Shown here one piece after another: positions 1-36,796 of a stretch of DNA of 36,796 bases (positions are counted from its first letter, which is position 1; the number at the start of each line of letters is the position of its first letter). The DNA comes from a virus: the IMG/VR virus record IMGVR_UViG_3300027801_001463, positions 1-36,796 of that record. The stretch is one strand, 5' to 3'. Both the position numbers and the translations under genes were made by a program. Below the pieces are notes generated by a model. It worked only from the letters and a program-made list of their open reading frames with translations. It had not been told where the DNA came from and did not search any database.

Positions 1-102
1 ACACATTCCAAATCTGTCACCCCATTTAGCATCTTCTAATTTCGCCGCTTCACTTGCCGCTAGAACACTTGTTTCGTGATAATTCTGTAATACTGTAGCC
101 AT
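1..102 (-). CDS. Partial hypothetical protein (N-terminus only)
   Basis: Only the first 34 codons are in the window; the gene runs off the left edge. The start is well supported: ATG at 102 follows an AAGGAGT ribosome binding site by about 5 nt, and a sigma70 promoter lies at 134-161. The visible protein is Ala/Glu rich, without a signal peptide or a motif I recognise. It is the last minus-strand gene of the window, downstream of the OB-fold-like gene, and has its own promoter. Function unknown. Confidence 0.6.
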   Translation of the reverse strand, partial: MATVLQNYHETSVLAASEAAKLEDAKWGDRFGMC

Positions 103-133
103 TTGTAACTCCTTTTTTATTGTTTATACTAGT

Positions 134-161
134 ATTATACCATACTTTTCGGATCTGTCAA
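134..161 (-). promoter_or_regulatory. sigma70-type promoter for the left-edge gene
   Basis: On the minus strand the -35 box is TTGACA (156-161) and the -10 box TATAAT (134-139), with a 16-bp spacer. The -35 is preceded by AAAAAC, so this belongs to the AAAACTTGAC promoter family found five times in the window. Confidence 0.75.
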
Positions 162-175
162 GTTTTTGACGTTTT

Positions 176-985
176 TTACGATAATTTCACGTAATTTACT
201 TGAGTTTCGTTGATGGAATCGTCTTTATACGAAGTCCCTAGTGATTTGATTTTACAAGAGATTTTGATATTCTTTTTAGTTGTTGCAATGTCTTCTTTTC
301 CTGTAAAGAAAGAAATTCGATGATTATCAGGTGTAATCGCATTACACATATAACCTGGATTACCAAACGCGGTAGTTGGACAATACGTTGCTCGTATCAC
401 TTCAATTTCAGTGATTACTTTTGCACCTATTTCGCCCAAGTAATTATTATTCGTGCTTCTGTCGTCAATTGCTTGTTGTTTTGTGTTATTAGCATAATAA
501 GTAGGAATATAGGCTGCGATACCCATCGTAGCACTTTTGATTACCATCTTGTCAGATAGAAACTGAGCGATTGATGTCTCAAAGGAATTCATATTGTCAG
601 ATAGTATCTTAAAAGCGAATTGGTCTTCAAGGTATTCTAATATTACTGATGCTTTTGTTAAATAATCGGTGTCAAGTAGTGTGCGATACTCTGTTAAGAC
701 TCCGATTAGTATATCTTTGTTACTGAAATTTAACTTAACATATTCGTTGTCAACTATATCAGAACGACCTTCGGCTTTGATATACTCACCGTCATTAAAT
801 TCAGTTGCGATAATAGATGCGGCGATTAGTTCCTTTCGCTGGTTCCTAGTAACAACAGCGTGTGTCACTGAGTAAATCTCTTCTATTGAATCAGCGGCTT
901 TAGTAAAGTCATACTTGCCAAAGTACTTTTTTACCATCGTGCTTTTGTAGGGGATGTAACTATGTTTCTTTGAAGAATCTATCAT
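176..985 (-). CDS. Phage protein with C-terminal OB-fold-like domain
   Basis: 269-residue soluble protein, no signal or membrane segment. The first 180 residues are a mixed helical region that I do not recognise. The last ~85 residues begin with GEIGAKVITEIEV and continue as alternating beta strands. This resembles the small OB-fold-like domain found at the end of many phage proteins, often linked to nucleic-acid binding; the assignment rests on pattern only. The gene has its own promoter at 1020-1047, whose -35 overlaps the stop codon of the ketosynthase upstream, so it can be expressed separately from the biosynthetic operon. Confidence 0.6.
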   Translation of the reverse strand: MIDSSKKHSYIPYKSTMVKKYFGKYDFTKAADSIEEIYSVTHAVVTRNQRKELIAASIIATEFNDGEYIKAEGRSDIVDNEYVKLNFSNKDILIGVLTEYRTLLDTDYLTKASVILEYLEDQFAFKILSDNMNSFETSIAQFLSDKMVIKSATMGIAAYIPTYYANNTKQQAIDDRSTNNNYLGEIGAKVITEIEVIRATYCPTTAFGNPGYMCNAITPDNHRISFFTGKEDIATTKKNIKISCKIKSLGTSYKDDSINETQVNYVKLS

Positions 986-1019
986 TTTGTATACTCGCTA
1001 TTAATCATTTATATATACA

Positions 1020-1047
1020 ATTATAGCATATTTCTGCTTCCTGTCAA
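1020..1047 (-). promoter_or_regulatory. sigma70-type promoter embedded in the ketosynthase 3' end
   Basis: TTGACA (1042-1047), 16-bp spacer, TATAAT (1020-1025), preceded by CAAAAC. The TGA stop codon of the ketosynthase (1044-1046) is part of the -35 box. Confidence 0.75.
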
Positions 1048-2198
1048 GTTTTGCTTAATAATAAACTTGCATTAGTTCCACCGAAACCAAAACTGTTACA
1101 TAGTACAGAATTCACCCAATGGTTATCAATAGTTTTTGGTGTATATTTTATATTATAGGATTCTTCTACGTTCTCTATGTTTAGTGATGGAGTGATGATA
1201 TTGTGTTTTAATGATAACACACTGATAGCAGTCTCAATTGCTCCAGCACCAACCATCAAATGACCAAGTTGCGACTTATTGGCAGTGATCCATGTGTTTG
1301 ATAATCCTAAGCGATTGATTGCATCTATCTCAAGGTAATCACCCATTGGAGTTCCAGTAGCGTGAGCATTGATTAAATCTGGTACTTTGTTTTTAAGTGC
1401 AAGTCGCATACAACGTTCAATCTCAGTGCCATCAGGATGAGGTGCGACTACGGCATGAGCATCGTTTGTCATTCCGTATCCTGAAATCTCTGCTAAAGTG
1501 TCGTGTGTTCGTTCATTTGATAATAAAAACAAAGCACCGCCTTCACTTAGAACAAAACCATCTCTAGTTGTTGCCCATGGTCTACTTGCTGTTTCTGGTT
1601 CATTGTTATACTTGGTTGATAACGCCCTTAACTTACATAGTTGTTTATATGAATTAGCATCAATAGTTTGGTCAACAGCACCTGCAATAACATGGTCTGC
1701 CTGCCCAGTTTCTATTAACATACAACCCATAATGATACTATACAAGCCAGATGAACAAGCAGTCATTGACATCAAACTAGGACCAGTAAATCCGTATTTG
1801 ATATTGATATTGTTTGCAATCAAGTTTGGAGAAAATGTATAACTGTTATCCATACCTGATTCATTTGCACGAATAGACTCCAAGTATGTACTGATGCCCG
1901 ATGAAACAATAACACTTGTTCTGTCTTTAGACAAGTCTGTACCTTCGAGTAGTTCACTAGCCAATCCTAATGTCCATTGCATATGCTCGGGCATCTTATC
2001 ACGTTCAATGTCTGTGATGATTGGATAATCTTCTGAATTGAATGTTACCTCGCCCGCAACTGTTGAGCGAGTGTATCTGTCTGGTGTAAATTTTGTAATA
2101 GGACCATAACAAGTCCTATTGGCAGTGATACCTTTCCAGGTTTCTTCTAAGTTACCAAAGGGAGTTAATCCACTGATTGCGTTAATGTATACTGTCAT
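1044..2198 (-). CDS. fabF: Beta-ketoacyl-ACP synthase (KAS II / FabF-like)
   Basis: 384-residue thiolase-fold condensing enzyme that joins an ACP-bound extender to an acyl thioester by decarboxylative Claisen condensation. The C-H-H triad is complete: Cys148 in TACSSG, His279 in NAHATGTPMGD and His313 in KSQLGHLMVGAGA, with Lys308 in the position of the conserved lysine, and the C-terminal glycine loop FGFGGTNAS is present. It is slightly shorter than E. coli FabF (413 residues). The start codon overlaps the stop of the GNAT-like gene (ATGA), which implies translational coupling in the ligase-halogenase-GNAT-KAS operon. With all catalytic residues kept it is probably active. Whether it elongates a fatty acid, a polyene or an aromatic starter cannot be told. 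The natural partner is the phage ACP at 34642-34878. Confidence 0.92.
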   Translation of the reverse strand: MTVYINAISGLTPFGNLEETWKGITANRTCYGPITKFTPDRYTRSTVAGEVTFNSEDYPIITDIERDKMPEHMQWTLGLASELLEGTDLSKDRTSVIVSSGISTYLESIRANESGMDNSYTFSPNLIANNINIKYGFTGPSLMSMTACSSGLYSIIMGCMLIETGQADHVIAGAVDQTIDANSYKQLCKLRALSTKYNNEPETASRPWATTRDGFVLSEGGALFLLSNERTHDTLAEISGYGMTNDAHAVVAPHPDGTEIERCMRLALKNKVPDLINAHATGTPMGDYLEIDAINRLGLSNTWITANKSQLGHLMVGAGAIETAISVLSLKHNIITPSLNIENVEESYNIKYTPKTIDNHWVNSVLCNSFGFGGTNASLLLSKT

Positions 2199-2809
2199 TT
2201 TTTAAATTTAATCTTTTCTTGTGTAGCAAAATCTCTAACATTCACTCGCCAAATATCTTGTGTTGTGTTGTAACTAACGGCATCTTTCTTAATCAATGTC
2301 ATATTATCAGATTCAGTATTTGGTCTGCGTGTACGTCCGTGTGTATGAACCTTGTGCATCACTCCGCCATTATCAACCTCTGGCGAATTAGCAGTTGCGA
2401 TAATTTCAGTCGCTCCTTTTGTCAATGCCCAATCAACTTGTGCTGGCATAATTGCTCTAAAACAAAAGTTGTGTTGCATTTTTCTAAGAGATAACTTCTC
2501 ACTTGCCATTCCACGATATGCTTTAAGTGTAGCCATTCGATACATTATTCTATAGCAATCTTGGTGAAAATGTGGGTAATAATGTGAGCCGCTTATAGCA
2601 ATAATTTTATCACCATGATACACCATATGCCATTGTTCTAAGTCACCCCATTTGCCAAACTTCATTGCTTTTAAACTAGAGTTGTTTTCAATACCTTCAG
2701 CCGCACAGGCTTCACAAAATGCTTGAACATCGGCTAGTATACTAGGAGTATATTCAACTAATTTGAATTCTAAATTGTCAGCACCTGTCCATGTTTCTAA
2801 AACATTCAT
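2195..2809 (-). CDS. GNAT-like acyltransferase family protein
   Basis: About 204 residues from the ATG at 2809, which lies one base after the halogenase stop codon. The open frame extends further upstream, but that part lies inside the halogenase gene and was not used. The layout fits a GNAT fold: an N-terminal strand-helix region, a central strand pair around KIIAISGSHYYPHF, then a segment IMYRMATLKAYRGMASEKLS in the place of the acyl-CoA-binding loop and helix, and a late strand ATEIIATANSP. The Q/RxxGxG/A motif is only loosely kept (AYRGMAS), so cofactor binding is uncertain. Similar loosely conserved GNAT-like proteins occur in marine phages. Within this operon it could transfer the acyl or aryl product onto an amine or alcohol; this is inference from context. 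Confidence 0.55.
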   Translation of the reverse strand: MNVLETWTGADNLEFKLVEYTPSILADVQAFCEACAAEGIENNSSLKAMKFGKWGDLEQWHMVYHGDKIIAISGSHYYPHFHQDCYRIMYRMATLKAYRGMASEKLSLRKMQHNFCFRAIMPAQVDWALTKGATEIIATANSPEVDNGGVMHKVHTHGRTRRPNTESDNMTLIKKDAVSYNTTQDIWRVNVRDFATQEKIKFKK

Positions 2810-2810
2810 T

Positions 2811-4502
2811 TTACTTTTTGGCTTTTGCGTATTTTTTAAGATTCTCCTGAAGAACTTCATCATGTGACTTACCACCAAAGAGTACCTTCTTATGCCACTC
2901 ATAGGCATTAGGCGCATTCACTCCATTACGTTTTGCTGATGTTCGGAGCCAAGCGAATTTTTCGTTTGCTTGTTCCATTAGTTCTGGTTTTGTGTTTAGT
3001 TTAATATCATCATCAAACTTATTCATAGCAACCGCCATCATCGCCCACATAAAGTCTGGAACTCCTGATTCAGCATTGTTGCCAGGAACTCTATATTCTC
3101 TCCAACAGGCTTCTTTATGTTTCATGTCAATACCAAGTTGTTTCTTTTTAGCCCAGAATGGAGTATCTTCTCTTTCTGATAATGTATAGTGAAATAGAAT
3201 AAATCGTTTAATTGTTTCGACTAACCAATCTATGTTCTTGTTGTATGCATGAATTGAACCTCTACCAATAATTTCATCTTTTTCCTCTGAACGAGCAATT
3301 ATTGAACTACATAATTGAAATCCTGCCTGAGCAATACCAAGAATATTTGCTTCCATTGGTTCAATCATAGAACCTGTCATACCAATTGATACAACATTCT
3401 TATTCCATTGAGTTTTGTACTTTCCTGCATCCCAGGACATATGTGCTGGCTCTTGGATAAATTCGTAACCTTCCCAATACTTTTTATATTTCGCTATTGC
3501 ATCTTCTTTAGATATCTCGCTACTATCAAATATATATCCAGACCCCATTCGATTATACAATGGGATAACAAATAACCATCCCTCATCCATTGCGTTACTC
3601 ATAGTATACGGACGAAATTCTTCTTTTACATTCTTGTATTTTATTGGTGCAACAACTATATCTGTGGCTGTTATCTCTGGAAAAGGTATCCAAGGTATAT
3701 CCATTGTTTTTGTTAGTACTCTATAGAATCCAGTACAATCAAGGAATAAATCACCTGTAATTTCTTCACCGTCTTCGGTAACAATTGAGGTAATATACCC
3801 ATCATCATCTTTATTAACATCAGTGATATGCCCATGTAGATGCGTAACACCGTGAGGTATTGCAACCTTGTCTCTGATTATTTCTGGAAATCTATTTGCG
3901 TCAACGTGATATGTAACACCTTGCCAAGTACCAACTAATAAATTATCATCCCAATCATATGGCGCCTTATTGTAATCCATGAGATATGTTGCTTCTTGCA
4001 TATCTTCTGCTTGTTCCCAAGCATTCTTACGACCATCACGTACTAACTGTAACCAATAATCATTCCATTTATCATCGACACCAGGTTGTCCTTTAGAATT
4101 TCTAAATAAGTCTCCCTTTTCCATTGGGTGATATAGACCTGATGTAATATTCTTTTCAGGTAATGCATAAGAGAATCCATAATATTGTTCATCCCATCGT
4201 GAACACCAAAAATGATTAGTTGCGTGGTCACGTTTGCCTTCGATATTCCAACCAACAAATTTATTACCTAGTTTGTAAACAGAATTTGTGTGGCTCATCC
4301 AATCTCGTTCTTCTAATCCAATCTCTTTCATCATTGTACCCAGTTGAGGCAATGTGCTTTCGCCTACTCCGATCGGTGGGATTTTATCGCTTTCAATGAT
4401 AGTTACTTTGATATTAGGATGTTTGACTGCCATCCAGGCTGCTGAGAACCAGCCACCTACACCACCGCCAACTACAACAATACTTTTAACTTTAGACTTC
4501 AT
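2811..4502 (-). CDS. Flavin-dependent (tryptophan-type) halogenase
   Basis: 563-residue FAD-dependent halogenase, close to the length of PrnA/RebH-type enzymes. Such enzymes use FADH2, O2 and halide to make HOX, which passes through a tunnel to a catalytic lysine. The sequence shows the FAD-binding GGGVGG (12-17), a second family block PPIGVGESTLPQL (42-54), Lys77 in SVYKLGNKF aligned by context with the catalytic lysine of PrnA/RebH, and EPMEA in the place of EPLES. The family motif WxWxIP appears as WLFVIP near residue 309, so the second Trp is Phe. No flavin reductase is encoded nearby; FADH2 would have to come from the host. The gene overlaps the upstream ligase by 11 nt and has a GGAG site 9 nt before its ATG. 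A viral relative, VirX1 of cyanophage Syn10, is known to halogenate (iodinate) varied substrates, so activity is plausible and the substrate is open. Confidence 0.93.
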   Translation of the reverse strand: MKSKVKSIVVVGGGVGGWFSAAWMAVKHPNIKVTIIESDKIPPIGVGESTLPQLGTMMKEIGLEERDWMSHTNSVYKLGNKFVGWNIEGKRDHATNHFWCSRWDEQYYGFSYALPEKNITSGLYHPMEKGDLFRNSKGQPGVDDKWNDYWLQLVRDGRKNAWEQAEDMQEATYLMDYNKAPYDWDDNLLVGTWQGVTYHVDANRFPEIIRDKVAIPHGVTHLHGHITDVNKDDDGYITSIVTEDGEEITGDLFLDCTGFYRVLTKTMDIPWIPFPEITATDIVVAPIKYKNVKEEFRPYTMSNAMDEGWLFVIPLYNRMGSGYIFDSSEISKEDAIAKYKKYWEGYEFIQEPAHMSWDAGKYKTQWNKNVVSIGMTGSMIEPMEANILGIAQAGFQLCSSIIARSEEKDEIIGRGSIHAYNKNIDWLVETIKRFILFHYTLSEREDTPFWAKKKQLGIDMKHKEACWREYRVPGNNAESGVPDFMWAMMAVAMNKFDDDIKLNTKPELMEQANEKFAWLRTSAKRNGVNAPNAYEWHKKVLFGGKSHDEVLQENLKKYAKAKK

Positions 4503-5883
4503 TCATTTTCTCCTTATCGCAAAATGTCTTCTTTACTATGTGTCTTTTAATTTTGCCCATCTCATTTCTTGGCAAACCCTCTGTCACAACAATGACATCT
4601 TTAGGCAGTTCGTAGTGCATTAACTTTGTCTTTATCTGCTCTGTTATATAGTATTTATTCATTCTATCATCCGTGCTTTTTATCACGGCGACTAGTTCCT
4701 TCTCACCAAGTCCTCGTTCTCTATACGTAACACATACTTCATCTACTCCTTCACAAGTAAGAATAGCGTTCTCTACTGCTAATGGCGACACATTGTAACT
4801 ATTTACCTTAATCAAATCTTTCACTCGTGTCTTAAATATTAACTCGTTATGTTCTCTCTCAAATACATCACCAGTACACCAATATCCTTCAGCATCAATA
4901 ATTGTTGCCTCACTATTCAAGTATCGTTTTGTTACTGTACCACCTTTCAGCCATAATACACCAAATCTATCTAATTTATGTTCATAAAATTCTGTTACTG
5001 CCAATTGCAATTTGTGTTTAGTATCAGGTTCAATAAGATATGTTAGAGCGGGTACGTGTGTTTCTGTACACCCATAAAGATGTCTGACAAGCGGAACTCC
5101 CTTAGCAAACAATATCTCAATCACTTCATTAGAAATTGCAGTACTGCCGATACTTAACTGTCGGTAATGCGACATGCTATAGTCTTTCCATTTACGAATT
5201 TTTTGCAAAGCAAGTATCATTGCTGGCACTGTTGTGCCGATAGTAGGCTTCCATGTGTTACATAACTCTATATATCGTCTTGGTTCAAACTGTTCAATAA
5301 TTACAGTTGCACCTTTCATTAATCCTGGGAGTGCATATAAGTATAGTCCAGCAATTGTTGATGGAGGAAGTTGTGATAGTATTACATCATCAGATGTTAA
5401 CTCATGTATTGAAATACTATGTAAACATCCTAACATACACCCTGCGGCGCTATGAGTGACCGCAGATGGATTACCATTTGTGCCACTTGTGAATAATACA
5501 GTATATATAGAATTTACATTTTTGGAATATATTAGACCTTTCTCGTGTGGTCTGAGTGCTAATGCATCTTCCTCACTCATTATAATATGGTCGGGTTCAC
5601 ATGCATCTATCGTTTCAGATAAGACATCTTCTGGTAGATTTGGGTGAGTTGGAATGAATGTTATACCTAGGATGTCACAAGCAAGTACCATTCTTACATA
5701 ATGATATTCTTTTTCACTTGCGAATAAGATACTTTCACCAGGACGAACGGCAGTAGACAACACGGCAGCCAATTGTTCTACACTCTCGGTAAGTTCAGTA
5801 TAAGTATATTGCTTATCTTTGCAGACAAGGGCAGTCTTTGACCCGTACTTTCGGTCAAGATTTTTTATAGTGTCAAATATCAT
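4492..5883 (-). CDS. AMP-dependent acyl ligase / adenylation enzyme (ANL family)
   Basis: 463 residues, short for the ANL superfamily (usually 500-550). It should activate a carboxylic acid with ATP to an acyl-adenylate and pass it to CoA or an ACP thiol. Visible core motifs: P-loop TSGTNGNPS (132-140, with Ser where Lys is usual), YGCTETH (near 269), YWCTGDVFE (near 334), the hinge region RVKDLIKVNSYNVSP, and the C-terminal catalytic lysine region NEMGKIKRH (near 447). It is the first gene of the biosynthetic operon and sits directly behind a consensus promoter (5918-5946). No clear Shine-Dalgarno sequence precedes ATG 5883. It could be a stand-alone adenylation enzyme loading the phage ACP, as in pathways where a halogenase acts on carrier-bound substrates. 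Confidence 0.88.
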   Translation of the reverse strand: MIFDTIKNLDRKYGSKTALVCKDKQYTYTELTESVEQLAAVLSTAVRPGESILFASEKEYHYVRMVLACDILGITFIPTHPNLPEDVLSETIDACEPDHIIMSEEDALALRPHEKGLIYSKNVNSIYTVLFTSGTNGNPSAVTHSAAGCMLGCLHSISIHELTSDDVILSQLPPSTIAGLYLYALPGLMKGATVIIEQFEPRRYIELCNTWKPTIGTTVPAMILALQKIRKWKDYSMSHYRQLSIGSTAISNEVIEILFAKGVPLVRHLYGCTETHVPALTYLIEPDTKHKLQLAVTEFYEHKLDRFGVLWLKGGTVTKRYLNSEATIIDAEGYWCTGDVFEREHNELIFKTRVKDLIKVNSYNVSPLAVENAILTCEGVDEVCVTYRERGLGEKELVAVIKSTDDRMNKYYITEQIKTKLMHYELPKDVIVVTEGLPRNEMGKIKRHIVKKTFCDKEKMNEV

Positions 5884-5917
5884 GGTTCAAGTTGCTATCT
5901 ATTGTTGCTCTTATTAT

Positions 5918-5946
5918 ATTATACCATAAAAAAAGAGGGAAGTCAA
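5918..5946 (-). promoter_or_regulatory. Consensus sigma70 promoter of the biosynthetic operon
   Basis: TTGACT (5941-5946), 17-bp spacer, TATAAT (5918-5923) on the minus strand; predicted start near 5911, giving a leader of about 28 nt. The -35 box lies in the loop of the terminator hairpin at 5928-5960 and the T-tract of that terminator forms part of the spacer. Confidence 0.8.
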
Positions 5947-5960
5947 TAGACATCCCTCTT
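5928..5960 (-). terminator. Intrinsic terminator after the MoxR gene
   Basis: Minus-strand hairpin with stem AAGAGGGA/TCCCTCTT, a 12-nt loop, and a run of T (5928-5934). It ends transcription from the MoxR gene. Confidence 0.8.
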
Positions 5961-5967
5961 TCATCTT

Positions 5968-6030
5968 CTAGGTTATGTAGTCTAGGATTACCTGATACCC
6001 TACGTATCCCGGCAGCCCCCTAGTGGGCTA
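5968..6030 (-). other. Structured noncoding spacer after MoxR
   Basis: Between the MoxR stop (6036) and the terminator the minus strand carries two short hairpins in a row, AGCCC-ACTAGG-GGGCT and GATAC-GTAGG-GTATC, and a weaker CTAG/CTAG pairing. It has no open frame and no tRNA T-arm or CCA end. It may be a 3' UTR structure or a small RNA; nothing here decides this. Confidence 0.3.
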
Positions 6031-6035
6031 TTCTT

Positions 6036-7163
6036 TTAAGCGTTATGGGCCTCAATGATTAGTTTACCATGCTTTTTGAAAAACTTTTCAATGCAAGGAA
6101 CTTTACGAGGCTCTAATGGAAGTTTATAAACTTTAAGAGCAGTTCGACCACCTAACACTGTCATTTCAGTATCAAAGTTGTTCATCATAAACTCAAAGAA
6201 GTTATTAGCCATAGTGTATAACTCTTCCATTTTGTTTTTACCATTACGGTCAACGAAGTCCTTCAACTCATAACATAGTGAAGTAGTCAATGAGAACATT
6301 GCTGAAATCTCACGAGCCTCTGTGGTAAGTGTAGTTACTTTACCGCTAAGAATATCAGCAGGAACAGGTAACTTACTAGACATTCCCCTATGAGCCATGA
6401 ACTTAGTAGCAACACCATCACCAACTGTACCAGCGATTAGGTCATGTAAACGACTTTGAGAAATCTCTTCACCTTCTTTAGGTAACATTTCTGAAACGAA
6501 AGTCCAAGAACGAGGTGTAGCGAATGCCCTTGAGGCAGTTCGTGGGTCAAAGTTGAATAAGTCCATCTTATTTGAAGTTAAGAAACCAACAACATCGGCA
6601 CTGATTTTATTCTCTAATGCCCAAGTCTGCCAATCTTCAAAGTCAACACCCATTTCTAAGTGAACAAAACGATTAGCAAGTGGTGAAGGCATACGATAAG
6701 CAACACCTCGGTCACTCTCACGATTACCAGCCGCAACGATTAATACATTGTCTGGCAACACATAAGAACCTAAACGGCGATTAAGAATTAACTGATAAGC
6801 CGCGGCTTGAACTGATTGTGGTGCTTGGTTCATTTCATCTAAGAAAAGAACTACGGACTCATATTGGTCTGCTAATTCTTGACTAGGTAAATCTGAAGGA
6901 GTGGCCCATTCCATGGTACCATTCTTCTCGTTGAAATATGGAATACCTCGTAAATCGGTAGGCTCCATAAGAGCAAGACGAAGGTCAATCATATAACCAG
7001 AACGTTCTTGTGTAATGCTATCTACAATTTCTGATTTACCAACACCAGGAGGACCCCAAATAAACACAGGGCGCTTACGGTTCATCGCATAATTGATTTC
7101 CGCACGAACATCACTAGGACGAACTACTCGGACATCTAAATCATTTGTTGATACTTTATTCAT
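6036..7163 (-). CDS. moxR: MoxR-family AAA+ ATPase
   Basis: 375-residue soluble AAA+ protein. Walker A is GPPGVGKS (37-44), Walker B VVLFLDE (104-110), followed by MNQAPQSVQAAAYQLILNRR and the sensor-1 region IVAAGNRES; a conserved arginine cluster PSPLANRF follows. This is the MoxR pattern, in which the ATPase acts as a chaperone that matures or remodels protein complexes, often with a VWA-domain partner. No VWA partner is visible in the window. MoxR genes are regularly carried by T4-like marine phages, where their role is unknown. It has its own promoter at 7193-7220 and is followed by a strong terminator. Confidence 0.88.
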   Translation of the reverse strand: MNKVSTNDLDVRVVRPSDVRAEINYAMNRKRPVFIWGPPGVGKSEIVDSITQERSGYMIDLRLALMEPTDLRGIPYFNEKNGTMEWATPSDLPSQELADQYESVVLFLDEMNQAPQSVQAAAYQLILNRRLGSYVLPDNVLIVAAGNRESDRGVAYRMPSPLANRFVHLEMGVDFEDWQTWALENKISADVVGFLTSNKMDLFNFDPRTASRAFATPRSWTFVSEMLPKEGEEISQSRLHDLIAGTVGDGVATKFMAHRGMSSKLPVPADILSGKVTTLTTEAREISAMFSLTTSLCYELKDFVDRNGKNKMEELYTMANNFFEFMMNNFDTEMTVLGGRTALKVYKLPLEPRKVPCIEKFFKKHGKLIIEAHNA

Positions 7164-7192
7164 AACATAACCTCTCTATTTAATATACTATT

Positions 7193-7220
7193 ATTGTAAC
7201 ACGATTCAGGGATTTGTCAA
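7193..7220 (-). promoter_or_regulatory. sigma70-type promoter of the MoxR gene
   Basis: TTGACA (7215-7220), 16-bp spacer, TACAAT (7193-7198), preceded by GAAAAAC: AAAACTTGAC family. Confidence 0.7.
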
Positions 7221-7229
7221 GTTTTTCAC

Positions 7230-7472
7230 TTATTGACCCAGATAATCACGTTTCAATACCTCTAATCTATCACCTGCTTGGTCTAATAAAAAATCATCTG
7301 CCATCTTATCAAAGATATCTATGTATTCATCACCAATCTTGGTATCCCATCCAGCAAGACATAGGTCAGCATCAACGAAATTCCAATTGATAGTTCCGTC
7401 TGATAACTTATTTTCTTCTAGGTTTGCTGATTTGTTGAACGCTCGTTCTAACATTTTAAAATTTACTGACAT
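7230..7472 (-). CDS. Small acidic hypothetical protein
   Basis: 80 residues, soluble and acidic, with no recognised domain. The start has an AAAGGGTAACAC leader and the gene has a dedicated promoter at 7503-7530, so it is probably expressed early. It lies between MoxR (promoter between them) and the 138-residue gene. Function unknown. Confidence 0.6.
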   Translation of the reverse strand: MSVNFKMLERAFNKSANLEENKLSDGTINWNFVDADLCLAGWDTKIGDEYIDIFDKMADDFLLDQAGDRLEVLKRDYLGQ

Positions 7473-7502
7473 GTGTTACCCTTTTTTATTATCTATACTT
7501 AC

Positions 7503-7530
7503 AGTATACACTGATTCGAGGATTTGTCAA
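7503..7530 (-). promoter_or_regulatory. sigma70-type promoter overlapping a stop codon
   Basis: TTGACA (7525-7530), 16-bp spacer, TATACT (7503-7508), preceded by CAAAAAC. The TGA stop of the upstream gene (7527-7529) is inside the -35 box, as at 1042-1047. Confidence 0.72.
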
Positions 7531-7943
7531 GTTTTTGATGTGTTATAAAATGTTTTATTTTGCACCCAAAGGTCGATATCACCATCAATCATCAGAAGTT
7601 CCGCCGCGGCTACTTCTTCAAATAGAATTAGCCTTGACCTCTTTAGATAATATGGGGTATGGAGATACTCATCAAGTGCAAGTATTTGATTGCCTGTTCC
7701 TATTACATTCTGCCTGTGTTTATGCAACGAGGACCACGTTGGCATCGTGGCTGAATTCAACTTTAGTTCTATCTTATATTTTTTGAAGTGTTTACCAAGA
7801 ATGTCTCTACCAAGTGGTGAAACTCTAAATCCTGTATCAGGACGGGCACTAATGAATATATCACTAATAGTGATTTCTTTTCTGCCTGCTGTTTTTCCAG
7901 TTGTGTGCTTGTTAATATAATGTATTAACTCTATCTTTTCCAC
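7527..7943 (-). CDS. Hypothetical protein (GTG start)
   Basis: 138 residues, starting at a GTG two bases after the stop codon of the upstream 95-residue gene, so probably translated by coupling. There is no recognised domain. The N-terminal half is basic with several beta-like stretches; the C-terminal half contains an acidic/hydrophobic patch, ILFEEVAAAELLMIDGD. It ends in SKT followed by a TGA that is shared with the next promoter. Function unknown. Confidence 0.55.
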   Translation of the reverse strand: MEKIELIHYINKHTTGKTAGRKEITISDIFISARPDTGFRVSPLGRDILGKHFKKYKIELKLNSATMPTWSSLHKHRQNVIGTGNQILALDEYLHTPYYLKRSRLILFEEVAAAELLMIDGDIDLWVQNKTFYNTSKT

Positions 7944-7945
7944 TT

Positions 7946-8233
7946 TTACAACTCTAGTTTTTCACCCTTTGTAAGAACAAACACTTCAAAATCATCACAT
8001 CTAAACAACTTGTTCAATCGTTGTGCTAGGTTGATTGCGTGTCCTGGGTTACTGAATGATACTTTCTTGTATTTTGGTCCAGGAAAGTTAACCAATGAAT
8101 TTAGGCTTCGCAAGTTTATTGCTACTCCTTTATAGAATACGGAATATACTGCTGTCGCCTTGAGGACTTGCTCACTGCGATAAGTTTGATTATCCGTGTG
8201 TTCCAAGATTATCGTGGGTTTTGGTCTAGCCAT
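7946..8233 (-). CDS. Conserved T4-like marine phage protein
   Basis: 95 residues. The blocks MARPKPTIILEHTD, LRSLNSLVNFPGPKYKKVSF and NPGHAINLAQRLNKLF match, from memory, a small protein widespread in T4-like marine phages that has no assigned function. It is basic and soluble with mixed alpha/beta structure. It has a late-type promoter (8263-8270) 30 nt upstream and couples to the GTG-start gene that follows. Confidence 0.7.
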   Translation of the reverse strand: MARPKPTIILEHTDNQTYRSEQVLKATAVYSVFYKGVAINLRSLNSLVNFPGPKYKKVSFSNPGHAINLAQRLNKLFRCDDFEVFVLTKGEKLEL

Positions 8234-8262
8234 TATAGTATCCTAATTATTGGTTATACTCT

Positions 8263-8270
8263 TATTTATC
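8263..8270 (-). promoter_or_regulatory. Late-type promoter element GATAAATA
   Basis: Minus-strand GATAAATA, one base from the T4 late consensus TATAAATA, 30 nt upstream of ATG 8233. Confidence 0.45.
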
Positions 8271-8332
8271 ATATTTCACCTATAACATACGTATATAATG
8301 CACTTTAAACCAAGTTATTTTAGCAAATTTTT

Positions 8333-8340
8333 AATAAATA
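8333..8340 (+). promoter_or_regulatory. Late-type promoter element AATAAATA
   Basis: Plus-strand AATAAATA followed by C, 23 nt upstream of ATG 8364; it fits the NATAAATAC pattern seen on the minus strand and is the only promoter candidate for the only plus-strand gene. Confidence 0.45.
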
Positions 8341-8363
8341 CAGAAAGAGAGTGAGGTTACAAC

Positions 8364-8846
8364 ATGGTCGACCCAATCACAGCAATCGCTACCGCAACCG
8401 CGGCATTTAATACAATCAAAAAAGGTTTCCAAATGGGACGTGATATCGAAGGCATGGCTGGAGATTTAGGTCGCTGGATGGGAGCAGTTTCGGATATCAG
8501 TAAAGCAGATGAAATGAATAAAAAACCTCCATTATTCAAAAAACTATTTGCCGCAGGTAGTATTGAAGAGGAGGCAATGACCGTCTTTATGGCTAAGAAA
8601 AAGGCAGAAGATATGCGTGAACAACTTAGAGAGATTATCTCAGTAACACGTGGACCTAGTGCTTGGAAAGAGTTGCTACATACAGAGGCTGATATTAGAA
8701 AACGAAGACAAGCCGCTATCTATGACCAAGAAGAAAGGCAAAAGAAGTTTTTTGAAATCATTGCAATTAGTGTTACAGTTATAGTTGCTGTTGGTATATT
8801 GGGATTTGTTCTATATTTGATAGGGCTAGGACAAGGTACCTGGTAA
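8364..8846 (+). CDS. Conserved phage protein with C-terminal membrane anchor
   Basis: 160 residues and the only plus-strand gene in the window. A GAGG ribosome binding site lies 7 nt before the ATG. The N-terminal ~130 residues are charged and helical, with MVDPITAIATATAAFNTIKKG and a Lys/Glu-rich coil (residues 72-130). Residues ~135-155 form a hydrophobic transmembrane helix at the C-terminus, so this is probably a tail-anchored protein. Similar proteins occur in T4-like marine phages without known function; a virion or membrane role is possible. It converges on the SDR-like gene with only 2 nt between stop codons and no terminator. Confidence 0.7.
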   Translation: MVDPITAIATATAAFNTIKKGFQMGRDIEGMAGDLGRWMGAVSDISKADEMNKKPPLFKKLFAAGSIEEEAMTVFMAKKKAEDMREQLREIISVTRGPSAWKELLHTEADIRKRRQAAIYDQEERQKKFFEIIAISVTVIVAVGILGFVLYLIGLGQGTW

Positions 8847-8848
8847 TA

Positions 8849-9541
8849 TCATTGGCTGAGTTTGGTAGCATACCACATATCCCATCTCAAACAATATATT
8901 CTGTTCCATTGTTCATCATCCCAAGGTGCGTATAACATCTCTGATATTGTCGTTGCATAATCGACCATATTTTCGGTATCAAGACCTGCGGGATTCACAC
9001 CTAGAACTCTACAAGTTGGACTAATATTAGAAATAAATGCCTGTTGCTGTGCCAATCGAGCAGTAGCATATTTAAAGGCGGAGTTTGTGAGCAGTCCACC
9101 TGATTTATTCAAAAAAATGTTTTGTGGATTGGTACTAGATGGTAGATGCGACTTATGGTCATAAGCATTAGTATTACCAAATGTACTGGTTGTATAACAA
9201 ACTCTGACAGGTATCTTCATTCTATTCAACTCTACAAGTAATTTAAACATGAAGAACACAACAGGACTAAAATCCATGAAAAACTCTTTAAATTTATCTA
9301 GGGACTCATGCAATTCTTCATTGTTATGGGCGTCTTGGTTCAAATAAACATTGAAAACAATATTCAAAGGAGTTTTTGTATCCATCTTAAGTCCATTAAA
9401 GTAGTTGCCAACGTGGTCATTTATAAAAGACTGTACATCGTTATAATCTATGTTATCTCTGCCGAAACAAACAGGGTTATCTAACTTTTTTATAATCTCT
9501 CTACTAAAAGCAGATGACTTTCCAAACATCCAAGTTGTCAC
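8849..9541 (-). CDS. Degenerate short-chain dehydrogenase-like protein
   Basis: 230 residues. The pattern of an SDR Rossmann protein is visible but worn: the N-terminal WMFGKSSAFSREII replaces the glycine-rich cofactor loop, a strand plus Thr/Ser cluster VRVCYTTSTFG stands where the catalytic Ser strand is expected, Y158 and R162 (YATAR) stand where YxxxK is expected, and NPAGLDTENM resembles the PG-x-x-x-T loop. With Lys changed to Arg and a poor glycine motif, it may bind a nucleotide without classic activity. It overlaps the SGNH-like gene by 4 nt (ATGA) and is last in its operon. Confidence 0.5.
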   Translation of the reverse strand: MTTWMFGKSSAFSREIIKKLDNPVCFGRDNIDYNDVQSFINDHVGNYFNGLKMDTKTPLNIVFNVYLNQDAHNNEELHESLDKFKEFFMDFSPVVFFMFKLLVELNRMKIPVRVCYTTSTFGNTNAYDHKSHLPSSTNPQNIFLNKSGGLLTNSAFKYATARLAQQQAFISNISPTCRVLGVNPAGLDTENMVDYATTISEMLYAPWDDEQWNRIYCLRWDMWYATKLSQ

Positions 9542-10245
9542 ATCTCATTCCTCTTTATATATCCTGATTCTTCTAATGATTTTGGCACAGTAAAGTATTC
9601 TTTTGCATTGCTAGAATTTAATATATTATGAATATCAAATCCATTATCAAAGTAATCTTTTATATATCCTGCAAGTTCTCTATTCTGTGGTACAGTCAGA
9701 TGACATATTCTCATAGTTAGTGATTCTTGATAGTGTTCCCACCAACGGACCGTTGGTCTACCTAAGTGGCTTACATGTACCAGTTCATAGATATCTAATA
9801 ATAATATATTTTTGTGTGAACGAAGAACATCATTTTTCATTGCTTGAGCCATACAATCCCAAGAATCAGGATACATTGCCGTTATGTATTCTTGGTATTT
9901 TAGAATTTTTTCATCTAAGGAACTTAAAGTATCAGTGTTCTCATAAGAAGAATAAGTTTTATAAGTATTGACAGCACGTGAACCATCATAATCGCGGCCA
10001 TTCCATAGTAGTTCTTTATTAGTTTTCTTATCTATGAAGTGCAGTCTACGTGGCTCGGTAGCGATGAATATAACTTTAGAGTACTTACTTAAATCTTTCT
10101 TACAGAGTAAGTCATAACTGTAAGGAATAGATGAGCCACTTATAGCAAAGTTTTCAAATTCTTCATTGTATAGTTCAGATAATATAGTGGGCCATCCAGG
10201 AGTATCAAACTCGTGTGCATAACTATCACCGAATATACCAATCAT
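9538..10245 (-). CDS. SGNH/GDSL-like hydrolase family protein
   Basis: 235 residues. The N-terminal IGIFGDSYAHEF carries the GDS block with Ser8 as the presumed nucleophile, followed by FAISGSSIPYSYD, which resembles block II (Gly). The third block (GxND) is not clear, and a late ICHLTVPQNRELAG may supply the histidine. SGNH enzymes remove or transfer acyl or acetyl groups, often on sugars. It sits between a 62-residue protein (TAATG junction) and the SDR-like gene, in an operon that also encodes a phosphomannomutase-like HAD, so glycan work is a reasonable guess. Confidence 0.6.
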   Translation of the reverse strand: MIGIFGDSYAHEFDTPGWPTILSELYNEEFENFAISGSSIPYSYDLLCKKDLSKYSKVIFIATEPRRLHFIDKKTNKELLWNGRDYDGSRAVNTYKTYSSYENTDTLSSLDEKILKYQEYITAMYPDSWDCMAQAMKNDVLRSHKNILLLDIYELVHVSHLGRPTVRWWEHYQESLTMRICHLTVPQNRELAGYIKDYFDNGFDIHNILNSSNAKEYFTVPKSLEESGYIKRNEM

Positions 10246-10433
10246 TATTCAAATGTTCCGCCATCAAAAACTTTACTTTCAGTGTTATCAATCTTTTTGA
10301 GTTCTAGCAATAGCAAAGCAATATCACTTTGAATATCAAGTGCTTCTTTCATGGGTAGAGTTACCTTATTGTCACCTCTAAGATTTGCTCGTTTGATTGT
10401 TGCTAGTAAATCTTTTAAACTTTTATAATCCAT
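10245..10433 (-). CDS. Small helical conserved phage protein
   Basis: 62 residues, predicted mostly helical (LKDLLATIKRANLRG and IALLLLELKKIDN). Its start overlaps the preceding gene by 11 nt and its stop overlaps the SGNH gene start by one base, so it is co-translated. No domain recognised. Confidence 0.65.
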   Translation of the reverse strand: MDYKSLKDLLATIKRANLRGDNKVTLPMKEALDIQSDIALLLLELKKIDNTESKVFDGGTFE

Positions 10434-10965
10434 CTCGTTTGTTCGCCAATAATGTTTCAGTTTGCATTTCAGATTTCGTCTTAAATGGTCCTATGAAATC
10501 ACATGTATTTAGTGTGTCCAGTTTACCACCATAAAACCATCGCCAGTCACTAGGAAATCTTACTGCGTAGTATCCAGCGGCATATCGTACTTTACTTGTT
10601 TCACTCTTGGTATAAGTTGGTATTTGTTTATCTTTCAACTCTATAGTTTCAGCGTTATATACTACATGTTTAGAGGCATAGCCATCGATTTCTTCTGATG
10701 AAGTATTCCACCCACCACGAGGTCCAACTTTGTTTTCATCAATAATTTTTACAGGACGTTCTTTTGGGTGTAGTATCTTTTCACCGAAATGAGATGTAAG
10801 TTCAGATAACGACATATGTTCATTTAGTATGGCATCAGACAAATCTGATTGTTTTATATTCAATTCAAAATCATCAGACGAGCAACATCGTATTGTTCCT
10901 ATTTTGACTCCTGAATTCTCCATAATCCAAAACTTATCTTTAACTATTTCTTTAGTGTATATCAT
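10423..10965 (-). CDS. Conserved phage hypothetical protein
   Basis: 180 residues, soluble. The C-terminal third has blocks RYAAGYYAVRF, TLNTCDFIGPFKTKSEM that recur, from memory, in hypothetical proteins of T4-like marine phages. There is no catalytic motif I can name. It overlaps the HAD gene by 4 nt and the next gene by 11 nt. Confidence 0.65.
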   Translation of the reverse strand: MIYTKEIVKDKFWIMENSGVKIGTIRCCSSDDFELNIKQSDLSDAILNEHMSLSELTSHFGEKILHPKERPVKIIDENKVGPRGGWNTSSEEIDGYASKHVVYNAETIELKDKQIPTYTKSETSKVRYAAGYYAVRFPSDWRWFYGGKLDTLNTCDFIGPFKTKSEMQTETLLANKRDGL

Positions 10966-11681
10966 TTAAATCTTTTCAGTATTTTCCAAGTTTCTTTCCA
11001 GTTCTTTACATTATGGCACTCGGTGTATCTATATGGTCCATATTCAATAACTTGAGCAATACCATAATCATTGCCACCAGGCTGTATGTTATCACCAAAG
11101 AATATCAGACTATCTTGGAATGTAAAATCTTTTAATATCTGTGCCTTATCTTTGCCTATTTCAATAATATCTAACCCAGTTTCGCCGGCTACCTGCGATA
11201 TAATGCCATATTTCTTAGAAAACTTCTTATTAAATTCATCAGAAATCGTTTGTCTTTCTTTAGATAGTGTATCAAACTCTACATATTTCTTTCGTTGAAC
11301 TCTGTTGGCATTTCTACCAACAACACTAAAGTTTAATAATCCTGGTCTTGATTCAAAATGATTTCCAGTAGCAATATCAAAATCACTACTAATAGATTTC
11401 TTCAGTAAGAAGGCATGTGCCTCACGTGGTAATTCTAAACATTTAGTATTGAATACACATACACCATTCTTATGTTTAGTATTGCCCGAAGAGTTATATA
11501 CACATTCAACTTTTTTGAATAGTTCTTTACCTATCTGTTCTTCAGTTTTAGACATATCACTGCCTGTAACTAAGTATACATTATTCCATCTAGCAAACTC
11601 TAAGAACCATTGGCGAAAATCTTCGTCAATTCTTGCTCTACTTGGAGTGAGTGTACCATCTACATCAAATATATAATTCAT
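10962..11681 (-). CDS. HAD phosphatase, eukaryotic-type phosphomannomutase-like
   Basis: 239 residues. The HAD nucleophile motif is at the N-terminus, FDVDGTLTPSR (Asp6, Asp8). The middle has FESRPGLLNFSVVGRNANR, and the end has IFFGDNIQPGGNDYGIA. This combination (R-x-G-x-LN-S-GR followed by FFGD-PGGNDY) is that of the eukaryotic alpha-phosphomannomutase branch of HAD-IIB proteins, which interconvert mannose-6-phosphate and mannose-1-phosphate. The length fits (about 245-260 in the family). Some phage members may be plain phosphatases. Neighbours with SGNH and SDR folds suggest sugar or glycan metabolism. Its start overlaps the stop of the 5' nuclease gene by 1 nt. Confidence 0.75.
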   Translation of the reverse strand: MNYIFDVDGTLTPSRARIDEDFRQWFLEFARWNNVYLVTGSDMSKTEEQIGKELFKKVECVYNSSGNTKHKNGVCVFNTKCLELPREAHAFLLKKSISSDFDIATGNHFESRPGLLNFSVVGRNANRVQRKKYVEFDTLSKERQTISDEFNKKFSKKYGIISQVAGETGLDIIEIGKDKAQILKDFTFQDSLIFFGDNIQPGGNDYGIAQVIEYGPYRYTECHNVKNWKETWKILKRFK

Positions 11682-12679
11682 TAAGATGGATATGGATTAT
11701 TAAGTATGGATGCCAGTTCATCAGGTGACTTGGCAAGATTTTGTAAATCATGTATGCCACAGAACTTTAGAAAATTCATACCAACACCAGTCTTACTTTT
11801 TGGTATACTATTTTCTGCAATAGTTTCTATGAACTTTACTTTTAAGTCCATAGGTTGTGCAGTTAAGTCAACTAGTTTTACGTTGCGTTCATAATCATCA
11901 CGTACTGTATGCTCTACCCCATTATGGTCAGTCCAGCGTTGTAACATGAAGTTATTCCAATTGAAACCACCAGTCTCTTTGTCTGCAAATGCTTCCATCA
12001 TACCTATTTTGTTCTTGGTACCTTTCTTACGACAACCGGGATATGCACTAAAGATATTATCTGATGTATCACCACGGACACACTTCTCAAACAATGCCCA
12101 CTCTGGGTGAACTTTTTCTTTAATTTCACCAGTCTTCTTCTCTTTTATAGGAGTCATGTTCTTATCATCTTTAAAGAAACCATCTTTAGTAATGATACGA
12201 TTCTGAACACCATCATACATAGTTACGTTGTCTGTAATTAATTGAAAGTAGTCACTATCACTTGATATGATAATATGATTATCATTTGGATGTGCCGCAA
12301 TAAACAAAGCAATCATATCATCTGCTTCTGCTTCAGAGTTTTTTAACATGGTTACGTTTGTTTTTTCATCTAAGAAGTTTACCATATCATCATACGATTG
12401 AAACATGATTTGGTCTTCTTCTTGTTCTCTCGTACTCTTGGCCATTCTAGCGACAACACGATTCTTCTTATATGGTTCATAGAAGTCTTTACGCCAACTG
12501 CGACCTTCTAAGCAGAATACGGCATGGTCTGCATTGAATTTGTTGTAACAGAGTTTAACACTACTAAGCATAATATGATATGCCATACCAATTTTCATAT
12601 CAATGTTAGCACCACGCATTGCTACATGCTTTGCACGATGATACATATTAAATGAATCGACTAAGATGAATGTACTCAT
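11681..12679 (-). CDS. rnh: 5'-3' exonuclease / RNase H (FEN family)
   Basis: 332 residues from ATG 12679. The open frame extends to 12721, but the promoter at 12710-12738 places the transcript start near 12703, and a GTGAGGA site precedes 12679. It is a metal-dependent FEN-fold nuclease like T4 RNase H, which removes RNA primers from Okazaki fragments. Acidic residues are spread as expected: ILVDSFNMYHRA (Asp8), the E-A-E-A-D-D cluster in NSEAEADDMIALF, IISSDSDYFQL, and RGDTSDNIF with the helix-three-turn region. It heads an operon of six genes that are otherwise not replication genes. Confidence 0.88.
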   Translation of the reverse strand: MSTFILVDSFNMYHRAKHVAMRGANIDMKIGMAYHIMLSSVKLCYNKFNADHAVFCLEGRSWRKDFYEPYKKNRVVARMAKSTREQEEDQIMFQSYDDMVNFLDEKTNVTMLKNSEAEADDMIALFIAAHPNDNHIIISSDSDYFQLITDNVTMYDGVQNRIITKDGFFKDDKNMTPIKEKKTGEIKEKVHPEWALFEKCVRGDTSDNIFSAYPGCRKKGTKNKIGMMEAFADKETGGFNWNNFMLQRWTDHNGVEHTVRDDYERNVKLVDLTAQPMDLKVKFIETIAENSIPKSKTGVGMNFLKFCGIHDLQNLAKSPDELASILNNPYPS

Positions 12680-12709
12680 GTATTCCTCACTTTTGATAAT
12701 GTTAATACT

Positions 12710-12738
12710 ATTATAACACAATTAGTGCTTTTGGTCAA
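12710..12738 (-). promoter_or_regulatory. sigma70-type promoter of the 5' nuclease operon
   Basis: TTGACC (12733-12738), 17-bp spacer, TATAAT (12710-12715), preceded by TTAAAAC; AAAACTTGAC family. Confidence 0.75.
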
Positions 12739-12741
12739 GTT

Positions 12742-13209
12742 TTAAGAATACTCCGAGGTATCTTTATCAGTCTTGACTTTACTAATGATTAAACCATCTT
12801 TGCTGTCAGGAAATACACTTTTTCTAACGCCATCATCGTCTTCTAAATCATTCAGTACGATATTCTTACATAAATCACTGAACCAATTGTCTACGATTTG
12901 GTCTGGTTCTAACCCATCATACCCAGCCTTCGCTAAGTATTCTACAAAGTTTTCATTAAAATCTAACTCAAAGAATCCTTGTCCTGGTGAGTTTTCATCA
13001 AGTTCCATACCAACAACTCTGACATACTCTTTGCCTTTATGAGTTGCCATATTCTTGTCGTATTCGTGTTGGTCTATATGACCGTACTTGAGATTAATCT
13101 CTTCAAGTGCAATTGCCTGTTCTTTTTCAGTTGTGATTTTTCTTGCAATCGCTCTTTCTTTTTCTTCTGGCGTACCAAACCAAGAAGTTGGATTTAGTGT
13201 TTTACTCAT
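12742..13209 (-). CDS. Conserved T4-like marine phage protein
   Basis: 155 residues, acidic and soluble. NPTSWFGTPEEKERAIARK, EEINLKYGHIDQHEYDKN and a late WFSDLCKNIVLND recall a family of marine T4-like phage proteins of unknown function. A ribosome binding site (AGGAGAAATT) precedes the ATG. It is last in the clamp-DUF465-apt-metK series, 41 nt downstream of metK, and is followed by the 5' nuclease promoter without a clear terminator. Confidence 0.65.
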   Translation of the reverse strand: MSKTLNPTSWFGTPEEKERAIARKITTEKEQAIALEEINLKYGHIDQHEYDKNMATHKGKEYVRVVGMELDENSPGQGFFELDFNENFVEYLAKAGYDGLEPDQIVDNWFSDLCKNIVLNDLEDDDGVRKSVFPDSKDGLIISKVKTDKDTSEYS

Positions 13210-13250
13210 AATTTCTCCTTTTCATATTCAGTTTTACCATTAGCCTTCTT

Positions 13251-14342
13251 CTACCATCCAATTTTCTCCCATGGAACATCTTTGTCGCCAAAGTGTCCGT
13301 ATGTACAGTTTTCACTATACTTGTTAAAATTAAATAAGTCAAATCTATCAATAATTCCTTTAGGACTCAAATCAATATTCTCTTTAATAAACTTCTCAAT
13401 ACTCTTACTGTAACCGTTTGACTCAACATAGATACTCGTAGGTTGTTTAACACCAATTGCATAACTTAATTGAATGTTACACCAATCTGCCATGTTGTCT
13501 GCTACTACATTCTTGGCTAACCAACGTGCCATATAAGCGGCACTTCTATCTACTTTAGTCGGGTCTTTTCCACTAAATGCACCACCGCCGTGAGGAGCAA
13601 AGCCACCATAAGTGTCCACGATAATCTTTCGCCCAGTAAGTCCAGTGTCACCATCAGGTCCGCCAATAACAAAATTACCAGTAGGGTTAAGATGGAATAC
13701 AGTATTGTCGTCAATTAAATCTCCTAATACTTCAGTTGCTGCCGTTTTGGCAAGATTTCTTGCTGATTCGATATTACCTTCTTCAGTGTGTTGAGTACTT
13801 ACAACAACTTGGTCAACACGAGTTGGTATACCGCCTATGTACTGCATACTAATCTGTGATTTAGCATCTGGACCTAATACTCCAGGAACAGAATAATTAA
13901 TTACTTTTAGATGTTTTAATACTTCATGTGCATAATAAATTGGTGCTGGTAAGTAAGCATCGTTATCGCTACATGCATACCCAAACATTAGTCCTTGGTC
14001 GCCTGCACCAAAATCATCGGTGCCTAATCCAATATCACCACTTTGTGCATGAATTTCATTATAAACCTTTAGTCTTTCCCAGTGAAATCCATCTTGCTCG
14101 TAACCAATTTCTTTAACTTTTCTACGAATGATATCATCCACTTCTTCTTTAGAAACATTGAAGTTCTTCACTTCACCCGCTACAGTAACCATGTTAGTAG
14201 TTACCAATGTTTCAATTGCAACACGAGATGTTTCATCGCCTGCCTTAAGTCCTGCGTCTACTAATGCATCACTAATCTGGTCAGAAACTTTATCTGGGTG
14301 ACCATCGCTCACACTTTCGCTTGTAAAAATATAGTTATTCAT
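13251..14342 (-). CDS. metK: S-adenosylmethionine synthetase
   Basis: 363 residues (bacterial enzymes are about 380). It makes SAM from methionine and ATP. The motifs are intact: SESVSDGHPDKVSDQ (His15, Asp17), GAGDQGLMFGYA, GGPDGDTGLTGRKIIVDTYG, and GGGAFSGKDPTKVDRSAAY. It follows apt by 12 nt and belongs to the clamp-DUF465-apt-metK group. In this phage SAM is needed by the methyltransferase-like protein (15974-16546) and the radical SAM enzyme (22121-23389), so the gene probably secures SAM during infection. Confidence 0.96.
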   Translation of the reverse strand: MNNYIFTSESVSDGHPDKVSDQISDALVDAGLKAGDETSRVAIETLVTTNMVTVAGEVKNFNVSKEEVDDIIRRKVKEIGYEQDGFHWERLKVYNEIHAQSGDIGLGTDDFGAGDQGLMFGYACSDNDAYLPAPIYYAHEVLKHLKVINYSVPGVLGPDAKSQISMQYIGGIPTRVDQVVVSTQHTEEGNIESARNLAKTAATEVLGDLIDDNTVFHLNPTGNFVIGGPDGDTGLTGRKIIVDTYGGFAPHGGGAFSGKDPTKVDRSAAYMARWLAKNVVADNMADWCNIQLSYAIGVKQPTSIYVESNGYSKSIEKFIKENIDLSPKGIIDRFDLFNFNKYSENCTYGHFGDKDVPWEKIGW

Positions 14343-14354
14343 TTAAATCCTTAT

Positions 14355-14909
14355 TTACTTCTCTTGTAATATTGAGTACACATCATAGCCGGCGTTACGT
14401 AACTTAGCACCACCACCTAAAAACTCAAGTTCCATTATACTTAATATACATGAAACATTGGCATTGCTTCTCTCTATCAATTCAATAGCAGCCTCAAGTG
14501 TTCCACCTGTTGCTATAACATCGTCTATGATTAATACTTGGTCATCTTTTTTTATTGCATCAACTTGTAAATGTAGTTCGTCAGTTCCGTATTCTAGTTC
14601 ATATTCAGTAAATATTGTTTCACCTGGTAGTTTACCTTTCTTTCTAGCCATTGAGAATGGTATACCAGTCTGTGTACTTAAAGCACCAGCCATTGGAAAT
14701 CCACGAGCATCTAATCCAACTATTTTGTCAAATTTTACCCTACCTTTTGCCAAAAGATAATCATTAAACAATGACATTACATTTTTTAATCCTTGAGGTG
14801 CATTAAAAATACTTGCCATGTCTTGATAGAGAACACCAGGCCTAGGATGGTCTGGTATTACTCTAATCAAATTTTGTATAGTCTTTGGAGTTGGTTTTAT
14901 AATAGTCAC
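14355..14909 (-). CDS. apt: Adenine phosphoribosyltransferase
   Basis: 184 residues, normal length. It converts adenine and PRPP to AMP. The N-terminal DHPRPGVLYQDMASIF and the PRPP loop VLIIDDVIATGGT (125-137) are intact, with GLDARGFPMAGALS as the second family block. Its start overlaps the DUF465 gene by 4 nt (ATGA). Next to metK it would salvage adenine released from SAM by-products or from degraded host nucleic acid; this is inference from the pairing. Confidence 0.94.
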   Translation of the reverse strand: MTIIKPTPKTIQNLIRVIPDHPRPGVLYQDMASIFNAPQGLKNVMSLFNDYLLAKGRVKFDKIVGLDARGFPMAGALSTQTGIPFSMARKKGKLPGETIFTEYELEYGTDELHLQVDAIKKDDQVLIIDDVIATGGTLEAAIELIERSNANVSCILSIMELEFLGGGAKLRNAGYDVYSILQEK

Positions 14910-15115
14910 AAGTGGTCTGCTAACTCTTCTTCTAGTTTCAGAATTTCTTCTTTTAAATGTAGTTTTTTCAACTTCAATTTAGAAACAACACCATCTTCTG
15001 TACGCATTTTAAATGCAGTAACTATGCCATTGTCTAAATCTCTATGTTGTTTTTTTAAGTAGATGAGGCGTGTACGTTTTTTCTCGTCTACGGCTGGTCG
15101 TATCGGTGTAGTCAT
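14906..15115 (-). CDS. DUF465 (YdcH-like) small coiled-coil protein
   Basis: 69 residues, with a basic N-terminus and then the helical hairpin of DUF465: LKKQHRDLDNGIV, then LKLKKLHLKEEILKLEEEL. The DUF465 function is unknown. A TATAGGAGA ribosome binding site precedes ATG 15115, and a perfect late promoter element TATAAATA lies 34 nt upstream. The 3' end overlaps apt. Confidence 0.75.
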   Translation of the reverse strand: MTTPIRPAVDEKKRTRLIYLKKQHRDLDNGIVTAFKMRTEDGVVSKLKLKKLHLKEEILKLEEELADHL

Positions 15116-15148
15116 AACTCTTCTCCTATATAAGACCCCTCTCAGATG

Positions 15149-15156
15149 TATTTATA
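15149..15156 (-). promoter_or_regulatory. Late-type promoter element TATAAATA
   Basis: Exact T4 late consensus on the minus strand, in the gap between the clamp and the DUF465 gene, 34 nt before ATG 15115. Confidence 0.55.
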
Positions 15157-15159
15157 TTA

Positions 15160-15915
15160 TTAGTTACCCGCTTTTGCTGGTAAAATATACTCATACATAC
15201 CCAGTCCACTATCGACTGCAATCATCATAGCACCTTGGTCTGAAATCTTCATATTCATAGTGCTTGTGTCACTTAGTCTAAGAATAGTAAGAACTGTTGA
15301 TAATGGGAATGACCAACCAGTCTTTAGTTCACCTTCTACATTACTTGCAAAAGGAAGTTCTACTTTATCTGTTGAACTATCACCAATATAGAAAACTAAA
15401 TCACCTTTAACTGTTCTTGCAGTAAGTAACGGGTCAAATGAACCAAGAATACCTGCAAAGTATTGTAAGTCTTTGATTGCTTTTTGCGTTGGCATAATTT
15501 CTACATTCCACGCGGCACCACGAAAACTTGCTGTTTTAATTTGAGCGTCTACTAGTTCTGATACGATTACTCGATATGAACTATCAAAACCACCAGGCAT
15601 TGAGAAGTTTAGTTCAGTAGTAACATCTTCCCCATTGCGTGTTTCTGTTCCTACTTTGACATCTGCTTCAATCGAATTGCCTTCTTTGTCTTCACCAGAA
15701 TAACTAAGTAGTCCGTTTAGCACACCTAGTCTGCCAAGACCGAACTTTCCTGTGAATTCTGTAACTGGTGAGTGTAATTTACCACGTAATACAACAGTAC
15801 GGTCATCGTCCATAGCATCAATTGTGGTAATCTCTCCTTCAGTTGTCACTTTAGCCGCTTGGATGATACCTAACGAATGTGTATGTTTCACGATATCTTT
15901 TAAAATGTCACGCAT
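15160..15915 (-). CDS. 45: Sliding clamp (T4 gp45-like processivity factor)
   Basis: 251 residues, the size of phage clamps (T4 gp45 is 228). It should form the trimeric ring that tethers DNA polymerase and, in T4, also activates late transcription. The sequence is beta-rich without a catalytic motif. A central LGRLGVLNGLLSYSG and the end GMYEYILPAK match the pattern of gp45-like proteins of marine T4-like phages. It is two genes after the polymerase and has its own promoter at 15943-15972. Confidence 0.8.
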   Translation of the reverse strand: MRDILKDIVKHTHSLGIIQAAKVTTEGEITTIDAMDDDRTVVLRGKLHSPVTEFTGKFGLGRLGVLNGLLSYSGEDKEGNSIEADVKVGTETRNGEDVTTELNFSMPGGFDSSYRVIVSELVDAQIKTASFRGAAWNVEIMPTQKAIKDLQYFAGILGSFDPLLTARTVKGDLVFYIGDSSTDKVELPFASNVEGELKTGWSFPLSTVLTILRLSDTSTMNMKISDQGAMMIAVDSGLGMYEYILPAKAGN

Positions 15916-15942
15916 GTTTACTTCTCCTGTTTGATTATATTA

Positions 15943-15972
15943 ATTATAACATATTTTAATACCATTTGTCAA
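15943..15972 (-). promoter_or_regulatory. sigma70-type promoter of the clamp gene
   Basis: TTGACA (15967-15972), 18-bp spacer, TATAAT (15943-15948). The -35 lies just after the stop of the methyltransferase-like gene (15974). Confidence 0.7.
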
Positions 15973-15973
15973 C

Positions 15974-16546
15974 CTATAAATCGAATAGATTGTTAAGTGG
16001 TTTCGGTTCTTCTTTAGTGTACTGTAGTTTTCCATTCTTTGGATTATCAACCCAATATATAGTATTTGGAGGTATTATACCCCACATAAACCAAGCATTT
16101 CCGAATGTAGGATTGCCAGTTCCTGTAAAATCTACACGATTGTTATATACAAGTGTAGACATGCCATGCTCTATAAACATTCTGCCTCGTTTTCCACCTT
16201 GAAAACTCGTTACTGGAAGTAACAATGCAAATGGTTTACCTAGGGCATAACAGTGTTCGATAAACTTATCTTTGATACTATATGGCGGATTAGTTATAAT
16301 TCCATCATATACATCATCTGGCTCACAATCGAAAAAGTCCTTACCTTTACTCGGTACTATCTTATATCCATTGTTATTAAAGCCATCTACGATTAGATTA
16401 GATGTCCCACTAGTCGCTTCGTAGTAAGTTTTGTCTTTATCTAAGTACTCTAGTAACGGAGCAATCTGGTCAGATGGAGTATAACATTCATCTGATTCCT
16501 TATTTGTTGCCCGTCTCTTAATTAAGTTTGTGTAAGTATTGCTCAT
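15974..16546 (-). CDS. DNA adenine-methyltransferase-like protein with clamp-binding tail
   Basis: 190 residues with a compact SAM-methyltransferase fold. DECYTPSDQIAPLLEYL opens the domain, YEATSGTSNLIVDGF stands in the place of the SAM-binding EPSAGxG loop, and NPPYSIKDKF (86-95) is the catalytic NPPY motif of N6-adenine methyltransferases. There is no target-recognition domain, so specificity may be low. Its last five residues, NLFDL, are the same as those of the DNA polymerase just upstream and resemble the C-terminal gp45-binding peptide of T4 polymerase. The start overlaps the polymerase stop by one base. Confidence 0.75.
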   Translation of the reverse strand: MSNTYTNLIKRRATNKESDECYTPSDQIAPLLEYLDKDKTYYEATSGTSNLIVDGFNNNGYKIVPSKGKDFFDCEPDDVYDGIITNPPYSIKDKFIEHCYALGKPFALLLPVTSFQGGKRGRMFIEHGMSTLVYNNRVDFTGTGNPTFGNAWFMWGIIPPNTIYWVDNPKNGKLQYTKEEPKPLNNLFDL

Positions 16547-19353
16547 TATAAGTCAAACAAATTATCAAAGGTTTCGGATGCGTTTGCATCACTCATATCC
16601 CAATTGAGAACTCCAATTAGATTTTCTAACTTCTTATCAACAATGGTCTGTTCCATTAACTCGTGGTCAAATGGCAAATCCTGAAACCATTGGGGTATTT
16701 TGGTTGCGTCAACTGGGTATGCGACACTCTTTAACTTGAAAGTGTTTGGCTTTAGTTTGCATATGATACACTTCATGCCATCTACGATTTCTACTGCGTA
16801 TCTATCTTGGTTAAGTTCTCGTAACATATTCCAGTTTAGAGCGGCAGATACGTGTCCAGGCAAATGAACTTTATCTTTTTTAGTTTTATCACCACCAGTA
16901 TTCAAATCTCTTGCCATTGCCTTCTTAGCGGCATTCACACGATTCTTATATGATGTCAAGTTGTTCACACGAGATTGAGAACCTTTCTCCCAACCAGGTC
17001 TTGCTCTAAACCCTTTCTTAAACTCTTTAACCATACCAATAACTGTTTCTTCAGTACCATCCGTTAATACTGTGAGCAATACCTCACTTAAGAAGTTTTG
17101 CATATATTTTGGTGTATCAGAACGTTTAAGGTCTAACCCCATTGCTTTAATCTTACCAGGCGAACCATCGATATCTCTGCGTTCTCCATCATCATCATAG
17201 ATGAGCATAGCATATCGTTTCTTTTTGATAAAGATGCCCTGTGTTGCACAGTTCTCACGACCAGCAACGATAATCTCACCTTCTTGTCTAGGAACATTAA
17301 AGAATGTTTTCATAAACTCTGGAAAACTTTCGTTGACTTGGTCAGCAACTTCGTCATATAGTTCTAAGACTTTATCTTTGTTCCATTCGATTGTGCCATC
17401 ATCAATCTCTTGCTTGTAAACAGGATACATTGAATAGTAAATGGAATCTGTGTCGCCATAGATAACTGATGCACCTTGATAATCGTAGTGACCTGTAATA
17501 ACTTCATTACACTTTGCACCCATATGTCTTGTGATACAACGACCAGTTAGAGTTGTACTCTGACCGATACGCTTATCGTAGAACCGACAACCTTGGTTCA
17601 ATAATGCACCATACAACGAGTTCAAGTTAATTTTCTTAACCAACTGTCGTTTATCCCAGTAAGCAATTTGTTCTTTATCACCATCTGCAATAGCCTTCTT
17701 CTTACTGCTTTGCATTACTTGTCGTTCTGCATACCAACGTTCTAGTAAACTTGGAATAATACCTTGAACATCTTGTTTGAATATAGTACCATTTGCAGTG
17801 ATAGTCCAATTTAATCCACTGTTGAATATCAAATCATATGCTTCTGCACCAGATACTGTTTGTGTGGTCTTAAGTTCGTCAAAGGGATTATCTTCTAGGA
17901 CTAGAGTAACTCTACTTGCTTTGTCTTTCTCATTCATTACACGAAATTCTTCTGAACTAAACGTTTCGTCCCATGCTTGAGAAGAACCATATGTCTTCGC
18001 ACCAGTTTTTCTACCTTCTGATATTCTACCGCCAATTAGTTCATCAGTCAAGTCTGGTCGAAGTTGTCCAGCAATAGTTTCTGGAGACATATTCATAGCA
18101 CGAATAACAGATGGATAAAGAGAGTTAATATCAATACCTGCTACCCACTTTTGTAGTCCTGCTTTGGGTTTCGCCACAAAAGCACCGGCAGCCTTTTGCA
18201 TTTCTAAGTCATGTAAGTCATCATCACTTAACTCGGCATCATCATCTGACCAAACTCGTCTCTTTCTATCAGGAACAACCATGCCACGTCTATGTGCTTC
18301 GTTAATGATTGCTTGTTCTGTAACAGCAACTGCACCCATTGTTGTTTTGATGTTCACTGTATTATCGTGTGCAATTTCATTTGCTAGTTCGATAAATCTT
18401 AGTTTCTTATCAATCTTGTCCAATAGGGCAACGTCTTGTCTGTTGTATGCCACAAACTTATAAAAGTCATTGTTATATAACTGGTCTAGCGTACCTTCGT
18501 ATGCGACTTTCTGTTCGCCTACTTCATGGGCGCCAATTGTATCAAGTGCGTATGAATGCATTTCGTGGTATGTATACTTACGATACAGTTCTAGGTAGTC
18601 TAAGTGAATTCTTCCGAACAAGTCAAAAGTTTCTTGCTCTTTACCATACTTCATTACTTTTCTTTTTTGAGGATATAAGTCCCATAGACACATCTTGCGT
18701 GTATGTGACTTACTTAATACTCTAGTAATTCGATTAACAGTATAGGGAATATCATAACCTTCAGAGTTCCAACCAGTCAACACATCTGCATCTTCAATGA
18801 CATCCATGAAATCATTCAGCATATCTGCTTCACTTAGATACAGTTCTGTATTCGGAAATTGGTCACAAATGCGTTGGGCTTCTATTAGACCTTCGCCTTC
18901 TCTCATAGACTTTGGCGGAATAACTAGAGTAACTAGTAAGTCAAGCCATTGCAAATGAACCGATATTGCCGTGATGGGCATGAACGGGTCACTTGGGTCA
19001 GCAAATCCTTTAGATGCATCGAAGTCTGTTTCGATATCGAAAAATGCGGTATTCAGAGTTGGGGAATCAAGACCATTATAGTTCTCACTCAAACATTTAA
19101 CTTCTGGCTTCATATCACTTTCGTAAAATGTTTTACCAGTGTTTATCTTTCGTTCTTTGTGAAGGTCTTTGAGACGTTTACATTTGATTTGACGAACTTT
19201 GTCACCGTGAATACTTAGATGGTCACCGCGTGGGTCTTTCACATAGAAAGTACGCCACGCTGGATAATCATTATAAACTCGTTTACCCTTGATTCGTTCT
19301 ACAACTTGAACAATATCTTTGTCTTTGTTGTAGAAAGCATCTACATAACTCAA
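16546..19353 (-). CDS. 43: DNA polymerase, family B (T4 gp43-like)
   Basis: 935 residues (T4 gp43 is 898). The 3'-5' exonuclease domain is intact, with Exo I FFDIETD (Asp106, Glu108) and later GWNSEGYDIPY and YNRQDVALLDKI. Polymerase motif A is DINSLYPSVIR (near 407), motif B KKINLNSLYGALLNQG, and motif C YGDTDSIYYSM (near 633). The C-terminus FDNLFDL resembles the clamp-binding tail of T4 gp43. The start codon overlaps the DsbA-like gene (ATGA). No introns or inteins are visible. It is transcribed from the promoter at 19665-19693 with the DsbA-like and methyltransferase-like genes. Confidence 0.96.
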   Translation of the reverse strand: MSYVDAFYNKDKDIVQVVERIKGKRVYNDYPAWRTFYVKDPRGDHLSIHGDKVRQIKCKRLKDLHKERKINTGKTFYESDMKPEVKCLSENYNGLDSPTLNTAFFDIETDFDASKGFADPSDPFMPITAISVHLQWLDLLVTLVIPPKSMREGEGLIEAQRICDQFPNTELYLSEADMLNDFMDVIEDADVLTGWNSEGYDIPYTVNRITRVLSKSHTRKMCLWDLYPQKRKVMKYGKEQETFDLFGRIHLDYLELYRKYTYHEMHSYALDTIGAHEVGEQKVAYEGTLDQLYNNDFYKFVAYNRQDVALLDKIDKKLRFIELANEIAHDNTVNIKTTMGAVAVTEQAIINEAHRRGMVVPDRKRRVWSDDDAELSDDDLHDLEMQKAAGAFVAKPKAGLQKWVAGIDINSLYPSVIRAMNMSPETIAGQLRPDLTDELIGGRISEGRKTGAKTYGSSQAWDETFSSEEFRVMNEKDKASRVTLVLEDNPFDELKTTQTVSGAEAYDLIFNSGLNWTITANGTIFKQDVQGIIPSLLERWYAERQVMQSSKKKAIADGDKEQIAYWDKRQLVKKINLNSLYGALLNQGCRFYDKRIGQSTTLTGRCITRHMGAKCNEVITGHYDYQGASVIYGDTDSIYYSMYPVYKQEIDDGTIEWNKDKVLELYDEVADQVNESFPEFMKTFFNVPRQEGEIIVAGRENCATQGIFIKKKRYAMLIYDDDGERRDIDGSPGKIKAMGLDLKRSDTPKYMQNFLSEVLLTVLTDGTEETVIGMVKEFKKGFRARPGWEKGSQSRVNNLTSYKNRVNAAKKAMARDLNTGGDKTKKDKVHLPGHVSAALNWNMLRELNQDRYAVEIVDGMKCIICKLKPNTFKLKSVAYPVDATKIPQWFQDLPFDHELMEQTIVDKKLENLIGVLNWDMSDANASETFDNLFDL

Positions 19354-19610
19354 AGAGTGCGACCAACTGTCTCTAAGATAGTTTCCATATCTTCAAAGTC
19401 TGCACGAGTTTCTACTAGTTTGGCTTTGTGTGCTACAGAGATTGCTTTGTTTAAAACCGCTGGTTTAACATCGATTTCTTCAGCAATTGCTCTTACAGTA
19501 TCACGTAATCCACCTTTGAGGTCTTCACATTCTTGTAGAACTAGACAACCTTCATTCACTAGTTGAATGAGTTTTGCTTTTTCTTCTTCATTAATTGCGT
19601 CAATTGACAT
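19350..19610 (-). CDS. DsbA-like DNA-binding/transcription modulator protein
   Basis: 86 residues. The segment LKGGLRDTVRAIAEEIDVKP followed by AVLNKAISVAHKA resembles the T4-type DsbA protein, a small double-strand DNA-binding protein linked with late transcription; the match is from memory and moderate. The chosen start is ATG 19610, because the AGGAG site directly abuts the upstream ATG (19616) and is properly spaced (about 7 nt) from 19610. It overlaps the polymerase start by 4 nt, so the two are coupled. Confidence 0.6.
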   Translation of the reverse strand: MSIDAINEEEKAKLIQLVNEGCLVLQECEDLKGGLRDTVRAIAEEIDVKPAVLNKAISVAHKAKLVETRADFEDMETILETVGRTL

Positions 19611-19638
19611 ATACATCTCCTATAAGTTGGACAATAAA

Positions 19639-19662
19639 AAAGAGTGCTTTTACACACTCTTT
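19639..19662 (-). terminator. Intrinsic terminator after the 726-residue gene
   Basis: Minus-strand stem AAAGAGTG/CACTCTTT with an 8-nt loop, followed by TTTATT. It closes the long operon from 28 kb. The predicted start of the next promoter falls inside its 5' arm. Confidence 0.75.
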
Positions 19663-19664
19663 AT

Positions 19665-19693
19665 ATATTAACATAGGTGACTCTAAAAGTCAA
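19665..19693 (-). promoter_or_regulatory. sigma70-type promoter of the polymerase operon
   Basis: TTGACT (19688-19693), 17-bp spacer, TAATAT (19665-19670). Predicted start near 19658. Confidence 0.6.
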
Positions 19694-19705
19694 TAGGTTA
19701 TTTGA

Positions 19706-21886
19706 TTAAAACTTAACTGAGGCTTTGAATCTAGGTGCCTCTTTCGCAGGTGGATGATGAGAGCCTGGCTTTTGGCCATGAGGACCTGACACTTTAAACT
19801 TTGGTGCCGGTCGTATACTAATCTCTTCAATCTCTTCTGCATCTCTTTTTGCTTTTTCTACCATGTCATCTGCATATTGTTTAGATGCTGATAATGGGTT
19901 ACCGAAACCAGATGATGCGCCACCATATGCCAGCACTCCACCAACTTTATCTTTAACATATTTTCCAGCGGCTCCAGCGGCGTTACCAATTTTACCTAAA
20001 GTAGATTTGTTTTTCTGCCCACTGGTTGGCATTTTGACACTACCGACTGCTGGTTTTTTAACACCACTAGTGTTTGCTTTAACACCGGGTTTAATTTGTG
20101 TTGCTTTTGAACCTGGTGCATTACCTCTGCCTACCCCAGCCTTTTTTGCAGGAGCAACTTTCTTTTTCATATTCACAATCATATTTGCTTTTGAAGAGCC
20201 AGGTTTATGCATCTTTCCGTTTCTATCTTTAATACCATCAGCGCCTGTGTAAGGTGCTTGTAATTCTTCTAAATCTTCTTCAGATTCATACTGCTGTGGT
20301 TGTTGTCTACTGAGTGCATTTTTAACAGTTCCGGCTACATGAGCAGTCTTAATTGGATGTTTAATCGCAGTCTTTACTGCGGCTTTACCAACAGCCTTTG
20401 CAGCCGCGGATCCAATCCCTCTTGCAATAGCGCCACCAATGGCACCAATTATTGGAAGTATTTCATCTAACTGTTTGCCTTCTTTAAGACCTTCGCTAAT
20501 TTTACTAAATGCGAAATTTGACAATTTAAGCATACCTTCTTTAGTTTTTAGCATGTTATCAATTTTTTCTTGTGTTTCTGGCTTTACTGCATCATATACT
20601 TGTGAAATTGCTGATGCTGTGTATAAATCTACTTTCATCTTGCCATCGTCAAATTTGACTTGTTGATTTTGTTTGTCTGCTACAATCTTCTTAATTGTGT
20701 CAATTGCTTTGTTGCTACTCTTTGGTTTCATGTCCATAACTTTTAGAAACTCATCTCTAGCCGCAACTGCTTCTTCACTGTCATCGCCTTTTTCTGCGTT
20801 TAATTGTTCAGCATCTCTTTTTGCTTTTCTATCAGCCATCAAAGCACCTGCCATACCGCCTAATGCTAGTGGGAAAATTTCATCTGTGCGTTCTTTATCT
20901 TTAACTGCTTTTTTCATTGGTTCTTTCTTATCACCATCTTTATCTAGGTCTAAGAAGTCTGGCTTTGCACTTTCGTAAGTAATGAATGGTACTTCCTTGT
21001 CATTTGACCAATCGTAATAACCATCATTATAAGTTACAGTCTTACCATCTTCAAACTTAACGTCTACGCCTTCAGGAGAAACTTTAGTTATTGTACCAAT
21101 AGTAGTCTCATCACCAAGCATTCTCTTCATTTTCATTCCAACTTCTGCTTTAGGTCCTGATTGAACTTCTTCTTTAAAGTAATCTTTATCTTCTTCGTAA
21201 CCTTGTGCTATTAATTCTTTCCACTTTGCTTTATCGGATGTGGTTGTCCCATGATGATTGCCTTTGTCGTCAATTTTAACAAACTTTTTCATGCCAGATG
21301 CTTTTTCACCATCTTTCATTTTCTTGACCATGTCATCTCTGCCCCAAAATGAACCTTCTTTTAAACGAGCATCTAATTTAATGTCATCATAGCCTTGTGC
21401 TTTGTATTTGTCATATAGAGCAATAGCCTCATCGTAAGTTAACCACTTATCATTAACTTCAGTGCCACCAACCCAAACAGCATATTCCATTTGAGAATTA
21501 TCTACTTCTTGGTCATATTCTTCTTGAGACATATCGCCGTGATAGTCATCAAATGATTCTAAACGTTTTGTTGATAAAGGTGCAGTTCTTTCTTCGGCTT
21601 CACAATCTTTCTTCCACTGTGCATACTTGTCATATTCTTCACCAGACATTTTTTTAATCTCTTCTGGCTTTGCGATATCACATGGACCTTCAGTAATTAC
21701 TTCTTCTGCAACATGCTCTACGTCAGCCAAAACAGTAATACCTGCTGTTGATTTCATTCCCCAATGTTCAGCCGCCTTCTTTGCCGCGTCATAAGATGAT
21801 GTTGCATGAGTTTCATGCTTGCCTTTTTTGGCATGAAAGCAAATATAAGGACGTTCTTTTTGTTCTGTAAGTTGTGTTAGTTTCAT
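19706..21886 (-). CDS. Large probable virion-internal protein
   Basis: 726 residues, low complexity in places, Lys/Glu/Gly rich. Visible parts: N-terminal MKLTQLTEQ, like the leaders of its operon neighbours; repeated short charged modules with EYDKYAQWK and EYDQEVDNS; a Ca-loop-like DLDKDGDKKEPMKKA (near residue 320); an Ala/Gly-rich hydrophobic stretch IIGAIGGAIARGIGSAAAKA; and a basic Gly/Ser/Pro tail. The DLDKDGDKKEPMKKA motif recurs, from memory, in virion-associated proteins of T4-like marine phages. Sequences like VITEGP match the T4 prohead protease site (L/I-x-E before a small residue). A head-internal or ejected protein is the best guess; no enzyme domain is visible. It ends the operon at a strong terminator. 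Confidence 0.6.
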   Translation of the reverse strand: MKLTQLTEQKERPYICFHAKKGKHETHATSSYDAAKKAAEHWGMKSTAGITVLADVEHVAEEVITEGPCDIAKPEEIKKMSGEEYDKYAQWKKDCEAEERTAPLSTKRLESFDDYHGDMSQEEYDQEVDNSQMEYAVWVGGTEVNDKWLTYDEAIALYDKYKAQGYDDIKLDARLKEGSFWGRDDMVKKMKDGEKASGMKKFVKIDDKGNHHGTTTSDKAKWKELIAQGYEEDKDYFKEEVQSGPKAEVGMKMKRMLGDETTIGTITKVSPEGVDVKFEDGKTVTYNDGYYDWSNDKEVPFITYESAKPDFLDLDKDGDKKEPMKKAVKDKERTDEIFPLALGGMAGALMADRKAKRDAEQLNAEKGDDSEEAVAARDEFLKVMDMKPKSSNKAIDTIKKIVADKQNQQVKFDDGKMKVDLYTASAISQVYDAVKPETQEKIDNMLKTKEGMLKLSNFAFSKISEGLKEGKQLDEILPIIGAIGGAIARGIGSAAAKAVGKAAVKTAIKHPIKTAHVAGTVKNALSRQQPQQYESEEDLEELQAPYTGADGIKDRNGKMHKPGSSKANMIVNMKKKVAPAKKAGVGRGNAPGSKATQIKPGVKANTSGVKKPAVGSVKMPTSGQKNKSTLGKIGNAAGAAGKYVKDKVGGVLAYGGASSGFGNPLSASKQYADDMVEKAKRDAEEIEEISIRPAPKFKVSGPHGQKPGSHHPPAKEAPRFKASVKF

Positions 21887-21893
21887 AAGCCTT

Positions 21894-22100
21894 CTACCTT
21901 TTAATCATTGGAGTTTTAACGGGAGTATTGTATGATAAGTTGCCTACCTCGGCACTATATCCCATTTTAGTTTTCTTTTTCTTCTTTGGTTTCTTAGATG
22001 CATATATACTAGCCTTTGGGTCACCGCCACCCAAGCCACCATTTGTGGTTGCGATACCGCCAGCAGTTGTCATTTCACCTATTACTTCATATATTTTCAT
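21894..22100 (-). CDS. Small Gly/Lys-rich protein with IP-like leader
   Basis: 68 residues. N-terminal MKIYEVIGEM is very close to the T4 internal-protein leader MKTYQEFIAE, with IGE at 7-9 where T4 has the prohead protease site IAE. Then comes a Gly-rich segment, GGIATTNGGLGGGD, and a run of lysines, KKPKKKKKTK. There is no Shine-Dalgarno sequence, and a GATAAATA element ends only 5 nt before the ATG, so a transcript from that element would be nearly leaderless. It sits between the radical SAM gene (20 nt) and the 726-residue gene (7 nt). It could be a small head-packaged protein, or less likely a peptide substrate of the radical SAM enzyme. Confidence 0.65.
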   Translation of the reverse strand: MKIYEVIGEMTTAGGIATTNGGLGGGDPKASIYASKKPKKKKKTKMGYSAEVGNLSYNTPVKTPMIKR

Positions 22101-22105
22101 AATAG

Positions 22106-22113
22106 TATTTATC
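22106..22113 (-). promoter_or_regulatory. Late-type promoter element GATAAATA
   Basis: Minus-strand GATAAATA followed by C, just before ATG 22100. It would supply late transcription of the 68- and 726-residue genes. Confidence 0.45.
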
Positions 22114-22120
22114 TAATTTA

Positions 22121-23389
22121 TCATTCTACTAGTTCATCAAAATGAGGGAATTCTGACTTGAATGATATTTTTCGTCTATCTTCTAGTATTGTAAACTCTT
22201 GTGATGCAATTTTCTTCATTTCTGGAGTAACTATGCTATTTAGTATAAGACTTCTCAGTGATTTCAACATAATAACATACTCATCTTTTTTATAAAGATT
22301 AATCATTTCATTTTCCATGTAATCTATTTGCTCTGTTACTGCTTGTGCATGTCGTTTATCTAACATTGTCATCGCATAATGGCTTGGTCCCTCTACATAA
22401 TTAATATGAAACCATACTTTCCTTTTATAGTCTATTGCTTTCATCTTATCGTTTATATACACTAAAAAGTCTTTAAAATATGGTAGAGATAAAGAATTAT
22501 GGGCGCAACCAAATCCCAATACTAAGTTATTTGCTTCTAATGATTCTTTAAAGAACATATCTAAATTGTTATTCCACTGTTCGAAATCTTGACCCCACCT
22601 TACTAACTCTGAACGTCTACCGATTGCTTCGCCAGATAATTGCATAATATATATTATATTTGGAGTATTCTTTACTATCTCAATAAATCTATCAAATTTA
22701 TGTTTAGGAAAACTCATAGAAGTAGTGATATACACCGTTAACTCGGTATCTGGACTTATATTATTATGTACCTTTGATGATAGATAATCTAAAAACACAT
22801 ACATATGTTCTGTAAAGAAAGGTTCGCCACCTAATAAACTGATATTGATATACTTTGTGTCTTTTAGTGTAGTGGTACAATATTCAGAGAATAACTCCAT
22901 CACTTTATGAAATAGTTCTTCATTAGTGTCGGGCTCTCTCACTATTTTCAATTCTTTTTGCCATCTCGTGCTATGTTCTGGTCCACAATAGACACAGGCT
23001 AGATTACATTTGTTTGTTAGGTCTAATTCAATGAAGGTAGCAGGTGTATCAAGGTCAAATAGTTCACCCTCTGGTAAACTCGTAGCCTGATGAGAGTTTT
23101 CCATGTATAATGTTCTATGACTCTCTCCTGATATATCTTCTGTAGCCCAACAACCATTACAATCTGGACAACGGATGCCATTAACTAAGTCATTTTTTCG
23201 TTTTTGAAGAATAGGATGATTGAAAAGAAAATCTACACCATGTTCATTCAGGATGTCCATGTCGAATGTAGTTTCTTTGATTTGGTCTAGTGTCAGGTTT
23301 GTTTTACAGCACCAACTTGCTGTTCTTCTTGGCAATGATATAGTGATATCATTCCAAGTTTTATAACACATTGTGTCTTTGTTATACAC
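22121..23389 (-). CDS. Radical SAM enzyme (twitch-type)
   Basis: About 422 residues from GTG 23389, which follows an AAGG site by 7 nt and clears the upstream gene; an ATG at 23371 is the alternative, and the longer frame to 23479 would overlap the upstream gene by 80 nt. The Fe-S cluster motif is CNLACVYC (cysteines near 128, 132, 135), followed by a glycine motif SLLGGEPFF. A further cysteine group, CPDCNGC (near 74-80), and a CC pair near residue 27 suggest a second metal site. Such phage radical SAM proteins have no known substrate. Context: it lies between four proteins with capsid-like leaders and a 68-residue peptide. Confidence 0.85.
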   Translation of the reverse strand: MYNKDTMCYKTWNDITISLPRRTASWCCKTNLTLDQIKETTFDMDILNEHGVDFLFNHPILQKRKNDLVNGIRCPDCNGCWATEDISGESHRTLYMENSHQATSLPEGELFDLDTPATFIELDLTNKCNLACVYCGPEHSTRWQKELKIVREPDTNEELFHKVMELFSEYCTTTLKDTKYINISLLGGEPFFTEHMYVFLDYLSSKVHNNISPDTELTVYITTSMSFPKHKFDRFIEIVKNTPNIIYIMQLSGEAIGRRSELVRWGQDFEQWNNNLDMFFKESLEANNLVLGFGCAHNSLSLPYFKDFLVYINDKMKAIDYKRKVWFHINYVEGPSHYAMTMLDKRHAQAVTEQIDYMENEMINLYKKDEYVIMLKSLRSLILNSIVTPEMKKIASQEFTILEDRRKISFKSEFPHFDELVE

Positions 23390-23399
23390 TTGAATGCCT

Positions 23400-24635
23400 T
23401 TACTTACGATAAGTTTTCTTTGGAACTCCGTCTTTATCAACTGCATTGCCAAACTTGGCCGCCTGTTTCTTAATTTCATCAGGACCTACATCGACAGTAG
23501 TATTAATGCCAGGAACAATTTTACCTACACCACCAGTTTCAGATACAGTCTTCTTTACAGTATCAAACTTTTCGTCTAAGTCATCATTAAATATATCAAG
23601 AATAGATTCTTTATTGATGCCTCGTGACTTTGCCCCACCTTTTCTACGAATTGATTGAAGTTCGGCTTTAGTATCAACGATTGCTTTCATCATTGTTTGC
23701 ATAACATCTCTATTTAACAGACTTTGTATTTGTTCAAAGTCGCCACGTTCAGCCATCTTAGTGAGTTCTTCTAGTTTACGAACTACACTGGCTTCTATCT
23801 GATTAAGCATAAGACTGCCATATCCTTGAATAAGCACTTCAGGATTATTTGGGTCTTCTTTATTTAATTTATGTATTTCAGATTCTTCTTTTAATTCTTC
23901 TTCGCTAACCTCATCACCTTCCATGTAATGTTTTACACTTGAAATATAATCAGCCGCTTTAGTAATCTTTGCTTGAACCCAACCTTGTAATCCTTCTTCT
24001 TCAGAAACATTATTAAGCATTTGTTCTAGTTCTAAAGAATACTTTGCTAGTCTCTGAACATCTTTTCTAGCCATACTTACTTCGTGGTCTGGTGCTTCGT
24101 TTACATCTTCTTCACTAAACTCATCACTAAAAATTCTTTTAATTAATGAAGGCCTCTTGCCTGCTTTTGGTAGAAATGATGCAGATGATGTTCTTGACCT
24201 AATTGTTGGAGTATGACGTAATCCACTTGGACCGTTCATTCTCCAACCAGACTCTACTTCAAACTCTCTGTTAGATGTTTTGAAATCTTTCTTACGCATT
24301 ACAGTCTTTACAATTAAATCTAATTCATTGTTATCTTTATCCCATCGCAATGCGAATGGCATATTAATATCAGTTGCTAAATCTTTCATTACTGCTTCAG
24401 CATCAGGACCCATCTGTGCGATTGGTTTGCCCCAACGTTTGTATTCTTGTTTGAACAGACGTGTTAGTTCACTACCTGTGATTTGTTCACCGTTGCGTTC
24501 ATCATTCACTCTATCTAGGAAATGACGTGTGAATTCTACATCAATACCAACTTTGCCAAATATTCTATCAGCAAATGTTTCTAACGCTTCTAGGTCAGAT
24601 GATGTAATTTTTTTATCTAATTCGTCTAATCTCAT
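23400..24635 (-). CDS. Conserved phage protein, probable virion component
   Basis: 411 residues. The N-terminal ~150 residues (FTRHFLDRVNDERNGEQIT, LTRLFKQEYKRWGKPIAQ, MPFALRWDKDNNELDLIVKT) form a compact domain I recognise from T4-like marine phages but cannot name. The remainder is charged, helical and less conserved. The start MRLDELDKK resembles the short leaders of its neighbours. The start codon overlaps the previous gene by 1 nt (TAATG). Confidence 0.65.
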   Translation of the reverse strand: MRLDELDKKITSSDLEALETFADRIFGKVGIDVEFTRHFLDRVNDERNGEQITGSELTRLFKQEYKRWGKPIAQMGPDAEAVMKDLATDINMPFALRWDKDNNELDLIVKTVMRKKDFKTSNREFEVESGWRMNGPSGLRHTPTIRSRTSSASFLPKAGKRPSLIKRIFSDEFSEEDVNEAPDHEVSMARKDVQRLAKYSLELEQMLNNVSEEEGLQGWVQAKITKAADYISSVKHYMEGDEVSEEELKEESEIHKLNKEDPNNPEVLIQGYGSLMLNQIEASVVRKLEELTKMAERGDFEQIQSLLNRDVMQTMMKAIVDTKAELQSIRRKGGAKSRGINKESILDIFNDDLDEKFDTVKKTVSETGGVGKIVPGINTTVDVGPDEIKKQAAKFGNAVDKDGVPKKTYRK

Positions 24636-25513
24636 TATAGTTCACCCTTTGAGTATTCTTGGATATCTGGTGGAATGCCCATGCTTTGAATTGTATTGTT
24701 ACGAGTAAATGCCGTGAATATGTTTTTCTGGTCTTCTGGAGATAGATTCTTTTTAATTACTTTTACTAATGTTTCGTAACTATCTAAATCATCACTGTTA
24801 TCTAAACCTAACGTCTTCGCTATTGAATCTGCGGTCTTCCATGGACCAGCAATAATCTTATTGTTATTTTTCTTAGTGTATCCCTCGCCAGTTTTCTTAG
24901 GAACTGGTCTACGTAAAACTCTTACTAGTCCGTCTCTTGGACTAAACATAAATCTTTTCGACTGAAGTGGTCTGCCGTCTTCAATAGTTTCTTCACTATC
25001 TTCAACATTTAGACTTCCAGCGATAGAGGCAATCATTAAGTTACGATATACTCCTTTATACTGGCTATCTTTTTCATGAGGCGAATGATAGTAAGTCTTC
25101 AACCAATCTGGGTCACCTGGCATGAAATCAACTTGAACATATCCAGTTCTTGGTCTACCATCTTCTTTAGTTTTGTCAAAGTTAGCAATCTTGACCTTTG
25201 TCATAATCACACTTGACTTTGCAATGTCCATTATTTGACTGCTCTTTTCAAGTCTCTCTACAAATTCTGGTATCTTATCGGTATCAATCTTTAATGCGAC
25301 ATCGATGTCACCACTAAACTCTCTTTTACCAACACTGCCCAATGCATTGTTTCTCAAATCAATGCCTAATTCTTTCTCTAAGGGAATGAGTGTTGGATTG
25401 ATTTCATCAATATGAATAGCGCCTACTCCGGTCATCGAGTCATCAGAAAAATTCTTTTCATATAGAACTTCTGATTGTACTGCTTTAGATTGTGTTAATT
25501 CAAATAATTTCAT
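24635..25513 (-). CDS. Polymerase beta-type nucleotidyltransferase-like protein
   Basis: 292 residues. LGSVGKREFSGDIDVAL (58-74) fits the nucleotidyltransferase signature GS followed by DxD (Asp69, Asp71), and VQVDFMPGD about 60 residues later can supply the third carboxylate. The rest contains a helical domain. The reaction is unknown; members include tRNA, antibiotic and protein nucleotidyltransferases. N-terminal MKLFELTQS matches the operon leader pattern. One-base overlaps (TAATG) link it to both neighbours. Confidence 0.65.
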   Translation of the reverse strand: MKLFELTQSKAVQSEVLYEKNFSDDSMTGVGAIHIDEINPTLIPLEKELGIDLRNNALGSVGKREFSGDIDVALKIDTDKIPEFVERLEKSSQIMDIAKSSVIMTKVKIANFDKTKEDGRPRTGYVQVDFMPGDPDWLKTYYHSPHEKDSQYKGVYRNLMIASIAGSLNVEDSEETIEDGRPLQSKRFMFSPRDGLVRVLRRPVPKKTGEGYTKKNNNKIIAGPWKTADSIAKTLGLDNSDDLDSYETLVKVIKKNLSPEDQKNIFTAFTRNNTIQSMGIPPDIQEYSKGEL

Positions 25514-28089
25514 TATTTCATCTTCTGATTGTCTATAAGTTTAATTAATGCTTCTTTAACTTTATAAGTTTTACCATCAACTTTGAATTCTTTTTTACCA
25601 TCAATTTTTGCTTTTGCTAGTTCACCAGAAAATTCATTACCTTCGTTCTCTGCTGGAAACAATTGACCGTAATATTTTTTATGTATTGCGTTGTACATCA
25701 TTTCTGATTGGTCCGGTGTTGTATATCCTTGGCGTCTAATTATTGTTAGAAGTCCCTCTACTGCCTTTATTTCAGGTCTAGAACCAAATGCTTGTGCTAA
25801 CATAAGTATGTTCTCTGAGTGATTATTTCTATCTTCGTTATGCTTGTATGAATTTTGCATCTTTTCTAAGTCAGAACTGTCATCTTCATTGTATGCAACA
25901 GAAGTAGTAGAACCACCTTTGCCATCAAATGATGTAGATGTGTTTTTACTTCCTAGTTTACTCATTTTTTTAGCACCGTCAACTGCGGCTTTCTTCAAAT
26001 GTGGAGCGACTGCTTTAGCACCTTTTTTAATTAGTTTACCAGCACCAACAACCGCGTTATCAATTCCTTGTCCTATAGTTCCCATAACACCTTCGTCAAC
26101 ACTACCAATTTTTGCATTAATGTTTTGCATAATTTGATTACCATCTGATTGACCTCGTCCTGAGTCACCACCATCGTTGCCGTCAGAGTATACTTTAAAC
26201 TCGCTTCCCATTCTATCATATAAGTCGTCTTTGTTTTGTTCTGCCCAAGACATTACTTTTTGTAAATCTGTATCATTAGACAAAATATTGCCTTCATCCC
26301 AAGTCTTTGACTTACCCATCCATTTTAAACCTTCTGGGCTTTTACTAACACCATCCATTCTGAGGCATAGTTCTTGTATAAAGTTTCTTTCTTGTCCTGT
26401 CCACTTTTGTCCTTCACGTGGTTCTTGGATCCATTCAGTAATCTTTTTATCTGCAAAATGGTCTACCATATCCTGAGCATTACCAAAGAACTTTTGTCCT
26501 TTGTCGCCTTCACGGCTTACGAACCAACCATCAGCGCCACTATCAAAGTCGCCACTTGCAATTTCTTTTCCTTTGTACATAATTCGTACAACGCCACCAG
26601 ATGATACTGCTTTATACTGTCCTTTGCCACCGTGTGCTAGAACTCCTGCTTCTGTTACACTTTCTGATTTTGTAGAACCGTCAGCATCAAAATGTTGCTC
26701 TCTGATATCTTCTACGTATTCAATTGCTTGTTCAACCATTGTGATGTCCATGTTACCATCGCCACATTCTTGTAACACATGATGAATGTATTCTAGTTGC
26801 TCGTGTTGTTCGTTGGCATAATCTTCTGTAACACCTTCTCTTTTTAGTTTGTGATTAACTGAAGATTTTAATTTACTTTTAATCCATTTGCCGGCTTTTG
26901 AAGCGGCTGCTCCTATGGCTGTTCCTGCTGTAGCATAAGTTTGAGGTGGTATTCTGGCTGCCACGGCTGCCACTGCTGGCCAAAATTCACTTAATTCTGC
27001 TTTTTCTTCATTAGTGATTTCTCTGCCTAATTCTTTTTCTGCGATTGCAACCCATGACTCATTTGTGTACTGATTGTCATAAGCATCTGGATAAACTTTA
27101 TCTAGTATTGCCCAGTATTCATCGAAGTCATATACTTTGTCATCTACTTCTACTTCCATTGGATAAGAATCGAAGTGTTCTTTGTGGTCATCAACATAAT
27201 CTTTTATATCTGCCGCAACACTCATTTTTGATTCAACAACTTCTTTTACTTTTCTGTCGAATTCTTCGTCAATCGATTCGGCATGCATTGCTGCCATATG
27301 GGCATTATACTTTTTAGTTCCCTTTTTATGTGGGCTTTTGCCTTCTGTTATTGTTTTTAGTATGCCTGTTTTCATAATATTATCCTCGATTACGTTTTCT
27401 TTTAAAAATTTAGAAAACGAGTTTTCGTCCCAGTTTTCATTCATGGTTTCTTTGTTGCCTACTTTATTTTTGAATAGGTCTATTATATCTTGTGGTACAT
27501 CTGTGACACTGTATAAGTCTTGTAACATTTGAGTTAGTTTGGTATCATCACTTTTCGCAATCATATTTCGAATTTGTGACGCACTATTAATTTCTTGACC
27601 TAATACTTTAAATTTAAATGTAGGAGTTGTTGCTATATAACCTCTTGTTCCAAATGTTTCAGCATCATCTAAACTATTCCACTTCTGTAAGTATGCTGGT
27701 TCACCATTTTTCTTTAACTTAAGTCCATTAGAGAAATCAAATCTAGGGTCTTCTGCCATATCTTTTTCTGATACTGCAAACACCACCACTGTCTTATCTT
27801 TATCAAATCTTTCCATGATTTCGATAGATTGATATGGTGATTTTGTTTGAACTATGTCACTAGAAGAAACTCCAGCAAGTATCATCATCTTTCTCTTTTC
27901 TTCAAAAGTAAAAGGTGACCTATCTCCATCAACTTTGCCAGAAGTAGAAATGAATACTTGTGCATTGCTATACTTCTGCTTTAAGTATTTGTATACTTTG
28001 CCATGGCCAATGTGGAACGGATGAAAGCGACCAGGATATATAATAACCAAGTCCTTATTGCCGTCTTCTAGTAAATCTGATAAATTCAT
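25513..28089 (-). CDS. Multidomain protein with N-terminal NMNAT-like nucleotidyltransferase
   Basis: 858 residues. Residues 12-200 are a cytidylyltransferase/NMNAT-like domain: IIYPGRFHPFHIGHGKVY with HxGH at 26-29, FISTSGKVDG, and a late SASQIRNMI standing for the S-x-T-x-IR motif. Such domains transfer AMP or CMP, for example in NAD synthesis. The remaining 650 residues hold charged helical segments, an Ala-rich hydrophobic helix (AVAAVAARIPPQTYATAGTA), a beta-rich module near KGQYKAVSSGGVVRIMYKG, and an amphipathic Lys/Ala helix. The N-terminus MNLSDLLED matches the operon leader pattern. It is first in the operon, behind tandem promoters, and is probably virion-associated and much longer than plain NMNAT proteins. 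Confidence 0.7.
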   Translation of the reverse strand: MNLSDLLEDGNKDLVIIYPGRFHPFHIGHGKVYKYLKQKYSNAQVFISTSGKVDGDRSPFTFEEKRKMMILAGVSSSDIVQTKSPYQSIEIMERFDKDKTVVVFAVSEKDMAEDPRFDFSNGLKLKKNGEPAYLQKWNSLDDAETFGTRGYIATTPTFKFKVLGQEINSASQIRNMIAKSDDTKLTQMLQDLYSVTDVPQDIIDLFKNKVGNKETMNENWDENSFSKFLKENVIEDNIMKTGILKTITEGKSPHKKGTKKYNAHMAAMHAESIDEEFDRKVKEVVESKMSVAADIKDYVDDHKEHFDSYPMEVEVDDKVYDFDEYWAILDKVYPDAYDNQYTNESWVAIAEKELGREITNEEKAELSEFWPAVAAVAARIPPQTYATAGTAIGAAASKAGKWIKSKLKSSVNHKLKREGVTEDYANEQHEQLEYIHHVLQECGDGNMDITMVEQAIEYVEDIREQHFDADGSTKSESVTEAGVLAHGGKGQYKAVSSGGVVRIMYKGKEIASGDFDSGADGWFVSREGDKGQKFFGNAQDMVDHFADKKITEWIQEPREGQKWTGQERNFIQELCLRMDGVSKSPEGLKWMGKSKTWDEGNILSNDTDLQKVMSWAEQNKDDLYDRMGSEFKVYSDGNDGGDSGRGQSDGNQIMQNINAKIGSVDEGVMGTIGQGIDNAVVGAGKLIKKGAKAVAPHLKKAAVDGAKKMSKLGSKNTSTSFDGKGGSTTSVAYNEDDSSDLEKMQNSYKHNEDRNNHSENILMLAQAFGSRPEIKAVEGLLTIIRRQGYTTPDQSEMMYNAIHKKYYGQLFPAENEGNEFSGELAKAKIDGKKEFKVDGKTYKVKEALIKLIDNQKMK

Positions 28090-28120
28090 ACAATTGTCTC
28101 TATATTAATTATTCTAATTG

Positions 28121-28128
28121 TATTTATC
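28121..28128 (-). promoter_or_regulatory. Late-type promoter element GATAAATA
   Basis: Directly next to the sigma70 -10 box (28129-28134), 32 nt before ATG 28089; the operon may have both early and late starts. Confidence 0.45.
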
Positions 28129-28157
28129 ATTTTACAGCACCTGCTTTTAAAAGTCAA
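28129..28157 (-). promoter_or_regulatory. sigma70-type promoter of the virion-protein operon
   Basis: TTGACT (28152-28157), 17-bp spacer, TAAAAT (28129-28134). Confidence 0.6.
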
Positions 28158-28162
28158 CCACT

Positions 28163-28185
28163 AAAAATCCCGCATGAAGCGGGAT
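28163..28185 (-). terminator. Intrinsic terminator after the 75-residue gene
   Basis: Stem ATCCCGC/GCGGGAT, a 5-nt loop and a T run (28163-28167) on the minus strand; GC-rich and convincing. Confidence 0.85.
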
Positions 28186-28204
28186 TAGATAACAAGTTGG
28201 TAAA

Positions 28205-28432
28205 TTACCAAAAGATACGCATCCACCAAGGACGATTTGCTTTTTGATATGACCCCATAGCCTTCTGAGCCTCTAATAACTCTGACATTATATTTGAATT
28301 AAGGACACTACGTTCTTTCTGTGTTAGTATCTGTAACTCTCTAATGCTAAGTTTTACAATCTCTTCTCTACTATTTCTAAATAAGCCAACAACTTTATTA
28401 TGATTGTTGACATCAACGTATAAGAATTTCAT
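28205..28432 (-). CDS. Small hypothetical protein
   Basis: 75 residues, basic, with a helical centre (LSIRELQILTQKERSVLN) and a tryptophan-rich end, PWWMRIFW. An AGGAG ribosome binding site precedes the ATG. It is last in the envelope block, just before a strong terminator. Function unknown; the aromatic end might touch the membrane. Confidence 0.6.
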   Translation of the reverse strand: MKFLYVDVNNHNKVVGLFRNSREEIVKLSIRELQILTQKERSVLNSNIMSELLEAQKAMGSYQKANRPWWMRIFW

Positions 28433-28482
28433 ATCTATTCTCCTAAAAACACTACTCTCTAGTATTATTTAAGAGAAAACCG

Positions 28483-28496
28483 CACTATATATAGTG
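28483..28496 (-). terminator. Possible weak terminator
   Basis: Palindrome CACTATATATAGTG followed on the minus strand by CGGTTTTCT, between the secreted protein and the 75-residue gene. It is AT-rich and so weak. Confidence 0.4.
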
Positions 28497-28519
28497 TGTA
28501 GTTAAGTTTTAGTAGTAGT

Positions 28520-28945
28520 TTACTTCTTTTCGTCTTCTTCAGTAGGTGGTTTATTTACACCAGCACACATTCTTTTTACTTCACTGAATTCAGGACCTAA
28601 ATTAAGTCCTTTATATCTAGCACACATTTTAAGCATTTCTAACTGTTGCTTTAGTAATGCGTTTGTTCTCATTATTCTTTTATACTCTGCGTTACAAGTT
28701 GAGCCAAGTGCAATGCTTAATCTGATACCAACTCTCCAGTTGCTGCCATTATTTGTGCCTTTATAGTTATTATTATTACTGTTAGGATAAGTGCTATCGT
28801 TGGTACCGTCTTGTTCGCCAACTTCTGCGTATGGTTCTAATGTAGCAGTTTGACAATGCCCTCCGCCACCTTGTAAATATTCATTTGCCGCATAAGCATT
28901 CGTGCCAAGTAAACAAAAGAAAGTAACTAATAATATCTTTTTCAT
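28520..28945 (-). CDS. Secreted conserved phage protein
   Basis: 141 residues with a clear Sec signal peptide (MKKILLVTFFCLLGTNAYA, cleavage after AYA). The mature part has a Gly patch GGGGHCQ, an Asn/Ser-rich low-complexity linker, a region GIRLSIALGSTCNAEY, and a helix with KQQLEMLKMCARYKGL. Four cysteines in the mature part could form disulfides in the periplasm. I recall similar proteins in T4-like marine phages, function unknown. It starts one base after the membrane coiled-coil gene, so the pair is coupled and could form a spanin-like or virion assembly pair. Confidence 0.7.
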   Translation of the reverse strand: MKKILLVTFFCLLGTNAYAANEYLQGGGGHCQTATLEPYAEVGEQDGTNDSTYPNSNNNNYKGTNNGSNWRVGIRLSIALGSTCNAEYKRIMRTNALLKQQLEMLKMCARYKGLNLGPEFSEVKRMCAGVNKPPTEEDEKK

Positions 28946-28946
28946 A

Positions 28947-29399
28947 TTAGTATCCTCCGTTTAACTGTCGTTGCATCTCTTTCAAGTCATATTTCATTTG
29001 ATTAAGTGAATCAGTTAACTTGTAATAACTTTGTTCCATAGCCTGAAATTCAGCCTCACTTGCTAGTTTATATTGTGCATCTCTTAATGTTTCTGCTAGT
29101 ATTTGTATTCTTGCAATCTGTGTAGCAAAGTTAGTCATCTCAATAAGAAGTTCTTCACGTCCTTGCTTTAACAGGGCATCGTTATTTGTAACACGGATGT
29201 TTAGTTTATCGGCTTCAGCGACAATTCTGTCATTAAGTGATTGCCAATTGCTCACTTGATTCATAGTTAATTCTGTAATTTCTTTTTCATTCGCCTTTAT
29301 AGTATTTTGTAAACTTATAGCGTAATTGATACTTCCGTATGTTGCGGCTAATACGGGAATTACTATACCAACTATACCGCCTAATGCACCTATTTTCAT
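28947..29399 (-). CDS. Membrane-anchored coiled-coil protein
   Basis: 150 residues. Residues 5-27 form an N-terminal membrane helix (GALGGIVGIVIPVLAATYG); the rest is a long, heptad-rich coiled coil, probably in the periplasm. An AGGATTATT ribosome binding region precedes the ATG. Its layout and its tight coupling to the secreted gene resemble an inner-membrane spanin with a partner, but no family match is visible. A late-type promoter and a terminator lie just upstream. Confidence 0.65.
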   Translation of the reverse strand: MKIGALGGIVGIVIPVLAATYGSINYAISLQNTIKANEKEITELTMNQVSNWQSLNDRIVAEADKLNIRVTNNDALLKQGREELLIEMTNFATQIARIQILAETLRDAQYKLASEAEFQAMEQSYYKLTDSLNQMKYDLKEMQRQLNGGY

Positions 29400-29423
29400 A
29401 ATAATCCTCTAATTCATAGTTAA

Positions 29424-29458
29424 TAAAAAGTCGCACAAAGACAATGCTCTGTACGACT
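29424..29458 (-). terminator. Intrinsic terminator after the SbmA-like gene
   Basis: Minus-strand 12-bp stem AGTCGTACAGAG/CTTTGTGCGACT (two G-T pairs), 6-nt loop, then TTTTTATT. Strong. Confidence 0.85.
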
Positions 29459-29460
29459 AG

Positions 29461-29468
29461 TATTTATT
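29461..29468 (-). promoter_or_regulatory. Late-type promoter element AATAAATA
   Basis: AATAAATA followed by C on the minus strand, directly before the terminator stem; predicted start near 29455, within the 5' arm, so transcripts from here would lack part of the stem. Confidence 0.4.
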
Positions 29469-29519
29469 TGTGCGTAGTTAATAATAAACTACTTAGTTTC
29501 TGTTAGTTACACAATATTC

Positions 29520-30560
29520 TTATAGTGGTTCATCCGCAAATGTAACATCTTCACCTTCATCAAGTGCTACGTTGAATTCTCTCAAACGTCTAATGACTGA
29601 CAAGAAGTCAACAATTGTTGTCCATCTGTCAATGAAATAACCCATTGAACTTTCTACTCTACCGAATGCGTTTAGAACTTGAAATAATACACCAAGTGTA
29701 ATTAACTGGTCAAAGTAAGCAGGCGCTAGAACAACTAATGCTATGTTACCTACACATAATCCAAATGCTGTTTGCCATACACCGAAGCCCATATACCAGT
29801 TAAATAGTCTATAATAGTTTCTACGAACTGAATAGAACATTGGAAATAGCATTTCAGTTGAACGTGCTGAGAAATCATCCTCAGAGAATACTAATTGTTT
29901 TCTCATTTTTGCTTCTACAACTTGATTTCTATATTCAAGTCTAGGTAGTCTCCAACCTAGTATTAGAGATATCAAAGTACCACCAATTGATACAGATAGT
30001 GCTACCCATACTAAAAATCCAGGAATAATTTTATCATTCCAGACAGGTAAACTCTCTGATAAATTCCATAAGATAGGAAGAAATGCAACCAAGATAAGTA
30101 TCGCACTAAAGAATCCAGTGAATAGACCTTGTAATGTTTTACCAAATATCATTAAGTCTTCTTGTATACGCTGTGAGCCACCTTCTATCTTTGCAGTTGA
30201 GTTTTCCCAACGTGTCATATAGTGTTTGGTGTTTGCTTCACGCCATCTGAAACAGTATCTTTGTGTTTGCCATGTGGCATATACTGCGATTGGGGTGTAT
30301 AGGACTATGATTTCGACAAAGGATGGTTGAACGCCCTCTGTTAGTGTAATGAAATTCAAAAATCTACCAGCATCCCATCCCAGAAATAGTTCCCAGAATC
30401 TGTCTTCTTGTAGTGATTGAATTACATCATAGATTTCTTTGTTCCAACTGTTGTAGAATACTAATATCTCTACGTTGTACCAAATTAGGCTTAAAAGAAA
30501 CGCTAACATAAGCCAAGCATATGTCCCGTATTCCTTTGTGAAAAAAAATGATTTTAACAT
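29520..30560 (-). CDS. SbmA/BacA-like inner-membrane transporter
   Basis: 346 residues with about 6-7 membrane helices. The N-terminus MLKSFFFTKEYGTYAWLML, the loop TQRYCFRWREANTKHYMTRW, and the second half (FPMFYSVRRNYYRLFNWYMGF and ALNAF-like FQVLNAFGRVESSMGYFIDR) fit the SbmA/BacA family. These are proton-driven inner-membrane importers of peptides, peptide antibiotics and other compounds; they resemble the membrane part of ABC exporters without the ATPase. It is somewhat shorter than E. coli SbmA (406). It closes the ExbB-like-to-SbmA gene run and is followed by a strong terminator. The substrate is unknown. Confidence 0.8.
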   Translation of the reverse strand: MLKSFFFTKEYGTYAWLMLAFLLSLIWYNVEILVFYNSWNKEIYDVIQSLQEDRFWELFLGWDAGRFLNFITLTEGVQPSFVEIIVLYTPIAVYATWQTQRYCFRWREANTKHYMTRWENSTAKIEGGSQRIQEDLMIFGKTLQGLFTGFFSAILILVAFLPILWNLSESLPVWNDKIIPGFLVWVALSVSIGGTLISLILGWRLPRLEYRNQVVEAKMRKQLVFSEDDFSARSTEMLFPMFYSVRRNYYRLFNWYMGFGVWQTAFGLCVGNIALVVLAPAYFDQLITLGVLFQVLNAFGRVESSMGYFIDRWTTIVDFLSVIRRLREFNVALDEGEDVTFADEPL

Positions 30561-30620
30561 ATGATAACCTCTAATTTAAAATAATATACGACTTTAACTT
30601 TCGTACATGTATTTAGTCAA

Positions 30621-31475
30621 TTAGTCAGTTAATCTCATACCACCTTCAAGGTCACTACCTGTAGTTCCGTAGAAATTTCTATAATCTGTTGCTATACTAA
30701 CTAATCCTGGACGTACTTTAAAGTCTCTAGGATGTAGCCAATACATAGTTGCATTTGGAATTTGAATGAACAAAAGTCTTAAATCTTCATCTTGGACACC
30801 TAATGACTTAAGTAGTTTCATTAATGATGATGCCGTTCTAAATGCACTGCTTTCAATAGCAGAAGAACTTGCACCATTCATACTTCCTGGTGGTGTTCCT
30901 GGACCATGAATACCAAAATAAATATCACCTATCAAGTATCGTTTATCACCTGCTAAGAACAATAAACCACATGCTGATGCACATATAGATTTATCTTTCA
31001 TATAATCTGGTGTCTCGTCTTGGGAAGTATTAGAACCAGGCATATAAATTGTTTCACCTAACTCGTTTAGAACTTTTGTGCCTCTAACAACAGTAACAAC
31101 GTTACGAAGTTTCATATGTGCCGCAAGACAAGAACCATCTGCTAGATTGCCACCTGGACTTTCTAGTATTACAGTAAAGGCCGCAGGCATTAATGGTGCT
31201 ATCTTCTCACAATCACCTTCTTTAACTGTACCCATTAATGAATACAATTGGTCATCAATTTTTTTGAATTCTAATCCACCCGTATTTTCTTCTTCTTCTA
31301 TTTTATTGTTTGCTTCTTCGTATAGTACCATATATTCATCGTACCATTCAATACCTTTGTCTTTACCTGTTATTACAAGTAAGATTATTACAACAATTAA
31401 AAAAGGATTTCTTATTAGATAAGATACTGTTCTTCCAAGAAATGATTGTTTTATATAATTTAATATTTTATTCAC
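30621..31475 (-). CDS. Periplasmic ClpP/crotonase-like protease family protein
   Basis: 284 residues. A membrane helix at ~23-37 (FLIVVIILLVITG) anchors it, with the main domain probably periplasmic. TVILESPGGNLADG (101-114) and SICASACGLLFLAGDKR (163-179) are the two strands and helix of a ClpP-like fold, with Ser167 in CASAC as candidate nucleophile and His190 in IHGPG as base. This matches the COG3904-type predicted periplasmic ClpP-like proteins. The paired cysteines around Ser (C165, C169) suggest an oxidising compartment. It lies between a small membrane protein and the SbmA-like transporter. Confidence 0.75.
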   Translation of the reverse strand: MNKILNYIKQSFLGRTVSYLIRNPFLIVVIILLVITGKDKGIEWYDEYMVLYEEANNKIEEEENTGGLEFKKIDDQLYSLMGTVKEGDCEKIAPLMPAAFTVILESPGGNLADGSCLAAHMKLRNVVTVVRGTKVLNELGETIYMPGSNTSQDETPDYMKDKSICASACGLLFLAGDKRYLIGDIYFGIHGPGTPPGSMNGASSSAIESSAFRTASSLMKLLKSLGVQDEDLRLLFIQIPNATMYWLHPRDFKVRPGLVSIATDYRNFYGTTGSDLEGGMRLTD

Positions 31476-31484
31476 AATATCTCC

Positions 31485-31757
31485 TTATTCTTCGGCAGGC
31501 TTAGGCTGTCGGGCAGCGGCTTGCTTCTCCATCATTGCCTTAAATTGGTCTTGCGTAAAGCATTGTGTTCTTGTAATATGGTTCCATTCTAAATTCATTT
31601 TAACTGGTTCTGCTGGCATGTAATTTTTATACTTTTCGCATTGTTCCATTGTTACGAACGGTAATGAATATATAATTGGATTACCAAGTTGTACTTGAAA
31701 TATCGACACAACAAAGTGTCCTATCATTAAAATTGCGCCCACTGACATTATCTCCAT
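31485..31757 (-). CDS. Small membrane/secreted protein of the envelope block
   Basis: 90 residues with one N-terminal hydrophobic helix (VGAILMIGHFVVSIFQV), then a short periplasmic-type domain with two cysteines (EQCEKYKNY and RTQCFTQDQF) likely to form a disulfide, and a Lys/Ala/Pro tail. Starts 13 nt after the 190-residue gene. No family recognised. Confidence 0.65.
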   Translation of the reverse strand: MEIMSVGAILMIGHFVVSIFQVQLGNPIIYSLPFVTMEQCEKYKNYMPAEPVKMNLEWNHITRTQCFTQDQFKAMMEKQAAARQPKPAEE

Positions 31758-31770
31758 CGTTCTCTCTCCT

Positions 31771-32343
31771 CTATTCTGGCCCTACGTCTTGTAATGTACC
31801 ATTATTAACTGTCTCATCATTAAGTCTTAGTCCTGTACTTGTTGAAACTGCAGGCTCATAAGTTATTCCTCCATCACCCTTTTTTTCTTCTGGCTCAGTC
31901 ATATCTTGCATTGGTGTAAATATGAATGATTGTGATTCACCTTTGTTTCCTTTTTTAGGGTCAAATTTACCTTGTGCTAACGATGAACCGATGTTTCTTT
32001 GTAATTCTTTCATTTTCGTTTTATTCTCTTCTGACCAGTCTATTTTGTAAAGAACTGGTTGTCCTTCTTTTTTCAATACTACAAATATCCAAGGTTTGTT
32101 ATCATTTACCCACATAACTTCGACTTCTGTTTCAGGCAAACCATAAATTGGCATACCTTGTAATAATTTAATACCTTGCCAAGTCATGCTTGCCATTACA
32201 AGTGCTAATGGAATTATAATAAACGTATAAAGTTTATTTGCTTTACTTTGAATCAAAGCATACAAGCATATTAGAATCAGTGAGAATAAACCGGCTATGT
32301 AAACCAGAATCATTGTATTAACTGTCATTTCATTCCAAAACAT
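31771..32343 (-). CDS. Two-helix membrane protein of the envelope block
   Basis: 190 residues. Two transmembrane helices (MILVYIAGLFSLILICLYAL and TFIIIPLALVMASM) are followed by a soluble domain with WVNDNKPWIFVVLKKEGQPVL and an acidic, disordered tail. It is 11 nt downstream of the ExbD-like gene. No family recognised; it may couple the ion channel to other parts of the block. Confidence 0.65.
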   Translation of the reverse strand: MFWNEMTVNTMILVYIAGLFSLILICLYALIQSKANKLYTFIIIPLALVMASMTWQGIKLLQGMPIYGLPETEVEVMWVNDNKPWIFVVLKKEGQPVLYKIDWSEENKTKMKELQRNIGSSLAQGKFDPKKGNKGESQSFIFTPMQDMTEPEEKKGDGGITYEPAVSTSTGLRLNDETVNNGTLQDVGPE

Positions 32344-32354
32344 TTGTATTCTCC

Positions 32355-33044
32355 TTAAATATCATCTTCTTGTGCTGTTGCTTGTCTAACCATTTCATCA
32401 GAACCAACCATACTTTCTTGTCGGTCCATTAAACTATCACTGACCACACTACGGTTTTTTGAACCCACTACAATTTTGTCACTTGACCAGACATCGGTTA
32501 CTACACCTTCTTTATCCAGTGTAAATCCAGGAAGTCTGACTATCTCACCTCGAGCAGTCAATTCTCCTTGCATAACATAAACTTCTTTATATGGGTTAAC
32601 ATCTAATAGGGTTATAGTGTATTTAGTTGGCGCACTATTCCCTTTTTTATTATATACATGAATGTTGATATAGTAGTCACCTGGTGCTATACCACGCATA
32701 CTCACAACTTCACGATTTAATGTTATCTGTATTCTTTCACCATCTACAACCATAAAATCTGATGTTCTTCCTAAATCGTCTCTGTCTAGGTGCATAACTC
32801 CATTTGTTTTGTTTTGAAAAGATATTGGTGCGCCACTTGGACCTTGCACCCACATATCAATATCATCAGAAGCCTCGTCCGCCCATTCTAATATAATGAG
32901 AATCTCTGCTTTTGCTGGGATATCTGATTTCTTTGTAATTGGATTGATTAGCAGAAGTGCTAACACGAAAAGAACTACAAAACCTAATAATGCATTGAAC
33001 AAAACATCGTTAAACGATAGGCTAGAACCGTATCGATTAGACAT
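32355..33044 (-). CDS. ExbD/TolR/MotB-like protein with periplasmic beta domain
   Basis: 229 residues. One N-terminal membrane helix, FNDVLFNALLGFVVLFVLAL, with Asp13 placed as the proton-binding Asp of ExbD/TolR (D-V-x-F pattern) and MotB. The periplasmic part has LEWADEASDDIDMWVQGPSG, then LDRDDLGR and GDYYINIHVYNKKG, a beta-sandwich of the kind annotated as DUF2135-like; the C-tail is disordered. It starts directly after the ExbB-like stop codon with no gap, so the two are made together in a fixed ratio. Confidence 0.72.
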   Translation of the reverse strand: MSNRYGSSLSFNDVLFNALLGFVVLFVLALLLINPITKKSDIPAKAEILIILEWADEASDDIDMWVQGPSGAPISFQNKTNGVMHLDRDDLGRTSDFMVVDGERIQITLNREVVSMRGIAPGDYYINIHVYNKKGNSAPTKYTITLLDVNPYKEVYVMQGELTARGEIVRLPGFTLDKEGVVTDVWSSDKIVVGSKNRSVVSDSLMDRQESMVGSDEMVRQATAQEDDI

Positions 33045-33485
33045 TTACTCACCCTCTCCAATCATTAATTGGGTTCTTAGAGATACAGACACAATTAGAC
33101 CTGTTAGTGTTGTTAATAGAGCAGTTGCCATACCACTTGCTAATTGGCCAATGACATTTTTCATGCCTTCAACATCAGTTGGGTCGATAGCCGCAAGATT
33201 TGAACCACCAAGCATAAGAATGAAACCTAATACAGTTCCCATCATACCAATTGCCATACATGTTTCAGCAATAAACCAAAACTTCTCGTTAGAAGATTTT
33301 ATGTTTTTCATCATCTTATATCCAATTCGCATACTAGTTAGTAACCAGATTGCTATTAAAATAAAAGAAATATATGTTTGGTCATTATTGAGAATATATA
33401 AATGTAGTTCATATACGTACGATGCCACTAAAATTATAATTTGCATCACAAAAAATAACCACCATTGTAGAAATGCTTTAGTCAT
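33045..33485 (-). CDS. MotA/TolQ/ExbB-family proton channel
   Basis: 146 residues with about four membrane helices, shorter than ExbB (244). The family core is in the second half: IAETCMAIGMMGTVLGFILML followed by IGQLASGMATALLTTLTGLIVSVSL, the two channel helices that surround the Asp-bearing partner helix. The cytoplasmic domain is very small. With the ExbD-like neighbour it should use proton or sodium flow to drive movement in the periplasm. It heads the envelope operon; a late-type element lies at 33525-33532. Confidence 0.82.
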   Translation of the reverse strand: MTKAFLQWWLFFVMQIIILVASYVYELHLYILNNDQTYISFILIAIWLLTSMRIGYKMMKNIKSSNEKFWFIAETCMAIGMMGTVLGFILMLGGSNLAAIDPTDVEGMKNVIGQLASGMATALLTTLTGLIVSVSLRTQLMIGEGE

Positions 33486-33524
33486 AGCCTTATCCCTCTC
33501 TCTAGTATTAATTCATCTAACAAG

Positions 33525-33532
33525 TATTTATC
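33525..33532 (-). promoter_or_regulatory. Late-type promoter element GATAAATA
   Basis: GATAAATA followed by C on the minus strand, 40 nt before ATG 33485; the likely start of the envelope operon. Confidence 0.45.
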
Positions 33533-33547
33533 AAAGCCACACATAAA

Positions 33548-33574
33548 GAAAAAGCCCGTCATTAAGACGGGCTT
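33548..33574 (-). terminator. Intrinsic terminator after the porin-like gene
   Basis: Stem AAGCCCGTC/GACGGGCTT with a 5-nt loop and T-rich flank on the minus strand; GC-rich. It separates the porin-like gene from the envelope operon. Confidence 0.85.
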
Positions 33575-33607
33575 TTAAAGTGAAGTAAAACTTATTAGAT
33601 AAAAAAA

Positions 33608-34435
33608 TTAAAAAGTAAGTTTTATACCCGCTGAAACTGTACCGTCACTGCCAGCAGTCTTGGCGTAAGAATACGTCATAATACCACGTGATAATGCAAC
33701 AGTGTAAGTGTTCGTGCTGTTTAGTTCTACAACTTTAGCAGAAAGGTCACCCATAGATACTTTCGCACCTCTGACATCTGTACCATTTGTAGCAGTAGTC
33801 ATAACACCTAACAACGCATGTTTACTAGTTCCGATTTTCGTAACACTTGCATCACCTAATGATGCATTTGCTAATGAAACAGTAATACCAGCGACTTCTA
33901 GTCCGGCATCCAAGATTGTGTTAGTTCCAGTTGTTGTTTTCTGATATGAACCACCAACGTCAACGCCTGCGACATTAATGTCTGCATTTAGTAAACGAGC
34001 AGAGTCCATTAGGTCTTCACCCGAAACACTAATTGGTCCTAAGTCAGTACTTGCACCAATCTGAACAGATTGATTAGCACCTGAAGGTTGATATGCTGAC
34101 ACAGTTACACCTGCAACAGTTGTTGATGCTTTCATTCCCATTACACCATCTACTTTACCAAGTCTAAGGTCGACAATTGAAATTGTTGTATCAATATATA
34201 AATCACCTACAGTACCAGTTTCGTCAACTTTTGCTGTAACAGAACCATGCTCAGTTTCAAAACCCGCAACCACTTCTAGTGTTTGTGTGTATGTTCCTGA
34301 ATCAGTAGCGGTGCCTTCGTATGTACCAGAAACGGAAACACCTGATGTTTCGGCTTCGGCTTCATCTGCAAATGCGATATATGGCGTTGCTAACAAAGCC
34401 GTACTCACAATTGCTGTTCTTAATAAAGTATTCAT
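33608..34435 (-). CDS. Secreted porin-like outer-membrane protein
   Basis: 275 residues from ATG 34435, which has a TAGGAGA site; an in-frame ATG at 34459 has none. A typical signal peptide (MNTLLRTAIVSTALLATPYIAFA) is followed by many short alternating strands with Gly/Thr/Ser turns and a last strand, SAGIKLTF, ending in Phe, the signal for outer-membrane insertion. This fits a beta-barrel similar to small porins of marine alphaproteobacteria; the exact family is not clear. The gene has its own promoter (34574-34603), a long structured leader and its own terminator. It may have come from a host. Function in infection unknown. Confidence 0.7.
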   Translation of the reverse strand: MNTLLRTAIVSTALLATPYIAFADEAEAETSGVSVSGTYEGTATDSGTYTQTLEVVAGFETEHGSVTAKVDETGTVGDLYIDTTISIVDLRLGKVDGVMGMKASTTVAGVTVSAYQPSGANQSVQIGASTDLGPISVSGEDLMDSARLLNADINVAGVDVGGSYQKTTTGTNTILDAGLEVAGITVSLANASLGDASVTKIGTSKHALLGVMTTATNGTDVRGAKVSMGDLSAKVVELNSTNTYTVALSRGIMTYSYAKTAGSDGTVSAGIKLTF

Positions 34436-34474
34436 AATTCTCCTATAGTTGAAATACATTTAAGTTTGATTCCG

Positions 34475-34567
34475 TTATGTCTGAGAGGAAATCATTCTCA
34501 TCAACAGTAAGAAAATAACCGAAGTTACCACGCACGAGTGCCTGATAACCTCTCTTTTCATTACTAA
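34475..34567 (-). promoter_or_regulatory. Structured leader with alternative hairpins before the porin-like gene
   Basis: The predicted 5' UTR is about 130 nt. On the minus strand, GTTATCA (34543-34549) can pair with TGGTAAC (34524-34530), while GGTAAC (34524-34529) can instead pair with GTTATT (34514-34519) around a TTCG tetraloop, followed by TTCTT. Both hairpins use the same segment, so they exclude each other. GAGAG/CTCTC (34550-34554 with 34483-34487) can enclose the whole. The layout fits attenuation, but the candidate terminator stem is weak. Confidence 0.4.
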
Positions 34568-34573
34568 TTATTA

Positions 34574-34603
34574 ATTATAACATGTTATTTATGTTAATGT
34601 CAA
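34574..34603 (-). promoter_or_regulatory. sigma70-type promoter of the porin-like gene
   Basis: TTGACA (34598-34603), 18-bp spacer, TATAAT (34574-34579). Confidence 0.7.
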
Positions 34604-34641
34604 CCGATATTTTGATTATTTTCTAAAAAAAACTGGTTATT

Positions 34642-34878
34642 TTACTGTTTTTGCAACTTTTTTATAACATCTACGATATCTCCGACAGTACGTATCTCTT
34701 CCGCCTCTTCATCCTCGACTGTAATGTCATATTCGTCTTCGAGTTCAAAGACTACTTCGACAGAATCAATACTGTCCGCGTTCAAATCTTTTCTTAAATC
34801 AGTTTCTAGTGTTAAATCACTAAGTTCCCATTTTAATCGTCTTGATACTACCTCGAACACTTTTTCTTCTATAGTCAT
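34642..34878 (-). CDS. acpP: Acyl carrier protein
   Basis: 78 residues from ATG 34878, which is preceded by AAGGA; the frame extends to 34917 but that part overlaps the upstream gene. It is an acidic four-helix ACP. The phosphopantetheine site is DLNADSIDSVEV with Ser36 (DSI in place of the usual DSL). It carries acyl groups on a 4'-phosphopantetheine arm; the holo-ACP synthase must come from the host, as none is seen here. It follows the A-type Fe-S gene by 10 nt. It is the expected partner of the ketosynthase and acyl ligase at 1-6 kb, although it is encoded 29 kb away. Confidence 0.93.
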   Translation of the reverse strand: MTIEEKVFEVVSRRLKWELSDLTLETDLRKDLNADSIDSVEVVFELEDEYDITVEDEEAEEIRTVGDIVDVIKKLQKQ

Positions 34879-34888
34879 CTCTTTTCCT

Positions 34889-35209
34889 TTATGCTGAAAA
34901 ACTCGAACCACAACCACAAGATGTACCTGCAGATGGGTTATCTATTGTGAAACGTTCACCTTCCAGGCTTCTAACAAAATCGATAGTTGCTTCTGAAAGA
35001 TACATTATACTCATACTATCTACTACTAATTTCACCTCATTTGTTTCGATAACAGTATCATCTTCTGCAATATCATTTTCAAAACCAAATCCATAACTAA
35101 AACCATGACATCCACCACCTTGAACAAACACTCTAAGTGCTTCCATCTTGGCATTGTCTTCTACAATAATTTCTTTGACACGTTCTGCCGCATTTTCTGT
35201 AAAAATCAT
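34889..35209 (-). CDS. A-type iron-sulfur carrier (IscA/SufA/ErpA-like)
   Basis: 106 residues, the standard size. The three cluster-binding cysteines are present: Cys34 in GGGCHGFSYGF and Cys98/Cys100 in TSCGCGSSF. Such proteins pass Fe-S clusters to apo-enzymes. In this phage the radical SAM enzyme needs such a cluster, and host enzymes could also be served. It sits between the HscB-like gene (12 nt) and the ACP gene, as part of a small Fe-S/ACP operon. Confidence 0.93.
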   Translation of the reverse strand: MIFTENAAERVKEIIVEDNAKMEALRVFVQGGGCHGFSYGFGFENDIAEDDTVIETNEVKLVVDSMSIMYLSEATIDFVRSLEGERFTIDNPSAGTSCGCGSSFSA

Positions 35210-35221
35210 TTTATTCTCCCT

Positions 35222-35761
35222 CTAGTGGTCGAATACACCGTGATGTATTCCTTGTTCTACTTCGTACTTCTTATTTGATGCCTCTTCGTGTAGATGAGAT
35301 ATCTCATAAAATCTGTTAATCAGCCCAATTGCTGTCTTGTAATTGTTGTAAGTATCAATACTTTCTTCTATTTGTTCTATAATAAAGGTAGTGTGTCCTT
35401 TTAATTCAAAAATGAAGTTCTCAATTTCGTATTGTAGGTTTGCTCTAGCAAGTTGTATTCTTAAATCAGAAATAAAACTCAAATCTTCTGGAGTTGTACC
35501 ATCACGAAAATCCCATTCATGACCATTGGTCTCTAGGATGTATCTCGCTCGTAATATTGGGTCAACTAACGTGTTGAATGCTCTATGGGCAAATTCTTTG
35601 TGGTCTCTGCCAAGAAATGAGTTATCATCTTTTAATAGATTTAGAATCTTTTTATAGTGCGTAGAGAGACTTCGGATACTAATACCCTGCTTCTCATCGA
35701 CACCAAAGAATTTGAAATAATTCTTTTCATCTAAATTGTATAAACGTTTTGTTCCTGACAT
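35222..35761 (-). CDS. hscB: HscB-like co-chaperone with degenerate J domain
   Basis: 179 residues, the length of HscB (171). NYFKFFGVDEKQGISIRSLS, AHRAFNTLVDPILRARYILE and the C-terminal three-helix region (IQLARANLQYEIENFIFELK) follow the HscB layout. HscB hands the scaffold IscU to the Hsp70 HscA during Fe-S assembly. The HPD motif needed to stimulate HscA is missing: LLKDD (42-46) stands in its place. It may bind IscU without engaging HscA, or use another Hsp70. Promoter at 35786-35814. Confidence 0.75.
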   Translation of the reverse strand: MSGTKRLYNLDEKNYFKFFGVDEKQGISIRSLSTHYKKILNLLKDDNSFLGRDHKEFAHRAFNTLVDPILRARYILETNGHEWDFRDGTTPEDLSFISDLRIQLARANLQYEIENFIFELKGHTTFIIEQIEESIDTYNNYKTAIGLINRFYEISHLHEEASNKKYEVEQGIHHGVFDH

Positions 35762-35785
35762 AATTTTTTACCTATTTGTTCTTAT

Positions 35786-35814
35786 ATGATACAGTGTTTG
35801 TATCGATAAGTCAA
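35786..35814 (-). promoter_or_regulatory. sigma70-type promoter of the Fe-S/ACP operon
   Basis: TTGACT (35809-35814), 17-bp spacer, TATCAT (35786-35791); the -35 overlaps the end of the RyR-domain gene. Confidence 0.6.
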
Positions 35815-36299
35815 CCTTTATCTGAGATATTTTTTAATTTATCTGTGAGTTGTTGATAGGGTTGCAACCGTGGGTCTGTCATGTCTTCTTCATTGAATTG
35901 CAAGCCATATCTCCAACCATTATCTACTTTTTCTGACATCCATCTGTTATGTTTCATAGCAGTTATATCAATTTCTGTTTCACCTTCGGGTATATCATAG
36001 TTTTCATTAGTTGTTATTTCCATGATAAAGTCATCTTCCGTCCAATCTGTAATTAAACCAAGAATAACTTCTGCTTCTGTCTCATCTACCCCTCGATTTA
36101 ATCTAAAATCGTATATGTGTTCATATAAGGCTTCATCACCTAAGTGATAAATCACTGCTGTTCCATCTTCTAATGGTTGAAAAATATTTACTATTGCACT
36201 CTTAAGCACAGTAATAATACCTCGAACATCAGTCTTTGGTAACTCTTCCGTCATTTTTAATCTAATATGGTATTTGAAGTTGCTTTTATTCATCTGCAT
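35811..36299 (-). CDS. RyR-domain phage protein
   Basis: 162 residues, acidic. The C-terminal ~45 residues (MKHNRWMSEK, NGWRYGLQFNEED, DPRLQPYQQL) follow the RyR repeat pattern of W-x(n)-GW-x-YG and P-x-L-x-PY-x-L. RyR domains occur in ryanodine receptors and in bacterial and phage proteins, where nucleotide-ligand binding has been proposed. The N-terminal 110 residues are unrecognised. The start overlaps the holin-like gene by 14 nt; the internal ATG at 36293 is an alternative. Confidence 0.65.
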   Translation of the reverse strand: MQMNKSNFKYHIRLKMTEELPKTDVRGIITVLKSAIVNIFQPLEDGTAVIYHLGDEALYEHIYDFRLNRGVDETEAEVILGLITDWTEDDFIMEITTNENYDIPEGETEIDITAMKHNRWMSEKVDNGWRYGLQFNEEDMTDPRLQPYQQLTDKLKNISDKG

Positions 36300-36579
36300 C
36301 TCGTGTATCGGATGTTTTCATAGTTGTGCTAGTTACTTCAAGTTCTTCGTACTTAGTAGAGTTTGAATTTACATACAAACCAAACCATGCCGCACCTGAA
36401 CCTACTAGAACTGATACTAATCCTGCTTGTTGAGAGTTAGGGTCGGGTAATAACATGAACCAATTCACTACATCATATAACAAATAGATGTACATAGAGA
36501 TGAATGCTCTAGGAAAGAGTCTCCATCTGCTGAAATATTCTGGTGCTAGCCAAATCCAATTTGTTGTTTTTTGTGTCAT
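36286..36579 (-). CDS. Holin-like small membrane protein
   Basis: 97 residues with two membrane helices (FISMYIYLLYDVVNWFMLL and GLVSVLVGSGAAWFGLYV) joined by the short loop PDPNSQQA, a charged, soluble C-terminal tail, and N-terminal aromatic residues. The size and layout fit a class II holin, and I recall similar proteins annotated as holins in marine phages. No endolysin gene is nearby, so the call rests on form. A late-type element lies 29 nt upstream. Confidence 0.55.
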   Translation of the reverse strand: MTQKTTNWIWLAPEYFSRWRLFPRAFISMYIYLLYDVVNWFMLLPDPNSQQAGLVSVLVGSGAAWFGLYVNSNSTKYEELEVTSTTMKTSDTRDADE

Positions 36580-36607
36580 ATCTATGTCCCGCTTCGTTTT
36601 CTATATG

Positions 36608-36615
36608 TATTTATC
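36608..36615 (-). promoter_or_regulatory. Late-type promoter element GATAAATA
   Basis: GATAAATA followed by C on the minus strand, between the right-edge gene and the holin-like gene. Confidence 0.45.
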
Positions 36616-36670
36616 TTTTAAAAATGCGAATATTTTGGTCCGCATTGTTAAGTATTAAGAAAAGGGAGTG

Positions 36671-36796
36671 TTAGACGTAAGTTACAGTAACTTTGATATC
36701 ACCAGTAGTAGAACCAAAGTGTCCTAATGTACACTTAATTTCTAGTTCAGTCGCACCAGCATAGTGATAATCTGGATTTGTTATGTATGAACCAGC
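36671..36796 (-). CDS. C-terminal end of a probable virion protein (partial)
   Basis: The last 41 codons and TAA stop of a minus-strand gene that enters from the right edge. The visible part (TNPDYHYAGATELEIKCTLG, then GDIKVTVTYV) is beta-rich with Thr/Gly, as in tail fibre, neck or decoration proteins. Too short to assign. Confidence 0.5.
   Translation of the reverse strand, partial: AGSYITNPDYHYAGATELEIKCTLGHFGSTTGDIKVTVTYV

Follow-up and report, generated by a model that had tools for sequence, protein, structure and literature searches.

The window analyzed here, a complete IMG/VR record of 36,796 bases, carries four minus-strand genes (5883 to 1044) arranged as a single operon. In operon order, they encode an AMP-forming acyl ligase of the ANL superfamily (4492-5883; 463 amino acids), a flavin-dependent halogenase-family enzyme with a variant motif, WxFxI (2811-4502; 563 amino acids), a GNAT-fold acyltransferase-like protein, gene 3 (2195-2809; 204 amino acids), and a FabF-type beta-ketoacyl-ACP synthase (KS; 1044-2198; 384 amino acids). 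The list of open reading frames (ORFs) gives gene 3 an upstream extension (2195-2917); we chose the ATG at 2809, which agrees with the homologs. The ligase and halogenase genes overlap by 11 nt (4492-4502), a 1-nt gap (2810) separates the halogenase from gene 3, and gene 3 and the KS overlap by 4 nt (2195-2198). An earlier note on this DNA had described a tight operon with these three junctions behind a consensus promoter, and the ORF coordinates bear out both the arrangement and the junction lengths.

The promoter stands as well. The sigma-70-type sequence assigned to the operon (TTGACT-17-TATAAT; 5918-5946, minus strand) matches at 11 of 12 positions and is kept in five relatives, where the -35 element is conserved and the -10 element is TACAAT or TATACT in four. 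Promoter-like sites as a whole were not in excess over shuffled sequences in the window (29 versus 27.6). Reading of the sequence also gave a terminator-like inverted repeat with a T-run (AAAGAGGGA/TCCCTCTTT; 5928-5961, minus strand) that overlaps the -35 element; its 12-nt loop is beyond the limits of the terminator scan used. In relatives L001, L002, L004, L008 and L023, the ligase ATG is just ~6-7 nt past the -10 box, which suggests that their ligase transcript is leaderless; in the window (5865-5946) there are ~28 nt more between the two.

Downstream, the end of the cassette coincides with the start of a perfect promoter (TTGACA-16-TATAAT; 1047-1020, minus strand; 12/12 match) belonging to the next gene, a phage gene (176-985, minus strand; phrog_2319, 1e-11). 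Upstream lies a MoxR-like AAA ATPase (6036-7163, minus strand; phrog_1297, 4e-96). This is a phage family outside the pathway considered below, and it precedes the cassette in relatives, including those without the halogenase and KS.

The closest relatives of the family B DNA polymerase in the window come from Sinorhizobium phage Phosso (48.7%) and Agrobacterium phage Atu_ph07 (47.8%). These phages have genomes of 469-490 kb, which makes it very probable that the window is part of a jumbo phage; among related records, the largest has 342,607 bases. An alphaproteobacterial host would be a guess from the same polymerase relatives. Elsewhere the window encodes an S-adenosylmethionine synthetase (13251-14342), a phosphomannomutase-like HAD protein (10962-11681), a phosphoribosyltransferase (14355-14909) and a radical SAM protein (22121-23479).

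Active sites and folds of the operon proteins

The ligase matches the AMP-binding domain (PF00501, 6e-42) and its C-terminal domain (PF13193, 5e-6). The P-loop TSGTNG, the A5 motif YGCTETH, CTGD, RVKDLIK and the C-terminal catalytic lysine (in NEMGKIKR) were all found. The 12 full-length homologs keep these adenylation motifs and the lysine with little variation; isolated substitutions include STGD in L017 and RQNDLIK in L012. The best family models are those of fatty-acid CoA ligases, and the protein scores below every NCBIfam equivalog cut-off. The KS matches both ketoacyl-synthase domains (PF00109, 7e-35; PF02801, 7e-24) and FabF chains in the PDB (down to 9e-57). Its catalytic triad (Cys148, His279 and His313) and Lys308 are invariant in 12 sequences. 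It too reaches no NCBIfam equivalog cut-off, with 273.5 bits against the 493.75 of TIGR03150. The window KS differs from those of all close relatives (dS ~1.9-2.7) whilst the ligase, halogenase and gene 3 give dS values of 0.35-0.6 to L001, L004 and L023, which suggests that this KS was acquired in exchange through recombination.

The flavin enzyme matches Trp_halogenase (PF04820, 8.9e-85). The glycines of its FAD-binding GxGxxG motif (G12, G14 and G17) are invariant, as are K77 and E384, the equivalents of K79 and E346 of PrnA, in 14 sequences. The active sites of the ligase, halogenase-family enzyme and KS thus appear intact, in agreement with the earlier statement that most catalytic residues are kept. 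In place of the family motif WxWxIP, all 14 sequences and the protein of contig L083 (below) have WxFxI, with F311 replacing the second tryptophan; the bacterial proteins checked, and five of six from cyanophages or pelagiphages, keep both tryptophans. This substitution means that the flavin enzyme could be an oxygenase instead of a halogenase. By PDB matches (E down to 1e-74) it groups with PrnA, RebH, Thal and VirX1, the last being among the nearest solved structures. All 30 PDB matches at E<=1e-40 are Trp-type halogenases, CmlS appears only at 5e-6, and there is no PltA-type chain among the PDB matches listed.

Neither Pfam, PHROG nor NCBIfam gave a match for gene 3, and none turned up among 50,697 isolate-phage records. 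An AlphaFold2 model (pLDDT 85.6) gave PDB structure matches dominated by GNATs (VIA: Z 11.3, rmsd 3.4, 148 residues aligned). The predicted fold is that of a GNAT, as the label 'GNAT-like' had anticipated, with no detectable sequence similarity to solved GNATs. Where the GNAT pyrophosphate-binding loop would read R/QxxGxG/A, gene 3 and its relatives mostly have RxxA (e.g. YRGMAS). No FeeM- or LuxI-type fold was among the best 50 structural matches listed; FeeM itself has a GNAT-like fold.

Conservation, loss and recurrence of the cassette

Scans of viral contigs returned 30 cassette records, of which 29 have all four genes and one is cut by its end. Gene order and strand are identical in all 30, although many records nearly duplicate one another (the first 24 contain 16 distinct halogenases). 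Linkage in related phages, on which the earlier reading had depended, therefore holds. Halogenase identity to the window protein is 56-95%, the ligase and halogenase are adjacent in every cassette contig, and dN/dS of the cassette genes is 0.08-0.20.

Three records (L046, L047 and L048) have an AAA ATPase 95-96% identical to that flanking the window cassette, and the halogenase and KS are absent; in L046 and L048 the ligase no longer has a P-loop or a C-terminal domain. These losses indicate that the cassette is accessory and that the ligase decays without its partners. L046 also has a 227-residue mini AMP-binding protein (11832-12515) beside its gene-3 relative.

A second occurrence was found in four near-identical contigs (L081-L084, up to 88,646 bases) of an unrelated marine phage that we assigned as T4-like by reading its neighbouring genes. 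Directly after a tail-fibre-like gene, overlapping genes encode a ligase (352 amino acids), a halogenase (498 amino acids; 31% identical to that of the window) and a gene-3 relative (E 5e-5). This triad is without a KS, and no ACP was found in the 88.6 kb. A viral-contig scan with the L083 halogenase returned these four contigs only. In a maximum-likelihood tree, the halogenases of L081-L084, on a long branch, and of the jumbo-phage lineage form one clade (100/100) apart from VirX1 and the other cyanophage and bacterial halogenases; they have in common the motifs YKLGNKF, WxFxI and an EPMEAN-type sequence. The triad is an independent occurrence of the ligase-halogenase-GNAT core.

Adjacent ligase and GNAT genes also exist without the halogenase (jumbo-lineage records and L200), which argues that these two functions are tied together. 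Taken with the T4-like triad, the GNAT/mini-ligase pairs suggest that the ligase and GNAT are the constant core, and the halogenase, KS and desaturases (below) its tailoring parts. Marine phage contigs L091 (2364-5042), L198 and L200 share a conserved module of a gene-3-like GNAT, a mini AMP-ligase without the C-terminal domain, and sulfotransferase-like ORFs.

We also considered a bacterial origin. Scanning bacterial contigs with the halogenase alignment turned up no relative. The top bacterial proteins obtained with the KS alignment were 37-40% identical, mostly from Deltaproteobacteria-type records; among 80 bacterial KS loci, none had a halogenase or gene-3 relative and one had a ligase. 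These scans rely on short peptide patterns, and absence of the cassette from bacteria is unproven. KS and ligase matches among the isolate-phage records were weak (<= ~37%) and seemed for the most part to be bacterial DNA in unannotated records.

Carrier protein, arming enzyme and desaturases

The phage ACP that the earlier note mentioned exists, at 34642-34878 (minus strand; PF00550, 3.5e-13). It is 78 amino acids long when read from an internal ATG (ORF 34642-34917), scores above the TIGR00517 cut-off (72.4 versus 70.45 bits) and has its phosphopantetheine serine in ADSIDS. An ACP is encoded in nine of the ten records searched, with three in the 342,607-base relative. AcpS is the phosphopantetheinyl transferase that arms ACP. 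There is none (PF01648) in the window, and the family was matched above cut-off in two relatives, the 342-kb record G001 (3.4e-19) and the 127-kb window-type record G002 (also L006; 4.5e-18), both with the motifs GIGVDIVE and WAVKEAFVKA.

The window ACP lies outside the operon, beside Fe-S genes (ErpA and HscB-like), and so may serve another purpose. The HscB-like J-protein, ErpA (above its NCBIfam cut-off) and the ACP form a single minus-strand run (34642-35761), which reads as a phage operon for Fe-S assembly and ACP; the 342-kb relative has an IscU-like ORF too (L091, 7198-7578). In L058 and L067 (records G007 and G001), genes for a radical SAM protein, an ACP and a 330-residue protein form an overlapping run. 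A homolog of the 330-residue protein sits directly after the KS in the L013 cassette; for this protein (x332), which links the L013 cassette to the radical SAM-ACP loci, the structure model was poor (pLDDT 57).

In a related subclade (L012-L018, L020-L022 and L075-L080), desaturase-type genes lie between the halogenase, gene 3 and KS; in L019 one is located after the KS. FA_desaturase matches reach 1e-13 and the His boxes are complete. Three of the four desaturase types match this Pfam family (one scores under the curated cut-off); the fourth gives no Pfam match but aligns to the others at 99.4% hhalign probability, with matching His boxes. No desaturase was found in the window-type records G002 (127 kb) and G005 (100 kb). 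The in-operon genes of the subclade point to fatty-acyl chemistry.

A candidate pathway, its alternatives and known systems

It is probable that these genes serve some form of acyl-carrier biosynthesis. The fuller reading, in which a lineage of marine jumbo phages encodes an acyl-carrier-protein biosynthetic operon that works through ligase, KS, GNAT and flavin enzyme steps, we hold with confidence and doubt in equal measure. It builds on the genes, their order and conservation, the active-site residues, the GNAT fold, the ACP in the window and the AcpS of its relatives, from which we infer substrates, order of steps, product and role in infection. Several observations count against it: the ligase and KS fall short of the equivalog cut-offs, the window ACP is apart from the operon, the T4-like contigs gave no ACP, gene 3 has a degenerate GNAT loop and no FeeM- or LuxI-type fold among its listed matches, the window-type records gave no desaturase, and the flavin enzyme could be an oxygenase. 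In brief, the ligase would adenylate an acid (a fatty acid is the likeliest) and load it on to phage ACP armed by phage AcpS. The KS would elongate or condense the acyl chain, to which the His-box desaturases of the related subclade would add double bonds. The GNAT-fold protein would then move the acyl group on to an amine, as acyl-ACP-dependent N-acyl amino acid synthases do. The flavin enzyme would halogenate one partner: most likely a free aromatic or amine, less likely the (unsaturated) chain. Characterized PrnA/RebH-class halogenases act on free aromatic substrates, and the likeliest target would therefore be the acceptor, e.g. an aromatic amino acid or amine. A halogenated N-acyl aromatic amine as the specific product is a tentative suggestion that may well prove wrong. 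Equally speculative is the broader proposal that marine jumbo phages run a virus-specific ACP pathway to a halogenated N-acyl lipid, with the ligase-coupled WxFxI halogenases as a new functional class.

Alternatively, an aryl or pyrrole acid might be activated, loaded on to ACP, halogenated whilst carrier-bound and extended by the KS to a halogenated aryl-polyene-like or signalling product. The ligase, ACP, AcpS, halogenase and KS for this are all phage-encoded in the lineage, and the ligase always adjoins the halogenase. Nonetheless, we consider this route unlikely: the halogenase is of the PrnA/RebH class by sequence, pyrrole halogenases belonging to another class of flavin-dependent halogenase; the T4-like version is without KS and ACP; and the desaturases suggest alkyl chains. 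Furthermore, a search for a PF13561 ketoreductase found none, and the phage is therefore unlikely to build polyenes unaided. Of that note's pathway reading, a real phage biosynthetic cassette with intact active sites and phage ACP and AcpS survives; its analogy to pyrrole-type, carrier-bound halogenation is weakened by the PrnA/RebH-class grouping and by WxFxI in every homolog.

It is similarly improbable that the genes form a membrane-lipid module, in which phage-elongated, desaturated chains enter host lipids and the flavin enzyme is an oxygenase. This would suit the desaturases within the operon of the related subclade, the FabF-type KS and the lack of the second tryptophan of WxWxIP in all homologs, but not the invariant K79 and E346 equivalents, the window-type records without desaturases or the T4-like triad, which has no KS; nor did any gene emerge as a lipid acyltransferase.

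A further minor possibility is self-modification or host interaction, with the GNAT placing an activated (halogenated) acyl group on a phage or host macromolecule, for instance a tail fibre, DNA or a surface glycan. The L083 triad directly follows a tail-fibre-like gene, VirX1-type cyanophage halogenases adjoin tail-fibre-like genes and 2OG-oxygenase-like ORFs, and GNAT-ligase pairs adjoin sulfotransferase-like ORFs. The window cassette is, however, away from recognized structural genes, and the KS, ACP and desaturases better suit a small-molecule lipid. Finally, it is barely credible that the cassette genes are passengers under no selection for a shared function, despite the dispensability implied by loss of halogenase and KS in L046-L048, as this is already contradicted by the selection data (low dN/dS and invariant active sites), by a gene order kept at 56-66% protein identity and by the independent occurrence in another phage.

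Marine phages commonly carry halogenases; by linking one to a ligase, a transferase and a KS, the operon turns the question of their natural targets into a testable pathway. The ACP pathway proposed here would mean that a giant phage lineage produces a lipid or secondary-metabolite-like compound of its own, which might affect host membranes, competing phages or marine organohalogens.

VirX1 and the other cyanophage flavin halogenases are, like the window enzyme, PF04820 proteins borne by marine phages, but they have the canonical WxWxIP and form a separate clade. Their neighbours are another halogenase, 2OG-oxygenase-like genes and tail-fibre-like genes, and the cyanophage and pelagiphage neighbourhoods examined gave no profile match for gene 3, KS or ligase. 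In L085 (2485-5590) and L086 (2509-5620), cyanophage halogenase genes, one of them the VirX1-length gene of Syn10, overlap as tandem pairs. They lie beside 2OG-oxygenase-like ORFs and tail-fibre-like genes rich in glycine, an arrangement that hints that tail fibres may be modified. Roitman and colleagues reportedly described lipid desaturases of cyanophages in 2018; those are phage His-box enzymes too, whereas here the desaturases are interleaved with the four cassette genes in an operon. A ligase, a carrier, a KS and a halogenase also come together in the pyrrole and aryl-polyene/xanthomonadin halogenation pathways; relative to these, the phage operon has the GNAT in addition and no PF13561 ketoreductase was found.

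The N-acylation of amino acids by synthases that draw on long-chain acyl-ACP is an established type of reaction (PMC8762209). FeeM-type and N-acyl tyrosine (stieleriacine) pathways take the acyl group from acyl-ACP and employ a dedicated N-acyl transferase, as proposed here (PMC8762209, PMC12479983), and by analogy these bacterial synthases would offer the closest reaction logic; neither paper mentions a halogenase, whereas the phage operon has one. Phage-encoded biosynthetic gene clusters, which also carry secondary-metabolism-like genes, are rare, mostly from temperate phages and mostly for bacteriocins according to the description of Dragos et al. (2021) given in PMC10452541; the operon here is conserved across a lineage of marine jumbo phages. 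Among 153 cyanophage genomes, 2 have an ACP and 20 a halogenase (PMC10452541). Searches of open-access full texts found no description of such a phage cassette, and so do not contradict the earlier note, which knew of none with an adenylating ligase and a KS. The enzyme families and single viral halogenases are already known. As far as could be checked, what is new is the conserved combination, the phage-encoded carrier with its arming enzyme, and the distinct halogenase clade.
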